This document shows positions 1-59,199 of a DNA stretch of 59,199 nucleotides, piece by piece. Positions within the stretch are counted from its first letter, which is position 1. The number at the start of each line of letters is the position of its first letter. The notes beneath the pieces are model-generated. The model was given only the letters and a program-made list of their open reading frames with translations. It was not told the origin of the DNA and made no database searches. This DNA comes from Ruminococcus sp. (GTDB lineage: Bacteria > Bacillota > Clostridia > Oscillospirales > Ruminococcaceae): NCBI GenBank assembly GCA_017542125.1, contig JAFXXU010000047.1:1-59199 (forward strand), in the 5' to 3' direction. The position numbers and the translations under genes were made by a program.

Positions 1-145
1 CAGATTGCCCAAATTCGACGCAGGCGGGCTGGCGCCCGGCAAGGAGAATTTGGGTAATATGACGGATAAGCCGGTCGTCAAGCAGGCTTGACACGGCAGA
101 TGGCGTGCAGAGGCGTCAGCCGCGGGTTGTGCGGTGTTGCCTTAA
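1..145. repeat. Right part of a ~219-bp intergenic repeat with terminal inverted repeats
   Basis: Bases 1-69 align without gaps to 59131-59199 (58 of 69 identical by eye). The outer end here, GTTGTGCGGTGTTGCCTTAA at 126-145, is the reverse complement of TTAAGGCAATACCGCACAAC at 59057-59076 with one mismatch. Joining the two partial copies gives an element of about 219 bases with 20-base terminal inverted repeats and no credible coding frame, like a miniature transposable element or a mobile intergenic repeat. The two copies have the same orientation. The family is not one I can name. Confidence 0.75.
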
Positions 146-174
146 TACTTCCCTGCTCCGGAGGGCTCTCTGCA

Positions 175-203
175 TTGACAGAGCCGCCCTTTTGAGTTAT
201 AAT
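175..203 (+). promoter_or_regulatory. Promoter of the purine nucleoside phosphorylase gene
   Basis: TTGACA at 175-180 and TATAAT at 198-203 with a 17-base spacer match the vegetative consensus exactly. The promoter lies just outside the repeat element. A short inverted repeat (GGCTCT at 164-169, AGAGCC at 180-185) spans the -35 box. Confidence 0.85.
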
Positions 204-240
204 AGTATAAAACGACAGACCTTTGACAGGAGGCTCAGAT

Positions 241-1278
241 ATGAAGACGTTCAATGAAAAGGAATTCTCCCCGGATGAGGAGATAGAGGATCTTTACGGC
301 CCGCCCATTGAGCCGGAGCCGATACCGGCAGAGTCCGAGCTGATAAATGATGCCCGCAACACCCAGATGGTCTACGGCCCGCCCTCCTGGTTCTCAGGCG
401 GTATGATGCCCGCAACACCCGCACCTGTCACCGACATAAATCAGCGGGACGACTACGCCAGGCTCAGGGCGCTTCTGGAAACCATCCGCTCCTACACGGA
501 TTTCGTGCCGAAGGTGGGGTTGGTGTTGGGCTCCGGGCTGGGTGATTTCGCAGATGACTGCGTCGATATCAAGGTCGCCGTGGATTATAAGGATCTGCCT
601 CAGTTCCCCCTCTCCACCGTTGAGGGGCATAAGGGGCGGTTCGTATTCGGCTATATCGGGGACGTCCCCGTGGTGGTGATGCAGGGGCGGGTACATTTTT
701 ATGAGGGCTACCCCATGCGCGACGTTGTCCTCCCCACCAGGCTGATGAAGATGATGGGCGCCGAGGCGCTCTTCCTCACCAATGCCTCCGGCGGCATAAA
801 CACCGACTTCACGGCGGGGGACTTTATGCTCATCAAGGATCATATCTCCTGCTTTGTGCCGAACCCACTTATCGGGCGCAACGTGGATGAGCTGGGTACC
901 CGCTTCCCGGATATGAGCGAGGTCTACGACGGCCAGCTCCGGGGGATAATCAAAGCCGCAGCCGATGATCTGGGCATCGAGCTCAAAGAGGGCGTCTACG
1001 TTCAGCTGACAGGCCCCTCCTTCGAGACCCCCGCCGAGATCAGGATGCTCCGAACCCTAGGTGCAGATGCGGTGGGTATGTCCACTTCTATCGAGGCGGT
1101 AGCCGGGCACCATTGCGGTATGAGGGTCTGCGCGGTGTCCTGCGTGGCGAACCTTGCCTGCGGCCTTACCGACAAGCCCCTCACCCACGCAGAGGTCCAG
1201 GAGAGTGCCGACAAGGCAGCTCCCAGGTTCAAGGCCCTTGTCACCGAGAGCATCATCCGCATAGCAAAGGCTCTCTGA
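241..1278 (+). CDS. punA: Purine nucleoside phosphorylase with N-terminal YGPP-containing extension
   Basis: The product cleaves purine (deoxy)nucleosides with phosphate to free base and (deoxy)ribose-1-phosphate in cytoplasmic purine salvage. The family is visible from GLVLGSGLGDF, a GHKGRF segment, MQGRVHFYEGYP and LTNASGGIN, as in trimeric PunA-type enzymes. I place the start at ATG 241, seven bases after AGGAGG (228-233), giving 345 residues. A TTG at 223 opens the same frame but has no ribosome site. The first ~60 residues precede the usual family start, are acidic and proline-rich, and hold two YGPP motifs (LYGPP, VYGPP); their role is unknown. The gene is monocistronic between a consensus promoter and a terminator. 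Confidence 0.93.
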   Translation: MKTFNEKEFSPDEEIEDLYGPPIEPEPIPAESELINDARNTQMVYGPPSWFSGGMMPATPAPVTDINQRDDYARLRALLETIRSYTDFVPKVGLVLGSGLGDFADDCVDIKVAVDYKDLPQFPLSTVEGHKGRFVFGYIGDVPVVVMQGRVHFYEGYPMRDVVLPTRLMKMMGAEALFLTNASGGINTDFTAGDFMLIKDHISCFVPNPLIGRNVDELGTRFPDMSEVYDGQLRGIIKAAADDLGIELKEGVYVQLTGPSFETPAEIRMLRTLGADAVGMSTSIEAVAGHHCGMRVCAVSCVANLACGLTDKPLTHAEVQESADKAAPRFKALVTESIIRIAKAL

Positions 1279-1308
1279 GCTGCTGACAAAGATAACTTAT
1301 AAAAAAAC

Positions 1309-1344
1309 AATATCCCGGCTGTGCAGCTGCACGGTCGGGATATT
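1309..1344. terminator. Bidirectional terminator
   Basis: The stem AATATCCCG (1309-1317) / CGGGATATT (1336-1344) carries an internal palindrome GTGCAGCTGCAC. A seven-A run on its left gives a strong U tract for leftward transcripts, and a weaker T-rich stretch follows on the right. It separates two convergent genes. Confidence 0.8.
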
Positions 1345-1350
1345 TCCTTC

Positions 1351-1497
1351 TCAGGCTACGAACAGCCCGAAGAGAACACAGAGTGCTCCGGCACCTATAA
1401 GGCTGAAGCCGGTCATACGGGTCTTTTGCTTCAAGGCGTAGAACACGCCGGATGCAAGGGATATCCCGCCGACTACCAGCAGAGCGGTCCTTAACAT
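1351..1497 (-). CDS. 48-residue two-helix membrane protein
   Basis: This short frame reads MLRTALLVVG and ends in FGLFVA. It has two hydrophobic segments (about residues 4-20 and 31-48) joined by a basic turn KQKTRMTG, so it should sit in the membrane as a hairpin. AGGAGG (1504-1509 as CCTCCT on the plus strand) lies six bases before the ATG, which is good support for translation. It follows pflA by 63 bases and ends at the terminator, so it is probably the last gene of that transcript. I recognise no family. Confidence 0.65.
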   Translation of the reverse strand: MLRTALLVVGGISLASGVFYALKQKTRMTGFSLIGAGALCVLFGLFVA

Positions 1498-1560
1498 ATA
1501 TATCCTCCTTTTCAGGGAATGCCTGTCTTTTCTCTATCATACCACGCCCGGGGCTCCAAG

Positions 1561-2307
1561 TCAAGAGCGGAGGCGGTCTTTGATGCCCTGCATTATGATA
1601 TCCCGGGCTTTTGCCGCAAGAGCGCTGTCAGCGGGAGGGGTGTCACCCAAGGGGTAGGGTATGCCCAGCCTCTCGTATTTCGCCTTGCCCATCGTATGAT
1701 AGGGCAGAACATCCAGGGCTTTGAGGTTTTTAAGCTCCCCCAGGAACCAGCCCAGCCTGTGCAGAGCGCTCTCGTCATCGGTGAGCCCGGGGACTACAAC
1801 GTGCCGCACCCAAAGCTCCACTCCCTGCTCTCTCAAAAAGCGTGCAAAGGCAAGGACAGCCTTGTTTGAATGCCCTGTAAGCCTGCGGTGAACCTCGTCG
1901 TCGATGTGCTTGATGTCAAGCATCACAAGGTCTGTGGCCTTGCATAATTGTACGAATTTTTGGACGGTTCTCCCGCTGCTCTCATCGAAAAGTATCCCCG
2001 AGGTATCGAGGCAGGTGTGTATGCCCCGGCGTTTGGCTTCCTCAAACAGCTCTGTAACGAAATCTATCTGCAAGAGGGGCTCGCCCCCCGTAACGGTGAT
2101 CCCGCCGTTTTTATAGAATTCCTTCCCCGACTCATACTCCGCCAGCAGGTCGGGAACGGTGCGCTCGGTGCCCTTGCGGGGTTCCCAGGTATCAGGATTG
2201 TGGCAGTAAAGGCAGCGCATGGGGCAGCCCTGCATAAATATGACGAACCGCACTCCCGGCCCGTCAACCGTGCCGAAGCTCTCGGTGGAATGGATATAGC
2301 CTGTCAT
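1561..2307 (-). CDS. pflA: Pyruvate formate-lyase activating enzyme (radical SAM)
   Basis: This radical S-adenosylmethionine enzyme installs the glycyl radical on pyruvate formate-lyase, allowing anaerobic conversion of pyruvate to acetyl-CoA and formate. The cluster-binding motif is C28-x3-C32-x2-C35 within GCPMRCLYCHNPDTW, followed by the TVTGGEPLL segment. Its 248 residues match the family. A G-rich ribosome site precedes ATG 2307. No pyruvate formate-lyase gene is in the window, so its substrate is encoded elsewhere. Another glycyl-radical enzyme as target cannot be excluded, but the short form without an extra ferredoxin domain favours PflA. Confidence 0.92.
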   Translation of the reverse strand: MTGYIHSTESFGTVDGPGVRFVIFMQGCPMRCLYCHNPDTWEPRKGTERTVPDLLAEYESGKEFYKNGGITVTGGEPLLQIDFVTELFEEAKRRGIHTCLDTSGILFDESSGRTVQKFVQLCKATDLVMLDIKHIDDEVHRRLTGHSNKAVLAFARFLREQGVELWVRHVVVPGLTDDESALHRLGWFLGELKNLKALDVLPYHTMGKAKYERLGIPYPLGDTPPADSALAAKARDIIMQGIKDRLRS

Positions 2308-2337
2308 ACGCCCGCCCCCTTTTAGCTGTGTGATATC

Positions 2338-2366
2338 ATTATACCACGGCTGCGCTCAATTTGCAA
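2338..2366 (-). promoter_or_regulatory. Promoter of pflA
   Basis: On the minus strand TTGCAA (2361-2366) and TATAAT (2338-2343) are 17 bases apart, about 30 bases upstream of the pflA start. Confidence 0.7.
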
Positions 2367-2370
2367 GACA

Positions 2371-2401
2371 AAAACGCCCGGAAGCGTGAAGCCTCCGGGC
2401 G
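2371..2401 (-). terminator. Terminator of the ABC exporter gene
   Basis: CGCCCGGA... pairs with ...TCCGGGCG, and on the minus strand the hairpin is followed by TTTTTGTC. It lies about 20 bases after the ABC gene stop. Confidence 0.8.
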
Positions 2402-2420
2402 GATGTGATTTACAGGGGGA

Positions 2421-5186
2421 TCATTCCGTTCTGAGCGCGATAACAGGGTCTTTCTTGGCTGCGATCTTCGAGGGGATAAGTCCCGCAATGAAGGTCAGCA
2501 TCATGGAGATGAGCACAAGTATCGCGGCGCCGGCCCAGGGCAGCTTGGAAAGCCCGCTGATGTCGGTAATGCTCTTGATAATGATATTGATGGGTATGTT
2601 CAGCAGCAGCGTGACTATGATACCCATAGCGCCCGCGCAGAAGCCCACGATAAGGGTCTCGGCGTTGAATACGCGGCTGATGTCCCGCTTCGAGGCACCG
2701 ATGCTTCGCAGGATACCGATCTCCTTCGTTCTTTCCAGAACGGAGATGTAGGTGATTATACCTATCATTATGGAGGATACCACCAGCGAGATAGCCACGA
2801 ATGCGATAAGGATGTAGCTGATAGCGTTGATGATGGTGGATACCGAGCTCATCAGCAGACCGATATAATCGGTGTAGGTTATCTTATCCTTCTCGCCCAC
2901 GGCGTTGTTGTAGTTGTCGATCTTCTCAACGATCTTTTCCTTGGACTCGAAATCCTTGGGATAGATGTTGATGCGGTAGGGGTCGGAGAGGTCGGAAACG
3001 CCCATTTTCAGCAGGTTGTCGTCATAGGTGGCATCGGAGCCCAGCTTCATCTGGCCGGAGAAACGCTCGAAGATATCGTTGGGCGAGAGGCCGGATTCCT
3101 TGAGCTGCTGCAGATATGCGCTGACGGTGGCCTGCTGGTCTGCGGGGAGGTTCTGAACATAAGCACTGAGCATCTCCTCGGTGACTTCAAGCTTCTTGCC
3201 CTCAGCCTTCTGCTGATCAACGTAAGCCTGCACCTGAGCCTTCTGCTCCTCGTCCTGGATAGAGGCTATATACATATCGTAGAGCTGCTCGGCAATATCT
3301 CTTTCCTCAAAGGGCATACCGGTGAATACATCAATGGTGGGATCAGCCTTCTGCTGCTTTACGATCTCGCTCTCGTTGACCTTCTCGATAAGGTGGGTCA
3401 TCAGAGCGCTCTTATATCCGATGGTACCGCCTCTGGTGGAGGTGGTGACAGCTTCGGGGTTGGGTCTTAAGATACCTACTATCGTGATATCCTCGCTGGT
3501 GCTGAGCTTGTTGACGATAAAGGCTTCATCGTCAGACTTGTCTACCCAGACGCCGTCGACCTGCTGATCGTAATAATCGGTGTTGACCAGCAGCTTGAAT
3601 TTCAGTTTCATGATATCCTCGTAGGTGAATACGGTATCCTCGCCCTTGGATTTTTCAACGCTCACGCCTGCCAGAGAGTCCCTGAGCATCTGCTTTATCT
3701 CCTCGGAATCCCTGAGGCCGAGGGTGTAGAGGGTGTAGTCATGGATGCAGTTGTTCTCGTCAACGATGAGAACGACCTCGTTATAGTTCTCGGGCATCCT
3801 GCCGTAAATAACGTCATACTGGCTCTTGAGCATATCATCGTTGTCGATGAGCTCGCTCCAGACGTTATAGTTCTGCGTACCCATGTTCATCATAGATCCC
3901 GCAGCGCCAGAAACGTTGTAGCTTACACCCATGCTGGCATACAGATCGTCGATGATGGTGGTGGGGTTGGTCTTTACCAGGCCGTTGTCAAAATCGGCGC
4001 GGTAAACGTTCAGCGGGGTCTGATAGGTGTACTTGATACTGGTGGTGAGCTCCTTGAAGCCGTTGGCATCGTCGTCCAGGAAGGACTTGAAGGATTTCAG
4101 GTTATTGGTGATGACCTGGCTCACCATAGTGTTAACAAGATTATACATCCTGTTGTTGGTATGGATCTTGCCGTCGTCGTACTTGACCTGATTGGCGGTT
4201 TCACCGGTCATACTGGTGAGCAGTTCACTGATATCAAAGGTCTGGTGCTCGATCTGGAGGGGGTAGCTGGAAAGGGTATCCTCCTGAACATGGTCGATAT
4301 AGTTCTGAACACCGCTGGAGAGCGAGAGTATCAGCGCTATGCCGATGATACCGATACTTCCCGCAAAGGCGGTGAGGATGGTGCGCCCCTTCTTGGTGAG
4401 CAGATTGTTCATAGAGAGGGAAAGTGCCGTAAGGAAGGACATGGAGGTCTTCTGCTTCTTATCCTTCTTCTCCTGTGTCTTATCCTTGATGGGCTCGACC
4501 ACGCTTGCCTCGTAGGGGTTGGAGTCGTCAGTTACCTTGCCGTCCAGCAGCTTGATGATCCTGGTGGAATACTCTTCTGCCAGGTCGGGGTTGTGGGTGA
4601 CCATAATGATCAGCTTATCCTTGGAGATCTCCTTGAGTATCTCCATGATCTGCAGGCTGGTCTGTGAGTCGAGAGCGCCGGTGGGCTCGTCTGCGAGAAG
4701 GATATCCGGGTCGTTTATCAGAGCTCTTGCAATGGCAACTCTCTGCATCTGGCCGCCGGACATCTGGTTGGGCTTCTTGTGGATCTGATCCTTAAGACCT
4801 ACCTGCTCCAGCACGTTGATGGCTCTTTCTCTTCTCTCTGCCTTTGAAACGCCCGACAGGGTCAGTGCCAGCTCAACGTTGGAGAGCACCGTCTGATGAG
4901 GTATCAGGTTGTAGCTCTGGAACACGAAGCCGATGGAGTGGTTACGGTAGGTGTCCCAGTCACGGTCCTTGAATTCCTTGGTGGAACGCCCGTTGATGAT
5001 GAGGTCGCCGCTGGTGTAGCGGTCAAGTCCGCCGATGATGTTGAGCAGAGTAGTCTTGCCGCAGCCCGAGGGGCCGAGTATCGAAACGAACTCGTTCTCG
5101 CGGAACTCAAGATCAACGCCCTTCAGCGCATGGACGGTCTCATCGCCCGTCACATAGTCCTTGACGATTTCCTTTAAACTAAGCAT
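2421..5186 (-). CDS. Fused ABC exporter: ATPase plus FtsX/MacB-type permease
   Basis: One 921-residue polypeptide joins a LolD/MacB-type ATPase to a permease. The ATPase (residues 1-~225) has Walker A GPSGCGKTT (38-46), signature MSGGQMQRVAIARAL and Walker B ILLADEPTGALD. A membrane helix follows near 265-290, then a ~480-residue extracytoplasmic region rich in Gln/Lys/Glu helices, then three helices with the FtsX-like segment LERTKEIGILRSIGASKRDI and a C-terminal IALRTE. Such proteins use ATP to drive movement of an outer domain, exporting peptides, antibiotics or lipoproteins or controlling wall enzymes. The very large outer domain and single-gene layout give no clue to the substrate. AAGGAG precedes ATG 5186. 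Confidence 0.88.
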   Translation of the reverse strand: MLSLKEIVKDYVTGDETVHALKGVDLEFRENEFVSILGPSGCGKTTLLNIIGGLDRYTSGDLIINGRSTKEFKDRDWDTYRNHSIGFVFQSYNLIPHQTVLSNVELALTLSGVSKAERRERAINVLEQVGLKDQIHKKPNQMSGGQMQRVAIARALINDPDILLADEPTGALDSQTSLQIMEILKEISKDKLIIMVTHNPDLAEEYSTRIIKLLDGKVTDDSNPYEASVVEPIKDKTQEKKDKKQKTSMSFLTALSLSMNNLLTKKGRTILTAFAGSIGIIGIALILSLSSGVQNYIDHVQEDTLSSYPLQIEHQTFDISELLTSMTGETANQVKYDDGKIHTNNRMYNLVNTMVSQVITNNLKSFKSFLDDDANGFKELTTSIKYTYQTPLNVYRADFDNGLVKTNPTTIIDDLYASMGVSYNVSGAAGSMMNMGTQNYNVWSELIDNDDMLKSQYDVIYGRMPENYNEVVLIVDENNCIHDYTLYTLGLRDSEEIKQMLRDSLAGVSVEKSKGEDTVFTYEDIMKLKFKLLVNTDYYDQQVDGVWVDKSDDEAFIVNKLSTSEDITIVGILRPNPEAVTTSTRGGTIGYKSALMTHLIEKVNESEIVKQQKADPTIDVFTGMPFEERDIAEQLYDMYIASIQDEEQKAQVQAYVDQQKAEGKKLEVTEEMLSAYVQNLPADQQATVSAYLQQLKESGLSPNDIFERFSGQMKLGSDATYDDNLLKMGVSDLSDPYRINIYPKDFESKEKIVEKIDNYNNAVGEKDKITYTDYIGLLMSSVSTIINAISYILIAFVAISLVVSSIMIGIITYISVLERTKEIGILRSIGASKRDISRVFNAETLIVGFCAGAMGIIVTLLLNIPINIIIKSITDISGLSKLPWAGAAILVLISMMLTFIAGLIPSKIAAKKDPVIALRTE

Positions 5187-5553
5187 ATTCTGTCTCCTTC
5201 CGATGATTTTTCACAGCCGATCGCAAAAACTCCGAAGCCTGCATACTTACGAGGTGGTTTTACAATTCTGTTTTTACTCGCTTTTTGCTTTATCCTCGCC
5301 GGGTGCGGCGGGGAGCGCATTTTACGCGGAGTTTTACGATCGTCTAATGATATTGCATCATACTCAGGTATTATATTCCTGCTTTTTAAACTCAATTTAA
5401 ACTTTCAGCCTGTTTTTGCCAAATCGTCAGTTTGGACTTATTTTACAAGCGGGAGGGTTATTTATTGTGGAAAAGCAACAGTTGAAATAGGGCAAAAAAT
5501 GTTGTATAATATTTGTGTATGACGAAAAATCAGAGTTCCAAAGGAGCGAACCT
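5187..5553. other. Divergent intergenic region
   Basis: This 367-base stretch separates the leftward ABC exporter from the rightward transpeptidase. The right side holds the transpeptidase promoter. A leftward TATAAT occurs at 5370-5375 with only a weak -35, so the ABC transcript may have a leader of ~175 bases; that leader contains a GC-rich hairpin (CGCCG/CGGCG near 5300). No open frame with a ribosome site was found. Confidence 0.5.
5482..5510 (+). promoter_or_regulatory. Promoter of the L,D-transpeptidase operon
   Basis: TTGAAA (5482-5487) and TATAAT (5505-5510) have a 17-base spacer. Transcription should begin near 5517, which rules out translation from the in-frame GTG at 5515 and supports ATG 5554. 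Confidence 0.85.
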
Positions 5554-7182
5554 ATGGCAGATATGACAGCTAACCCCCGTCAGGCCTCCAAGGAGGAAAT
5601 GGCGCGGAGAATAATGGAGTCGATGCAGGAAAATGAGGAACGGGAGCGCCCGAAGAAAAAGCACCCACCTCAGAAGCGCAGCGGGAGCGGGAATAATAAG
5701 TCCTCAAAGAAAAAGCCCGCCAAGAAGAAGCGTATGAGCGGCTTCAAGGCTGCGGTCATAGCATTTATAATAGTGCTGGCCATCGTGCTGATATTCCTGG
5801 CGATCGTGTATTTCCACGGCCTGCGTGAGGCGCAGGGCAAATTTCTCAAAAACACCACCATAAACGGCATCGACGTCAGCGGCATGAACGAAGCCGACGC
5901 CTACACTGCCGTCAGCGGAAAGACACGCGCAAACGACGCTATCACCATTCTGAAGATCGACGGCGGCAGGACGGAGATCCCACTCTCGGATATAGGGTAT
6001 CAGGATAATGTCAAGACGATGATATCCCAGTATATGTCCCAGCAGAACTACTATGCCTGGTTCAGCGACAGCCCCAGGGCATACCGCTTTGAGACCGCCT
6101 TCACCTATGACAGGACCCTGCTCCGGGCCGAGCTCAAGACCAGGATCGTGGATACCTCCGGCAAGGTGCAGCCCGCAGACGCATATATAAAGTATGTAAA
6201 CGGGACATTTGAGGTAGTCAAGGAGCACCGGGGCGATAAGATCGACGACACCAAGCTGGACGATCTCATCGACTTTGTTGAGAGCAAGATCAAGCTGGAC
6301 GTCTACGAGATAGATCTGGAGACCTGCGATATCTATCAGGCTCCCAAGATCTTTGCCGCAGACCTGGAGGATAAGCTCAAGGAACTGGAAAGCCTGGAGG
6401 ATGTGCTCATCAGCTTCGATTTCAATTATGAGACCACCACCCTCACCGGCACCGAGTTTATGAGCTGGGTGAGCTTTGAGGACGGCAACGCCCTCAACGA
6501 GATCACCGTTGACCGCAATAAGGCTATGGCTTATGTAGAGCGCATCGCCGAGGAATACGACACCTACAAGAAGCCCCGGAAGTTCAACTCCACCTCCAGA
6601 GGTGAGATCGTTGTCGAGCAGGGCGAGGGCTGCTACGGCTGGTGGATAGATCAGGAGAAGATGTGCGACCTGGTCATCGACCTTATCAAGAAGGGTAAGG
6701 ATACCACCGCAAAGCCTATCTACTACATAACCCAGTATTCAAACTACGAGTATGCCTGCGACCCGAAATACCGCACCAAGGATACCGACTTCGGCAATAC
6801 CTACTGCGAGGTAGACCTTGAAAAGCAGCATTTCTGGTACTACGAAAACGGCGAGATGAAGTACGAATGCGATATCGTCTCCGGTAAGGATACCGAGGAG
6901 AGAAGAACTCCCGGCGGCGTCTACAAGCTGTGGCTCAAGGAGAAGAACAAGGTTCTGACCGGCTCTACTGCCGCAGGCGAGACCTGGAACACCCCCGTGA
7001 CCTACTGGAACAATATCTCCACCTTCGGCGTCGGCCTGCACGATTCCACCTGGCGCTCGGCCTTCGGCGGAAAGGTCTATGTCTACAACGGCTCCCACGG
7101 CTGCATAAATATGCCCTATAAGGCCGCAGAGTTCGTTTATAACAATGTTCCCATCGGCACACCGGTATTCATGTACTGGTAA
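5554..7182 (+). CDS. Membrane-anchored L,D-transpeptidase (YkuD)
   Basis: This enzyme is expected to form 3-3 peptidoglycan cross-links or attach proteins to the wall on the outer face. The first ~65 residues are Lys/Arg-rich and cytoplasmic, followed by one helix (FIIVLAIVLIFLAIVYF). Two repeats of the type seen in clostridial transpeptidases (NTTINGIDVSGMNEADAY) and a YkuD domain with catalytic SHGCINMP near the C-terminus follow. The start at ATG 5554 (AAGGAG nearby) gives 542 residues. The SGNH lipoprotein follows after 46 bases, so the two form a probable envelope operon. Confidence 0.92.
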   Translation: MADMTANPRQASKEEMARRIMESMQENEERERPKKKHPPQKRSGSGNNKSSKKKPAKKKRMSGFKAAVIAFIIVLAIVLIFLAIVYFHGLREAQGKFLKNTTINGIDVSGMNEADAYTAVSGKTRANDAITILKIDGGRTEIPLSDIGYQDNVKTMISQYMSQQNYYAWFSDSPRAYRFETAFTYDRTLLRAELKTRIVDTSGKVQPADAYIKYVNGTFEVVKEHRGDKIDDTKLDDLIDFVESKIKLDVYEIDLETCDIYQAPKIFAADLEDKLKELESLEDVLISFDFNYETTTLTGTEFMSWVSFEDGNALNEITVDRNKAMAYVERIAEEYDTYKKPRKFNSTSRGEIVVEQGEGCYGWWIDQEKMCDLVIDLIKKGKDTTAKPIYYITQYSNYEYACDPKYRTKDTDFGNTYCEVDLEKQHFWYYENGEMKYECDIVSGKDTEERRTPGGVYKLWLKEKNKVLTGSTAAGETWNTPVTYWNNISTFGVGLHDSTWRSAFGGKVYVYNGSHGCINMPYKAAEFVYNNVPIGTPVFMYW

Positions 7183-7228
7183 AAGAAAAGCGGAAAACAG
7201 ATACCGCTGTTATAAAGGAGATGCAGCT

Positions 7229-8320
7229 ATGAACAAAAGAACGAGAATTGCAGCATCGGCTATGGCTGCCCTGCTGCTCTGCGCGGGATGCGCCAACGGC
7301 TCGTCCATCGCGGATAATATTTCGGCTCAGACCACTACCGCTGCCACCGCCTCGGCCTCCGAGACAGGCAGGGGCTTCGGCAGCCAGGACAATATCCCCG
7401 AGACGGTCACTGCCACGGTTTCCACGGCTGAGACCTCGGTAAGCACAGTGTCCGAAACTGAGACCGAGACCGAGACTGAAACGGAGACTGAGACCGATAC
7501 AGTCACCGAGACCGAAGCCGTTACCGAGGCCGAGACCGCGCCACCCACTACCACCACCAAGGTGACTACCACCACCAAAAAGACTACCACCACAACTACC
7601 ACTGCCGCTAAGAAGACCTCCGACGAGACAAAGAAGCAGGAGACTCCCGCTGAGGTGCCCAGCGAGCATATCGACGTTGGTGAGCAGGAGAAGCGCTACG
7701 ACTCCTTCTACAGCTCCGGGACCACAGCCTCGCTCTACAAGAATGCTGGCTTCACCCAGGAGCAGATCGAATTCATCAAGAACATCACCTTCGTGGGCGA
7801 CTCCATCTGCTCCGGCCTGAAGGTCTACAACTGGATGCCCAAGGATCAGGTGCTGGCGGAGGGCTGCGCAGCCGCAAGAAATATCTTCACCCTACACACC
7901 GATACCAACGGACAGTTCTGGTTCCATTACGGTAATCTGGTAAGCGATTTCAAGACCGTATATTCGGCGGCAAAGCCCAAGATAGTTATCTGCTCTATGG
8001 GTATGAACGACCTGAATATGGGCTCCAAGGAGGATTACTGCAACAAGTATCTCAAGCTCCTTGACTGGATGAAGTCGGTGACCCCCGATTCCAAGTTCTA
8101 TGTCTGCTCTATCACGCCCACCAATAACAGCGGCTTCTCCAACAGCAGGATCGACTCCTTCAACAGCGCTATGAAGGCCTGCCTTGCCAACACCGAGTAC
8201 GGATACATCGACATCAATACCGCACTTCGCGGCGGCAATGTCTGGGGCGGCGATGGGATACATCTCAACATCGCGCCCTACGGCACTATCCTGAAACAGG
8301 TATGCAATCAGCTTATGTAA
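7229..8320 (+). CDS. SGNH/GDSL-type hydrolase lipoprotein with Thr/Glu-rich linker
   Basis: A signal peptide with lipobox LCAGC places the protein on the outer face of the membrane. A disordered linker follows, with runs of TE dipeptides and poly-Thr/Lys (about residues 70-150), then an SGNH domain. Block I is TFVGDSICSG (catalytic Ser), block III is MGMNDLN, and block V is GGDGIHLN (Asp and His of the triad). Family members remove acetyl or acyl groups from polysaccharides, peptidoglycan or lipids. Co-transcription with the transpeptidase suggests wall polymer de-esterification, but plant polysaccharide esterase activity is equally possible. Start ATG 7229 follows AAAGGAG; 363 residues. Confidence 0.85.
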   Translation: MNKRTRIAASAMAALLLCAGCANGSSIADNISAQTTTAATASASETGRGFGSQDNIPETVTATVSTAETSVSTVSETETETETETETETDTVTETEAVTEAETAPPTTTTKVTTTTKKTTTTTTTAAKKTSDETKKQETPAEVPSEHIDVGEQEKRYDSFYSSGTTASLYKNAGFTQEQIEFIKNITFVGDSICSGLKVYNWMPKDQVLAEGCAAARNIFTLHTDTNGQFWFHYGNLVSDFKTVYSAAKPKIVICSMGMNDLNMGSKEDYCNKYLKLLDWMKSVTPDSKFYVCSITPTNNSGFSNSRIDSFNSAMKACLANTEYGYIDINTALRGGNVWGGDGIHLNIAPYGTILKQVCNQLM

Positions 8321-8327
8321 ACAGTTA

Positions 8328-8366
8328 CCGCCCGCAGAGCAGCATGGCTCTGCGGGCGGTTTTATT
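8328..8366. terminator. Terminator between SGNH hydrolase and diguanylate cyclase
   Basis: CCGCCCGCAGAGC / GCTCTGCGGGCGG forms a 13-base stem followed by TTTTATTATT on the plus strand. It lies between convergent genes and may serve both. Confidence 0.88.
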
Positions 8367-8378
8367 ATTCTATCAATG

Positions 8379-9680
8379 TCAGGTGTATTCCTTCTCCGTC
8401 ACCTGATGCTCTTCCGTTTCCCGGTATGTGACGATGCGGTTCCTGCCGCCGTTCTTGCCCTTGTAGAGGCATTCATCGGCGCGGTTGACCATATCGTAAA
8501 GCTCCCTGCGCCCGTCATAGATGGCGGCGCCTATGGTGGCGGTGATAAGGGGCTTCCCTTCTTCATCCTGATCGATGCCCCGGATGTCTCCCAGGATGTT
8601 CTCAAAGCAGATGACAGCCTCCTGCTCGGAGCAGCGCATCCCCATCAGGAACTCCTCTCCGCCCCACCGGCAGACAAAGCCGTATTCGCTCACATACTGC
8701 CTCATTATATCCGAGACACCCACCAGCACCCTGTCGCCGTAATCATGGCCGAAGCGGTCGTTGAGGCTCTTGAAGAAGTCGATATCCAGCATCGCAGCGA
8801 TGTATCTGTCGGTGCCGCTCTCCTTAGCAAGCAGAGCCGTGAACTCCGCTTCGCCTGCACGGCGGTTGTAAAGACACGTCAGCGGGTCGGTGGCGATGAG
8901 CCTCCGCACTACGTTGCCCACGTCAACGGCGTATCTGCCCAGGTCGCCCACCTCGTCCTCACGGTCGAGCACCGCCTCGGACATCTCAACATCGAACTTG
9001 CTCTTTGACAGCCCGCCTATGTAGTTCTTGATCTCCCGCAGCTGCCTGGTCATATTCCGCGAATAGAATATGACTATTACTATGGCGATCATCAGAGTAA
9101 TGATGAACACTATCAGCATCTGCCTGATAACGCTGAGCATACCCTTTCGCACGCTCTCGGAGCTCTCGCCGGCAAAGACCATCCCCACCACCTTGCCGTC
9201 CACGATGTAGGGGGAATACATACCGTAAAAGCGCTTGCCCATTATCTTGAAGTCCTTGGCAAAGAAGCTCTTGCCGCTGCTGACCTCCTCATAGATCACC
9301 TCGTCCGAGAGCCGTGTGCCGATGGCCCGCTCGCCGTCCTCGCGGGTAACTGTGGTCAGCGCCCTGACGTCACCCACAAAGAAGGTGAACTCGGCGCCGG
9401 TGTTCTTCTTGAACTTATCCACCACGGAATTAACTCCCGTGAGCTCATCATCACCGAAGAACAGCCGCCCGCTCTGATAGGTGGGCATACCGCCGTACTC
9501 ATCGTGGAGCACCGAGCCCAGCATATTGGCATAACCCGAAAGGCGGAGCTGTATCTCGCCCTCCATATTCTGGGTCAGCGACTTCAGACCGATCATCATA
9601 AGCAGCACTATCAGTATGAGCAGCGGTATCATCTGCACCGAAGCGAGCTTTTTGAATAGTCTGTTTGAATTATCGTTCAT
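8379..9680 (-). CDS. Membrane diguanylate cyclase with extracellular Cache domain
   Basis: Two membrane helices (about residues 15-35 and 185-210) flank an extracellular ~140-residue Cache-type sensor (DKFKKNTGAEFTFF, FFAKDFKIMGKRFYGMY). A short linker and a C-terminal GGDEF domain follow. The active loop is RWGGEEF, an active variant, and TDPLTCLYNRR opens the domain. I see no RxxD inhibitory site upstream of the loop. The enzyme should make cyclic di-GMP from GTP in response to a small extracellular ligand. ATG 9680 follows AAAGGAG and gives 433 residues; an upstream in-frame TTG has no ribosome site. Confidence 0.9.
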   Translation of the reverse strand: MNDNSNRLFKKLASVQMIPLLILIVLLMMIGLKSLTQNMEGEIQLRLSGYANMLGSVLHDEYGGMPTYQSGRLFFGDDELTGVNSVVDKFKKNTGAEFTFFVGDVRALTTVTREDGERAIGTRLSDEVIYEEVSSGKSFFAKDFKIMGKRFYGMYSPYIVDGKVVGMVFAGESSESVRKGMLSVIRQMLIVFIITLMIAIVIVIFYSRNMTRQLREIKNYIGGLSKSKFDVEMSEAVLDREDEVGDLGRYAVDVGNVVRRLIATDPLTCLYNRRAGEAEFTALLAKESGTDRYIAAMLDIDFFKSLNDRFGHDYGDRVLVGVSDIMRQYVSEYGFVCRWGGEEFLMGMRCSEQEAVICFENILGDIRGIDQDEEGKPLITATIGAAIYDGRRELYDMVNRADECLYKGKNGGRNRIVTYRETEEHQVTEKEYT

Positions 9681-9729
9681 TATGTAACTCCTTTGGTATA
9701 TGACCAAACGAATATATATACCTATTTTA

Positions 9730-9758
9730 ACTATACCACACTTTTTCAGAGATTACAA
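9730..9758 (-). promoter_or_regulatory. Promoter of the Cache-GGDEF gene
   Basis: On the minus strand TTGTAA (9753-9758) and TATAGT (9730-9735) are 17 bases apart. Confidence 0.65.
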
Positions 9759-9861
9759 TAGCTTTTGCGATATTCTTATTATCAGACCTATTTTTTGGAC
9801 AGAAAGCTGTATTGCCCTCATCTTTCAGGGCTGCGGGATCAGAATAGCTCCGGCGTTTCTA

Positions 9862-9890
9862 TTGACATTTATACCGTTTGGAAGTATAAT
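9862..9890 (+). promoter_or_regulatory. Promoter of dcd
   Basis: TTGACA (9862-9867) and TATAAT (9885-9890) with a 17-base spacer match the consensus exactly and lie 48 bases before the dcd start. Confidence 0.88.
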
Positions 9891-9937
9891 AGTTACTGTG
9901 ATCAAAGGGATCATTATGCAAAAAAGGAGCAATATTT

Positions 9938-10474
9938 ATGATCTTATCGGATAAAACCATTCTCAGGATGCTGGATGAGGGATCGCTGGTCATCAACCCG
10001 CTTACAAAAGAACAGATCCAGCCTGCAAGTGTTGATATCAGGCTGGGCGATACCTTCAGCGTCGTGGATGACACCCCCTCGGGGATAATAACTCTGGACA
10101 GCCAGATAAACTACAAGACCATAAAGACCGATACCTACCTGATACTGCCCGGGCAGTTCGTTCTGGCAACGACTATGGAATACTTTGAGCTGCCTGATGA
10201 CCTCACCGCATTTGTTGAGGGCAGAAGCTCCCTCGGCAGGATGGGCCTGTTTATCCAGAATGCCGGTTGGGTCGATCCCGGCTTTAAGGGTGAGATCACT
10301 TTGGAGCTGTATAACGCCAACCGCTGCGCCATAGAGCTCAAATGCGGCCGCAGAGTAGGACAGCTGGTCTTTGCGGAAATGGACGATCATGCCCTGAATC
10401 CCTATAACGGAAAGTATCAGGGGCAAAGGGGTGCAACAGGCTCCAGAGTCTTTATGGATCCCGACAAACCCTGA
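9938..10474 (+). CDS. dcd: dCTP deaminase
   Basis: The enzyme deaminates dCTP to dUTP, feeding dTMP synthesis. The family core is VEGRSSLGRMGLFI, AGWVDPGFKGEITLEL (with the catalytic Glu) and the C-terminal GQRGATGSR. At 178 residues it matches the family. The sequence alone does not tell the mono-functional form from the bifunctional dCTP deaminase/dUTPase seen in some archaea and bacteria. AAAAAGGAG precedes ATG 9938. It is a single-gene transcript with its own promoter and terminator. Confidence 0.93.
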   Translation: MILSDKTILRMLDEGSLVINPLTKEQIQPASVDIRLGDTFSVVDDTPSGIITLDSQINYKTIKTDTYLILPGQFVLATTMEYFELPDDLTAFVEGRSSLGRMGLFIQNAGWVDPGFKGEITLELYNANRCAIELKCGRRVGQLVFAEMDDHALNPYNGKYQGQRGATGSRVFMDPDKP

Positions 10475-10503
10475 GCGTTCCATCAAAAAGCAGCATAACG
10501 AAC

Positions 10504-10537
10504 AAGCCCCGGGGCAATGCCTCGGGGCTTTGGTTTT
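10504..10537 (+). terminator. Terminator of dcd
   Basis: AGCCCCGGGGCAATGCCTCGGGGCT forms a hairpin followed by TTGGTTTTTAT. Confidence 0.8.
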
Positions 10538-10560
10538 TATATCCGCATCCTTTGAAAAAC

Positions 10561-10746
10561 TCAGGACAGCTTCTCGGGAAGGATGATCGCAGCTACGATA
10601 TAGGTGATAACACCCACACCCATGCATCCGAGGATAACGGTACCGATCCTTACTACGTTGGGATCCACCTCAAAGTATTCGGCAACGCCTGCGCATACGC
10701 CGCAGATCATCTTGCCCTCTCTCTTTCTGTAGAGCTTCTTCTCCAT
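10561..10746 (-). CDS. PspC-domain small membrane protein
   Basis: These 61 residues are a bare PspC domain: a basic start (KKLYRKREGKMICGVCAGVAEYF) and a hydrophobic helix with the pattern VGVITYIVAAIILP. PspC domains are tied to envelope-stress sensing. The start ATG overlaps the stop of the upstream gene (TAATG), so translation is coupled. It is the last gene of the padR operon. Confidence 0.9.
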   Translation of the reverse strand: MEKKLYRKREGKMICGVCAGVAEYFEVDPNVVRIGTVILGCMGVGVITYIVAAIILPEKLS

Positions 10747-11609
10747 TACGAATTCACCTCCCCGCGGTTCTTGTTAACAAAATCGAGCTTTATTTCGCCG
10801 ATGCCGCAGTCGATCTTCATCGGGATGTTCTTGGTGCTGCCGACCGAGGTATCGCCCTTGTTGATGTCAACGCCTCCGATACCCTTGTCGATATCGAGAT
10901 CGTAGTCGTTGTAGTTGCCGTAGATAGTCAGCTTGATGGCACCAACGCCGCCGTCGATGTCCACCTTGTCGGAAATGCTGCCGCTGAACTCGGTCTCGCC
11001 TGCACCGCAGTCGAAGTCCAGCTCACCGACCTCGCAGTTAGAATAGCTCTGCTTGCCGGCGCCCATATCAGCCTCCAGCTTGTTCTCAGCCACGATGTTG
11101 TTGGCATTGACCTCTCCCGCGCCGGACTCTATCTTCACATACTTGGCGCGGATGTCGTCTATCTCCAGCTCACCGGAGCCGAGCTCCACCGAGAAGCTGT
11201 CATAGAGCTTGTCGGGGATGCTTATCTCAAATGTGGGACGGAGCTTGTTCCCCGCCAGAAGATTGAGCAGACCGTTGTTTGCGAACCAGAAGCTGCTGGT
11301 CTTCTTCTCGATGTAGAACTTGTTATCCTTGATGCCGTGGGCATAAACGCCCTCGGGAGCATTGGTAACTACGCAATCCAGCTTATCGCCGCCGCGCTTG
11401 ATCCTTACGATGCCGTTGTCGATCTCCAGATTGATCGAGGTGACGTCATCCATCCCCTGATTTGTGATGCTGAAATCCTCAGCCTTGAGATATTTCTCCG
11501 AGCCGCCGGTGTGCCAGATGATCAGGCCTATCACCAGAAGCACAATGCCTGCCAGGATTATTATCAGCGAAACTACCGCAGTATAATTACGGGGCTTTAG
11601 CTCATCCAT
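10746..11609 (-). CDS. Membrane-anchored DUF4097-type beta-repeat protein
   Basis: After one N-terminal helix (VVSLIIILAGIVLLVIGLI) comes a ~230-residue region of short beta repeats such as FSVELGSGELEIDDIRA and VDIDGGVGAIKLTIYG. This is the DUF4097/DUF2807-like right-handed beta fold seen beside PspC and DUF1700 proteins in Firmicutes. The biochemical role is unknown; a surface sensor or scaffold in envelope stress is likely from context. I chose ATG 11609 because GGAGGTG lies seven bases upstream, whereas the upstream ATG (11624) has none. It overlaps the preceding gene by 8 bases. Confidence 0.82.
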   Translation of the reverse strand: MDELKPRNYTAVVSLIIILAGIVLLVIGLIIWHTGGSEKYLKAEDFSITNQGMDDVTSINLEIDNGIVRIKRGGDKLDCVVTNAPEGVYAHGIKDNKFYIEKKTSSFWFANNGLLNLLAGNKLRPTFEISIPDKLYDSFSVELGSGELEIDDIRAKYVKIESGAGEVNANNIVAENKLEADMGAGKQSYSNCEVGELDFDCGAGETEFSGSISDKVDIDGGVGAIKLTIYGNYNDYDLDIDKGIGGVDINKGDTSVGSTKNIPMKIDCGIGEIKLDFVNKNRGEVNS

Positions 11610-12330
11610 TTGCTGCACCTCCATAGATAATAGTGCGGAACAGTCCCGCCGTGGCGCTTGCCATACCTGCGAACATCTTGAAGCAGCCCTTGAATACTGC
11701 CTTCATCGTCAGGATGAACAGGCCCACAAGGATCAGCCCGATGCCCAGGCTCATTATCCCTACGGGAGGGATCGAGAAGAGGTACACGACGCCGGATATC
11801 AGCGATACGACCCCTACCGAGATAAACACTACCTCAAGTACCATTCCGAGGATCGAGAACACGAAGCTGAGTACGAATGCCACGATCAGCAGCGGCAGCC
11901 AGATCGGGAAGAGGCAGATCACCAGGACAAGTCTCGCGGTGGAGAACTCACCTTGCTTTACTCTGTCCAGCACCGAGGGGCCAAGCTCGGGCTCCTGAAC
12001 GTCCACGCCTGCCCGTCTCTCCTGGCGCTTTCTCTTCATTCTCTCGTAGACCGACTCTGCGAACTCCGGATCCTCGCTGCCGGGATCACCGGCGGGATCG
12101 TAGCTCTCTACCATATAAGCAGGTCTGCCGTCGGGGTCTATGCCGTTCTCGTTATAGATCTGTCTTGCGATGTTGTCGATGGAGCCGAGCTTCTCTGCTG
12201 TCTCCTGCTCGTTCTCCTCACCCGCGTCGAGAAAGATCTCGTTGTAATAATCGAGAGCACTCTCGAGCTCCTCTGACGGGAGCCTGTTAAGACGCTTGCG
12301 GAGCGCGTCAAGGAATTCCTCTCTGGTCAT
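11602..12330 (-). CDS. DUF1700/HAAS-domain membrane protein
   Basis: The N-terminus (TREEFLDALRKRLNRLPSEE ... EKLGSIDNIARQIYNE) is the HAAS helical domain typical of DUF1700 proteins encoded with PadR regulators. A charged linker and about three or four membrane helices (residues ~115-235) follow. ATG 12330 overlaps the padR stop by four bases (ATGA) and has GGGAGGGAG upstream. Family members are thought to work with PadR in envelope responses; the exact activity is not known. Confidence 0.85.
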   Translation of the reverse strand: MTREEFLDALRKRLNRLPSEELESALDYYNEIFLDAGEENEQETAEKLGSIDNIARQIYNENGIDPDGRPAYMVESYDPAGDPGSEDPEFAESVYERMKRKRQERRAGVDVQEPELGPSVLDRVKQGEFSTARLVLVICLFPIWLPLLIVAFVLSFVFSILGMVLEVVFISVGVVSLISGVVYLFSIPPVGIMSLGIGLILVGLFILTMKAVFKGCFKMFAGMASATAGLFRTIIYGGAANG

Positions 12331-12647
12331 TGTTCTGCTCCCTCCCCTAATAAAATACTGTCTACCTTGCGTTTGTGGTCGGTCCACTCTCTTTTGTACT
12401 CTCCGAGTGCTGCCGAGCCTACTGATGTGATCCTGTAGTATCTTCTGTTTCTCCCCTGGAATTCTCTGTCGTAGGTCTCGAGCAGACCGCTTTTCTGGAG
12501 CCTTCTCATCACGGGGTACAGCGTTGACTCTGAAACGTCCACGGCGCTTCGCAGAAACTGCGTGATCTCATAGCCGTAGGTATCGCTTCGGGAGACTATC
12601 GCCAGCACCATCGCGTCGAGCAGACCCGAGCTTATCGGAAAACCCAT
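12327..12647 (-). CDS. PadR-family transcriptional repressor
   Basis: This 106-residue protein is a stand-alone PadR winged helix: GLLDAMVLAIVSRSDTYGYE, ESTLYPVMRRLQKSGLLETY and RRYYRITSVG. Such proteins repress their own operon. The second ATG (12647) is eight bases after AGGAG, while the first (12653) is only two bases away, so I use 12647. It heads the operon padR - DUF1700 - DUF4097 - pspC, every junction of which overlaps. Confidence 0.92.
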   Translation of the reverse strand: MGFPISSGLLDAMVLAIVSRSDTYGYEITQFLRSAVDVSESTLYPVMRRLQKSGLLETYDREFQGRNRRYYRITSVGSAALGEYKREWTDHKRKVDSILLGEGAEQ

Positions 12648-12688
12648 AACCATTTCTCCTTTCTATCTGTAATATTGTTTCCTTGACT

Positions 12689-12719
12689 ATATTATACGGC
12701 ATATAATATTATTTGTCAA
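12689..12719 (-). promoter_or_regulatory. padR promoter with overlapping palindromic operator
   Basis: On the minus strand TTGACA (12714-12719) and TATAAT (12691-12696) are 17 bases apart. A perfect palindrome ATATTATA-N5-TATAATAT (12689-12709) covers the -10 box and part of the spacer, where a bound PadR dimer would block RNA polymerase. Confidence 0.8.
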
Positions 12720-12812
12720 TACTATATCAACTAAAATTATGCACAAAGAAACAGCTGTAACAGCAGGAAGAAGAAAGCACACTGCACAAATCCGCCGTTT
12801 TTTACCTCAAAA

Positions 12813-12848
12813 ACAAAACAGCCGGCCTGGCACTGCCGACTGTTCTGC
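12813..12848 (-). terminator. Terminator of the solute-binding protein gene
   Basis: On the minus strand AACAGTCGGC pairs with GCCGGCTGTT, followed by TTGTTTTTG. Confidence 0.8.
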
Positions 12849-12895
12849 TTTGGAAATTAGAAATGATGAAAATCACTTGCTGTCGTAGTAATGGA

Positions 12896-14326
12896 TTACT
12901 GAACCATACCTGCGTTAGCGTCCTCGATCCAGAAGTCAACGGACTCCTTCTCAGACTCAACGATCTCAGTCCAGCTTTTAACGTTACCGCCGGTAAGCAT
13001 AGTACCCTGAGTGATGTTCTGCATTGCAGCAGACAGGTCATCGGATACACCGGAGGTGAAGTTGAATACAGGATTCTCGTTAACTACCTTGTAGCACTCG
13101 TGGAGCATATTGATCATATCCTCGTTCCACTTGTAGTTCTCTCTATGAGTCTCATCAGAGAGATCCTGGAGCTTGGTCTTGGTAGCCATACGGCAATCCA
13201 TGAATGCTGCGAAGCCCTCGGGGTTCGGAGCACCCTTGCAGAGGAAGTAACCGTCAACACGGGCGGTCATATAGTGCTTGGAATCAGCAGTGAACTTAGG
13301 CATCGGGCAGAACATGATCTCGCCTGCTTCAACGTCACCGAAAGCGGTAACAGCATCAGGCATACCCTCAATGCCCCACAGACCGATAGGATAGAACAGG
13401 GTCTCGTAAGAACCTACGCCCTGACCGTTGGTACCGCCTCTGATCGACCAGCCGTTAGCAGCCAGATCGTACATAACCTGAGGCTTACCGATACGCTCAT
13501 AGAGCTGCTCCTGAACCTTAGCGATGTCAGGATCGTCCAGATTGTTCACGATCTCACCGTTCTGGAGCTCGATCATAGCCTTACCGGCCATGTGGCCCAG
13601 AGAAGCGGAATACCACCAACCGTCGAGACCGTAGAGCTCGTTCTCAGCATCGGTGAAGTCATTACACATATCAGCGAACTTGTCGAAGGTCCACTCACCG
13701 TTGTAGTACAGGGTAGCGGGATCGTCATACTGATGGTCTGCAATGGTCTTGGTGTTATATACGCATACGATATCAGGAGAAGCCTGGATAGCTGCCAGAT
13801 AGTGCTTGCCCTTGAATACGAATACGTCGTTTACAGACTTAGCAGGAGCCCAGAGCTCGGAATCCAGCTTAACATAATCGTCAACAGGCTCGAACATTGC
13901 CTTCAGAGCACCCTTGGGGAAGCCGTCCATATCCATTGCGGAGAAGAAGTCAGGCGAATCGCCGGAAGCAACTGCTGTCGCAAGGTCGGTGTAACGAGTC
14001 TCCCAAGTGGACGACATATAGGTGATATAGCCGTCATAAACATCCTTGAACATCTGGAGGTCAGCACCTATGGGGTTGCCCTCGGAGGGGTTGATATCCC
14101 AGTGAGCAAGGAACTTGATCTCCTTGTTAGCAAGCTCTTTCTTTTCGAGATCCTGAGCTGCCTCGGAAACTGCGGCTGCCTGCGACTCGTTCATGGTGAT
14201 GTAGCTGGCAGTCGTGGTGGTGGTGGTACCGCCGGCAGTGGATGAGCTATCCGAACCGCACGCAGCAGCGCTCAGACAGAACGACAGTGCGCATACACCG
14301 GCAAGAACCTTCTTGGTGTTCTTCAT
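12896..14326 (-). CDS. Sugar-type extracellular solute-binding lipoprotein
   Basis: The signal peptide ends in lipobox SAAAC and is followed by a Thr/Ser linker and a ~430-residue periplasmic-binding fold of the type serving carbohydrate ABC importers (family 1). AAGGAGG precedes ATG 14326; the product has 476 residues. No permease or ATPase gene is next to it, which is unusual; the usual MsmK-like shared ATPase and the permeases must be elsewhere, or the protein acts in sensing. The AraC gene just upstream and a promoter motif shared with the xylanase operon suggest oligosaccharide binding. The ligand cannot be read from sequence. Confidence 0.85.
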   Translation of the reverse strand: MKNTKKVLAGVCALSFCLSAAACGSDSSSTAGGTTTTTTASYITMNESQAAAVSEAAQDLEKKELANKEIKFLAHWDINPSEGNPIGADLQMFKDVYDGYITYMSSTWETRYTDLATAVASGDSPDFFSAMDMDGFPKGALKAMFEPVDDYVKLDSELWAPAKSVNDVFVFKGKHYLAAIQASPDIVCVYNTKTIADHQYDDPATLYYNGEWTFDKFADMCNDFTDAENELYGLDGWWYSASLGHMAGKAMIELQNGEIVNNLDDPDIAKVQEQLYERIGKPQVMYDLAANGWSIRGGTNGQGVGSYETLFYPIGLWGIEGMPDAVTAFGDVEAGEIMFCPMPKFTADSKHYMTARVDGYFLCKGAPNPEGFAAFMDCRMATKTKLQDLSDETHRENYKWNEDMINMLHECYKVVNENPVFNFTSGVSDDLSAAMQNITQGTMLTGGNVKSWTEIVESEKESVDFWIEDANAGMVQ

Positions 14327-14461
14327 AAAGTTTTCCTCCTTAAGTAGAATACAATACAATTTTTGATCAAATCCGAATAAAAATTCTGATTTAATTTTAT
14401 AACATTTTTAACAACCTTGCTCTCCATTTTTTGCTTATATCTTATTAAAAATTGCGATTGA

Positions 14462-14503
14462 TGTATAATATCAAGCAAAAATCGAGCCAAAACCGCATTA
14501 TTT
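14462..14503 (-). promoter_or_regulatory. Candidate promoter and upstream activator site of the solute-binding protein gene
   Basis: On the minus strand TTGGCT (14485-14490) and TATACA (14462-14467) are 17 bases apart, a weak promoter. Just upstream lies AAATAATGCG (14494-14503), the same 10-mer that precedes the GH3 promoter. A weak core with an adjacent conserved box suggests activator control. Confidence 0.5.
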
Positions 14504-14530
14504 AGTGTATAATCACAACTGAGCCCACAA

Positions 14531-15385
14531 CTATTCGTCGGCTGAGTTCACAATGCGGTAAAGCTTCCGGAACTCGGTGGGCGTACACCCCTTGATATCG
14601 CGGAAGACACGGTTGAAGGTAGTCAGGCTCGAGAACCCGACCTGCATAGCCGCCTCGGTCACCGAGACATCCTCATTGACCAGCAGCAGCTCCGCCGCCT
14701 TGATCTTGCGGCGGTTGAGGAAGCTCACGAAGGAAGTATGGCAGTATTTCTTAAAAAGCCTCGAAAAGTGGTACTTGCTGTACCCTGCCATATTTGCCAG
14801 CTCCTCAAGGGTTATGTTATACATATAGTTCTGTTCGATATAGCGGAGCACTGATCCGAACTTTTCGGCGTAGTTCTCCTCTTCATCGCCAAGACCCGCG
14901 AAACGGTATTCCTTTATCCGAACGAGCATCGTCAGCAGCTTCAGGTAGATATAGACCTCGGCCATATCCTTCCACCCGCTGTAAAGCGTGTAGATATCCC
15001 GGAGCATACCGCCGAGCTGCTCGCAGAGCTCCTTATCCTGCTCATAGCTTATGTGCAGGGGAGCGCCGAGAATCGGCTGCAAAGAGGAAAGCGACGGGTT
15101 ATCCGCGATGGAACGGTTGTCAAACAGCATTATGATGCGCCGCCCGGGCTGAGCCCTGAGCTTATGCAGAGTGCCTGCGGGGATCAGAAGAATGTCGCGC
15201 TCCTTGAGGGTAAAGCTCTTGCCGTCGCTGAACACCTCAAAGGTATTCACCAGGGGCATGATGACCTCGATCGCATTGTGCCAGTGCGTCGGGTACTCCT
15301 CGGTCTCGACATTGTCGTAGATAAGTACGCTTCGATCTCCGTAGTAGTCGACGGTCTCGAACTCACCGTCGAGGTGGACGATCAT
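14531..15385 (-). CDS. AraC-family regulator with cupin sensor domain
   Basis: The N-terminal ~150 residues form a cupin-like sensor (YPTHWHNAIEVIMPLV, DILLIPAGTLHKL). The last ~100 residues carry two helix-turn-helices: LEELANMAGYSKYHFSRLFK and VTEAAMQVGFSSLTTFNRVF, ending in GCTPTEFRKL. This is the usual layout of sugar-responsive activators of polysaccharide loci. It lies 204 bases upstream of the solute-binding gene in the same direction. The start follows an 11-residue frame that stops directly before it (TAAATG), and GGAG lies about 11 bases upstream. Likely targets are the solute-binding gene and perhaps the GH3-GH10 operon. Confidence 0.9.
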   Translation of the reverse strand: MIVHLDGEFETVDYYGDRSVLIYDNVETEEYPTHWHNAIEVIMPLVNTFEVFSDGKSFTLKERDILLIPAGTLHKLRAQPGRRIIMLFDNRSIADNPSLSSLQPILGAPLHISYEQDKELCEQLGGMLRDIYTLYSGWKDMAEVYIYLKLLTMLVRIKEYRFAGLGDEEENYAEKFGSVLRYIEQNYMYNITLEELANMAGYSKYHFSRLFKKYCHTSFVSFLNRRKIKAAELLLVNEDVSVTEAAMQVGFSSLTTFNRVFRDIKGCTPTEFRKLYRIVNSADE

Positions 15386-15429
15386 TTACACATCAACTCC
15401 ATTCATCATTTCCAATTCCATTTCCGTAT

Positions 15430-15437
15430 AAGCGCTT
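15430..15437. promoter_or_regulatory. LacI/CcpA-like operator core in the AraC leader
   Basis: GTATAAGCGCTTGCTTAC contains the palindrome AAGCGCTT typical of LacI-family and catabolite-response sites. It lies just after the expected AraC transcription start, where binding would repress. A LacI-family gene lies 1.3 kb away. Confidence 0.35.
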
Positions 15438-15449
15438 GCTTACCCGTAT

Positions 15450-15478
15450 ATTATAGCATACCTTTTCGGCAAAATCAA
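15450..15478 (-). promoter_or_regulatory. Promoter of the AraC gene
   Basis: On the minus strand TTGATT (15473-15478) and TATAAT (15450-15455) are 17 bases apart. Confidence 0.75.
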
Positions 15479-15531
15479 TAGTTTTACTCAAATTCTTAGC
15501 AAATTTTGAACAGCTTTAAGCAATAATCGCG

Positions 15532-15560
15532 TTGAAACCGCGATTTTTCGGGGATATAAT
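15532..15560 (+). promoter_or_regulatory. Promoter of the mutarotase-like gene
   Basis: TTGAAA (15532-15537) and TATAAT (15555-15560) have a 17-base spacer. The -35 lies in one arm of the TTGAAACCGC inverted repeat, so a regulator could bind there. The leader is about 120 bases. Confidence 0.75.
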
Positions 15561-15689
15561 TAGATTAAAATCTTTACCTATAATTATTACAAATTATTAC
15601 AACTCATAATTCGGGGCGGTTTCAAGGTTAAAATCGCAATATATGAGAAGTTCGGTAGGGTTTTTAATACTTATAATGAGGTGTTTTAT

Positions 15690-16586
15690 ATGAGCGTCAA
15701 GCACGAGATCAAGGAATACAAGAACTTCGGAAAATGTCTTTTCATCTCTAACGGCAAGCTGAACATCGGTGTCACCGTTGACGTAGGCCCCCGCGTTATC
15801 TACTGCGCACTTGAGGGCAGAGAGAACATTATGTTCGAGGATGTTGACCGCAAGTACGGTGAGGATGTGGGCGAGTACGGCAAGTGGGTTAACTACGGCG
15901 GACACCGTCTGTGGAGCTCTCCCGAGCTGGTACCCGACACCTATTTCCCCGACAACAGCCCTGTTTCCTATGTTATCGACGGCAATACCTTCACCTTTAC
16001 TGCTCCCGCTACTCCCTACGGCAAAGAGCTCTCCATAGCTCTTAAGGTAGACGAGAACGAGGCCAAGGTGGATGTGACCCACACCATCAAGAATCTTTCG
16101 GACAAGCCTCTGGAGTTTGCAGCCTGGTCCCTGACCTGCACCACCGCAGGCGGCGTATGCTACGTTCCCGTAAGCACCCGCAAGAGCGGCTTCCTGCCCA
16201 ACAGAGTCATTTCCTTCTGGGATTACTCCTGCGTGAACGATCCCCGCTTCAAGCTGACCAACAGCTACGCCCGCATCCGTCAGGACAGCTTCTGCAAGGG
16301 CGCATTCAAGGCCGGCTTCAATGTTGAGGACAACTTCGCAGCGGTAGCGGTAAACAAGCAGATCTTCATCAAGGGCTTCGGTGACTACCAGTTCGTTAAG
16401 TTCCCCGATTACAGCTGCAACGTTGAGGTCTACACCAACGACAGCTTCCTGGAGTGCGAGCTGCTGGGCGAGTACAAGGTATTTGATCCCGGTGAGGCTG
16501 CGGTCATCACCGAGAGCTGGAAGCTCATCGACAATGCTGACGGTTACGCTCCGGACATCGACACATTAAAGGAGCTTGCAAAATAA
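15690..16586 (+). CDS. Galactose-mutarotase-fold protein (DUF4380-like)
   Basis: The 298-residue soluble protein shows the beta-sandwich pattern of mutarotase-like proteins (GVTVDVGPRVIYCALEGREN, NYGGHRLWSSPE, HTIKNLSDKPLEFAAWSLT). It has no signal peptide. Relatives are grouped as DUF4380 and the reaction is unknown; aldose-epimerase catalytic His/Glu placement is not clear, so a binding or non-canonical role is possible. ATG 15690 follows GAGGTG (15678-15683). Placement between AraC and LacI regulators suggests sugar metabolism. Confidence 0.7.
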   Translation: MSVKHEIKEYKNFGKCLFISNGKLNIGVTVDVGPRVIYCALEGRENIMFEDVDRKYGEDVGEYGKWVNYGGHRLWSSPELVPDTYFPDNSPVSYVIDGNTFTFTAPATPYGKELSIALKVDENEAKVDVTHTIKNLSDKPLEFAAWSLTCTTAGGVCYVPVSTRKSGFLPNRVISFWDYSCVNDPRFKLTNSYARIRQDSFCKGAFKAGFNVEDNFAAVAVNKQIFIKGFGDYQFVKFPDYSCNVEVYTNDSFLECELLGEYKVFDPGEAAVITESWKLIDNADGYAPDIDTLKELAK

Positions 16587-16706
16587 AAAATTATCATCCG
16601 GGACCGTTTTCCCGGAGGCGAGGGGAGAAATGCGGCCGCTGATCGGCGGCTGCGGAATTGAAGTCTCTGTCCGGTTTCAGGCAGGGGCTTCTTTCTTTTG
16701 GCAGAT

Positions 16707-16748
16707 AAAAAACGGCAACAGTACGATTTTTTGTACTGTTGCCGTTTT
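16707..16748. terminator. Bidirectional terminator between mutarotase-like and LacI genes
   Basis: AAAACGGCAACAGTAC / GTACTGTTGCCGTTTT is a perfect 16-base stem with A- and T-rich ends, suitable for both convergent genes. A weaker hairpin (CCGGGA/TCCCGG near 16597-16614) lies closer to the mutarotase-like stop. Confidence 0.9.
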
Positions 16749-16764
16749 GATCATACTCTGAGTT

Positions 16765-17763
16765 TCATTTGTCTCCCGTAGAGCCGCGGAGGATCACTCT
16801 GTGGGGGACGGTGTAATACTTGTTGTCCTTGGTGTCGCTGTTGATGTTCTCGATGAGCTTGCGTGCCACCAGCTCACCCATTTTGAGGCAGGGCTGCTCA
16901 ACTGTGGAAAGGCTGGGATTGGTCAGCTCGCACATGGAGATGTTGTCAAAGCCGATTATGGAGATATCCTTGCCCACCGTCAGACCCAGCTCAACGCACT
17001 TTTTCAGCGCTCTCATTGCCAGCAGATCGGAGACGGCGAACACCGCCGTCGGGGGCTCGGGGAGGGACATAAATCTCTCGATGGCAAGCTCGCCGTTCTC
17101 GTCATCGTAGGTGTTCTCGTAGAGGTAGGCGGGATCCAGCTCCAGGCCGTACTCCCTGAGAGCTCTTGCGAAGCCGTTTCGGCGGAGGGTGGCTGAGAGC
17201 GCAGTAGATCGCACGCCGATAAAGCCGATCTTCCGGTGACCTTTTTTCAGCAGGGCGATACCCGCATCGTAGCCTGCCTGCTCGTCGTCAACGGTAACGG
17301 TGAGGACGTTTGCTCCCGTAACTCCCTCGCAGCAGAGGGCGATATCGTAATTGTCGGCAAGGCGGTTAAGGGTCTGGGCATCGAAGCTGGTGCCCATAAG
17401 CACCACGCCGTCAACGGTCTTGTTGAACACCATATTCATATGCCTTGACTCAACGGCATTGGTGGCGTTTGATGATGCGGTGATGATGTCATAGCCGTGC
17501 TTCTGGCCGTAGGTCTGCATACCGACGCAGATCTTCATATACAGCGAGTGCTCGGCGTTGGGCATTATCACAAGTATGACGTTGGTGGAACGCTTGCGGA
17601 GGTTGCGCCCCAGGAAATTCGGTGAGTAACCAAGCCTCTCCACCGTCTCGCGCACCAGCTTGGCGCTGGATTCAGATACACTGGAATTGCCGTTGAGCAC
17701 CCGGGAGACGGTAGCTACCGATACTCCCGCCTCTCTGGCCACGTCCTTTATGGTAACACTCAT
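16765..17763 (-). CDS. LacI-family transcriptional regulator
   Basis: The N-terminal helix-turn-helix (TIKDVAREAGVSVATVSRVL) is the LacI signature, followed by the hinge and a periplasmic-binding-like sensor domain to residue 332. ATG 17763 begins the canonical N-terminus; the frame continues upstream but over the promoter. It probably represses a sugar operon. AAGCGCTT in the AraC leader is one candidate site. The effector sugar is not readable. Confidence 0.93.
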   Translation of the reverse strand: MSVTIKDVAREAGVSVATVSRVLNGNSSVSESSAKLVRETVERLGYSPNFLGRNLRKRSTNVILVIMPNAEHSLYMKICVGMQTYGQKHGYDIITASSNATNAVESRHMNMVFNKTVDGVVLMGTSFDAQTLNRLADNYDIALCCEGVTGANVLTVTVDDEQAGYDAGIALLKKGHRKIGFIGVRSTALSATLRRNGFARALREYGLELDPAYLYENTYDDENGELAIERFMSLPEPPTAVFAVSDLLAMRALKKCVELGLTVGKDISIIGFDNISMCELTNPSLSTVEQPCLKMGELVARKLIENINSDTKDNKYYTVPHRVILRGSTGDK

Positions 17764-17812
17764 AGGTGAACAGTCCTTTCGGGGGATAGTTGTCAGCAGA
17801 GCTGCAAATACT

Positions 17813-17841
17813 ATTATACCATTCCCTTTTGCAAATTCCAA
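17813..17841 (-). promoter_or_regulatory. Promoter of the LacI-family gene
   Basis: On the minus strand TTGGAA (17836-17841) and TATAAT (17813-17818) are 17 bases apart. Confidence 0.7.
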
Positions 17842-17890
17842 TGTACATAGCTTACAAATTTCCTGCCTGTTTTTCTCCCCTTTACACAAA

Positions 17891-18102
17891 ACAGCAAAGC
17901 CCCGCGCGGCTGCGGGGCTTGCTGTGCATTGTAGGTAATGTATTTTAGGATGGAGAAAAGAATATGTTGTCGGGAGCTTGGGTGCTTACCTGTCTGATAT
18001 ATATTTTTTACGGATCGTTGTCTCTCAGAATACCCTTGCGGTGCTCGCGCTGCTGCGCTGCGCCCCGCCCAGGCGTCCCTCTAACCTGTTGTCTATATAA
18101 TA
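17891..18102 (-). ncRNA. Candidate noncoding RNA ending in a terminator hairpin
   Basis: The 17764-18169 gap holds no protein gene. On the minus strand a possible -10 (TATTAT, 18097-18102) is followed by a GC-rich block with nested inverted repeats (CGCC/GGCG, GCGCAGC/AGCGCG), an AU-rich middle, and a strong hairpin AAGCCCCGC/GCGGGGCTT (within 17891-17925) extended by ACAGC/GCTGT and a short U tract. The GC-rich block between AU-rich flanks suggests a folded RNA. I could not match it to 6S, SRP RNA, tmRNA or a known riboswitch, and the -35 is poor. Confidence 0.3.
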
Positions 18103-18144
18103 CTCCCCTTTTGTGACAGTTTTATGATAGCTGTGTATAAATCA

Positions 18145-18192
18145 GAAAAAAGTGAAGAGTGAAGCTGTCTTATGTGCCGGCAGCTTCACTCT
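18145..18192 (-). terminator. Terminator of the coaBC-vanZ operon
   Basis: AGAGTGAAGCTG (18156-18167) pairs with CAGCTTCACTCT (18181-18192). On the minus strand the hairpin is followed by TTCACTTTTTTCTG. The upstream arm codes for the last residues of the VanZ-like protein. Confidence 0.85.
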
Positions 18193-18658
18193 TTGTTCTT
18201 TTCTTATCTGTTATCCTTATTATAAGGAGTATTATCAGCAAGAAGGTCAGGGCTCCGCAGGTGTCGATGAGCATATCCCTTACCTCACAGCTGCGCCCGC
18301 CCACAAAGGACTGATGTATCTCGTCCGAGACGGAATAGAGTGCGGCAATGCCCACAGCCGCGGCTGCACGGAGCTTTCTGCGCTTTATAAATCCGAAGGC
18401 TCCGAAGGAGAGGGCTCCCAGTATGCCGTAGGCGGTGAAATGGGCTCCCTTGCGGATGACGAAGGTGATGTTGTCCTTTATCTCAGCCTGTCTGTCTTCC
18501 GGAAGCTCATCCAGATCCGGGACGAAGATGTCGCAGACCAGATCCACGAAAAACCCGCTGGTCTCGGAGGATTCCTCAGCCTTTTCGCCGGAGAGCATAA
18601 AGATCGTCCCGCACCAGAGGACAGCCAGCACCGCAAAGATGATACAGCGGCGGGTCAT
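18170..18658 (-). CDS. VanZ-like membrane protein
   Basis: The 162-residue protein shows the VanZ family layout: an N-terminal helix (IIFAVLAVLWCGTIFMLSGE), a conserved KGAHFTAYGILGALSFGA helix and the SVSDEIHQSFVGGRSCEVRD motif, with a final helix before a basic tail. VanZ relatives alter glycopeptide susceptibility in some species; the general function is unknown. The start overlaps the cca stop by four bases, so it is translationally coupled. Confidence 0.9.
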   Translation of the reverse strand: MTRRCIIFAVLAVLWCGTIFMLSGEKAEESSETSGFFVDLVCDIFVPDLDELPEDRQAEIKDNITFVIRKGAHFTAYGILGALSFGAFGFIKRRKLRAAAAVGIAALYSVSDEIHQSFVGGRSCEVRDMLIDTCGALTFLLIILLIIRITDKKRTKSEAAGT

Positions 18659-19983
18659 CTGAGGCGTTCCTTGGCGTATTCAAGCAGCACCTTGCGGTCG
18701 TTTTCCAGCTTGTCGTCCACCACAAGATCAAGGAGACGCTGGAGCATAGCTCCTATCTGCCGCCCGCTCATCCCGAGGGAGATCATATCCTTGCCGTCAA
18801 CGGCAAGATCGGTGAGTTTAAGGCAGGCGTTCTCGCTGTTGATGCCTATGGCGATCATTGCCAGCTGATCCAGCTCCGCCAGCTTCTCGGCGCGCATATA
18901 ATCCGACTGTGCTATGGTATCTGCCCGACGGACTTCAAGATAGTCCATAAAGAAATCGTAATCGTGCTTTGCCATGAACCGCTTGACGTTCTTCCTCGCC
19001 ACGGGTATGCGGTTATCGTGCTCCACCACCAGGTTGCGGACGTAGGTGATGGTGGCGTTGTCGCTGCGGAAGCGGTCAAAGATCTCGGTGAGCATCTCGG
19101 CGCTCTTTATGGGGTGCCCCTTGAAATGCCCGGTGCCGTCCTCGTCAAAGCGGGCCATTGCAGGCTTGCCGATATCGTGGAAGAGCATCGCCAGTCTGAT
19201 CCTGGGGTCGGGGCGGCAGTTGCCAACGCTTACCGCTATATGCTCCCAGACATCGTAGCAATGGTGGTGATTGTGCTGATCAAAGCCGAAGCAGGGCTCT
19301 ATCTCGGGCATAATAGCCGCAAAGACCTCCTTGTAGTCGATGAGGACCCGGGTGACGTTTTTGCCGCAGAGCAGCTTCTTGAGCTCGGAATAGATCCTCT
19401 CGCCGGATATGTATTCAAGCAGCTGGCGCTTCTCTATAAGCGCGGCTGCGGTCTTTTCCTCGATCTCAAAGCCCAGCACGGAAGCAAATCTCAGAGCCCG
19501 GAGTATTCGCAGAGCATCCTCCTCAAAGCGCTGGACGGGGTCGCCCACGCAGCGGATCAGCTTGGCTGAGATATCAGCCTCGCCGCCGAACTTATCCACT
19601 ATGGCGCCCTTCTTGCTGCAGCACATAGCGTTGATAGTCAGGTCGCGGCGGGAAAGATCCCCTGTCAGATCACGGATAAAGCTGACATCTATGGGTCTGC
19701 GGTGGAGAGAATACTCCCGCTCGGTGCGGAAGGTGGTGATCTCCATGGGGTTGCGGTCTATGATCACGGTCAGGGTGCCGTGCTTGATGCCTGTTTCTAT
19801 GGTGCGGCAGTCGGCAAAGACCCGCTTCATCTCGTCCGGGGTGGCGGAGGTGCAGATATCCCAGTCATCGGGCTCCTTGCCCAGCAGGCTGTCGCGGACG
19901 CAGCCGCCGACGCAGTAAGCCTCATAGCCCGCCTTTTCCAGCATATCCATTGCCTTGACAGCATATTCGGGTACAGCTATCAT
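18655..19983 (-). CDS. cca: CCA tRNA nucleotidyltransferase with HD domain
   Basis: This class II nucleotidyltransferase adds or repairs the 3' CCA of tRNA. The active site is YCVGGCVRDSLLGKEPDDWD, with the metal-binding DWD, then the RRDLTINAM segment and RILRALRFAS. An HD-type segment (LAMLFHDIGKPAMARFDEDG) follows, as in the 440-residue clostridial forms, and may give phosphohydrolase activity. AGGAGG precedes ATG 19983, which overlaps the previous stop by four bases. Confidence 0.92.
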   Translation of the reverse strand: MIAVPEYAVKAMDMLEKAGYEAYCVGGCVRDSLLGKEPDDWDICTSATPDEMKRVFADCRTIETGIKHGTLTVIIDRNPMEITTFRTEREYSLHRRPIDVSFIRDLTGDLSRRDLTINAMCCSKKGAIVDKFGGEADISAKLIRCVGDPVQRFEEDALRILRALRFASVLGFEIEEKTAAALIEKRQLLEYISGERIYSELKKLLCGKNVTRVLIDYKEVFAAIMPEIEPCFGFDQHNHHHCYDVWEHIAVSVGNCRPDPRIRLAMLFHDIGKPAMARFDEDGTGHFKGHPIKSAEMLTEIFDRFRSDNATITYVRNLVVEHDNRIPVARKNVKRFMAKHDYDFFMDYLEVRRADTIAQSDYMRAEKLAELDQLAMIAIGINSENACLKLTDLAVDGKDMISLGMSGRQIGAMLQRLLDLVVDDKLENDRKVLLEYAKERLR

Positions 19984-20396
19984 ATCTCATCCTCCTTTAT
20001 GCACCGAAAGGGTATCCGGACGGTCTGCCCCGCAGCTGCGGAGAAGCACCCGTCCCCGTTGACGGCTCTCACCGTCAGCAGACGGTAATTTGAAAGCTCC
20101 GAAAAGACCTCAGCGAAGCCCTTGCCCCGGTGAAACTGTATCACCGTGCTGAGGCACACGCAGGCGCGGCTGTCGTTCTGGGTGATGACCACCCTGCGCC
20201 CGGTCATATTGCCCGTATCGCTCACACGGGGGGCAGAGGGCTCAAACTCCCCGTCTGTCCTGATGAGGGGGAGGCTCTGCACATCTGCGGCATCGCTTTC
20301 TTTAAAGGGTCTGCGGGAGAGCAGCAGACCTGCCCTCTCATTATCACAGAGGACGGTCAGGTATATCCCGTCCTCAAATATCTCGATACGCTTCAT
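19980..20396 (-). CDS. Hypothetical 138-residue protein
   Basis: I do not recognise this protein. It is soluble, with no signal or membrane segment, and seems rich in beta strands (IEIFEDGIYLTVLCDNERAG, RRVVITQNDSRACVCLSTVI). The pattern faintly recalls the N-terminal sandwich of GH36 galactosidases, but no catalytic domain is present and this is speculation. It lies between a membrane protein gene and cca with a four-base overlap to cca, so it belongs to the coaBC operon. Confidence 0.7.
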   Translation of the reverse strand: MKRIEIFEDGIYLTVLCDNERAGLLLSRRPFKESDAADVQSLPLIRTDGEFEPSAPRVSDTGNMTGRRVVITQNDSRACVCLSTVIQFHRGKGFAEVFSELSNYRLLTVRAVNGDGCFSAAAGQTVRIPFRCIKEDEI

Positions 20397-20405
20397 CCCG
20401 TCTCC

Positions 20406-21050
20406 TTACTTGAAGAGCACGGGAACAAGGGCTTTATCCCAGTGGGAGCCCGCCCAAAGTATCCCTCCGAACACCGCCGACCAGATCAGCAGCGCCAGAT
20501 AGGTATTGGCGGAAGCCAGCTCCTTGCGGTTGGCGCCGATGAACACGCCGATCGCGAACACAGCGAACAGCACGCCGTCAAAGCAGAGCTTGTCCTTGAA
20601 GTTGAAGGTCATGCTGCCCATATCGTTGAAATAGGGTATCAGCCTGTTCAACGAGGCAGCGCCGAAGAATGCGGGGAGCATATTTATTCCCAGAGCGGCT
20701 CTCAAGGGGCCAGTTTCGTGGCGGGAAAGCAGCGCGAACAGGAAAATGATGCCTCCGCAGACCATAGCGGCTGAGGTGATCATCCCTCCCGCATAGCCGA
20801 AATACTTATCCTCCCGGATGATCAGTGTGGTGAGAACAGCCGGGCAGCCCACCGCTGCCACGGAAAGAGCCAGCATATCCAGCTTGGTGCCGCCGCCCTC
20901 CGCCGAGAAGAAATAGGCCACGGTGAACAGTACTGCCGAGCAGGTCTCCAGGGAGAGATACAGGCTGCTGACCCTCCCCCAGAGGGCGGCGATGGTAAGC
21001 GACAGCAGCAGGATGACTCCCAGCATGATGTATTTGTTCTTCTTGTTCAT
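20406..21050 (-). CDS. Hypothetical multi-pass membrane protein
   Basis: The 214-residue protein has about six hydrophobic helices (for example YIMLGVILLLSLTIAALWG and MITSAAMVCGGIIFLFALL) and short polar loops. No transporter or enzyme motif was recognised. It lies 21 bases after coaBC and 9 bases before the next gene, in the same operon. Confidence 0.75.
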   Translation of the reverse strand: MNKKNKYIMLGVILLLSLTIAALWGRVSSLYLSLETCSAVLFTVAYFFSAEGGGTKLDMLALSVAAVGCPAVLTTLIIREDKYFGYAGGMITSAAMVCGGIIFLFALLSRHETGPLRAALGINMLPAFFGAASLNRLIPYFNDMGSMTFNFKDKLCFDGVLFAVFAIGVFIGANRKELASANTYLALLIWSAVFGGILWAGSHWDKALVPVLFK

Positions 21051-21071
21051 ATCAGTTCATTCCCCGGGATA

Positions 21072-22262
21072 TCAAAGCATTGTTTTCAGCTTGTCCAGCA
21101 CCTTGTGGGCAGCCTCGTCCTTGGACATTATGGGCAGCTCCTCTACGGCGCCGGCCGTTATAAGTGTGAGGATGTTGGTATCCACCCCGAAGCCCGCGCC
21201 CTCGGTGCGAATGGAATTTGCGCAGATCATATCGCAGTTCTTGCTCTCCAGCTTGCGGCGGGAGTTTTCAAGGACGTTATCGGTCTCCATCGAAAAGCCG
21301 CAGAGCAGCTGACCCTCGCCCTTGTTCTGGCCCAGAGTTTTCAGTATATCCTTGGTGCGGCAGAGCTGGATGTTCAGCTCACCGTCCTTCTTTTTCAGCT
21401 TGCTGTCGGCAACGGTCACGGGGGTGTAATCCGAAACGGCTGCCGCCTTTATGATGATATCCTGCTGCGGGGCTCTTACGGTGACGGCCTCGAACATCTC
21501 CGCCGCCGAGCCGACTCTTACCACCTCGCAGAACATAGGCATCTCCACCTCTGCGTGGGCGCAGACGAGAGTGACCTCGGCTCCCCTTCTTGCGGCAGCC
21601 TTTGCAAGGGCTATACCCATCTTCCCGCTGGAATGGTTGGTAATGAACCGCACAGGGTCAATGGGCTCCCTGGTGGCGCCGGCGGTGACGAGTATCTTCT
21701 TCCCGGCGAGATCCTTCTCAAAGGCGATCTCCTGCAGGACATACTCCACCAGCACGCTTTCGTCAGGCATACGCCCGTCGCCGATATCGCCGTTGGCAAG
21801 CATACCTCTGTCGGCGCTGATGATGCCGTAGCCGTAGGAGGCCAGCTTTTTTATATTGTCCTCGACTATGGGGTTATGGAGCATATTGTGGTTCATCGCG
21901 GGGGAGACCAGCTTCTTGCAGGGGCAGGCCATTACCGTGGTGGTAAGCATATCGTCTGCGATGCCGCCGGCTATCTTGCCTATGACATTTGCCGAGGCAG
22001 GGGCTATCAGGACTATATCCGCAGCCTTAGCCAGGGCAACGTGCTCGACGCTGTACTGGAAGTTGCGGTCAAAGGTGTCGATGAGGCACTTGTGGTTCGT
22101 AAGGGTCTCAAAGGTTATGGGATTTATGAAATTGGCAGCGTTGCGGGTCATCAGCACCTGTACGTCCGCCCCCAGCTTTATCAGCATCCTGGCCGCATTA
22201 GCCATCTTATAAGCCGCGATAGAGCCTGTTACCGCCAGAACTACCGTCTTCCCTTTAAGCAT
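21072..22262 (-). CDS. coaBC: Bifunctional phosphopantothenoylcysteine synthetase/decarboxylase
   Basis: The two-domain enzyme couples 4'-phosphopantothenate to cysteine (CoaB, C-terminal) and decarboxylates the product to 4'-phosphopantetheine (CoaC, N-terminal flavoprotein). CoaC motifs are GSIAAYK, VEHVALAKAAD with its active His, and SPAMNHNM. CoaB begins near residue 190 with KILVTAGATREPIDPVRFIT and includes KKDGELNIQL with the conserved Lys. The 396 residues match the family. It is divergent from the S component and coaX, which puts two further CoA-pathway functions next door. Confidence 0.94.
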   Translation of the reverse strand: MLKGKTVVLAVTGSIAAYKMANAARMLIKLGADVQVLMTRNAANFINPITFETLTNHKCLIDTFDRNFQYSVEHVALAKAADIVLIAPASANVIGKIAGGIADDMLTTTVMACPCKKLVSPAMNHNMLHNPIVEDNIKKLASYGYGIISADRGMLANGDIGDGRMPDESVLVEYVLQEIAFEKDLAGKKILVTAGATREPIDPVRFITNHSSGKMGIALAKAAARRGAEVTLVCAHAEVEMPMFCEVVRVGSAAEMFEAVTVRAPQQDIIIKAAAVSDYTPVTVADSKLKKKDGELNIQLCRTKDILKTLGQNKGEGQLLCGFSMETDNVLENSRRKLESKNCDMICANSIRTEGAGFGVDTNILTLITAGAVEELPIMSKDEAAHKVLDKLKTML

Positions 22263-22302
22263 AGAACATTCCTCCCCGATCGGTCATATGATGTCACTTT
22301 AT

Positions 22303-22331
22303 ATTATAACATATCCTTTTAGAAAAATCAA
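22303..22331 (-). promoter_or_regulatory. Promoter of the coaBC operon
   Basis: On the minus strand TTGATT (22326-22331) and TATAAT (22303-22308) are 17 bases apart. Confidence 0.75.
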
Positions 22332-22419
22332 CCCGGAGGGCAGATCGGCAAAGCCGCTGTTTTCCCCTGTAAAACATATATTTTCCAAAATATTAACAGC
22401 ATTTTCATATATTTTATGA

Positions 22420-22571
22420 TATAATAGTTTCGGCAGAAAGTCTGCGGACTAAAACGCGCCGAGAGCAGGTATCCCGACAGGGAGCCCGACCCTCACGGAA
22501 GGCGCAGAGCCCGGGGCCCTGCCGCTGTATTGTATCCCCTCCGGGGAATAATAACAAAGGAGGTTTTCGTT
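22420..22571 (+). promoter_or_regulatory. -10 box and structured leader (candidate riboswitch) of the ECF S-component gene
   Basis: A -10 TATAAT (22420-22425) puts the transcript start near 22431, exactly at a closing stem CGGCAG (22431-22436) / CTGCCG (22519-22524). Inside are AGTC-TGCG-GACT (22440-22451), GCGCC (22456-22460) / GGCGC (22501-22505) and TCCC-GACA-GGGA (22472-22483). After the closing stem, CCTCC near 22539 is complementary to the GGAGG ribosome site 20 bases later, which would allow translational control. I could not assign it to a known class: it lacks the conserved cores of the THF, TPP, FMN and cobalamin riboswitches. The strong nested structure argues for a ligand-binding or protein-binding leader. 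Confidence 0.55.
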
Positions 22572-23429
22572 ATGAAAACAAAGTCGCTTATCAAGACCCG
22601 TCAGCTGGTGATCCTCGGAATGATGACCGCCCTGGTGCTCATCTTCTCCCTGACGCCCATAGGCTCAATACCCATAGGTCCCCTCTCCATCACCCTGAAC
22701 GTCATCCCCGTAGCTGTCGCCGCTGTTGCCATAGGCCCTGCGGGCGGCGCCATCATCGGCGGAGTTTTCGGTATCTTCAGCTTTCTGCAGTGCTTCGGAG
22801 TGGGCGTACCCAGCGCCATGGGTGAGATACTCGTAAACATCAACCCTTTCCTTGCATTCATCCAGCGCTTTATCCCCAGGCTCCTGGACGGCTTCCTGGT
22901 GGGCATCATCTTCAAGGTGATATCCTCGCTGAAAAACGTCCGCAGCTATTATGTGATCACGGGCATTGTCAGCGCACTCTTCGGCTTTGCGCTGTTTATG
23001 TCTGGGCTGTTCCTTATCAACTACGACTCTAACGGCAAATACAAGATGAACGACGCTATGCGCGACTTCATCGGTGATCCCTCGCTGTTTATATTCACCT
23101 GTATATTCATTTCCCTGATCTGCTTCGGTCTCGGGTATCTGATCGTCAGCTCCAAGAAGCTGTCACAGAGGCAGGTGGCCTGCGCCATCACCGGCTTCTG
23201 CACCGCTCTGCTCAATACCATATTCTTTATGTCGGCGCTGGTGATCCTCTTCGGAAACACCGACTATATGAAGGGCCTTATGGACGGCAAGAACGTTATC
23301 GTATTCATAGTCACCTTCGTTGGCGTAAACGCCCTCTTTGAGATGATAACCACCACGCTCATCACCGCTGCGGTGGGCTCGGCGCTCTTCCGTGCTAAGC
23401 TTATCGGCAGCAGCGAGACTTCAAAATAA
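22572..23429 (+). CDS. ECF transporter S component, probably for pantothenate
   Basis: The 285-residue integral membrane protein starts with a basic stretch, then the helix RQLVILGMMTALVLIFSLTP and the S-component hallmark GPAGGAIIGGVFGIFSF, with about six helices in total. It binds a vitamin and works with a shared EcfA-EcfA'-EcfT module that is not in this window. Neighbouring coaX (20 bases downstream) and divergent coaBC point to pantothenate, as in PanT; the substrate is inferred from context. It has a longer middle loop (YDSNGKYKMNDAMRDFIG) than minimal S components. AAAGGAGG precedes ATG 22572. Confidence 0.82.
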   Translation: MKTKSLIKTRQLVILGMMTALVLIFSLTPIGSIPIGPLSITLNVIPVAVAAVAIGPAGGAIIGGVFGIFSFLQCFGVGVPSAMGEILVNINPFLAFIQRFIPRLLDGFLVGIIFKVISSLKNVRSYYVITGIVSALFGFALFMSGLFLINYDSNGKYKMNDAMRDFIGDPSLFIFTCIFISLICFGLGYLIVSSKKLSQRQVACAITGFCTALLNTIFFMSALVILFGNTDYMKGLMDGKNVIVFIVTFVGVNALFEMITTTLITAAVGSALFRAKLIGSSETSK

Positions 23430-23448
23430 CAACCGGGGAGGTAGTTAT

Positions 23449-24216
23449 ATGATACTTGCCGTTGACATCGGAAACACAAACATCGTCCTGGGCTGCTGCG
23501 ATGAGGGAAAGATCCTGTTCCGCGAGAGGATCTCCACCAACCGCATAGCCACCGACCTTGAATATGCCTCGCTGTTCCGCAGCGCTCTCGATATGAACTC
23601 CCTCGACCCCAAGGATATCACCGGAGGGATAATCTCATCGGTAGTTCCCGGAGTTACGGGGACGGTGAAGAAGGCTGTGGAGAAGCTCTCGGGCATCACC
23701 CCCATGACCGTGGGTCCCGGGGTAAAAACGGGTCTCAGCATTATGATCGACAACCCCGCTACCCTGGGCAGCGACCTCGTTGTGGGTGCCGTGGCTGCCA
23801 TAAACGAGTACCCCGTGCCCCAGATAATCATTGATATGGGCACTGCCACCACTTTCTCGGTGATCGACAGCAAGCGCAATTTCCTGGGCGGCATCATAAT
23901 GACCGGCCTGGCAGTATCCTCCGAGGCGCTGACCAGCAGGACCTCCCAGCTGCCCCGCATAGCCTTTGATCCCCCGAAGAAGGTCATCGGCACCAACACC
24001 GTTGATTCCATGAAGAGCGGTCTGATGTACGGCACGGCGGGAGCCATCGAGGGCTTCATCAGGCGTATTGAAAGCGAGCTGGGCGAGAAATGCACGGTGA
24101 TCGCCACCGGCGGTCTGGCCTCCACCGTATGCCACCTCTGCGACTGCGATATGATCCTCGACGACGATCTGCTGCTGAAGGGTCTTATGATAATCTACAA
24201 CAAGAACAATCACTGA
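23449..24216 (+). CDS. coaX: Type III pantothenate kinase
   Basis: The enzyme phosphorylates pantothenate, the first step of CoA synthesis; type III forms resist CoA feedback. Motifs are VDIGNTNIVLG (phosphate binding), GPGVKTGLSI, IIDMGTATTFSVID and an FLGGIIMTGL segment. ATG 23449 with GGGGAGG upstream gives 255 residues, the normal size. It shares a transcript with the upstream S component, linking uptake and phosphorylation of the same vitamin. Confidence 0.95.
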   Translation: MILAVDIGNTNIVLGCCDEGKILFRERISTNRIATDLEYASLFRSALDMNSLDPKDITGGIISSVVPGVTGTVKKAVEKLSGITPMTVGPGVKTGLSIMIDNPATLGSDLVVGAVAAINEYPVPQIIIDMGTATTFSVIDSKRNFLGGIIMTGLAVSSEALTSRTSQLPRIAFDPPKKVIGTNTVDSMKSGLMYGTAGAIEGFIRRIESELGEKCTVIATGGLASTVCHLCDCDMILDDDLLLKGLMIIYNKNNH

Positions 24217-24223
24217 CAAAAAT

Positions 24224-24262
24224 GCCCGAAGGCGTCGCGCTGACGCTTTCGGGCTTAGTTTT
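24224..24262. terminator. Terminator between coaX and the Asp/Ser-rich lipoprotein
   Basis: GCCCGAAGGCGTC pairs with GACGCTTTCGGGC and is followed by TTAGTTTTTT; A-rich sequence on the left could serve the convergent gene. Confidence 0.85.
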
Positions 24263-24265
24263 TTA

Positions 24266-24916
24266 TTATTCGCCGCCCTCCGGCTCGGACTCGGGCTCTG
24301 AGCCCTGAGATTCCGGCTCGGACTGATCGTCCGGCTGGCTGTCAGGCTGAGAGGTATCGTCCACTACGCTGGTGTCGTCGGAGAGGCTGGTATCGTCCGG
24401 CTGGCTGGATTCATCCGGCTGGCTGTCAGGCTTTGAGGATGAGCTGTCGGGTCTCGAAACAATGACCCTCGAGGAACCGTCAGGCCTGGAGCTGGGCTTC
24501 GATGAGCTGTCGGAAGGTTTTGAGCTGTCATCAATGATGATGTGTATCACATCGGTGACCTTGGTCTCGGTCTGGGATGAGGTCTCGGGAGCCTGTGTCA
24601 CCACAGGGGGCTGTGTCACCTCCGGCTGGGATGAGCTGTCCTCCTGAGAAGAAGTGTCATCCTCAGAGCTGGTGTCATCGGTAACGCTGGTATCGTCGGG
24701 AGAGCTTTCCTCGGGTGCGGTCCGGGTCTCGCTTTCGGGGGCGGAGGTCCCGGCTGTCGTGACCGTTACGGGGGCCTCGGATTCCTCAGTGACCTCGGAG
24801 ATCACCGCAGAGCCGTCCTTGTTGAGAGGCGTGAGCAGAGATTTAGCCTTGCCGTCGGAGCCGCAGCCCGCCAGCACAAGTGAAAGAGCTATCGCTGCCG
24901 ATATTTTCCTTTTCAT
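24266..24916 (-). CDS. Low-complexity Ser/Asp/Pro/Glu-rich lipoprotein
   Basis: A signal peptide with lipobox VLAGC anchors the protein outside the cell. Nearly all of the remaining ~195 residues are low complexity: blocks of SSQ, DDTS, SSKPDS and SQPD, with no folded domain. It is probably a surface spacer or a highly acidic wall-associated chain. ATG 24916 follows GGGAGGTG; 216 residues. Short-period repeats make its length prone to change. Function unknown. Confidence 0.75.
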   Translation of the reverse strand: MKRKISAAIALSLVLAGCGSDGKAKSLLTPLNKDGSAVISEVTEESEAPVTVTTAGTSAPESETRTAPEESSPDDTSVTDDTSSEDDTSSQEDSSSQPEVTQPPVVTQAPETSSQTETKVTDVIHIIIDDSSKPSDSSSKPSSRPDGSSRVIVSRPDSSSSKPDSQPDESSQPDDTSLSDDTSVVDDTSQPDSQPDDQSEPESQGSEPESEPEGGE

Positions 24917-24949
24917 ACGGTCACCTCCCAAAAAGCTGTCTATAAGTCC

Positions 24950-24978
24950 ATTTTATCACACTCTTAGCTTTTTGTCAA
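24950..24978 (-). promoter_or_regulatory. Promoter of the low-complexity lipoprotein gene
   Basis: On the minus strand TTGACA (24973-24978) and TAAAAT (24950-24955) are 17 bases apart. The -35 lies inside the end of tmcAL. Confidence 0.7.
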
Positions 24979-26124
24979 CCGTATTTTCGCTTTGTATTCA
25001 TTTTGAACAGATTTTGTAACCGTTCCCATCCCCCGGAGCGCCGCGGCTCTCCGTTCCAGCAGAGAGACCCTCCCCGCAAGGGGGGATATCTTCTCCAGAC
25101 GGGCAAGGGATGTGTCGATGGGAAGGGTGTGCTCCCCTGCCGCAAGCAGCTCCCTGCCCCGCTCATTAAAGGCCAGTATCCTGACATAAGGCAGCGGAGC
25201 GATATCCTCCTTCCTCACCCCGAGGACCAGGTGGAGCGCCGCTCTGCGGAGGCGGGCAAGGGTGATATTTTTCGATTTGCAGGCCATAAGGAATCCCTCG
25301 GCGCTTGTGAAGGAGCCCTCGGCGGTCTTTAAGATGCGGTCGGCTGCCGCCTCGCTCATATCGGGGAGGGAGAGCAGCTCTTCCCTGCTTGCTGTGATCA
25401 GTCGGTAGAGGAAGATACTGTCGGTCTTATCATAGGAGCAATACTCGCCGCTTATTGAGGGCATAAAGCCGGTGACATCCTTGCCGGCGGAGATCATCTC
25501 TCTTATGGCGGAGCCGGAGGCAAAGCTGCCGGAGATATCAAAGCTGTCATGGGCGGCGCCCTTTCGCTTTACGGCAAAAGGCTCGATCCGAGGGGCAATG
25601 CTTTTCAGCGCCCGGCAATACTCGGCGGCGAGTGTGCTGTTGGGGTTTGAGAGCACCGAGGCGATATCCTCGCCGTACTCCTTTCGGCAGACCTCCGCCA
25701 CGGCTGCGGGGGAGCTTTTGCCCTCCCTGATCAGCTCTGCCACGGCATTTGAGCTGCGGAGGCTCTCTGCGGCTTCGGCGGCGGAGAGAATGAGCCCGGT
25801 ATCCTCGGTCTCGCTGCCGAAAACAAGGCGCTCTATGACCCCTTCCCCCAGGGCGACAAGTGCAGAGACTCCCGAGCGGGCGAAGGTCTCGGCATTGGAG
25901 CAGGAGAAGGGCGCGGGGAGCTCCAGGACTATGTCTGCGCCGTTAGTAACTGCGCTCTCTGCGCGGGCGAATTTGTCAAAAAAAGCCGGCATCCCCCGCT
26001 GAACGGCATTCCCGCTCATCACCACCGCTATGTGGGTCGCACCCGAGGCGCGAGCCTGCTCAAGGAGATACCTGTGCCCGTTATGGAACGGGTCAAACTC
26101 CGCTATTATGCCGCAGGCTTTCAT
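24964..26124 (-). CDS. tmcAL: tRNA(Met) cytidine acetate ligase
   Basis: TmcAL (YlbM family) activates acetate with ATP and makes N4-acetylcytidine at the wobble base of elongator tRNA-Met. The N-terminal nucleotidyl-transferase fold has GIIAEFDPFHNGHRYLL, VVMSGNAVQRGMPA and DIVLELPAPFSCSNAE. The 386 residues match the family. It is divergent from ackA, which interconverts acetate and acetyl phosphate, so both genes touch the acetate pool. Confidence 0.9.
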   Translation of the reverse strand: MKACGIIAEFDPFHNGHRYLLEQARASGATHIAVVMSGNAVQRGMPAFFDKFARAESAVTNGADIVLELPAPFSCSNAETFARSGVSALVALGEGVIERLVFGSETEDTGLILSAAEAAESLRSSNAVAELIREGKSSPAAVAEVCRKEYGEDIASVLSNPNSTLAAEYCRALKSIAPRIEPFAVKRKGAAHDSFDISGSFASGSAIREMISAGKDVTGFMPSISGEYCSYDKTDSIFLYRLITASREELLSLPDMSEAAADRILKTAEGSFTSAEGFLMACKSKNITLARLRRAALHLVLGVRKEDIAPLPYVRILAFNERGRELLAAGEHTLPIDTSLARLEKISPLAGRVSLLERRAAALRGMGTVTKSVQNEYKAKIRLTKS

Positions 26125-26172
26125 TTCAGCGCCCCCAATCGTAACAAAATTCTGAATTATACCTGCCGAGAC

Positions 26173-26201
26173 TTGAAATCCCCGGACAAGTCTGCTATAA
26201 T
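26173..26201 (+). promoter_or_regulatory. Promoter of ackA
   Basis: TTGAAA (26173-26178) and TATAAT (26196-26201) have a 17-base spacer. The leader is about 65 bases. Confidence 0.8.
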
Positions 26202-26272
26202 ACTATTGTATATGATTGTGGGCCGTTTTTCAAGCCCTCAGATCGATTTTTTTTGAGAGGAGATCAACTTAA

Positions 26273-27472
26273 ATGAAGATCTTAGTAGTAAATGCAGGTT
26301 CATCCTCACTCAAGTATCAGCTGCTCGATATGACGGACGAGTCCGTTATCGCCAAGGGCAACTGCGACCGTATCGGCATCGACGGCCACGTTTCCGCCAA
26401 GACCGGCGACGGCAGGAGCTTTGAAGCCGACTGTAACTTCCCCACCCATACCGAGGCTTTTGAGAAGCTGGTCGAGGTGCTGACCGCAGGCGAGACCAAG
26501 GTCATCGACTCTATGGCTGAGATCGCTGCGGTAGGTCACAGGATCGTACAGGGCGGCGATATTTTCAGCGAGACCTGCCTCGTCACCGATGAGGTAATAG
26601 ATCAGATCGACGCTCTCTCCGAGCTGGCTCCTGTTCACAACCATCCCCACGCTCTCGCTCTGAGAGCCTGCAAGAAGGTGCTCCCCGAGGGTACTCCTCA
26701 GGCTGTTGTTTTCGACACCGCCTTCCACCAGACCATGCCCCCCAAGGCCTATATGTTCGGCCTCCCCTATGAGGATTACGAGAAGCTCCACGTTAGGAAG
26801 TACGGCTTCCACGGAACCTCTCACCGTTTTGTTTCCAAGGCTCTGGCTGATGCTATGGGCAAGGATGTCAAGGATCTCAAGATCGTCTCCTGCCACCTGG
26901 GCAACGGCTCCTCCATCACCGCAGTTCAGGGCGGCAAGTCCATCGACACCTCTATGGGCTTCACTCCCCTTGACGGTATCGTAATGGGCACCAGAACAGG
27001 CAGCGTTGACCCCTCCGCCGTTACATATGTTGCTGAAAAGCATGGCTTCACTCCCAAGGAAATGAGCGACTATATGAACAAGAAGTCCGGCTTCCTGGGT
27101 GTATCGGGCATTTCCTCCGATAACAGGAACATCTCCGAGGCTGCAAAGAACGGCGATAAGAGAGCTCAGCTCGTTACCGAGATGCTGGTTTACGAGATCA
27201 AGAAGTACATCGGCTCCTATGCCGCTGTTATGAACGGTCTTGACGCAGTGCTCTTCACCGGCGGTATCGGTGAGAACGCATTCGACGTAAGAGCTGCTGT
27301 CTGCAAGGATATGGACGTTCTCGGCATCAAGCTGGACGAGGCTGTGAACAACGGTCTCCGCGGCAAGCTGGCTAAGATCTCCGCTGCCGATTCCAAGGTA
27401 GAGGTATGGGTAGTTCCCACCAATGAGGAACTGCTCATCGCAAGAGACACCCTTGCTCTTATCTCCAAGTAA
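26273..27472 (+). CDS. ackA: Acetate kinase
   Basis: The enzyme converts acetyl phosphate and ADP to acetate and ATP in fermentation. Motifs are VVNAGSSSLKYQL, KYGFHGTSHRFV, CHLGNGSSITAVQGGKSIDT and the C-terminal GGIGENAFDVR. At 399 residues it matches the family. GAGAGGAG precedes ATG 26273. Phosphotransacetylase is not adjacent. Frequent use of favoured codons (GGC, AAG, CTG) suggests high expression. Confidence 0.97.
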   Translation: MKILVVNAGSSSLKYQLLDMTDESVIAKGNCDRIGIDGHVSAKTGDGRSFEADCNFPTHTEAFEKLVEVLTAGETKVIDSMAEIAAVGHRIVQGGDIFSETCLVTDEVIDQIDALSELAPVHNHPHALALRACKKVLPEGTPQAVVFDTAFHQTMPPKAYMFGLPYEDYEKLHVRKYGFHGTSHRFVSKALADAMGKDVKDLKIVSCHLGNGSSITAVQGGKSIDTSMGFTPLDGIVMGTRTGSVDPSAVTYVAEKHGFTPKEMSDYMNKKSGFLGVSGISSDNRNISEAAKNGDKRAQLVTEMLVYEIKKYIGSYAAVMNGLDAVLFTGGIGENAFDVRAAVCKDMDVLGIKLDEAVNNGLRGKLAKISAADSKVEVWVVPTNEELLIARDTLALISK

Positions 27473-27488
27473 CTGATATGATCGTTTT

Positions 27489-27520
27489 CGGGCGGACCTG
27501 CTCCGCCCGATTTGATTTTT
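27489..27520 (+). terminator. Terminator of ackA
   Basis: CGGGCGGA / TCCGCCCG is followed by TTTGATTTTT. It lies only about 16 bases before the next gene's start, so some read-through is likely. Confidence 0.8.
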
Positions 27521-27536
27521 TGAGAGGAACATCAGA

Positions 27537-28490
27537 ATGAAAGACGAAAAAGACAATCTGATCCCCGACGAGGACGAGGAATACGAGCGAAGTATGGCGG
27601 AGCTCTCCCGCAAGAGGCAGCAGGCTCTTGAAGAGGCTGAGCGCCGTGCCGAGGAAGAAGCCCGCAACAGAGAAAAAGAGGAACGCCGCGAGCGTGAGCG
27701 TCAGCTCGCCGCCGACAGGCTGGAGCTGATGAAGCTTCGTTCGGGCGTCATCGAGGAATCGGAGACTATCCACGAGGAGCACGAGGAAAAGCGGGAGATG
27801 TCCTTCGGTGAGAAGCTCTCGAATTTCTGGTATCACTACAAGGTGCGGGTGATATTCGGAGTATTCCTTGTAGCGGTGGTGACATTCATCCTGGTGGATG
27901 AGATCACCCGCGTCCGCCCCGATATTTCCGTTATGATGATCGCCAACAACGGGCTCGCCTACCGCGAGGCAGAGCTTGAGGAGTTCTTTGAAAAGTATGC
28001 CGAGGACAAGAACGGCGACGGCAAGGTGAAGGTCTCGGTGATGATACTGCCTATGGACCCCGACAGCTCGGATACCGTGCAGGTCACCAACCGCAACAAG
28101 CTGATGGCGCAGCTCCAGGAGGGTGACGACATTATGATGATCACCGACTCCAACACCGAGGAGACCTACCTCTATATGCTGAATCACGACCTGGACAAGG
28201 ACTTCCCCGGGAACAAATATATCGACAAGGACGGCCTCTCCCTCAACTTCAAGTTCCTGGCTGAGGAACTGAAATTCGAGAATATGCCCTACGACATACA
28301 CCTGAGCCTTCGCACCCCAACCGAGACTCTCGGCGACTCAAAGGAAGAGATGCAGAAGAATTACGACGAGGCATTCGTGATGTTCAAGAAGATCACCGAT
28401 GATCTCACCGCCCGCGCTGAGGAGCTGAACGACCCCGGTCTCACCACCGAACCTATGAAGCGTCCCGACAGCAACGAGCAGAGCAAATAA
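27537..28490 (+). CDS. Single-pass membrane protein with long charged coiled coil
   Basis: Residues ~10-95 form a very charged Glu/Arg coiled coil on the cytoplasmic side. A helix VIFGVFLVAVVTFILVD (near 105-122) and a ~190-residue outer domain follow (PDISVMMIANNGLAYREAEL, DDIMMITDSNTEETYLYML). One EF-hand-like loop DKNGDGK occurs in the outer domain. No family was recognised. It follows ackA behind a terminator and ends at its own terminator. GAGAGGAAC precedes ATG 27537. Confidence 0.75.
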   Translation: MKDEKDNLIPDEDEEYERSMAELSRKRQQALEEAERRAEEEARNREKEERRERERQLAADRLELMKLRSGVIEESETIHEEHEEKREMSFGEKLSNFWYHYKVRVIFGVFLVAVVTFILVDEITRVRPDISVMMIANNGLAYREAELEEFFEKYAEDKNGDGKVKVSVMILPMDPDSSDTVQVTNRNKLMAQLQEGDDIMMITDSNTEETYLYMLNHDLDKDFPGNKYIDKDGLSLNFKFLAEELKFENMPYDIHLSLRTPTETLGDSKEEMQKNYDEAFVMFKKITDDLTARAEELNDPGLTTEPMKRPDSNEQSK

Positions 28491-28496
28491 AAAAAC

Positions 28497-28530
28497 CACC
28501 CCCGGAGCGGTATGAGCCGTTCCGGGGGTA
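28497..28530. terminator. Bidirectional terminator
   Basis: ACCCCCGGAGCGG pairs with CCGTTCCGGGGGT, with a long A run on the left giving U residues for the leftward gene and TTGTCTTCTT on the right. Confidence 0.85.
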
Positions 28531-28538
28531 TTGTCTTC

Positions 28539-31013
28539 TTACTCTGCTTTTTCAAGCTGAGGCTTCATATACTTGTTCTCAAAATCGGTGACTGAGATAG
28601 CCTTGTCAAAGAGCCAGCCCTGAGCCATCTTATGGCCCGAATCCGCAAGGATCTGAGCCTGCGCCTCGGTCTCAACGCCCTCAAAGACTATGGCCTTGTT
28701 GGTAAGGTTTATGAGGGAGCATATCTGGTTGACGTAATCCCTTGCCTGGGAGCTGCTGGCGATGTTGTCGATGAACGCCTTATCCACCTTAACGATATCC
28801 ACAGGCGCATAAAGCAGTACGCTCAGGGAGGAATAGCCCATGCCAAAATCGTCGATGTCGATCTTGAAGCCGTGCTCGCGGAGCTTCTTCATATCGTTGT
28901 AGAGAGAGTTGAAGTCCTGCATAAAGGCGCTCTCGGTGATCTCCACCTCGATAAGATTGGGCTCTATGCCGTAGAACTCCGCCAAGGCGGTGAGCCTGTC
29001 AACGAAGTTGCGGTGAGCGGCGTGGTTGCGGGAGAAATTGATGGATATAGGCAGCAGCGTATAACCCTCGCGCCTCCAGCGGGCCATAGTTTTCAGCAGC
29101 GTCTCGTACATATACATATCGAGATCGACTATATAGCCCACCTTCTCCAGCACGGAGATGAACTCGTAGGGGAGCTTGTAGCTGCCGTCGGGGTTGCGCC
29201 AGCGGGCAAGAGCCTCGGCGCCGATGATCTTTCTGGTATCCAGGGAGAATTTTGGCTGCAGGAACAGCTCCACCTGACCGGTCATAAGAGCGTTTTTCAG
29301 CTCGGCGGCGATCTGCTGCTCGTGGCTGCGCTGCTTTCTCATACGCTCGGAATAGATGCCGCAGGGTATCTCCTTGACGCCCTTGACGCTTCTTCGTGCC
29401 AGGTCGGCGTTATCTATGGCAATGGTAATATCCGCATCTGCGGAGGGTATGAAATACACGCCCGTGGAGATATGCAGATCGGATGCGGAGTATTTAAGCT
29501 TCTGCTCGGTGCTGAAAGCAGTACTAACTCTCTTGATTGAATCGACCAGCTCTTCTCTGGAATTGGCTATGGCGAGTGATACGAAGAAGTCGGAATAGAT
29601 CCTGCACCCCACAAGGGATTGGGGAGAGGTATTGATGCCCGTAGCGAAATCGCGGAGCATCTCGTTGCCAGCCTCGAAGCCGAAGTTATCGTTGACATAG
29701 GAAAAATCGTTGATATCCGAGTAGACCATAGCGAAGCAATGCTTATCGTCGAACCTCTCCTTGAGCATCTGGGCAGCCTTGGCCTTGAAGGCTTTTCTGG
29801 TAAGCAGCCCTGTTACCTGATCGGTATTGGTCAGCCTTTCGATCTCTTCCTTATCGCTGACGATACGGCTGCGGAGCTTCTGCTCGTGCTCAACGGAGAA
29901 CAGACGTCCGTAGATAGCAACAGGCTTGCCGGTATCGTCTGAAACGCTGACATAGATAGCCTTGTACCAGGTGTAGTCATCGTCAAAGGCACGGGTGCGG
30001 TAGGTAATGCTGCCGCGCTGGGTAGACAGCCCCACAGCCCTCATCTTGCTGACGACCATTTCCTGATCCTCAGGGAATATGTAATCCTTGTATTTTTCGC
30101 CGTTGAGAAAATTGACTATCTTGTTATCCTCCTCGGTATAGCGGTTGATGCAGTTTGAGAATACCATAGTATCGCTGTCGATATAATACTCGTAGAATAT
30201 CTCATCGGTATTCTCAACGATGAGCTTCAGGCGCTCGGCCTGATTGATGAGCTCGCGTTCGTTGCGCTTGGATTCGGTGATGTCGATGAACACCACGCAG
30301 ATGATATAGTTGCCCCGCTCGGTCTGACCGAGGAAGCGGGATCTCAGCTTCAGCCACACGCTCTTACCGTCGGACTTCTTGAAAAGAACGTCCTTTTCAA
30401 GAGTTTTAAGGGTGTGGATATAGGCAGCCGCCTCGTTGGTATATTCCAGCACCTCGCTGCGCTTGAAGGTCTTGCCGCCGAAGCTCGGGTGGTTCTCGGC
30501 ACTGCCGTAGCCAAAGATACGGTAGTATTCATCGTTGGCCTTGAGGATTATCAGTTCATCTCCCACGATCTCGTAAAGAGCAACGCCGCCGGGGACGTTC
30601 TGCATCAGAGCGCCCAGCTCTTCCTTTGTATTGGTATAGGCAGCCTCGAGCCTTACTCTTTCCGAAACATCACAGATAGTGATCTTTGAGCATTGATGAC
30701 CGTTCTCGGCTGTAAAGTCGTCACCGAAGCAGAGGATGGGGATGATATCGCCGTTCTTTTTTACAAATCGGTGCTGCAAAAAGGCACCCATCTCGCCCGC
30801 CTGTATCGCCCGGATATACTTTATATAGTCCTCGCGGTCAGACTTGGGGAGAAAATCAATAAAAGTCGTATTCTTTTCTTGAAGCTCCTCCAAGGTATAG
30901 CCGGTGATCTTGGTAAAGCTGTCCATGATCTCAACAATAATACCGCCCTGATCCAGATCGACTATATACCTGCCGTACTCTACAGAGCGGACGGTCTCTT
31001 TATTATTGCCCAA
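28539..31013 (-). CDS. PAS-PAS-PAS-GGDEF(degenerate)-EAL c-di-GMP phosphodiesterase
   Basis: The cytoplasmic protein has three PAS-type sensor segments (to ~residue 385), a GGDEF-like domain whose active loop is replaced by CRIYSDFFV, so no synthesis is expected, and an EAL domain. EAL signature residues are present: GAEALARW, ISINFSRN, EVEITESAF, IDIDDFGMGYSSL, VDIVKVDKAFID and VFEGVETEAQA, so cyclic di-GMP hydrolysis is likely. The start is TTG 31013, with GGAGG eight bases upstream; upstream in-frame ATG 31097 lies before the promoter and is excluded. The product has 824 residues and no membrane segment. Confidence 0.9.
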   Translation of the reverse strand: MGNNKETVRSVEYGRYIVDLDQGGIIVEIMDSFTKITGYTLEELQEKNTTFIDFLPKSDREDYIKYIRAIQAGEMGAFLQHRFVKKNGDIIPILCFGDDFTAENGHQCSKITICDVSERVRLEAAYTNTKEELGALMQNVPGGVALYEIVGDELIILKANDEYYRIFGYGSAENHPSFGGKTFKRSEVLEYTNEAAAYIHTLKTLEKDVLFKKSDGKSVWLKLRSRFLGQTERGNYIICVVFIDITESKRNERELINQAERLKLIVENTDEIFYEYYIDSDTMVFSNCINRYTEEDNKIVNFLNGEKYKDYIFPEDQEMVVSKMRAVGLSTQRGSITYRTRAFDDDYTWYKAIYVSVSDDTGKPVAIYGRLFSVEHEQKLRSRIVSDKEEIERLTNTDQVTGLLTRKAFKAKAAQMLKERFDDKHCFAMVYSDINDFSYVNDNFGFEAGNEMLRDFATGINTSPQSLVGCRIYSDFFVSLAIANSREELVDSIKRVSTAFSTEQKLKYSASDLHISTGVYFIPSADADITIAIDNADLARRSVKGVKEIPCGIYSERMRKQRSHEQQIAAELKNALMTGQVELFLQPKFSLDTRKIIGAEALARWRNPDGSYKLPYEFISVLEKVGYIVDLDMYMYETLLKTMARWRREGYTLLPISINFSRNHAAHRNFVDRLTALAEFYGIEPNLIEVEITESAFMQDFNSLYNDMKKLREHGFKIDIDDFGMGYSSLSVLLYAPVDIVKVDKAFIDNIASSSQARDYVNQICSLINLTNKAIVFEGVETEAQAQILADSGHKMAQGWLFDKAISVTDFENKYMKPQLEKAE

Positions 31014-31053
31014 AACACACACCTCCTTCTGCACATAGCTATAGATTATACTA

Positions 31054-31082
31054 ATTATACTATGTTTATGAATTTTTTTCAA
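31054..31082 (-). promoter_or_regulatory. Promoter of the PAS-EAL gene
   Basis: On the minus strand TTGAAA (31077-31082) and TATAAT (31054-31059) are 17 bases apart. A second TATAAT lies 11 bases downstream. The start near 31047 supports the TTG start codon at 31013. Confidence 0.75.
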
Positions 31083-31171
31083 TACAAATAAAATCACTTC
31101 GGCGTTTTGCTGAAATTTTTAGTGATTTTAGACAAACAGCTTCCCCGTGCCCTCAATAAGCGCGGAGAGTG

Positions 31172-31200
31172 TTGATTTTTCGGGATTTCTGTGCTAAAAT
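31172..31200 (+). promoter_or_regulatory. Promoter of the 34-residue peptide and ung
   Basis: TTGATT (31172-31177) and TAAAAT (31195-31200) have a 17-base spacer. The -10 context GTGCTAAAATAAATA is repeated at the 39.77 kb promoter. Confidence 0.7.
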
Positions 31201-31255
31201 AAATAGGTATGGTATGCGCTCAGGCGCTGGACGATAATAATACGGAGGGATCAGT

Positions 31256-31360
31256 ATGAAAGAAAAGAAAAAGCCCCTCATTATGAGGATAATCGTGCTT
31301 GCCGTTGCGGCGGCTATGATCGTAGGTATGATCGTGGGCGCAGTGCTCGGTGCAGGCTGA
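31256..31360 (+). CDS. 34-residue single-helix membrane peptide
   Basis: A basic start (MKEKKKPLIMR) is followed by one long hydrophobic segment rich in Gly/Ala/Val/Ile and a terminal GAGC-free GAVLGAG. GGAGGG lies seven bases upstream of ATG 31256. Its stop overlaps the ung start by one base (TGATG), so ung translation is probably coupled to it. It may act mainly as a translated leader for ung or be a small membrane protein. I recognise no family. Confidence 0.65.
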   Translation: MKEKKKPLIMRIIVLAVAAAMIVGMIVGAVLGAG

Positions 31361-32031
31361 TGGTACATCTTGGTAACAGCTGGGACAGTATCCTTGCAGA
31401 AGAATTCAAAAGCGAATGGTATCTGCGGCTGCGGGAATTCCTCAAATACGAATACTCCCACTACCGCATATACCCGGGTATGTATGACATCTTCAATGCT
31501 CTGAAATACACCGCCTACGAGGATGTCAAGGCTGTGATCCTCGGGCAGGACCCCTACCACGGTCCGGGGCAGGCTCACGGGCTCTGCTTCTCTGTCAGAG
31601 AGGGCGTCGAGCCCCCGCCGTCACTGAAAAACATTTTTCAGGAGCTGCACACCGATGTGGGAGTGCCGATACCTCAGAGCGGCGAGCTGACACGGTGGGC
31701 GCAGCGGGGAGTGCTGCTGCTCAACACCACGCTGACTGTCCGGGAGGGCAAGCCTCTGAGCCACACGGGTCAGGGCTGGGAGCTGCTGACGGATGCCGTC
31801 ATAGGCAAGCTGAACCGGCGGGAGCAGCCGGTGGTGTTCATCCTCTGGGGCTCCAATGCCAGGTCAAAGGCGAGGCTTATCACCGAGCGCAGGCATCTGA
31901 TACTGCAATCGGCTCACCCCTCTCCCCTGTCGGCATACAAGGGCTTCTTCGGGAACAGGCATTTCTCCAAGACCAACGAGTTCCTCACCCGGAACGGCAT
32001 TGCGCCCATAGACTGGGATCTGACACATTGA
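31360..32031 (+). CDS. ung: Uracil-DNA glycosylase
   Basis: The enzyme removes uracil from DNA in base excision repair. Family 1 motifs are VILGQDPYHGPGQAHGLCFS (catalytic Asp), LLLNTTLTV, and HPSPLSAYKGFFG with the catalytic His. The 223 residues match the family. It has no ribosome site of its own except inside the preceding peptide gene, consistent with coupling. Malic enzyme follows 19 bases later. Confidence 0.96.
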   Translation: MVHLGNSWDSILAEEFKSEWYLRLREFLKYEYSHYRIYPGMYDIFNALKYTAYEDVKAVILGQDPYHGPGQAHGLCFSVREGVEPPPSLKNIFQELHTDVGVPIPQSGELTRWAQRGVLLLNTTLTVREGKPLSHTGQGWELLTDAVIGKLNRREQPVVFILWGSNARSKARLITERRHLILQSAHPSPLSAYKGFFGNRHFSKTNEFLTRNGIAPIDWDLTH

Positions 32032-32050
32032 TATGAAAGGAAAGATAAGA

Positions 32051-33223
32051 ATGAATTACGCGGAAGAATCGTTAAAGCTCCACGAGCAGTGGAAGGGCAA
32101 GATAGAGGTAGTCAGCAGAGTAAAGCTGGAGACCAAGGATGACCTCTCGCTGGCATATACCCCCGGCGTTGCACAGCCCTGCCTGGAGGTACAGAAGGAC
32201 ATCAACAAGAGCTATGAGCTCACCCGCCGCTCCAACCTCGTGGCGGTCATCACCGACGGCACCGCCGTTCTCGGTCTGGGCGACATCGGCCCCGAGGCAG
32301 GTATGCCCGTTATGGAGGGCAAGTGCGTGCTGTTCAAGTCCTTCGGCGATGTTGACGCTGTTCCCCTCTGCGTAAGGAGCAAGGACGTTGACGAGATCGT
32401 AAGGACTGTTTACCTGATCTCCGGCTCCTTCGGCGGCATCAATCTGGAGGATATCTCCGCTCCACGCTGCTTCGAGATAGAGCGCAGGCTCAAGGAGATC
32501 TGCGATATCCCCATCTTCCACGATGACCAGCACGGCACGGCTGTCGTATGCCTCGCAGCTATGATGAACGCCCTCAAGCTCACCGGCAAGAAGCTGGATG
32601 AGATCAGGGTCGTTACCAGCGGTGCGGGGGCTGCGGGCATTGCCATCATCAAGCTGCTCATCGCCCTCGGCCTGAAGGACGTTGTCCTCTGCGACAGGAA
32701 GGGCGCTATCTACAAGGGCAGAGAGGGTCTCAACACCGAGAAGGCAGAAATGGCCGAGATCACCAATCAGCAGATGCGCAAGGGCAGCCTTGCCGACGTT
32801 ATCAAGGGCGCAGATGTGTTCATCGGAGTTTCGGCTCCCGGCTGCGTGACCCCCGAAATGGTAAAGTCCATGGCTGATAAGCCCATAATCTTCGCAATGG
32901 CGAACCCCACCCCCGAGATCATGCCCGACCTCGCCAAGGAGGCAGGCGCTGCGGTAGTCGGCACCGGCAGGAGCGACTTCCCCAACCAGATCAATAACGT
33001 TCTGGCCTTCCCCGGCATTTTCAGAGGTGCCCTTGACGTAAGAGCCAGCGAGATCAACGACGAGATGAAGATCGCAGCAGCCAAGGCGATAGCAGCCTTC
33101 GTCACCGATGACAAGCTCACCCCCGATTACATCATCCCCTCGGCGCTGGACAGAAACGTTGCAGCTGCAGTAGCCGCTGCGGTAGCTCAGGCAGCCAGAG
33201 ACACAGGCGTTGCAAGGATATAA
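32051..33223 (+). CDS. NAD(P)-dependent malic enzyme
   Basis: The enzyme oxidatively decarboxylates malate to pyruvate and CO2 and makes NAD(P)H. The short bacterial form (390 residues, no phosphotransacetylase domain) shows AYTPGVAQPC, ITDGTAVLGLGDIGPEAGMP, FHDDQHGTAVV and the nucleotide-binding VTSGAGAAGIA. AAAGGA lies before ATG 32051; an in-frame ATG 18 bases upstream has no ribosome site. NAD versus NADP preference is not certain. Confidence 0.94.
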   Translation: MNYAEESLKLHEQWKGKIEVVSRVKLETKDDLSLAYTPGVAQPCLEVQKDINKSYELTRRSNLVAVITDGTAVLGLGDIGPEAGMPVMEGKCVLFKSFGDVDAVPLCVRSKDVDEIVRTVYLISGSFGGINLEDISAPRCFEIERRLKEICDIPIFHDDQHGTAVVCLAAMMNALKLTGKKLDEIRVVTSGAGAAGIAIIKLLIALGLKDVVLCDRKGAIYKGREGLNTEKAEMAEITNQQMRKGSLADVIKGADVFIGVSAPGCVTPEMVKSMADKPIIFAMANPTPEIMPDLAKEAGAAVVGTGRSDFPNQINNVLAFPGIFRGALDVRASEINDEMKIAAAKAIAAFVTDDKLTPDYIIPSALDRNVAAAVAAAVAQAARDTGVARI

Positions 33224-33243
33224 GACGTTACAGAATTACGAAC

Positions 33244-33281
33244 AAGCCCGAAAGCAGGTTCACTGCTTTCGGGCTCTCTTT
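33244..33281 (+). terminator. Terminator of the ung-malic enzyme operon
   Basis: AGCCCGAAAGCAG (33245-33257) pairs with CTGCTTTCGGGCT (33263-33275), followed by CTCTTTATC. Confidence 0.88.
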
Positions 33282-33313
33282 ATCCCTTTTCATAATAACC
33301 TATGGCCTTGAAA

Positions 33314-34567
33314 TCAAGCCGCTTCTTCTTCCGAGTCGCCGGAGCCTGTGATGGCCTCAACGACGCCGTCGAATGCGGGCTTGCGGGAGAGGTCGCGGTT
33401 GAACATCAGAGCGTTCTCGCCCTTTCTCCAGGACATATCATCGGTCAGACCCCAGATGGTAACGCTGGTGATCTTTATGCCGTCATCCTGGAGCTCCATA
33501 AGTCCTTCAAAGAAGCCCTTGTAAAGCTCCTTCTGCTTCTCTTCCCAGTTATCGGACTTATCCTTGCCGATATCCAGCTCGGTGATCTGGATCTCGATAT
33601 CGCCCAGCTCCTCAACGTATTCCCTTACGGCGCTCATAAAGGAGTTCGGGTGGAGGTAGAGGCCGATATGGCTCTGCATCCCGACGCCGTCCAGATTGCC
33701 TGCCTCGGCAATGGGCTTAAGGAAGCTGATTATATCCTTCTGCTTGCGGGCCTGATATGCATTGTAGTCGTTGTAGAACAGCTTTACGTCCTTGGCGGCG
33801 TACTTCCTCGCGTACTCGAAGGCCTTCTCAACGAAGTCCTCGCCCACTACCTCATACCACTTGCTCTCTTTTCTCATACCCTTGGAATCGGAGGCTGCCT
33901 CGTTGACAACATCCCAGGCATAGATGAGGCCGGGGTAATTCTCATTCGTCCACTCCAGGACATCCTTGATATAGTTTTCCATTCTTTTCAGCATGGTCTC
34001 ACGGTCAACGTTGCCCTGGTTCTTGTCGAAGTTCTTATAGAAGAACCACTCGGGGGTCTGGGAATGCCATACGAGGGTATGACCTCTTACCGCAAAGCCG
34101 TGAGCCTGGGCATATTCAAGGCAGGTCCTTATGCTGTCATAGGTCACGGGGACGTGTTCGTTGTACTTCCCCGGGTCGGACATAGCCGTCTGCTGATCCA
34201 GGACTCTCTCGGGCTTCATCTCATTCTCGGCAGTGTAGCTGTTGAACTGCTCAACTGCGAGCTGGGTGTACTCGGGGCTGTTCATCACCTTGGTGGAGAT
34301 AGCGCAGCCGATAAGGAACCTGTCCTTATAGAGCTCCTTCAGCGAGGGGTAATCCTTGGTCTCAACAAAGCTCTTGCTGCGGGTGTAGGAGCTGTCCTCG
34401 GCGGGAGCAGCCTCGGTCACAGCCTCGGAAGCCTCTGTCACGGCGGAGGTGCCGGTGCCGTCAGAGGGCTTGTTGGCATCTGCCGACGATGAGCTGTCGG
34501 AGGAGCCGCAGCCTGCCAGCATTATCGCCGCAGCAGAAAGCAGAGCAAGCAATCTGTACTTCATCAT
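33314..34567 (-). CDS. GH10 endo-1,4-beta-xylanase lipoprotein
   Basis: The enzyme cuts xylan backbones outside the cell. A signal peptide with lipobox MLAGC and a Ser/Thr/Ala linker (to ~residue 65) precede a GH10 barrel. Markers are HTLVWHSQTPEWF, WDVVNEA with the acid/base Glu, and ITELDI with the nucleophile Glu. There is no carbohydrate-binding module or dockerin, so it is membrane-bound, not cellulosomal. It follows the GH3 gene by 22 bases in one operon. GAGG upstream fits the ATG at 34567, although the ATGs at 34564 and 34573 are alternatives. Confidence 0.93.
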   Translation of the reverse strand: MMKYRLLALLSAAAIMLAGCGSSDSSSSADANKPSDGTGTSAVTEASEAVTEAAPAEDSSYTRSKSFVETKDYPSLKELYKDRFLIGCAISTKVMNSPEYTQLAVEQFNSYTAENEMKPERVLDQQTAMSDPGKYNEHVPVTYDSIRTCLEYAQAHGFAVRGHTLVWHSQTPEWFFYKNFDKNQGNVDRETMLKRMENYIKDVLEWTNENYPGLIYAWDVVNEAASDSKGMRKESKWYEVVGEDFVEKAFEYARKYAAKDVKLFYNDYNAYQARKQKDIISFLKPIAEAGNLDGVGMQSHIGLYLHPNSFMSAVREYVEELGDIEIQITELDIGKDKSDNWEEKQKELYKGFFEGLMELQDDGIKITSVTIWGLTDDMSWRKGENALMFNRDLSRKPAFDGVVEAITGSGDSEEEAA

Positions 34568-34589
34568 TTTCATTACCTCAGTTCTGTGA

Positions 34590-36665
34590 TTATTTGGTTA
34601 TCTCGCAGCTCACGCACTCGCTCCCGCTGAGAGTGCAGCTCAAGGCATCGGGACGGTGGGTGCCTGCGTAAAGTGTGAACCTGCTGCCGAATACAGCTCT
34701 CTTGCCGTTCTCATCCACGGAGGTGAAGGCCTTCTCGTCAACGGGGAGCTTGAAGGTCTTGCTTTCGCCGGTGCCTAAGATTATCCTCATGAACCCGCAG
34801 AGGCTCTCGTTGGGAACGGCGTTCTCGCTGTGATCCTTGATATAGAGCTCGATAACGTCCTCGGTGGCAGCGCCCTTGTTCTCGGCGGTGACGTATGCGA
34901 AGCCGTCCCTGTACTCGATATCGGTGCAGCGGATGCTGCCGTAGGTCAGGCCGTAGCCGAAGGGGTAGAGGATGTTCTCGGAGGCATATCTGTATGTTCT
35001 TCCCTTCATGGAGTAATCGGTGAACTCGGGGAGCTTGTCGGTATCCTCATAGAAGGTAACGGGGAGCTTGCCCGAGGGCGAAACGTCGCCGAAGAGGATC
35101 TCAGCCAGAGCCTTGCCGCCCTCTGCGCCGGGGTACCAGGCGTGGAGCAGAGCATCGGGGTCGGACTCGGTATTGATGGCGCTTCCGGCAGCCACCACGA
35201 TAACGGTGGGCTTGCCCATAGCCATTACTCTCTTTATCAGCTCGGCCTGGGGTGCGGGGAGCAGCAGCCCCTTCTTGTCGCCGGAGGAGAACTCATTGCC
35301 GGTATCGCCCTCTTCGCCCTCGATAGTGGCGTCGAGACCCACGCAGAGGATAACTGCATCTGCGGCATCGGCGGCTGCCTCAGCCTCGGCGTATCTGTCG
35401 CCTGCCTGAGCAAGGCCGGAGACTCTGTCCTTGTAGAGGTGGCAGCCCTCGGCGAAGACTACCCTGCCCTCAAATCTGTCCTGGATGCCGGTGAGGAAGG
35501 TGGTGTAGCGGTCGGAGAGGCCGTTGTAGTTGCCCTCGAGAGCCACGCGGCTGTCGGAGTTGGGGCCGATTACCGCAAGGGTCTTGATCTTCTCGGTATC
35601 AAGGGGCAGGATGCCGTTGTTTTTCAGCATTACGATGGCACGCCTTGCGCACTCCAGTGAAAAGGCCTTATGCTCCTTGCCCGCAACGGTGAGGTATGGG
35701 ATATCGTCGAACTCGGTGTGAGCGTCGAACATACCCAGCCTGATGCGTGTTCTCATCAGATGAACGCAGGCTACTCTTATATCCTCCTCGGTGATGAGAC
35801 CCTGCTCCAGAGCAGCAAGGAGGTTCACATAGGTGCAGCCGCAGTTCACATCGCAGCCGGCCTTGAGAGCCATAGCTGCCGACTCAACGGGACCCGCAGT
35901 TACCTTGTGGTTCTCGTGGAAGTCCCTGATAGCCCAGCAGTCGGAAACGAAATAGCCGTCGAAGCCCCACTCACGGAGCTTGTTCATCAGGAATTCGGAA
36001 GCGCAGGCGGGCTCGCCGTTAACACGGTTGTATGCGCCCATAACGCTCTCCACCTTAGCCTCCTTGACCAGAGCCTCGAATGCGGGGAGATAGGTCTCCT
36101 CCATATCCTTGGGGGAGGCAACGGCGTCAAAGGAATGCCTCAGCGCCTCGGGGCCGCTGTGAACGGCGAAATGCTTGGCGCAGGCAGCGGTCTGAAGCAC
36201 CTTGCCCTCGCCCTGGAGGCCCTTGACATAGGCCTTGCCGTTCTCGGCGGTCAGGTAGGGGTCCTCACCGTAGGTCTCGTGGCCTCTGCCCCAGCGGGGG
36301 TCACGGAAGATATTGATATTGGGAGCCCAGAGGGTGAGCCCCTTATATATGTCGCGGTCGCCGCGCTTTGAATACTCGTTGTACTTGGCTCTGGCCTCGA
36401 TGCCGGTGATCTCCGCCGCCTTGCGGGTGAGGTCGCGGTCAAACATTGCAGCCAGACCGATCGCCTGGGGGAACATAGTCGCCACGCCGGATCTTGCCAG
36501 GCCGTGAACGCCCTCGTTCCACCAGTTATAGGCGGGGATGCCCAGCCTTTCCACAGCGGGGGCATCATATCTCAGCTGCGATGCCATCTCCTCAACTGTC
36601 ATTTCGTCAACCAGAGCCTCGGCGCGCTCCTGAGCCGAGAGTGTCTCATCAAGATACTTCTTCAT
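34590..36665 (-). CDS. GH3 beta-xylosidase/beta-glucosidase
   Basis: The 691-residue protein has no signal peptide, so it works in the cytoplasm on imported oligosaccharides. The N-terminal barrel has YNWWNEGVHGLAR, PNINIFRDPRWGRGHETYGED and FVSDCWAI with the nucleophile Asp. The second domain has GPNSDSRVALEGNYNG, and a fibronectin III-like tail closes the protein. NWWNEGVHG and the xylanase partner favour beta-xylosidase, but arabinosidase or glucosidase activity is possible. GAAAGGA precedes ATG 36665. It is the first gene of the xylan operon. Confidence 0.92.
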   Translation of the reverse strand: MKKYLDETLSAQERAEALVDEMTVEEMASQLRYDAPAVERLGIPAYNWWNEGVHGLARSGVATMFPQAIGLAAMFDRDLTRKAAEITGIEARAKYNEYSKRGDRDIYKGLTLWAPNINIFRDPRWGRGHETYGEDPYLTAENGKAYVKGLQGEGKVLQTAACAKHFAVHSGPEALRHSFDAVASPKDMEETYLPAFEALVKEAKVESVMGAYNRVNGEPACASEFLMNKLREWGFDGYFVSDCWAIRDFHENHKVTAGPVESAAMALKAGCDVNCGCTYVNLLAALEQGLITEEDIRVACVHLMRTRIRLGMFDAHTEFDDIPYLTVAGKEHKAFSLECARRAIVMLKNNGILPLDTEKIKTLAVIGPNSDSRVALEGNYNGLSDRYTTFLTGIQDRFEGRVVFAEGCHLYKDRVSGLAQAGDRYAEAEAAADAADAVILCVGLDATIEGEEGDTGNEFSSGDKKGLLLPAPQAELIKRVMAMGKPTVIVVAAGSAINTESDPDALLHAWYPGAEGGKALAEILFGDVSPSGKLPVTFYEDTDKLPEFTDYSMKGRTYRYASENILYPFGYGLTYGSIRCTDIEYRDGFAYVTAENKGAATEDVIELYIKDHSENAVPNESLCGFMRIILGTGESKTFKLPVDEKAFTSVDENGKRAVFGSRFTLYAGTHRPDALSCTLSGSECVSCEITK

Positions 36666-36729
36666 ATACGACCGTCCTTTCGTTTCTGCCCGCAGCCGGG
36701 ATAGACTCCGAGCCTTTTAGGTTAATATA

Positions 36730-36791
36730 ATTATATAGTATCAGCCCTCTCCTTTTCTAGCCATTATTTGCGGATAACAGCGCATTATTTG
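36730..36791 (-). promoter_or_regulatory. Activator-type control region of the GH3-GH10 operon
   Basis: On the minus strand a TATAAT (36730-36735) has no good -35 (AGAAAA at 36753-36758). Immediately upstream are two direct repeats CAAATAATG (plus-strand CATTATTTG at 36762-36770 and 36783-36791), 21 bases apart, two helical turns. This is the layout of AraC-family activator sites. The distal copy extends to the 10-mer also found upstream of the solute-binding protein promoter (14494-14503). Confidence 0.55.
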
Positions 36792-37011
36792 TCCAGATAT
36801 ACGAGCTTTGAGAGGATATGTTAAGCAATATTATGAATAATGCAAAAAGCAGATCATAAAGTGTATCTCTCGCTGCTGTTATTATGTCCCAGTAGCCTGT
36901 CGCGACGGGGGAAAGTGCGGGATATGCAAAAGCCCCGCCGCAAGCATCCCTATCCCCTGCGGGAGCGGGAAATAGGAGCGCAGTAGCCCTGTTTTTTGTG
37001 ATAATTATCTA

Positions 37012-37040
37012 TTGACATTTATCATCCAATGTGCTATAAT
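37012..37040 (+). promoter_or_regulatory. Consensus promoter before the truncated LRR gene
   Basis: TTGACA (37012-37017) and TATAAT (37035-37040) have a 17-base spacer, a perfect match. It is followed about 35 bases later by coding sequence without a start codon. Confidence 0.8.
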
Positions 37041-37066
37041 ACCGCTTGTGTTCAAATGATATTTAG

Positions 37067-37435
37067 TCAAAACAAAAAACGACATGGGTAAAGGTAAAGA
37101 GCGGTGTCACCAGTATCGGCAACAGCGCCTTTGCCAACTGCAAGACCATCACAGACGTGACCCTGCCTGAGGGTCTCAAGAGCATTGAGAGCTATGCCTT
37201 CACCAGCTTCACCAGCCTTGCCGACATAACGATACCTGACGATGTTAACAGCATCGGCTACCACACTTTCAACAACTGCGAGAGCCTTACAAGCCTGACT
37301 GTTCCGAAGAGTGTCGTCAGCTTCTCGGATGAAGCCTTCTCAAACTGCGCAAATCTGACCTTCAAATGCTATGCCGATTCCGATGCCGAGAAATACGCCA
37401 AGGAAAACGGTCTCAAATACGAAACATTCAGCTGA
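37067..37435 (+). pseudogene. 5'-truncated BspA-type leucine-rich-repeat protein
   Basis: The open stretch runs from an in-frame TAG (37064) to a TGA at 37433 and encodes about 122 residues with the LRR_5 rhythm: VTSIGNSAFANCKTITDVTL, ITIPDDVNSIGYHTFNNCES and VPKSVVSFSDEAFSNCANLT. The end DSDAEKYAKENGLKYETF is the usual C-terminus of surface BspA-like proteins. No ATG, and no GTG with a ribosome site, starts it; the first GTG (37157) lacks one. The signal peptide and most repeats are missing, while promoter and terminator remain, so an internal deletion is likely. Confidence 0.82.
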
Positions 37436-37458
37436 TAAGCTCACTCACAGAAATATTC

Positions 37459-37497
37459 AAGGCACTTTTGTCAGGGACCTGACAGAAGTGCCTTTTT
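37459..37497 (+). terminator. Terminator of the truncated LRR gene
   Basis: AAGGCACTTTTGTCAG pairs with CTGACAGAAGTGCCTT, followed by TTT. Confidence 0.85.
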
Positions 37498-37511
37498 CGC
37501 GGATGACAGGA

Positions 37512-37544
37512 ATAAAAAAGCGGAAGTCCGCTCGGGACTTCCGC
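37512..37544 (-). terminator. Terminator of the FakA-like operon
   Basis: GCGGAAGTCC pairs with GGACTTCCGC, followed on the minus strand by TTTTTTATT. Confidence 0.85.
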
Positions 37545-37557
37545 GGGTATGTATCGC

Positions 37558-39189
37558 TTATTCTACTGCGATGATGTAGTAGTAAACGGGCTGACCGCCG
37601 TTTATGAGGTTTATATCCAGGTTCGGGAACTTGTTCGAGAGCTGGGTGTTGAGAGCCTCGGCAGCCTCATCGGAAACATCCGAGCCGTAGAGGACGGTGA
37701 TGAAGGAACTGTCGCCCTTGACCAGCTTCTTGGTCAGCTTGTAGGCGCCCTTTGCCACGTCCTTCTCGACGAAGCTCAGCTTGCCGTTATCGAGGCAGAG
37801 GATCTCGCCCTGCTTGATGGTGTGGCCCTCGTAGTCGGAGTCACGGGCTGCAAAGGTCACCATACCGGTGGATACCCTTTCAAAGGCCTTGGTCATGGCG
37901 ATGCGGTTCTGATTGAAGTCGGCATCCGGGTCAAAGGCCAGCATAGCGCTCATTCCCTGGGGAACTGTCCTTGTCTGGAGAACGCAGACCTTTCTGTCAG
38001 CCAGCTTCACAGCCTGCTCGGCAGCCATGATGATATTCTTGTTGTTGGGCAGGACAAAAACCGTCTCCGCAGGGGTGGACATTATCGCCGCCAGTATATC
38101 CTGGGTGGATGGGTTCATGGTCTGGCCGCCCTTGACGATGCAGTCAACGCCGATGTCCTTGAACATTGCCTCGATGCCGGCGCCTGCGGCTACCGCTACA
38201 AAGCCGTATTTCTTCTCGGGCTTTGCGGGGGTGAGCTTGGTCTCGGCTTCCTTTTTCTTAGCCTTATGCTGCATCTTCATATTTTCGATCTTCGGCAGAT
38301 TGATGGTGCCGAACTCGAGAGCCTTCTGTATGGCAAGACCGGGGTCGTTGGTATGAACGTGGAACTTGATGATATCGTCATCATCCACCACAACGACACA
38401 GTCGCCTATGGTCTCAAGATATGCACGGAGCTTTGAAGCGTCCTCGGCATCTGCCTTCTTGGTGACGATCATCTCGGTGCAGTAGGTGAAGTGTATCTCC
38501 TGATCGTACTTGCCCACAACGTCCGAGAAGGTCTCGATAGTCACCTTCTTGGTCTCCTGAGCAGCGGGAGCAACGATAGCGCCGCCCTTGAACACATCCC
38601 TCATAGCCTCGAAGATTATGAGCAGACCCATACCGCCTGCATCCACGACGCCCGCCTTTGCCAGAGCGGGGAGCAGAGTGGGGGTCTTATCAAGGGTGAT
38701 CTTGGCCTGACGACAGACCTCCTCCCAGATAACGATGGGGTCGTTGGTGGAGAGGCTGACCTCCCTGGCCTTCTCGGCGGACTCCCTTGCCACGGTGAGG
38801 ATAGTCCCCTCCGTAGGCTTCATTACGGACTTATAAGCGCCCTCGACACCGGTCTCCAGAGCAGCCACCATATTCTCGTTGGTAAGCTCGGCCTGACCCT
38901 TCAGAGCCTTTGAGAAGCCCCTGAATATCAGCGAAAGGATAACTCCCGAGTTGCCCCTTGCGCCCCTCAGCAGAGCCGAGGCTGCGGTCTTGGCCACAAC
39001 GCCGGCCTCAACATCGTCGGGGAGGTTCTTGAGCTCCGCCACGCTGTTGCCGATGGTCATTGACATATTGGTTCCCGTATCACCGTCGGGGACGGGGAAC
39101 ACATTGAGCTCATCTACCGATTTCTTTTTGTTTGAAATGCTGTTCGCGCCGCTGATGAAAGCATCGCGGAGCACACTGCCTTTTATCAC
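37558..39189 (-). CDS. DAK2-domain fatty acid kinase-like protein (FakA/YloV)
   Basis: The 543-residue protein has an N-terminal DhaL/DAK2 domain with the metal-ATP motif PVPDGDTGTNMSMT, RGARGNSGVILS and KAGVVDAGGMGL, then a middle and C-terminal domain as in FakA. FakA phosphorylates fatty acids bound to a DegV-family FakB protein; no FakB gene is nearby. The start is placed at GTG 39189 (GGAAGGA upstream); an in-frame ATG at 39207 has no ribosome site. The Asp23-like gene precedes it by 42 bases, the conserved yloU-yloV pair of Firmicutes. Confidence 0.88.
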   Translation of the reverse strand: MIKGSVLRDAFISGANSISNKKKSVDELNVFPVPDGDTGTNMSMTIGNSVAELKNLPDDVEAGVVAKTAASALLRGARGNSGVILSLIFRGFSKALKGQAELTNENMVAALETGVEGAYKSVMKPTEGTILTVARESAEKAREVSLSTNDPIVIWEEVCRQAKITLDKTPTLLPALAKAGVVDAGGMGLLIIFEAMRDVFKGGAIVAPAAQETKKVTIETFSDVVGKYDQEIHFTYCTEMIVTKKADAEDASKLRAYLETIGDCVVVVDDDDIIKFHVHTNDPGLAIQKALEFGTINLPKIENMKMQHKAKKKEAETKLTPAKPEKKYGFVAVAAGAGIEAMFKDIGVDCIVKGGQTMNPSTQDILAAIMSTPAETVFVLPNNKNIIMAAEQAVKLADRKVCVLQTRTVPQGMSAMLAFDPDADFNQNRIAMTKAFERVSTGMVTFAARDSDYEGHTIKQGEILCLDNGKLSFVEKDVAKGAYKLTKKLVKGDSSFITVLYGSDVSDEAAEALNTQLSNKFPNLDINLINGGQPVYYYIIAVE

Positions 39190-39231
39190 TTGGATCCTTC
39201 CTCTCATACTATCCTGTCAATTACTTCCCTG

Positions 39232-39579
39232 TCAATCAACAAGAGCGTCAACGAAAACATTGACCGACTCCAGCTCTATACCTGCTCTCTCGGTGAGCAC
39301 ATAGCTTACCTTATGGGCAATGCTTTCCGAGATAGCTCCGACATTAACGCCGTAGGTAACGGTGATATGCAGGTCGATAGTGAGCTTGTTGCCCGACTGC
39401 CTGATTATCACTCCGCTGTTTTCCGAGCGGCGCTTGAAGAAGCTGTTCACGCTCTGGACAGCGCCGTAGGAATTCATCCCCGAAACGCCGAAGCAGCTCT
39501 GCGCCGTCAGAGAGACCAACGTCCGCAGATATCTTGTGGAGACCCCTATCGTGCCGATATGGTTGTTTACCTTTATCAC
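39232..39579 (-). CDS. Asp23/Gls24 family protein (YloU-like)
   Basis: The small alkaline-shock-type domain is seen in GTIGVSTRYLRTLVSLTAQS, LTIDLHITVTYGVNVGAISE and GIELESVNVFVDALV. The start is GTG 39579 with GGGAG upstream, giving 115 residues; the ATG at 39612 lies at the expected transcript start and has no ribosome site. It leads the operon with the FakA-like gene. The molecular role is unsettled; it is linked to cell envelope homeostasis in relatives. Confidence 0.88.
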   Translation of the reverse strand: MIKVNNHIGTIGVSTRYLRTLVSLTAQSCFGVSGMNSYGAVQSVNSFFKRRSENSGVIIRQSGNKLTIDLHITVTYGVNVGAISESIAHKVSYVLTERAGIELESVNVFVDALVD

Positions 39580-39623
39580 TAAAAAGCCACTCCCTTCATA
39601 ATGAGCTGCCATAATTACACTTT

Positions 39624-39652
39624 ATTATAACACATTTATCCGGCTTTTGCAA
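39624..39652 (-). promoter_or_regulatory. Promoter of the Asp23-FakA operon
   Basis: On the minus strand TTGCAA (39647-39652) and TATAAT (39624-39629) are 17 bases apart. Confidence 0.78.
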
Positions 39653-39744
39653 GCCCTTTTTCACATTTCCTGCTTATTATGAGAAGGGGGCGGCCTTATT
39701 CTGCTGTTTTGACGATAATCGCTGCAACTTTTTTTGAAATACTA

Positions 39745-39773
39745 TTGCATTTACCCGTAAGATGTGCTAAAAT
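39745..39773 (+). promoter_or_regulatory. Promoter of the 494-residue membrane protein gene
   Basis: TTGCAT (39745-39750) and TAAAAT (39768-39773) have a 17-base spacer, in the same GTGCTAAAATAAATA context as the ung promoter. Confidence 0.68.
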
Positions 39774-39816
39774 AAATACATAATTTTATATTTTCTGTTA
39801 TTGGTGGGAGAAGAAT

Positions 39817-41301
39817 ATGAATAATCAACTTTACAAGCCCTCTAACAAGGCGCCGGTCATCGGGCTGGTAGTGCTTTTCCTGGCACTTTCGGCTGTCGCT
39901 ATCGGCATCTTCTGGATCTATGAGATCATCGAAGGCTGGATGCCCCTCATCTACCTGAACATACTTATGGCGGTAGGTGCAGGCGTTGCCGTCGGAGCAA
40001 TCGGCGGCAAGCTGGTCAAGTCCTTCAAGCTCCGCGCTCCCGTGGTGGTGCTGATAGTCACCTGCGCGGCGATGCTCTTCGCTTCCTATGCGAGAGCGGC
40101 GATCTACGTTTCCCGTGACTGGGAGAAGAACTACTATTCCTATCTGAAGGATTACAACATGGGCGAGATGCTTGCCAATGTTCCCGATTCGGAGATAGAT
40201 GCCTGGAACGGTGAGGACGAGCAATCTCAGCTGCTCTATTCCATGATCACTTCGATAAGCGCCGATTCTGATGACGATGAAGAGGTACAGATGGTCAAGA
40301 ACCTCTTCGGTAACTCCGTGGATGATTTCAAGGCGAACATCAAGCGCATCAAGAACGAGAAGATGACCTTCTACGAGGTATACTTCGATATCTGCAAGGC
40401 CGAGAAACGCACAGCATTCTATCTCGTTATGCACCCCGGCAAGCTGTTTGAGGACCTCAAGAACATCAACGAGGTAGGCCGCTGGTCCATAAAGAGCCAC
40501 CGTTACGGCCTCTCAGATACCAACAACGAATCCGTAAAGGGCTTTTTCCTCTGGTTCGTATGGCTGGGCGAGCTGCTGATACTCATCTCCATCCCCATCT
40601 GGTGGACATTCGATAAGTCGAGATACCCCTTTATCGAGTCGGAGGACGAATGGGCAGCCGAGGAAAAGCCCATGCCCGATTTCAAGTTCGACGGCCCCGA
40701 TTCCGGCAGAGGTGCGGGGGAACAGGCCTTTGTCAAGGCGGAGACCCTCAAGGATCCCAATTACCTCTTTACCCTCCCTGCAATACCTATCATCGCGCCC
40801 ATGCCCGATGAGTATTATAAGGTCACCTACTGCCGCAGCAGGTACTTCGACGAGAACTACATCACCGTTGCTTACTCCAAGCTGGTAAACGCCAGAAAGA
40901 ACCAGCGCAGGCAGCAGGTGCTCGTTAAGAATATGAGAGTTGATGCTGACTTCATCGCCACCCTCTACGGCACCTTCGAGTGTACTGTTCCCGCCCTCTG
41001 CAAGGGCACGAACAGAGCCAAGGAGGTCAACGCCGCCAATGAGGAGCGCAAGCAGGCATCCGAGAGCGGCAGGCCCCTGTCGCCCACGCCTCCCAAGGCT
41101 ACCGGTGCCGAGGCTATCTTCGATGAGCCCCTGAACTTCTTAAGACCCAAGCCCAAGACGGCAGAGCGCGGTGACGATTTCATCGCCAAGCAGATGGCTG
41201 AGGAACAGAAACAGGCTTCAACGCCCCGTCCCACCTCCGGTGATATGGACTCTCTCGACACCTCAAATCTCGATCTGAGCCACTTTGATTTCAAATCATA
41301 A
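39817..41301 (+). CDS. Hypothetical four-helix membrane protein with cytoplasmic tail
   Basis: Three N-terminal helices (IGLVVLFLALSAVAIGIFW, ILMAVGAGVAVGAIG, VVVLIVTCAAMLFASYA) are followed by a ~150-residue acidic domain, a fourth helix (GELLILISIPIWWTF), and a ~220-residue polar tail rich in Pro, Lys and Glu. No family was recognised. GGTGGGAG lies upstream of ATG 39817. It has its own promoter and terminator. Confidence 0.78.
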   Translation: MNNQLYKPSNKAPVIGLVVLFLALSAVAIGIFWIYEIIEGWMPLIYLNILMAVGAGVAVGAIGGKLVKSFKLRAPVVVLIVTCAAMLFASYARAAIYVSRDWEKNYYSYLKDYNMGEMLANVPDSEIDAWNGEDEQSQLLYSMITSISADSDDDEEVQMVKNLFGNSVDDFKANIKRIKNEKMTFYEVYFDICKAEKRTAFYLVMHPGKLFEDLKNINEVGRWSIKSHRYGLSDTNNESVKGFFLWFVWLGELLILISIPIWWTFDKSRYPFIESEDEWAAEEKPMPDFKFDGPDSGRGAGEQAFVKAETLKDPNYLFTLPAIPIIAPMPDEYYKVTYCRSRYFDENYITVAYSKLVNARKNQRRQQVLVKNMRVDADFIATLYGTFECTVPALCKGTNRAKEVNAANEERKQASESGRPLSPTPPKATGAEAIFDEPLNFLRPKPKTAERGDDFIAKQMAEEQKQASTPRPTSGDMDSLDTSNLDLSHFDFKS

Positions 41302-41309
41302 GTCAGTTA

Positions 41310-41341
41310 TAAGGCGCTTCCGATAAGGAAGCGCCTTTTCT
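41310..41341 (+). terminator. Terminator of the membrane protein gene
   Basis: AAGGCGCTTCC (41311-41321) pairs with GGAAGCGCCTT (41327-41337), followed by TTCTTTC. Confidence 0.85.
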
Positions 41342-41342
41342 T

Positions 41343-41816
41343 TCAGCTTATTTCAGCGGTCATCCCGCCGTTGAAGGAAACCTCCGAGGGCTTGCCGCCG
41401 GAGCTTGTAACGGTGAAGCCCACACCTCTGACCGTTCCCGTCCTTACGGTCTTTTCTCCGTTGACAGAGGTCTTGACCCCCTTGCCCTCGATGCACATAT
41501 CAAGCGCCGAAGACAGAAGGTCGAGGGGGGCGTACCGTGGCAGCTCACTGCGCTCGTAGACGGTGCTGTGCTCCCCTATTGAGACGACACACTTGCCCTC
41601 CGAGAGCAGAGTTATTTCCAAACCCTTGACGCTCTCCGGCTCGGTGAGGGTGTAGTTCCAGCCGGAGCCCTCCACCCTTTCGGCCTCGGCGGCAAAGCCC
41701 TCGGAAAGGGTAAGGGAGGCCTTGAAGCTCTTTTCAAGGGCATCAGGCTCCCCGCTCTGCCCCGAGCAGCCTGAGAGAAGAATTACAGCGGCGAGTGCAG
41801 TGATCTTTTTCAGCAT
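41343..41816 (-). CDS. Small lipoprotein of unknown function
   Basis: The signal peptide LKKITALAAVILLSGC ends in a lipobox; ~135 mostly beta-rich residues follow (SVKGLEITLLSEGKCVVSIG, VRGVGFTVTSSGGKPSEVSF). It resembles small outer-surface proteins seen near nnrD in Clostridia but I cannot name a family. GGAGGTCG precedes ATG 41816; 157 residues. A hairpin between it and nnrDE may reduce its expression. Confidence 0.75.
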   Translation of the reverse strand: MLKKITALAAVILLSGCSGQSGEPDALEKSFKASLTLSEGFAAEAERVEGSGWNYTLTEPESVKGLEITLLSEGKCVVSIGEHSTVYERSELPRYAPLDLLSSALDMCIEGKGVKTSVNGEKTVRTGTVRGVGFTVTSSGGKPSEVSFNGGMTAEIS

Positions 41817-41831
41817 AATACGACCTCCGAT

Positions 41832-41868
41832 AAAAAAGCGGCTCCTCCCCATAGGGAAAAGCCGCTTT
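41832..41868 (-). terminator. Hairpin between nnrDE and the lipoprotein gene
   Basis: On the minus strand AAAGCGGC / GCCGCTTT is followed by TTTATC. It can terminate or attenuate the operon before its last gene. Confidence 0.65.
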
Positions 41869-41878
41869 GATGTTATGA

Positions 41879-43423
41879 TCAGAGGTCGTGCTCAAGCTCA
41901 AAGAGAGTGCGGGGTATGCGTGAGATGATATCGCTGGCGACGATGCCCCGCGGTGAGAGCGTTTCGCAGAGCGCTCTTGCCGAGCTGCCCATAACGTAAT
42001 CCGCCAGAACGCAGGCGCTGTCAGCCGATACTCCCTGGGCCATAAAGCCGCCGATAAGCCCGGCGAGCATATCTCCCGAGCCGCCCTTGGCCAGAGCCGA
42101 ACAACCGAAATCGGTGAGATAGCAGGTCTTATCCCGGACGGTGAGGGTCTGGGTGCTCTTGGCATGGACGGTCACTCCGTACTGCTCCGCGATCTCGCAG
42201 GCGTGGCCGAAAAGATCCTGGGTCACGCTGGCGGTATCGGTGCCGCAGAGCCTTGCCAGCTCGGCGGGGTGGGGTGTGAGGACTACCTCTGTCTGCTTTT
42301 CCTTCAGTACATCTATATGCAGAGACAGGCAGTTTATTCCGTCGGCGTCGATTATCAGCGGGCAGCGTACCTTTCTTATCAGCTCGCAGACCAGCTCCTC
42401 CAGCTGCTCTGTTTTGCCGAGGCCGCAGCCGATAACGCAGGCACCTGCACGCTCGGTGGCTTTAAGTATGGCATCAAGGGCATCCCTGCCGATGTAGCCC
42501 TGCTCGTCGCAGCTCAGGGGTGTGAAGGTGCACTCCGGCATCTTCGCCACCGCCGACATCACCACCTGCTGGTGGGTGCAGAGGTTCACGATACCTACGC
42601 CGGATCTAAGCGCCGAGCCCGCGGCGATCATAGCAGCACCGGGGTAGGCCGTGCTTCCGCAGACCAGCACTACCCTGCCGAAAACGCCCTTGTGGCTGTC
42701 CTCTACACGGTAAGGCAGCATGGGGCGGACAAGCTCCCGGTCGGCAGCGGTGAGCTGCACCTTGGCGTATTCCTCAACATAGTCGCCGATGCCTATCTCA
42801 ACGGTGGTTATCTTTCCGCAGCGCTCCTTGGCAGGAGAGAGAAGCATCCCCAGCTTGGGGCGGTGGAAGGTGACAGTCTCGTGGGCTTCAAAGGCGTTGG
42901 GGGAGATCCTTCCGCTCATTGAGTTGATACCCGAGGGGGCGTCGCAGGCAATGCGGTAGGCATTCCCCAGAGAGCAGCGCAAAAACAGCCTTTGCACCTC
43001 ATAGGGAAGCACGCCGTGGAAGCCTATGCCGTAGACACAGTCAACGATTATCTCAGCCTTGTCGATGATCTCCGGGGACTCCAGAGCCTTTTCAAGGGGG
43101 TATTCCTCGCATCGCCCCTTGACCCTGGCATATGCCGCCTTAGAGATCTCGGTCTTAGGTTCGCCGCAGGTGATCAGCGCGATCCTGGCTGCCGATCTCA
43201 GCAGATAGTCAGCCGCAACAAAGCCGTCGCCGCCGTTGTTGCCGACGCCGCATATTATAAGTATATTCCGCTTCATCAGCCTCTGGGCCGCAGAAAGCAC
43301 CTCTCTGCCCAGCGCCTCGCCCGCATTGTCCATAAGGGCCTCAACGGTGATGCCGTGAGATGTGGCCGCAAGCTCAGCGGTACGCATCTGCGGGGGGGTG
43401 AGGATCAATCGGTTAAGCTCCAT
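41879..43423 (-). CDS. nnr: Bifunctional NAD(P)H-hydrate epimerase / ADP-dependent dehydratase
   Basis: The enzyme repairs damaged NADH and NADPH. The N-terminal epimerase domain (to ~residue 210) has MRTAELAATSHGITVEALMD and ICGVGNNGGDGFVAADYLL. The C-terminal kinase-like dehydratase domain has GVFGRVVLVCGSTAYPGAAM, VLTPHPAELARLCG and KGGSGDMLAGLIGGF. ATG 43423 follows AAAGGAG; 514 residues match the fused form. It lies two bases after acpS, a frequent clostridial pairing. Confidence 0.94.
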   Translation of the reverse strand: MELNRLILTPPQMRTAELAATSHGITVEALMDNAGEALGREVLSAAQRLMKRNILIICGVGNNGGDGFVAADYLLRSAARIALITCGEPKTEISKAAYARVKGRCEEYPLEKALESPEIIDKAEIIVDCVYGIGFHGVLPYEVQRLFLRCSLGNAYRIACDAPSGINSMSGRISPNAFEAHETVTFHRPKLGMLLSPAKERCGKITTVEIGIGDYVEEYAKVQLTAADRELVRPMLPYRVEDSHKGVFGRVVLVCGSTAYPGAAMIAAGSALRSGVGIVNLCTHQQVVMSAVAKMPECTFTPLSCDEQGYIGRDALDAILKATERAGACVIGCGLGKTEQLEELVCELIRKVRCPLIIDADGINCLSLHIDVLKEKQTEVVLTPHPAELARLCGTDTASVTQDLFGHACEIAEQYGVTVHAKSTQTLTVRDKTCYLTDFGCSALAKGGSGDMLAGLIGGFMAQGVSADSACVLADYVMGSSARALCETLSPRGIVASDIISRIPRTLFELEHDL

Positions 43424-43425
43424 TG

Positions 43426-43800
43426 TTACTCCTTTCCTGCCGGGAAGGCTATGCAGACTGCCTCGGCAAGCTGCTTGGTATGGGTGATGCTGACTGAGAA
43501 GCAAAGCCCCTTTTTCTCAGCGATCTCTCTGGCTCTGCCCGAGAGCCGCAGATAGGGCGCTCCCAGCTCATCCCGCAGCACCTCGACATCGGTGAGGTCA
43601 AAGTCCCGAACACCTGTGCCGAGAGCCTTTGAGAAAGCTTCCTTGGCTGCCCAGTTGCCCGCCAGGGACTCATATCTCATCCTGTCGGTGCAGAACAGCG
43701 CCCGCTCGTCGGGGGAATAGACCCGTTCAAGGAAGCGCTCGCGCTCGCAGCCCTTTTTCACTCTCTCGATCTCGACGAGATCGACTCCCACCGAGTACAT
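43426..43800 (-). CDS. acpS: Holo-[acyl-carrier-protein] synthase
   Basis: The enzyme moves phosphopantetheine from CoA to the serine of acyl carrier protein. Motifs are VGVDLVEIERVKK with the Mg-binding Asp and NWAAKEAFSKALGTG. At 124 residues it is the short trimeric type. The start overlaps the upstream stop by one base (TGATG). Confidence 0.95.
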   Translation of the reverse strand: MYSVGVDLVEIERVKKGCERERFLERVYSPDERALFCTDRMRYESLAGNWAAKEAFSKALGTGVRDFDLTDVEVLRDELGAPYLRLSGRAREIAEKKGLCFSVSITHTKQLAEAVCIAFPAGKE

Positions 43801-44306
43801 CAGCGCCTCAGCTCTCTCGGGAAGAACTGCTTCATCAGCTCGATCATTTCCTCATTTGGTGTGAAGTATATTACAGTATCCCCAAGGGTGCCGTGCTTTA
43901 CCCGGAGGTAATAGTCCTGCTGCTCGGGGTCGTTGGCGGTGGCCACAACATAGGTCTCAGCGCCCTCGAAGTCCTGCTCGGGGTCAGCCTTGCCGAACTC
44001 GGTAACGGTACCGAGCTTAACGGTGGTCAGCCTCTTGCGGGTGCGCTGAGCCATGATCTTGTCAAAGTCCATCTCGCCGTTGGTGAGGATATACTCATAC
44101 TCGATATACAGCCCCGTCACGAGATAATAGCCGCCGTAAAGGGCGCCCGCCGTCAGCAGCATACCCAGCATCATTATCACGGTGCCGAAGGTAAAGAGAA
44201 ATATCGTTGCTGCGATCATTATGGCGGTAACGGTGAAGAGCACCTTCTTGCCTGTATCACGGCTGTCCTGAAGCCTTACTACGTTCTGTTCCTTGAATAC
44301 GTCCAT
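43800..44306 (-). CDS. Hypothetical two-helix membrane protein
   Basis: The 168-residue protein has two adjacent helices (VLFTVTAIMIAATIFLFTF and TVIMMLGMLLTAGALYGGYY), then a cytoplasmic domain (YEYILTNGEMDFDKIMAQRT, YYLRVKHGTLGDTVIYFTPN). The short hairpin anchor plus this domain recurs next to acpS in Clostridia, but the function is unknown. GAGGTAG precedes ATG 44306. Confidence 0.75.
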   Translation of the reverse strand: MDVFKEQNVVRLQDSRDTGKKVLFTVTAIMIAATIFLFTFGTVIMMLGMLLTAGALYGGYYLVTGLYIEYEYILTNGEMDFDKIMAQRTRKRLTTVKLGTVTEFGKADPEQDFEGAETYVVATANDPEQQDYYLRVKHGTLGDTVIYFTPNEEMIELMKQFFPRELRR

Positions 44307-44338
44307 TTTGCTACCTCGTTTCTGATATTTGCTTGTGT

Positions 44339-45592
44339 TTATTTCAGCGCGGCTTTCTGAGCTGCCTCATAGAGAGCCTTCGCCTCGGTCTCGATATCTG
44401 CCTCGGTGAGAACGGTATCGGTGGCTGCTGAAGCGAAGCTGTCCACCAGAACTGCGTTCTCAAGGCAAGGGCTTATCCTCTTGATGCCGGAGGTGGCCTT
44501 CATCTGATCGTTTGCCGTGACCTGTATGCCCTTTAACAGGTCATTGGCCTCCAGCACCTCAAGCATGGATTTGCTGAGGGGTATGCCCTTTTCGGTACCC
44601 TGTGCCTGAGCCATTTCCTGGCTGTTGAGCAGGAAATCCACCAGCTTGGCTGAAGCCTCGGGCATCTTGGTATCACGCCTGATGCAGTAGAGGCTGGTGG
44701 GCTTGGCATACCAGCCGGTGAGCTCCCCGGAGCCCGTGGTCAGATAATCTCCCACGACTATATCTCTGCCCTGCTCTATCGCCGGCTCGCAGAAAGAGCC
44801 TGCATCCGAGATCCAGCAGACCAGGCCTGCCGCTTTAAGATCTATGAGCTCACGGGTATCCACATCCGAGAAAAGCTCTGTCACCTTCTCGTCGCAGAGC
44901 CGCTTGTAAAAGGTGAGGATCTCGGCAAAATCAGCCTCGGTGAAGCCCACGCTGCCGTCCTCGTAATAGCAGCGCCTGCCGCTGGTCTGCTCCTGATGGG
45001 CAATGCACATGAGCCAGGCGGCTTTCTTGTTCATCGTCAGGGGGTAGATGCCGTCGCGGCTCATGACCCTTGCCGCGGCAAAGACGTCATCCCAGGTCTT
45101 TGGCAGCTCCAGCCCGTAATCGGAATACATCCCCCTGTCGTAATAACAGGTCTGGGTGTTAAGGGCATTTGCTATGCCGTTGAGTTTGCCGTTTATCATC
45201 CCGTAGGAGAGCTGATCCTCAGTGAAATTGGAAAGGTCTATCGTATCCGCCAGCTGGTTCAGGTCATAGAAGCCAGTGCCGTCCGGCGAATAGCGGAAGA
45301 GCCAGTCGTAGTTTATTTGCATAACGTCGCATTCATCGTGGGAGGCGAACTCGGCGTCCATACGCTTCTGGAAGGAGGAGAACTCGCTGTACTCGGACTT
45401 GACGTCGATGGAGGGGTTCATCCTCACGAACTGCTTGACCGCATTGACGGTGTAGCTGTGCCTTTTATCCATCCCCCACCAAGAGAAGGATATATCGTCG
45501 GATCTGCGAACCTCGTTGATCTCGGTCTCCCCGCAGGCGGCAAGCATGGCTGCACTCAGCAGCAGCGGAAGAATTCTGCGTTTGATACTCAT
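44339..45592 (-). CDS. Solute-binding lipoprotein co-encoded with a membrane sensor
   Basis: A signal peptide with lipobox LAAC leads into a family-1 carbohydrate-type binding fold (FSWWGMDKRHSYTVNAVKQF, LELPKTWDDVFAAARVM, GELTGWYAKPTSLYCIRRDT). At 417 residues it looks complete. No ABC permease is near; instead its ATG overlaps the stop of the upstream sensor by four bases, so the two are made together. This suggests that it presents a ligand to the sensor rather than to a transporter; that is inference. The ligand is unknown. Confidence 0.85.
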   Translation of the reverse strand: MSIKRRILPLLLSAAMLAACGETEINEVRRSDDISFSWWGMDKRHSYTVNAVKQFVRMNPSIDVKSEYSEFSSFQKRMDAEFASHDECDVMQINYDWLFRYSPDGTGFYDLNQLADTIDLSNFTEDQLSYGMINGKLNGIANALNTQTCYYDRGMYSDYGLELPKTWDDVFAAARVMSRDGIYPLTMNKKAAWLMCIAHQEQTSGRRCYYEDGSVGFTEADFAEILTFYKRLCDEKVTELFSDVDTRELIDLKAAGLVCWISDAGSFCEPAIEQGRDIVVGDYLTTGSGELTGWYAKPTSLYCIRRDTKMPEASAKLVDFLLNSQEMAQAQGTEKGIPLSKSMLEVLEANDLLKGIQVTANDQMKATSGIKRISPCLENAVLVDSFASAATDTVLTEADIETEAKALYEAAQKAALK

Positions 45593-47082
45593 CTGCGATC
45601 ACCCCCGCGCTTGTCCTCGGGCTTATCCTCGTAGAACACCAGGCTGTCGCCCTCCATAGCAAGAGCCGAAGCCAGAGCCTTGGCCGCCTTGCTGTCCAGC
45701 TCATCATAGTCCCTGCCGCTGTCGGGATAGATGCAGACTCCCATTGAAGCGTCCAGCTTGTAATCGCCGTTGTCGCCCACAAGCAGGCTCTCAAACTGCT
45801 TCTTGACCTCCTCATGCGTAGCGCGGAGGTTTTCGTGAGCCTTGAAAATATCGAAATCCGAGAAATCGGTGAACACCACAAAATCGTCCCTGGTGTTTAT
45901 ACCAATGGCGGAATCGGGGAAGCTCTCTTTAAGGATGTTTGCCAGCTGCTTCTGCCCTCCGCTGACGAATTCCTCGCCCAGGCGTTCTCTTATCTCGGCT
46001 ATATCCTTGATCTTCACAAGCGTGAAGGCCCAGGTGCCTCCTACCAGAGAGGTCTCGATGAGATCCGAGATCTTCTCCTCGCAGTAGAAGGGCGTCAGCA
46101 CTCCGAAGAAGTCATCGGTCTCGGAGACCAGCTTCTTGCGGCTCCTGCGGGGATTCATAAAGAATAAGCAGACTAGAAGTCCCGCAGAAATGAATACCAG
46201 CAGCGTGCTGATTCCCACGATGGTGATAAAGGTCTCGTCACGGCTGGCGGAAAAACGCCCCGAGCCCTGTGCGCGGGCCACGGAATAGACCCTCCAGCCG
46301 TTATCAAGCTCCATAGAGCAGCCGGCGCCCTTCTCCGAGCCGACGATAACATTCGTCCTGCCGTCGAAGTCCTCCAGGATATCCGTAGGGAGTCTTTCGC
46401 CGGGAGTGGCGTTCATGTTGTCGCTGGAGTAGATGACCCTGTCGCTGCGGTCGGTGAGGCAGAGCATCAGGTTGGACTCCCCGGCGATGGTATTGAAAAC
46501 GCTGCCTATTTTTGTGGCATAGAAGGATGAAATGAATATGGAGTTCTCATTCAGCCGCCTCAGATAGCAGGCTCTCGAAAGATCTCCCGAGAAAAAGGCC
46601 ATCCAGCACTCATCTCTGCCGGAGAGGGTAACATCGGCTCTGCCGTAGACATCGGCGCCGAACAGCGACTTGATACCGTCGGAGACTATTCCTGCGGAGC
46701 TGCCGGTGCTGTATATGATACCCAGGTCGGCATAGTCGAAGACGTAGCTTGCCTTGTTCATCAGGTCGGTTATCTTGTTGATGGTGACGATCTCATCGGC
46801 GGTCAGCGAGGAGCTCTGAGGATAGAAAGCAGCCAGCTCCGGCTCGTCAAATATGAGCCTTATGCCTCTCTCGGCAAAATTGCAGTAGTTGGTAACGTTC
46901 CTTGCCGACTGCCTTGCGGCAACAGCGGTATAATTCTCCGACTGCGCCAGCATGGTATGCTTCTTTGAGGTTATGAAATGGATGCAGGTCAGCACGAACA
47001 GCCCGGCCGCCAGCAGGGTATAGACGACTATCATCGCATTTCTCACCGAGATTATCCGGGAGCTCTCCTGTCGTTCGTTCAT
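45589..47082 (-). CDS. Membrane sensor with extracellular Cache-like domain and degenerate GGDEF domain
   Basis: Two helices (about 20-42 and 290-313) enclose a ~245-residue extracellular region of Cache type (SYVFDYADLGIIYSTGSSAG, DECWMAFFSGDLSRACYLRR). The cytoplasmic ~180 residues follow the GGDEF fold but the loop reads INTRDDFVVF, so the Gly-Gly-Asp/Glu-Glu-Phe motif is lost and cyclase activity is unlikely. It may bind GTP or c-di-GMP or signal by contact. ATG 47082 follows AAAGGAGG; 497 residues. It heads the operon that includes the binding lipoprotein, acpS and nnr. Confidence 0.82.
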   Translation of the reverse strand: MNERQESSRIISVRNAMIVVYTLLAAGLFVLTCIHFITSKKHTMLAQSENYTAVAARQSARNVTNYCNFAERGIRLIFDEPELAAFYPQSSSLTADEIVTINKITDLMNKASYVFDYADLGIIYSTGSSAGIVSDGIKSLFGADVYGRADVTLSGRDECWMAFFSGDLSRACYLRRLNENSIFISSFYATKIGSVFNTIAGESNLMLCLTDRSDRVIYSSDNMNATPGERLPTDILEDFDGRTNVIVGSEKGAGCSMELDNGWRVYSVARAQGSGRFSASRDETFITIVGISTLLVFISAGLLVCLFFMNPRRSRKKLVSETDDFFGVLTPFYCEEKISDLIETSLVGGTWAFTLVKIKDIAEIRERLGEEFVSGGQKQLANILKESFPDSAIGINTRDDFVVFTDFSDFDIFKAHENLRATHEEVKKQFESLLVGDNGDYKLDASMGVCIYPDSGRDYDELDSKAAKALASALAMEGDSLVFYEDKPEDKRGGDRR

Positions 47083-47115
47083 TTCATCGCCTCCTTTACA
47101 GGTCATACACCTATT

Positions 47116-47144
47116 ATTATACTATACTCCGACAGGTTTTGCAA
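47116..47144 (-). promoter_or_regulatory. Promoter of the sensor-acpS-nnr operon
   Basis: On the minus strand TTGCAA (47139-47144) and TATAAT (47116-47121) are 17 bases apart. Confidence 0.75.
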
Positions 47145-47213
47145 GGCATTTGACAAAAAAAGTATGTCCTTTTTGTCCCGCCTCCCTGCCCCAGGGATAT
47201 ATGCGCCCTCACA

Positions 47214-47257
47214 TACAAAAAGAGCCCGGGAAAGGGTCATCCCCTTCACCGGGCTCT
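47214..47257 (-). terminator. Terminator of the histidine operon
   Basis: AGAGCCCGG (47221-47229) pairs with CCGGGCTCT (47249-47257), with AAAGGG/CCCCTT inside, followed on the minus strand by TTTTTGT. Confidence 0.88.
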
Positions 47258-47263
47258 GATGTC

Positions 47264-47602
47264 TCAGGTATTCTTGTCAACAGTTTTGAACTGCTTGAGG
47301 TTGCCGATCTTCTCGTTGCGCTCATCAAGCACCTTCTCCACGTCAACCCAATCGAGGCCGTTGTTCACCGCCAGCACCATAACGTGATAGAGCAGATCGT
47401 TGATCTCGTTTTTGAGCTCCTCGTTATCGCCGTTCTTGGCAGCGATGATAGTCTCGGCGGCTTCCTCGCCCACCTTCTTGCAGATCTTGTCCACACCCTG
47501 GGAATAGAGGTAGCAGGTGTAGCTCTTCTCGGGAGCCTCGCCCTTGTCGAACTGCTCCTTGCGTGCCTTCAGCACCTCAAATATCTCCTGATAAACTGTC
47601 AT
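47264..47602 (-). CDS. hisE: Phosphoribosyl-ATP diphosphatase
   Basis: HisE hydrolyses phosphoribosyl-ATP to phosphoribosyl-AMP, the second step of histidine synthesis. The all-helical MazG-like fold is shown by KKVGEEAAETIIAAKNGDNE and ELKNEINDLLYHVMVLA with metal-binding acidic residues. At 112 residues it is the stand-alone form. It is the last gene of the operon, directly after hisI. Confidence 0.95.
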   Translation of the reverse strand: MTVYQEIFEVLKARKEQFDKGEAPEKSYTCYLYSQGVDKICKKVGEEAAETIIAAKNGDNEELKNEINDLLYHVMVLAVNNGLDWVDVEKVLDERNEKIGNLKQFKTVDKNT

Positions 47603-47956
47603 TTATTCTTCCTCCTCGCCGTATAACTCCTTGAAAAAGCAGCTGTATGCCCCCGTGTGGCAGGCAACGCCCGTCTGCTCTACGTTCACAAGCAGCGTGT
47701 CATCGTCGCAGTCGGCATAGATGCTGATGACCTTCTGCAGATGCCCGCTTGTGGCGCCCTTGTTCCAGTATTCCTGCCTCGACCTGCTCCAGAACCAGGT
47801 GTAGCCCGTTTCAAGAGTGCGCCTCAGGCTCTCCTTATTCATATATGCCAGCATCAGGACGGTCTTTGTATTGACCTCGTAGCATATGGCGGGGATAAGC
47901 TCGCTCTTTGCGAAAAACCGATCCAGGTCGTTAAGATCAACTTTTATCTTACTCAT
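47603..47956 (-). CDS. hisI: Phosphoribosyl-AMP cyclohydrolase
   Basis: HisI opens the adenine ring of phosphoribosyl-AMP, the third step. Motifs are [29 protein letters not shown] and the zinc-binding [10 protein letters not shown] with [15 protein letters not shown] 47956 with GGAG upstream gives 117 residues. hisI and hisE are separate genes here, unlike the fused enterobacterial form. Confidence 0.95.
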
Positions 47957-47966
47957 TCCTACTCCT

Positions 47967-48341
47967 TTATTCATCAATTACAGCCACCTGATAATCGTCC
48001 TCATAGATCGTTTTACCGACGTAGTCTGTAAAAACTATATCGTAAGGCACTTTATACTTATCGAGCAGCGACATAAGGACCTCTGCCTTTTCCTTCATTT
48101 CGTCATACTTATCGGTCTTGAAATAGGTTACGGCGCCCTGAGGATTATCATTGTTGTCACCGTAAAACGGCGGCTCCAGAAGATGCTGCCTGAACCAGCT
48201 TTCAGTCTCCTCATACAGCTTACAATCCTCATCTGAGTAAACGCCGTCCCTGACCCTTCGCCAATTAAGGATAAATACTCCGACCGGCTTGCCTGTTCTG
48301 TAAGCAAGCTCACGGCCTTGTATCCTCATATATTTTTTCAT
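47967..48341 (-). CDS. Hypothetical 124-residue protein in the histidine operon
   Basis: I do not recognise this soluble protein ([39 protein letters not shown]). It has no signal or membrane helix and its base composition looks more AT-rich than the his genes. It lies between the acetyltransferase gene and hisI, 10 bases from hisI, and may be a recent insertion into the operon. Confidence 0.7.
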
Positions 48342-48353
48342 ACTATCAAGTCC

Positions 48354-48755
48354 TTAAGTCCACAGTGACGTAATGAACATCGGCGAGGACTTATCCTCCT
48401 TTTCAAAACCGCATTTCTCATAGAAGGGCACCTGCTTATTGTAGGCTATCAGGACAATGCGGAGGAAGTCCTTGTACTTCTCCTTGGTCATCTCTATGAG
48501 GGTCTTGCCTATGGACTGATGCTGATAGTCGGGATCCACCAGAACATAATGGATGTAAGCGTTCATCGTGCCGTCATCCATAGCGCAGATCATACCGACT
48601 ACCTTGTCGCCGTCCCAGGCGGAGAAAACGGTCTCGTAGTTCTTCATCGCAGCGGCGAGCCTTTCAGGGAAATGCCCCGATGACCACTCCACCGAGAGGA
48701 ACAGCCGCTCCACCTGCTGGGGGGTGAATTCGTGGGTGTCCTTATATTCTATCAC
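48354..48755 (-). CDS. GNAT-family acetyltransferase
   Basis: The GNAT fold is visible in DKVVGMICAMDDGTMNAYIH, the acetyl-CoA loop VDPDYQHQSIGKTLIEM and the late VPFYEKCGFE. The substrate is unknown. I place the start at GTG 48755, five bases after the hisF stop, with AGGTGAGG overlapping the end of hisF; 133 residues. It follows hisF in the operon but is not a known histidine gene. Confidence 0.85.
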   Translation of the reverse strand: MIEYKDTHEFTPQQVERLFLSVEWSSGHFPERLAAAMKNYETVFSAWDGDKVVGMICAMDDGTMNAYIHYVLVDPDYQHQSIGKTLIEMTKEKYKDFLRIVLIAYNKQVPFYEKCGFEKEDKSSPMFITSLWT

Positions 48756-48760
48756 GGCCC

Positions 48761-49516
48761 TCACCTCACATTTATGCCCTTGGCTCTGCAATCCTCCTTG
48801 ACCTGCCCTACCGTCAGCTCTCCGAAATGGAAGAGGCTGGCTGCCAGAGCTGCGGAGCAGTCGGTCTTTAAGAAGGCCTCGGCAAAGTCACCCAGCTTGC
48901 CCGCACCGCCGGAGGCGATAACGGGTATCTTCACCGCATCCACCACGGCTTTCAACATCGGGAGGTCGAAGCCCCCGCGGACGCCGTCGGTGTCGATGGA
49001 GTTGAGGCAGATCTCCCCTGCCCCCAGCTGCTCGGCACGCTTTACCCATTCTATCAAGTCGAGGCCCATATCTATGCGCCCGCCGTTGATGTAAACTGTC
49101 CATTTATTCGGACCGATAGTCTTTGCGTCCACGCCGAGGCAGATGCACTGGCTGCCGAAGATATCTGCGCCCTCCTTGATGAGCTGAGGGTTCTTTACCG
49201 CCTGGGAGTTCACCGATACCTTATCGGCTCCCGCCCGGAGGGTCTCTCTGATATCGTCAACGGTGGCAATGCCTCCGCCCACGGTCAGGGGGACGAACAC
49301 CTTCCTGGCGGTGTTTCTCACAACGTCGAGCATTACTCCCCGTCCCTCGTGGGAGGCGGTGATGTCGTAGAAGACTATCTCGTCGGCGCCCTGAAGGTTG
49401 TACTCATAGGCGCACTCCACGGGGTCGCCCACCTCTTTGATGCCCTCAAAGTTGACGCCCTTGACCACCTTGCCGTCTCTAACGTCCAGGCAGGGGATTA
49501 TTCTTTTAGCGAGCAT
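48761..49516 (-). CDS. hisF: Imidazole glycerol phosphate synthase, cyclase subunit
   Basis: HisF uses ammonia from HisH to make imidazole glycerol phosphate and AICAR. Signature parts are [19 protein letters not shown] with catalytic Asp, [28 protein letters not shown] and SIDTDG with the second Asp. Its 251 residues match the family. The C-terminal half is HisF and not HisA, so hisA really is missing next to it. Confidence 0.96.
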
Positions 49517-49521
49517 ACTCC

Positions 49522-50127
49522 TTACCTCCCCGTCAGTGCTGCGAAATTGCGCAGTATAGTGAGACCCGCCTCACCGGATTTCTCCGGGTGGAACTGGCAG
49601 CCCCAGACGTATTTTCCGTCGCCCACCAGGGCGGGAACGGTATGACCGTACTCACAGTAGGCGTAGAGGGGCTCGTCCTCACAGAAGGCCTTGTAGCTGT
49701 GTACGAAATATACATAGCTCTCCTCTAGCCCTTTAAACAGCGGGCTCTCGTGGTTATAGACCAGCTTATTCCAGCCCATATGCGGGATGACGAGGCCGGG
49801 CTCCTCCATCTTATCTACATAGCCCTTGATGAGCCCAAGCCCCTCGCACTCGCCGAACTCAAAGCTCTTCTCAAAGAGCATCTGCATCCCGAGACAGATA
49901 CCCAGCAGGGGCTTTTTCTTTGCCTGCTCCTTCAGGATCCCGGTGAGGCCCCTCTTTTCAAGCATCTCCATAGCCGCGGGGAAGGCCCCCACGCCGGGTA
50001 GGATAATGCTCTCGGCAGCCTCCAGCTCTGCGGGGTCGGAGGTGAGCCTGCTCTCTATCCCAAGATAGTCCAGAGCATTCTTCACCGAGAAGATATTCCC
50101 GGCGCCGTAGTCAACAATAGCTATCAT
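49522..50127 (-). CDS. hisH: Imidazole glycerol phosphate synthase, glutamine amidotransferase subunit
   Basis: HisH releases ammonia from glutamine for HisF. Motifs are [16 protein letters not shown], the nucleophile in [18 protein letters not shown], and the [10 protein letters not shown] triad segment. 201 residues. It starts directly after hisB and lies five bases before hisF. Confidence 0.96.
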
Positions 50128-50709
50128 TTACAATACTCCCTTGGACGAGAGCACGCTCCCGTCGGCATTCTGTGTTATGGCTGCTCTGAATGCGTGGGCG
50201 GCTGCCTTGAACAGCGCCTCGCAGATATGGTGGTCGTTCTTGCCGTACTCGCTGCGCAGGTGCAGGGTGATGCAGGAATTGAAGGCGAATGCCCGGAAGA
50301 ATTCCTCGCAGAGGCAGGTGTCGAACTCACCTATCCTCTGATCGTGGAAGGCAGCATTGAATACCAGGAAGGGTCTGCCGCTGATATCCATAGCGCAGAA
50401 GGCCAGCGCCTCATCCATCGGAACATAGAAGGAGCCGTAGCGGAGTATCCCCGCCTTATCGCCCAGAGCCACTGCCACTGCCTGACCCAGCACGATGCCT
50501 ATATCCTCAACTGTGTGGTGGCCGTCCACCTCAAGATCTCCGCGGCAAACGACGCTGAGGTCAATGCCGCTGTGCACGGCAAAAGCCGTCAACATATGGT
50601 TAAAGAAGCCGATGCCCGTGTCGATATCCACCTTGCCGGTGCCGTCGAGGTCGAGCCTCAGAGTGATATCGGTCTCCTTGGTCTTTCTGGCTATCTCTGC
50701 AGTTCTCAT
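50128..50709 (-). CDS. hisB: Imidazoleglycerol-phosphate dehydratase
   Basis: HisB dehydrates imidazole glycerol phosphate. Metal-binding motifs are GFFNHMLTAFAVHSG and GDLEVDGHHTVEDIGI, and a second set near ICEALFKAAAHAFRAA. At 193 residues it is the single-function form without the phosphatase domain, so histidinol-phosphatase is encoded elsewhere. A 76-base gap with a C-rich tract precedes it. Confidence 0.96.
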   Translation of the reverse strand: MRTAEIARKTKETDITLRLDLDGTGKVDIDTGIGFFNHMLTAFAVHSGIDLSVVCRGDLEVDGHHTVEDIGIVLGQAVAVALGDKAGILRYGSFYVPMDEALAFCAMDISGRPFLVFNAAFHDQRIGEFDTCLCEEFFRAFAFNSCITLHLRSEYGKNDHHICEALFKAAAHAFRAAITQNADGSVLSSKGVL

Positions 50710-50785
50710 ATTCTCTGCCTCCGTTCATTATTACATATCCCCCCCCGGGGGAGATCAGCTCGTTATCCCCTTCGCGGTCTCTCCG

Positions 50786-52075
50786 TCAGAAGCGCACCTT
50801 GATGGCATTGGCGTGAGCGGTGAGGCCCTCCTTCTCGGCTATGAGGACGATATCATCCTTGGCATCCCTGAGAGCGTCCTCGGTATAATAGATAAAGCTG
50901 GAGCGCTTCTCAAAGCTGTTGACGCCCAGGGGCGAGAAAAATCTTGCGGTGCCGCTGGTGGGGAGGACGTGGTTGGGTCCCGCGAAATAGTCTCCCAAAG
51001 GCTCGGGGGCGTAGTCCCCCAGGAACAGCGAGCCTATGTTATCCAGCCTGCCGATATACTCCATAGGATTCTCAAAGAGGACCTCCAGGTGCTCGGGAGC
51101 CAGGCGGTTGGCGATATCGCAGGCCTGCTCTCTCGTGCCGCAGATGATGACAGCACCGTAATCACGCAGCGAGGTCTCGATGATCTCCTGGCGCTCCAGG
51201 GTCTCTACCTGCCTCTCGATCTCCTTTACTGTCTCGTCAGCGACACGCTCGCTGGTGGTGACAAGTATTGCCGAGGCCAGCCTGTCGTGCTCTGCCTGGG
51301 ACATAAGGTCGGCAGCCACAAACTTGGGCTTGGCCGAATCGTCAGCGATGACCAGGATCTCGCTGGGACCGGCGATCATATCAATGTCAACGGTGCCGTA
51401 GAGCAGCTTCTTGGCTGTTGCAACATAGATGTTGCCGGGGCCTACGATCTTATCCACCTTGGGTATCTCCTCGGTGCCGAGGGCCAGGGCTGCGATAGCC
51501 TGTGCTCCGCCGGAGAGGAATATCCTGTCCACTCCGCAGAGAGCTGCGGCTACAAGTATATCCTTGTTGGGGGTGCCGTCCTTCAAGGGCGGGGTAACCA
51601 TTATGATCTCCTTGACGCCCGCGATCTTGGCAGGGATGGCATTCATCAGCACCGACGAGGGATAAGCCGCCGTGCCGCCGGGGACATAGAGACCCACTCT
51701 TTCCAGACCTCTCACCCTCTGACCGAGAACGACGCCGTTCTCCTTGGGTGCGATGAAGGACTGGGACTTCTGCCTGTTGTGGAAGTCGCTGATGTTCTCG
51801 ATAGCGTTGAGCAGAGCCTCGGTGAATGCGGGGTCTGCCTCGGTGAGAGCGTCGTTTATAACATCTCTCGGTACCTCATAATACTTGGGTAGCTTGCCGT
51901 CGAATTTCTCGGTATATGCCTTTACTGCGGCATCTCCGCCCGCTCTTACGGTGTCTATTATCTCGCTTACCACGGCGGATACCTTCTTGTCGGTCTCGCC
52001 GCTGCGCCTCTCCACCTGCTTGAAGAATTCCTCCTCATCGGTGCCGTTGGCGTAGATCCTCTTAATATCTATCAT
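50786..52075 (-). CDS. hisD: Histidinol dehydrogenase
   Basis: HisD oxidises histidinol to histidine with NAD in two steps. Motifs are GLYVPGGTAAYPSSVLMNA, VGPGNIYVATAKKLLYG, IAGPSEILVIAD and SQAEHDRLASAI with the catalytic Glu and His. 429 residues match the family. It lies after a hypothetical gene and before hisB. Confidence 0.96.
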   Translation of the reverse strand: MIDIKRIYANGTDEEEFFKQVERRSGETDKKVSAVVSEIIDTVRAGGDAAVKAYTEKFDGKLPKYYEVPRDVINDALTEADPAFTEALLNAIENISDFHNRQKSQSFIAPKENGVVLGQRVRGLERVGLYVPGGTAAYPSSVLMNAIPAKIAGVKEIIMVTPPLKDGTPNKDILVAAALCGVDRIFLSGGAQAIAALALGTEEIPKVDKIVGPGNIYVATAKKLLYGTVDIDMIAGPSEILVIADDSAKPKFVAADLMSQAEHDRLASAILVTTSERVADETVKEIERQVETLERQEIIETSLRDYGAVIICGTREQACDIANRLAPEHLEVLFENPMEYIGRLDNIGSLFLGDYAPEPLGDYFAGPNHVLPTSGTARFFSPLGVNSFEKRSSFIYYTEDALRDAKDDIVLIAEKEGLTAHANAIKVRF

Positions 52076-52090
52076 ACTGATCCTCCGATC

Positions 52091-52486
52091 TTAATTAAAT
52101 ACCGGCTTCGGGGTCTTGTCCTCGTTGAAGAGCATGAGTATATAGCTCCCCTCGCCGATGTTGTTTGCCTGCATATCCGTGACCGCAACCTTTAAACCCA
52201 CGGTCAGGAACTTGTCTCTGAGATTGGGATAATAGCGGTTATAATATACGACAGTCAGCTTGGCATTCTTCTCGTTCTGACTGTTTATCTTGTAAACATA
52301 GCCTGTGACCACCGCACCGTTCGGAAGCCCTTCAACGGGTATGAGCGGCGCATTCATAAGCGTCTGTTTCACCTCTTCGGGCAGCTCTGCTGCGATCGCC
52401 TCGTCGCTGGCTCTCTGCTTAAAACCGAGTATAAACACGATGACGATAAAAACACCTACTACGGCAAAAGCTATTGCATATTCCAT
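52091..52486 (-). CDS. Hypothetical single-helix membrane protein between hisG and hisD
   Basis: The N-terminal helix IAFAVVGVFIVIVFILGF anchors a ~105-residue domain (LPNGAVVTGYVYKINSQNEK, FLTVGLKVAVTDMQANNIGE) that looks like a beta-rich sandwich. No family was recognised and no link to histidine synthesis is known. It has close spacing to both neighbours (15 and 22 bases), so it is transcribed with them. Confidence 0.75.
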   Translation of the reverse strand: MEYAIAFAVVGVFIVIVFILGFKQRASDEAIAAELPEEVKQTLMNAPLIPVEGLPNGAVVTGYVYKINSQNEKNAKLTVVYYNRYYPNLRDKFLTVGLKVAVTDMQANNIGEGSYILMLFNEDKTPKPVFN

Positions 52487-52508
52487 TTACAGTTTCCTCC
52501 CGGCGGTA

Positions 52509-53138
52509 TTACAGATTCTTTTCGACTAGCTCAACGAACTTTTCTATCTCTGCCTGACGGAGCTTCATGCTTACGGTATTAACTATCAGCCTTGCCGAGA
52601 TGGGGGCTACGTCCTCGATGACCTCAAGGCCGTTTTCCTTGAGGGTGGTGCCGGTCTCAACGATATCCACGATACCGTCCGCAAGACCCAGCAGCGGAGC
52701 CAGCTCCACCGAGCCCTCTATCTTGACGATATCCACGTCCATACCCTTGCCCTCAAAGTGGTTTCTTGTGATGTTGGGGTACTTGGTAGCCACCGTCTTG
52801 ACCTTGTAGCCGCCGTAGAAGGAGGTTCCCTTCTTTACGGCAAGGGCGAACTTGCATCTGCCGAAGCCCAGATCAACGAGCTCAAAGAACGTGCCCTGCA
52901 GCTCCATAATGGTGTCCTTGCCCACGACACCCAGGTCGCAGACGCCGTGCTCCACGTAGGTGATAACGTCGTTGGCCTTGGCCAGCACTACCTCGATATT
53001 CCCGTCGGGTATGGGGAGTATCAGCTTTCTGCCCTTTTCTCTGACGGCGGTGCAGTCGTAGCCTATTTTCTCAAAGAGCCCCACCGTGTCCTTTTCAAGC
53101 CTGCCCTTTGTGAGGGCGATCCTGAGCGGTCTGTTCAT
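52509..53138 (-). CDS. hisG: ATP phosphoribosyltransferase, short form
   Basis: HisG joins ATP and phosphoribosyl diphosphate, the first step. Motifs are RIALTKGRLEKDTV, DLGVVGKDTIMEL and the phosphate-binding DGIVDIVETGTTLKENGL. ATG 53138 follows AAGGAGG; 209 residues is the short HisG(S), which lacks the regulatory C-terminal domain and needs HisZ. HisZ is encoded 13 bases upstream, as expected. Confidence 0.96.
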   Translation of the reverse strand: MNRPLRIALTKGRLEKDTVGLFEKIGYDCTAVREKGRKLILPIPDGNIEVVLAKANDVITYVEHGVCDLGVVGKDTIMELQGTFFELVDLGFGRCKFALAVKKGTSFYGGYKVKTVATKYPNITRNHFEGKGMDVDIVKIEGSVELAPLLGLADGIVDIVETGTTLKENGLEVIEDVAPISARLIVNTVSMKLRQAEIEKFVELVEKNL

Positions 53139-53151
53139 ATCTTCGCCCTCC

Positions 53152-54351
53152 TTATATCTCCACCGCGGCGGTCTTATCACCGACGGTGTAAACTGTCTTT
53201 ATTCCGCGCACGGCGGCATATTCCCTGGTGTCGTCAAGGGTCTTATGCATACCTATCTCAACGGTCTTACCCTCTGAGACCAGCTGCTTTGCGAAGGCCA
53301 CAGCCTCAGCGGAATGACCCTCCTCGGCAAAGATGATGCACTCGGGAGCCGAGATGGAGGGTGCCAGCTCGTTGCGCCTGAGATAGTTGGCAACGTCGTC
53401 GCAGTTGACGCCGAAGCCTACTGCGGGGCAGGGCCTTCCGAACTCAGCCAGCAGGCCGTCGTATCTTCCGCCCTTGAGCACAGCCTGTCCCACGCCGGAA
53501 AGATAGCCCTTGAAGACTATCCCCGTGTAGTAATCCGCGTGGCTCACGATGCCCAGATCCACAGAGATCTTACCGCCGAAGCCCAGCTCCGACAGCCTCA
53601 GGTAGACCTCCTTCAGGTGGGCGAGTATTGCCTCGATCCTTTCATCCTTGAAGAGCCCCAGCGCCTTGTCAAAGACCTCTACGCCGCCGAACAGCCTGGG
53701 GAGGGCTTTGAGAGCTGCGGTCACGGGGGTATCCCCTACCGAATCCAGCAGATCGTTGAGGGCGGGATAGTTCTTCGCCGAGATCAGCAGGCGGATCTCC
53801 TCCTTGGTGCTGTCGTCGGTGCCGAGCCTTGCCACCAGCTCCTTGAAATAGCCGATATCGCCGATCTCGAAGCGGAAGTTATCCGAATCGAAGCGGTCAA
53901 GGGATTCCAGAGCCAGGCACATAGCCTCGTAGTCGGCGCGCTCGGTATCCTCGCCGCCGATAAGCTCTATGCCCGACTGGGCGATCTCATCCGATCTGCC
54001 TTTGAGCAGGGCGTTGTTCTCATATACGGGCTGATTGTAGTAAAGCCTCAGCGGGAGCACCGCCGCCGCCAGCCTGGTCGAGGCAAGGCGTGCGATAGGC
54101 ACCGTGGAATCAGGTCTGAGGACGATGAGCCTGCCCTTTGAATCGGTGAGCTTATACATTATCTCCTGCCTGAAATGTCGGCTGCTGCCGCTGAACATAT
54201 CATAAAACTCGATCCCCGGGGTGACCACCTCGCTGTAACCGAAGCTTTTGAACAGCTTGGCGAGCCTTCTCTCCACCTCGCGGCGTGCGAGGCAGTCATT
54301 GAAGAGCAGATCGCGGGTGCCCTCCGGGGTTATAAGATCATTCTTTTTCAT
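53152..54351 (-). CDS. hisZ: ATP phosphoribosyltransferase regulatory subunit
   Basis: HisZ is a catalytically inactive HisRS-like protein that forms a complex with short HisG and gives histidine feedback. It resembles class II synthetases (TPEGTRDLLFNDCLARREVE, FRQEIMYKLTDSKGRLIVLR, YYNQPVYEN) but has no C-terminal anticodon-binding domain; 399 residues. ATG 54351 follows AGGAGAAAG; the in-frame extension upstream overlaps operator sites and has no ribosome site. First gene of the operon. Confidence 0.93.
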   Translation of the reverse strand: MKKNDLITPEGTRDLLFNDCLARREVERRLAKLFKSFGYSEVVTPGIEFYDMFSGSSRHFRQEIMYKLTDSKGRLIVLRPDSTVPIARLASTRLAAAVLPLRLYYNQPVYENNALLKGRSDEIAQSGIELIGGEDTERADYEAMCLALESLDRFDSDNFRFEIGDIGYFKELVARLGTDDSTKEEIRLLISAKNYPALNDLLDSVGDTPVTAALKALPRLFGGVEVFDKALGLFKDERIEAILAHLKEVYLRLSELGFGGKISVDLGIVSHADYYTGIVFKGYLSGVGQAVLKGGRYDGLLAEFGRPCPAVGFGVNCDDVANYLRRNELAPSISAPECIIFAEEGHSAEAVAFAKQLVSEGKTVEIGMHKTLDDTREYAAVRGIKTVYTVGDKTAAVEI

Positions 54352-54446
54352 AGCTTTCTCCTGACTTCCCGTTCTGGTATTACGGTATGCTGAGATTTCC
54401 GTTTCTGCCGGATACCCATCGCATAAGCTCCCACGGGATTTGCTGT

Positions 54447-54520
54447 TTAGCATAGTAAAGTGCTAACATATTATCATATTAGCATAGTATTATAATAGCA
54501 TATCCTCCCGCCCCTGTCAA
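54447..54520 (-). promoter_or_regulatory. Histidine operon promoter with clustered TTAGCA half-sites
   Basis: On the minus strand TTGACA (54515-54520) and TATTAT (54492-54497) are 17 bases apart. From the -10 downstream lie repeated half-sites in plus-strand terms: TTAGCA (54447-54452), TGCTAA (54461-54466), TTAGCA (54479-54484) and TAGCA (54496-54500). The middle pair forms TGCTAA-N12-TTAGCA, and the pair at 54447 and 54461 forms TTAGCA-N8-TGCTAA. This looks like a repressor array over the start site. A TrpR-like histidine repressor is known for clostridial his genes, but I cannot confirm its motif. No T-box was seen. Confidence 0.65.
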
Positions 54521-54546
54521 GAAGCGGGAGATAATTTCAAAGCATC

Positions 54547-57500
54547 CTACAATGAAAACAGCGTGATTTGATTAGTTTTGGGCAGATCGCCGAAAGCGCC
54601 GTTCTTTTCAAGTGTCTCTATAACGCTCTTGTTGACGCCGCTCTGCTGCTGGAATTCCTCCACCGAGATGAAGTCGCCCTTCTCGGCTTTCTCAAACAGC
54701 GTAACTGCCGCATTGGTGCCTACGCCGGAAAGTGAGCAGAACGGGAGCCTCAGCTTGCCGTCCTCGATGCGGTAGATTATGGCGTGGGACTTGAAGATGT
54801 TTACCGGCAGCAGCTCAATGCCCCGGCAGAGCATCTCATAGATCAGCATAAGGGTTTCGAGGATGCCCTCCTCCTTGGCGGTCTTGTCGTCCTTGGGACG
54901 GGCTTTGAGCTCGTCTATCCTGCTGCGGACGAAGTGCTTGCCCTTTATGGCTGTCTCAGCCTCGAAGTCCTCGCCTCTGACGGTAAACAGCGAGGCATAG
55001 AACTCCAGCGGGCGGTAGATCTTGAACCAGCAGAGCTTTATCGCCGAGGTGACATAAGCCGCGGCGTGAGCCTTGGGGAACATATACTTTATTTTCAGGC
55101 AGGAGTTGATATACCACTCGGGAACGTTGTGATCCCGCATATCCTGCTTCATTTCCTCGGTCAGCAGCTTGGGGGCGTTGCCCTTACGGGTTATCTCCAT
55201 TATCTTGAAGGACAGCTGCTTGTCCACGCCGTGATAGATGAGGTAGGTCATTATTGAGTCACGGGTTCCGATAACCTCGGAAATGGTGCAGGTGCCGTCG
55301 TGGATCAGCTCCTGGGCATTGCCCAGCCAAACATCCGTGCCGTGGGACAGACCTGATATCTGCAGAAGGTCGCTGAAATTCTTGGGTCTGGCTTCCAGCA
55401 GCATCCCGCAGACGAAGCTGGTGCCCATTTCGGGGATGCCCAGCGTACCGGTCTCCCAGCCCAGCTCCTCCTTTGTGATGCCTAGCGCCTCGGGGGAGGT
55501 GAAGAGTGAATATACCTTCTCGTCTGACATGGGTATTTCAAGTATATCCAGCCCCGTCATATCCTCAAGATACTTGTAAAGGGTGGGCACATCGTGACCC
55601 AGCTCGTCAAGCTTCAGGATGGTATCGTGGAGGGAATGGAAGTCAAAGTGGGTGGTGACTATATCCGAATCCGCCTTTTCAGCAGGGTGCTGAACGGGGG
55701 TGAAATCGTAGACCTCGTAATCCGAGGGGATAACTACCATTCCTCCGGGGTGCTGACCCGTCGTCCTCTTGACGTTGAGACAGCCGGTGGCAAGGCGGAG
55801 CTTTTCGGCGTTGTTGGCATTGCGCCCCCGCTCCTCCAGGTATTTCAGCACATATCCGTAGGCGGTCTTTTCAGCTACGCCGCCGATGGTGCCTGCCTTG
55901 AAAACGTGGTCGGCACCGAAGAGATCCTCGGTGTACTTATGAGCCTTCGACTGGTAATCGCCGGAGAAATTAAGGTCTATATCGGGGGCCTTATCGCCCT
56001 TGAAGCCCAGGAAGGTCTCAAAGGGGATATCGTGACCGTCCCGGTGGAGAGGTGCTCCGCAGCGGGGGCAGTTCTTCTCGGGGAGGTCGTAGCCGGAGCC
56101 CACCGAGCCGTCGGTGACGAACTCGCTGTAACGGCATTTCTTGCAGAGGTAGTGAGGCATCAGCGGGTTTACCTCGGAGATGCCTGACATGGAAGCCACG
56201 AAGGATGAGCCAACCGAGCCTCTCGAACCCACCTGATAGCCGTGCTCAACGGAGTTGGCTACCAGCTTCTGGGAGATCATATACAGCACTGCAAAGCCAT
56301 GCTTGATTATGGACTCCAGCTCACGGTCAAGTCTGTCGTAGACAATTGGGGGGATATGCTGCTTGAAGGGCTCGTTGATGCCGTCGTCGCCCTCGGGGAT
56401 GACTATTGTATCGGGGTCGCAGTCGCCGTAGAGGGAACAGGCCTTCTTCCAGCAGATGACCTGGAGCTCCCGCACCGCGCCCTCGATAAAGGGGGTATAG
56501 GTGCCGTCGGGGAAAGCCTTTATATCCCGGTCGATCATATCTGCGAACTTATTGGTATTGGTGACTACCACCTCAAAAGCCTTCTCCTTGCCCAGGTAGG
56601 AAAGCTCATTCAGCATTATATCGGTGGTCTTGAAATACAGGGGAGGCTGGCGGTCAGCATCGGAGAACTTCTGCGAAGCCAGCAGTATAGCTCTGAACTG
56701 CGCGTCCTTCTTGTCGATAAAATGGATATCGCCGGTGGCGCAGACGGGTATATCCAGCTGCTCGCCCAGCTCCACCACGAAGCGGTTTATATCCTTGACC
56801 TGTTCCTCGGTCTGTATGTCCTGATAGGGCTCTCTCTCCGAGAGGATCATAAACATATTGTTGCCCTGGGGCTGTATCTCTAGGTAGTCGTAGAAGGAGG
56901 CTATCTGCCTGATCTTATCCTGAGGGTCGCCCCGGAGATAGGCCTGGATGACCTCTCCCCTCTCGCAGGCGCTGCCGACGATGAGACCCTCCCGGTACTT
57001 TACCAGCTCCGACTTGGGGATCCTGGGACGGCGCTTGTAGTAATCCAGATTGGACATTGAGATCAGCTTGTAGAGGTTCTTAAGCCCCGTATTGTTCCGC
57101 ACCAGGATGATCTGGTGGTAGGTGGGCAGATCCTTGACCTTATCGGTGGGGGCAAGGAGAGAATTGAGCTTGTCCACAGTGACCAGCAGCTGAGGGAACT
57201 GCGCCTCCAGCATTTTTGCCAGCTCAATGAAGATCTGACCCAGCACCCTTGAATCCTCGGAGCCCCGGTGGTGGTTGAACTCAAAGCCGAAATGCTCGGC
57301 TACGAAATTCAGCTTGTGGCGCTCCAGCTCCGGCAGCATCAGCCGGCTCATGGCAACGGTATCTATGGAAGTATAATTCAGCTTGCGGTTATTGCGTTTC
57401 AGCGCCTCATTGATGAAGCCTGTATCAAAGGCTGCGTTGTGGGCTATGAGGACGGGCTTCTCACCGCAGAAATCAAGAAATCTGCCGAGGGCCTCTTCCT

Positions 57501-59013
57501 CGGAGGGAGCACCCTCCAGCATAGCATCGGTGATGCCGGTGAGCTCTGTTATGAACTCGGTCAGGGGCTCGCCGGGGTCAACGAAGGTATCGAAGGAATC
57601 AACTATCTCCAGCCCTCTGAGCTTCACCGCCCCTATCTCGATGATCTTATCCTTGTCGGGGTAGGTGCCGGTGGTCTCCAGGTCGAAAACGATGAGTTCA
57701 TCGGTGAGCAGGCGCTTGTCCAGACCCTTAACGATGTTCACATCGTTGTTGACCTCATAGGCCTCGATGCCGTAGATCGTCTTGAACTTGCCGCCGTTCT
57801 TGCGTATCTTGGCGGTAGCGGATACAGCATCGGGGTAGCCCTGGACCACACCGTGGTCGGTTATGGCTATTGCCTGATGCCCCCACTCAAAGGCTCTGTT
57901 CACCAGCCTGTCGGCAGAGGTAAGAGCGTCCATTGCAGACATATTGGTATGACAGTGCAGCTCGACCCGCTTCTGCTCACAGGTATCCGTGAGCTTCTGC
58001 TGCTTGACGAGCATTATGTTAGTAGGCTCGAAATTGAGTGAATGGTCATAGCTGTCCAAAGTCAGCTTGCCGGTGCAGATGACGGTGCTGCCCACCTTCA
58101 GCTTGCCCAGCAGAGCCTCCAGCTCCTCCTTGCCCGAGAGCTTGGAATAGCGGGAGCGTCTGCTGCCGCCGATGAGCTTCATCTGGCAGGAGTAGGTGAA
58201 ATCGGTGAAATAGAGCATAGCTATCTTCATTTCGCCGTTCTTCACTTCTCTGACATCTATGGAGAACACCTCGCCCCAGACGGTGAACACCTTGTCCGAC
58301 TCCTCCTCCGGGAGGCGCTTCATGGGTATTACCTCGCTGTCGGCGGGGATGGGGGCTCCTTTGAGGACTACCGCCTCATCGGCCAGCAGTCCCAGCCTTG
58401 TGAAATCGACGCAGGCCTGCCTGAATTCAGGCGCGGCGGCGCCGCCCGCTGCCTTGGCATCGGGCTTTGGAGCAGCCTCCGCAGCTGCGGGCAGAGTGCT
58501 GAGCAGCTCATCGTGGAGCCTGCCCAGCTCGTCCTGAGAGAGCTCGGTGACGCCGGTGAATTCTATCCCCGCCTCTCTGGAAAAAAGCTCCGAAACGAGC
58601 CTGGAGAATATAACGGGGAAACTCGCCTTTTCAAGTATCTCCTTGCCGCCGTGAGCCAGGGTTATGGTGAACTTCGCGCCGTCGAATTCCGCCGAGGAAT
58701 CCTCAAAATAGCCGTTGACCACGGCACAGCGGCGCTTCATCAGCTTGATGAGCTCAGGGAAATAAGCCTCCGTGAGCTTGTCGGGTGTATATTTGCAGGC
58801 GATGGCAAATCCGCGCAGCTTCAAGGCTCTTTCAAGAGCGTTCTCGCAGGAGGTGAGCTCGTCTGCAGGGACGGGCTGCTCGAATTTCACGGTCAGGGCG
58901 AGAGTGTTCGCCTTCTCGTCGAATTCAAGCCTCAGCACCTGCCCGTTCTCCATAGAGCGCGGGATAAGCTCGCTGTATTTTTCAAACAGTTCGTTCAGCT
59001 TGTATGTATCCAT
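54547..59013 (-). CDS. polC: DNA polymerase III alpha subunit, PolC type
   Basis: This is the main replicative polymerase of low-GC Gram-positives. Domains in order: an N-terminal domain; OB fold (~225-335); PHP part 1 ([33 protein letters not shown]); inserted 3'-5' exonuclease ([45 protein letters not shown]); PHP part 2; zinc-binding CKKC...CPRC; and the polymerase palm ([15 protein letters not shown]). At 1488 residues it is slightly longer than Bacillus PolC. GGGAGAAC precedes ATG 59013. A repeat element begins 44 bases upstream of the start. Confidence 0.97.
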
Positions 59014-59056
59014 TGTTCTCCCTTACACTTATTTCATTCAGCCGATTGTTCATCTT

Positions 59057-59199
59057 TTAAGGCAATACCGCACAACCCCTGTGCGTCAGATCGCGCGCAA
59101 GCTCAATAAAGTTGAGCTGAGATTTTTCGTCAGAGTGCATAAATTTGACGAAGGCGGGCTGACGCCCGGCAAGGAAAATTTGTGTGCTATGACGGAAAA
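59057..59199. repeat. Left part of the ~219-bp intergenic repeat
   Basis: It begins with the terminal inverted repeat TTAAGGCAATACCGCACAAC (59057-59076) and runs off the window; its last 69 bases match 1-69. Internal hairpin GGCGGGCTGACGCCCG is shared in part by both copies. It lies directly upstream of polC, so the polC promoter is inside or beyond it. Confidence 0.75.

Follow-up and report, generated by a model that had tools for sequence, protein, structure and literature searches.

A probable divergent pan motif in the leader of a Ruminococcus panT-coaX operon

Known pan elements and the panT-coaX leader

A 2010 study described the pan motif 5' of panB, panC, and genes for aspartate decarboxylase (accessible part of Weinberg et al. 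2010, PMC2864571), and its Rfam family, RF01749, is also named in the accessible part of an RNA-seq paper (PMC5670726). The motif is a stem with two conserved bulged adenosines that mostly occurs in tandem in the 5' leaders of pantothenate/CoA-pathway operons, with a purine tail after the second hairpin. We analyzed a stretch of 59,199 nucleotides from Ruminococcus sp. (contig JAFXXU010000047.1, hereafter the window), in which the leader of the panT-coaX operon has all of these features, with the bulges at the same spacing (Table 1). In contrast, in the branch to which the window belongs, the second hairpin is of an AU- or GC-rich 'UGY-RYUGY' form, where RF01749 frequently has 'CCGCUUGG'. Also, in this branch often a single hairpin is detected, the hairpin heads uptake genes and adjoins a Shine-Dalgarno sequence rather than a terminator, and the Rfam model does not report it. 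We propose that the panT-coaX operon is controlled by its leader through a divergent, tandem form of the pan motif, and we put the probability of this at about three in four. Because the Rfam cut-off is not reached, we keep the leader out of RF01749 in Rfam's sense and call it a divergent pan-motif variant.

The THF riboswitch (RF01831) is another vitamin element that occurs near an ECF S component. In one locus (L260:2392-2496, 63.1 bits) it lies near a second ECF-like gene, 3' of an ECF S component gene that is headed by a pan site, so two vitamin elements may control neighboring ECF genes there. No THF riboswitch was reported in the window's leader, however, at E up to 10.

The leader (22431-22571, about 140 nt) lies between a TATAAT box and the gene for an ECF transporter S component. 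The original prediction, which placed a leader here before a vitamin ECF S component and coaX, agrees with this box and with the matches of the two genes to PF12822 and PF03309. Among solved chains, the S component comes closest to 4rfs_S (E = 7.9e-11) and 6zg3_C (E = 4.4e-7), which we take to be from pantothenate ECF complexes; the protein has no NCBIfam match. (A pantothenate transporter structure from 2014 is cited in the accessible part of PMC12570885.) The intergenic region between panT-coaX and the divergent coaBC is 309 bp. At the loci found by the pattern scan described below, coaBC is, among the matches listed, sometimes divergent as in the window and sometimes 3' of coaX.

Table 1. 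Features of the panT-coaX locus, in positions of the window
Feature	Position	Strand	Basis
Promoter region	22393..22425	+	Consensus match only: scan TTAACA (from 22393) and TATGAT (ending 22420); perfect TATAAT at 22420-22425
5' transcript end	22431..22445	+	Local hairpin GCAGA/TCTGC, 22433-22437 with 22441-22445
Alternative closing stem	CGGCAG 22431-22436 with CTGCCG 22519-22524	+	Sequence, folding
Pan hairpin 1	22463..22492	+	Bulged A at 22471 (5' side) and 22489 (3' side); two A.C mismatches; geometry rule scan, model R1 rank 4, covariation
Pan hairpin 2	22526..22556	+	UGU-AUUGU-A-UCCCC...GGGGA-AUAAU-A-ACA; bulged A at 22534 and 22553; geometry rule scan, model R1 rank 1, covariation
Shine-Dalgarno GGAGG	22559..22563	+	Sequence; 2 nt past hairpin 2, start codon 8 nt on
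ECF transporter S component, PanT-like	22572..23429	+	PF12822, E 1.1e-15
coaX, type III pantothenate kinase	23449..24216	+	PF03309, E 7.4e-64; NF009855
Intrinsic-terminator-like hairpin, 3' of coaX	24224..24254	+	Sequence scan
coaBC, divergent neighbor, same pathway	21072..22262	-	TIGR00521

The folding energy of the leader is modestly unusual (−54.4 kcal/mol, z = −1.84, with 10 of 200 shuffles equally stable) and is, by itself, weak evidence. The minimum-energy fold includes hairpin 2 with both bulges present. The closing stem from which the transcript had been predicted to start can form in the window, but it stands out (p of about 0.1 or less against 300 shuffles) in just 4 of 13 same-genus leaders, the window included. 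We rejected it as a conserved core, as it is not general among these leaders. The local hairpin at the 5' end stands out (p below 0.05) in 5 of the 13, again including the window. (For two of the 13 leaders, L007 and L041, the scripted −10 box was judged wrong by eye.)

Hairpin geometry, model matches, and covariation

The upstream regions of orthologues share a block immediately 5' of the Shine-Dalgarno sequence. Close relatives have UGUAUUGUAUCCC...GGGAAUAAUAACA in this block, and distant relatives have UGCGCUGUAUC...GAACAGCAGCA; the differences compensate for each other, which implies a stem with one bulged A per strand. (In a first-look DNA search, 15 of 150 genomes matched, counting the window's own, and loci L042 and L044 looked unrelated by eye.) The window's hairpins are built of 3 bp, a bulged A on the 3' side, 5 bp, a bulged A on the 5' side, and an inner stem, and this geometry is identical in the RF01749 consensus and in hairpins from Rfam pan loci. 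Hairpin 2 fits the geometry rule with no mismatches and hairpin 1 with the two A.C mismatches. If GU-A-UC and a short loop are also demanded, the rule has a single match on both strands of the window, at 22526.

Both hairpins are present in 13 of 16 same-genus genomes, the window's included. G011 and G015 have the second hairpin alone, and G001, the remaining genome, is outside the examined set. The geometry scan of orthologue leaders found no second hairpin in L015, L021, L023, and L024. At sites from the pattern scan, an upstream partner hairpin was detected in 13 of 78 cases among the matches listed (shuffled mean 0.8, maximum 2). The tandem arrangement of the pan motif is present in the window and is not general across the branch. 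In four loci (L009, L010, L011, and L174), the apical loop of the second hairpin is 23 to 40 nt long, with both bulged adenosines and most or all of the flanking pairs kept, so the loop seems unimportant.

An Rfam scan, which had been suggested as a check on the original prediction, gave no clear match to a known class: no family reached its cut-off anywhere in the window, and no plausible family was reported in the leader at E up to 10. In particular, the gathering cut-off of RF01749 (36.2 bits) was not reached in the window, and its model reported nothing at E up to 1 in the window's locus or in nine related new loci and matched none of 100 relatives. The laboratory strain of Bacillus subtilis that served as a control carries a pan element of its own. 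As the Rfam model matched none of the relatives, it could not settle the identity of the leader; we attribute its silence to its missing this branch.

Model R1 was built from 27 hairpins that were hand-picked, from about 40, at 20 Rfam pan loci in genomes outside the window's class (misfits and near-duplicates were omitted). With filters off and a search space of 118 kb, hairpin 2 was the best match in the window (13.6 bits, E = 0.89) and hairpin 1 the fourth best (11.3 bits, E = 3.4). Taken singly, these scores are weak. The chance that two of the best four matches in 118 kb would fall within one 141-nt leader is near 1e-5, by an estimate made post hoc. In 24 orthologue loci, at E up to 2, 23 of 26 R1 matches were the hairpins picked by the rule, with the top 16 among them, and R1 reported nothing in four of these loci (L012, L014, L018, and L025).

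Model R2 was built from 25 second hairpins. A search with it of 197 genomes of the order, from 111 genera, gave matches in 36 genomes and 25 genera; 30 of the 37 places were read as loci. When R1 was run on these 30 loci (the window among them) at E up to 1, 23 of its 24 matches were the R2 places, that is, hairpin 2. The 24th starts 66 nt upstream of an R2 place, which is the position expected for a tandem partner. R1 reported nothing at this threshold in 7 of the 30 loci, including the window's own copy. Conversely, of the seven R2 matches on 20 canonical pan loci, the best five are the canonical first hairpin, and R2 found nothing on pan in the remaining 15 loci.

These matches bear on whether the leader could belong to a new RNA class, unrelated to pan, that arrived by convergence at a hairpin with two bulged adenosines before pantothenate genes. 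The silence of the Rfam model on the window, the nine related loci, and the 100 relatives would fit with convergence, as would the reach of R2 to 5 of 20 canonical loci. However, bulge positions and helix lengths are alike, the models match in both directions, and gene contexts overlap, as discussed below. An independent origin is thus unlikely, and we consider a separate class the most improbable of the alternatives discussed here.

Compensatory changes are also consistent with a divergent pan motif. In the second hairpins of 25 orthologues (set A2, without the long-looped L009, L010, and L011) and the first hairpins of 13 same-genus leaders (set A3), both of which were cut by a rule that demands most of the pairing and an A at both bulges and whose bulge columns are therefore conserved by construction, 98.5% and 95.1% of cells are paired, respectively, with two-sided changes at 7 of 11 pairs in each set. 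In the 30 R2 matches (set A5, 29 distinct), which were fitted to a model, 99.7% of cells are paired, 7 of 11 pairs again show two-sided changes, and both bulges are A in 30 of 30. Given the rule and the fitting, these pairing figures lean towards the structure. The Rfam pan set (A1) behaves in the same way (93.9% of cells paired, two-sided changes at 9 of 11 pairs). In each of the three new sets, the scores for pairing and for covariation were higher than in any of 500 shuffles, whereas further pair types were not clearly more numerous than in the shuffles. In the middle helix, several pairs show compensated variation.

The conserved pairing with compensatory changes argues that the pairing is more than chance. 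Conserved base pairing with covariation, as in the pan motif, is present here, and the structural conservation upstream of orthologues on which the original prediction had been made to depend is borne out. Its assignment of the leader to an unassigned riboswitch class is not: the geometry, the R1 and R2 matches, the covariation, and the gene context all point to a divergent pan motif.

Gene context of the new branch and of canonical pan sites

A pattern scan of genome contigs, which was not tied to any gene, found at least 119 stretches, of which 80 are among the matches listed. (The pattern requires GGAG within 2 nt of the hairpin, and its choice of purines and pyrimidines favors pairing.) Of the 80 listed, 75 are in clostridia-named genomes; the others are three labeled 'Bacterium', one Paenibacillaceae MAG, and one Porticoccus MAG. 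The matches listed include [Clostridium] asparagiforme, Lacrimispora amygdalina, Acetivibrio ethanolgignens, Neglectibacter timonensis, and Fournierella massiliensis. The same pattern, run on viral contigs as a specificity control, found 1 stretch.

At 79 of the 80 pattern loci (L159 ends too near the hairpin for an ORF of 30 amino acids), the downstream ORF could be classified, and among these matches listed, 77 are ECF S components, one is a Pan_kinase (coaX, in L100), and one is a DUF2489 protein. The last is presumably that of the Porticoccus locus (L133), a chance match that was kept in this count. Similarly, in 30 of 30 R2 loci, an ORF starts within 40 nt and reads by eye as an ECF S component. 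The window's hairpins head panT-coaX and not synthesis genes; in G015, of the same genus, the hairpin is followed by panT-panB-panC-panD-coaX (genes named from their translations, and panC also by profile). So, the branch does occur upstream of a pantothenate-synthesis operon, as expected for pan, by way of G015, and canonical pan sites also occur before ECF S components.

To describe the canonical context we used 64 of 70 listed RF01749 places, all of them over the cut-off, in a 149-genome sample of the phylum, with gene labels of our own from tblastn. The first gene after these 64 sites was DUF2520-like (40), panC (7), panB (5), an ECF S component (3), birA (2), or a BASS-type transporter (2), while three sites had no listed gene within 700 nt and two had none at all. 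(By eye, the two are followed by panD in L277 and by a small cysteine-rich protein in L236.) The commonest first gene, a Rossmann-type gene that we presume is rightly named DUF2520, lies upstream of panB or panC. Within about 5 kb, an ECF S component was found near 8 of the 64 sites and a downstream coaX near 15. As the downstream genes overlap, canonical and new sites share targets. In L260, L263, and L274, canonical pan lies directly before an ECF S component, followed in L274 by coaX, which is the gene order of the window; these three sites differ from the window in being above the RF01749 cut-off and in other classes of the phylum. This ECF context is not named in the accessible part of the 2010 description (PMC2864571). 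We found no convincing candidate for an autoregulated regulator gene behind the canonical pan sites.

Some canonical loci have additional genes. Two of them (L249, G231:C36:1500-6600, and L281, G191:C88:25000-30100) have a canonical pan site, an amidohydrolase-like gene, birA, an ECF S component, and coaX. The amidohydrolase-like gene reads by eye as the N-acyl-amino-acid deacylase type and is an extra member of the pantothenate operon. In L276 (G155:C13:16300-21400), panT-coaX is separated from the pan site by a gene that looks by eye like bioY, so pan control may extend to a gene for biotin uptake.

The frequent presence of coaX raises the possibility that CoaX, which is dimeric and encoded in the operon, is a moonlighting RNA-binding regulator. 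Besides the canonical sites mentioned above, the matches listed include 54 pattern loci, of 80, in which the fetched stretch has coaX on the same strand, either before or after the hairpin. Another argument is that type III pantothenate kinases are not known to be feedback-inhibited by CoA, so supply would need to be controlled elsewhere. However, 3 of 64 pan-bearing genomes of the phylum sample (G166, G192, and G244) have no detectable coaX, and two of these are 97-98% complete. Also, coaX is common regardless of pan: 74 of 85 pan-free genomes have it and 11 do not. CoaX does not seem to be strictly required, an obligatory role for it as the regulator is disfavored, and we consider a regulatory CoaX improbable.

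Regulatory output and candidate signal

Canonical and new sites appear to differ in their output. With our own finder, a terminator was found within 130 nt of 44 of 64 canonical sites, and in 27 the canonical purine tail pairs over at least 5 nt with the 5' arm of the terminator (G-U pairs were allowed and there was no control). Among the matches listed, a terminator was found within 60 nt of none of 79 pattern sites (we excluded L133), but since the pattern demands GGAG, this absence and the adjacency of the Shine-Dalgarno sequence in the pattern set follow largely from the pattern itself. A fairer sample is given by the R2 loci, and there an SD-like purine run comes directly after the hairpin (GGAG in 29 of 30 loci and AGGGGG in L089). 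Because hairpin 2 adjoins the Shine-Dalgarno sequence, translational control of the uptake genes is probable. In the simplest reading, a single sensor has two outputs: it attenuates transcription at synthesis operons and occludes the Shine-Dalgarno sequence here.

The original prediction invoked a different mask, in which a CCTCC would pair with GGAGG. This idea fails, as the CCTCC sits in the variable loop of hairpin 2 and is not conserved: it is present in 1 of 25 second hairpins of orthologues (the window's own) and in or near the hairpin at 1 of the same 79 pattern sites among the matches listed.

The purine run in the R2 loci would also be expected if the conserved hairpin were a ribosome-standby or mRNA-stabilizing structure with no specific partner. 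(In the pattern loci, the run is demanded by the pattern.) But a structural spacer needs neither the two bulged adenosines that are present throughout A5 nor a tandem partner, and it would not keep to one pathway, as 78 of 79 pattern ORFs do among the matches listed. We therefore consider a mere spacer very improbable.

To explain how a divergent pan motif could control panT-coaX, we propose that each hairpin offers a trans-acting factor two bulged adenosines, five base pairs apart and on opposite strands. The factor would most likely be a protein that reports the supply of pantothenate or CoA; we favor a protein because what is conserved is one short stem, which lacks a conserved pocket and is often detected singly. 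When the vitamin is plentiful, the factor would keep hairpin 2 closed. As the 3' strand of the closed hairpin ends 2 nt before GGAGG, loading of the 30S subunit would be blocked, and less transporter and kinase would be made. When the vitamin is scarce, hairpin 2 would be free of the factor and may be weak enough to melt.

Alternatively, the same pan-type RNA could be a true riboswitch, in which the ligand (pantothenate, a phosphorylated intermediate, or CoA) is bound directly by the pair of hairpins or by one of them, so that the RNA closes over the Shine-Dalgarno sequence. The pathway context is exactly right for this, and CoA is listed as a cofactor without a known riboswitch in the accessible part of a 2022 review (PMC9971707). 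(A term look-up did not find 'riboswitch' in the accessible text of PMC11487621 or PMC12570885.) However, conservation is limited to about 30 nt and includes neither a loop nor a junction; several pairs of the middle helix vary with compensation; and at most pattern sites among the matches listed a single hairpin was detected. The element looks more like a protein operator, an idea that the 2010 authors had raised as well (accessible part of PMC2864571). We consider a riboswitch unlikely. Of the original prediction, a cis-regulatory RNA of the pantothenate/CoA pathway is well supported, while direct sensing of a metabolite would hold under the riboswitch reading and the class is not an unassigned one.

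A broader proposal, to which we give somewhat less than even odds, is that the minimal unit of a general RNA-based sensor of pantothenate/CoA status is a single hairpin of about 31 nt, with two bulged adenosines, that is widespread among gut bacteria of the Ruminococcus/Oscillospiraceae and Lachnospiraceae kinds. This unit would switch the translation of vitamin B5 uptake genes directly or via one dedicated protein. If so, no earlier system of this type has been described for the uptake of vitamin B5, within the literature that we searched, and in synthesis operons the pan element would be the same device with a terminator as its output. Our literature search, whose coverage leaves out most subscription journals, found among the papers listed none that names a partner of the pan motif and no publication of this branch. 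The divergent pan motif also implies that a large branch in gut Clostridia is overlooked by the Rfam pan model, and it predicts that vitamin B5 uptake in gut Clostridia is controlled at translation. A short hairpin that adjoins the Shine-Dalgarno sequence should lend itself readily to reporter, pull-down, and probing experiments.

Finally, the pathway genes that accompany the hairpin suggest what the signal might be. Neither panB nor panC was found in the window's genome, and as this genome is 90.5% complete, their absence is likely but not certain. Among 100 relatives searched, panC was found in 8. Because the hairpin is kept where panB and panC were not found, the signal is probably pantothenate or a later intermediate on the way to CoA, rather than a biosynthetic intermediate, and in this way the branch narrows the search for the partner of pan. 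The branch is not restricted to auxotrophs, however, since panC is present in three of the genomes that carry the hairpin (G015, G043, and G098).
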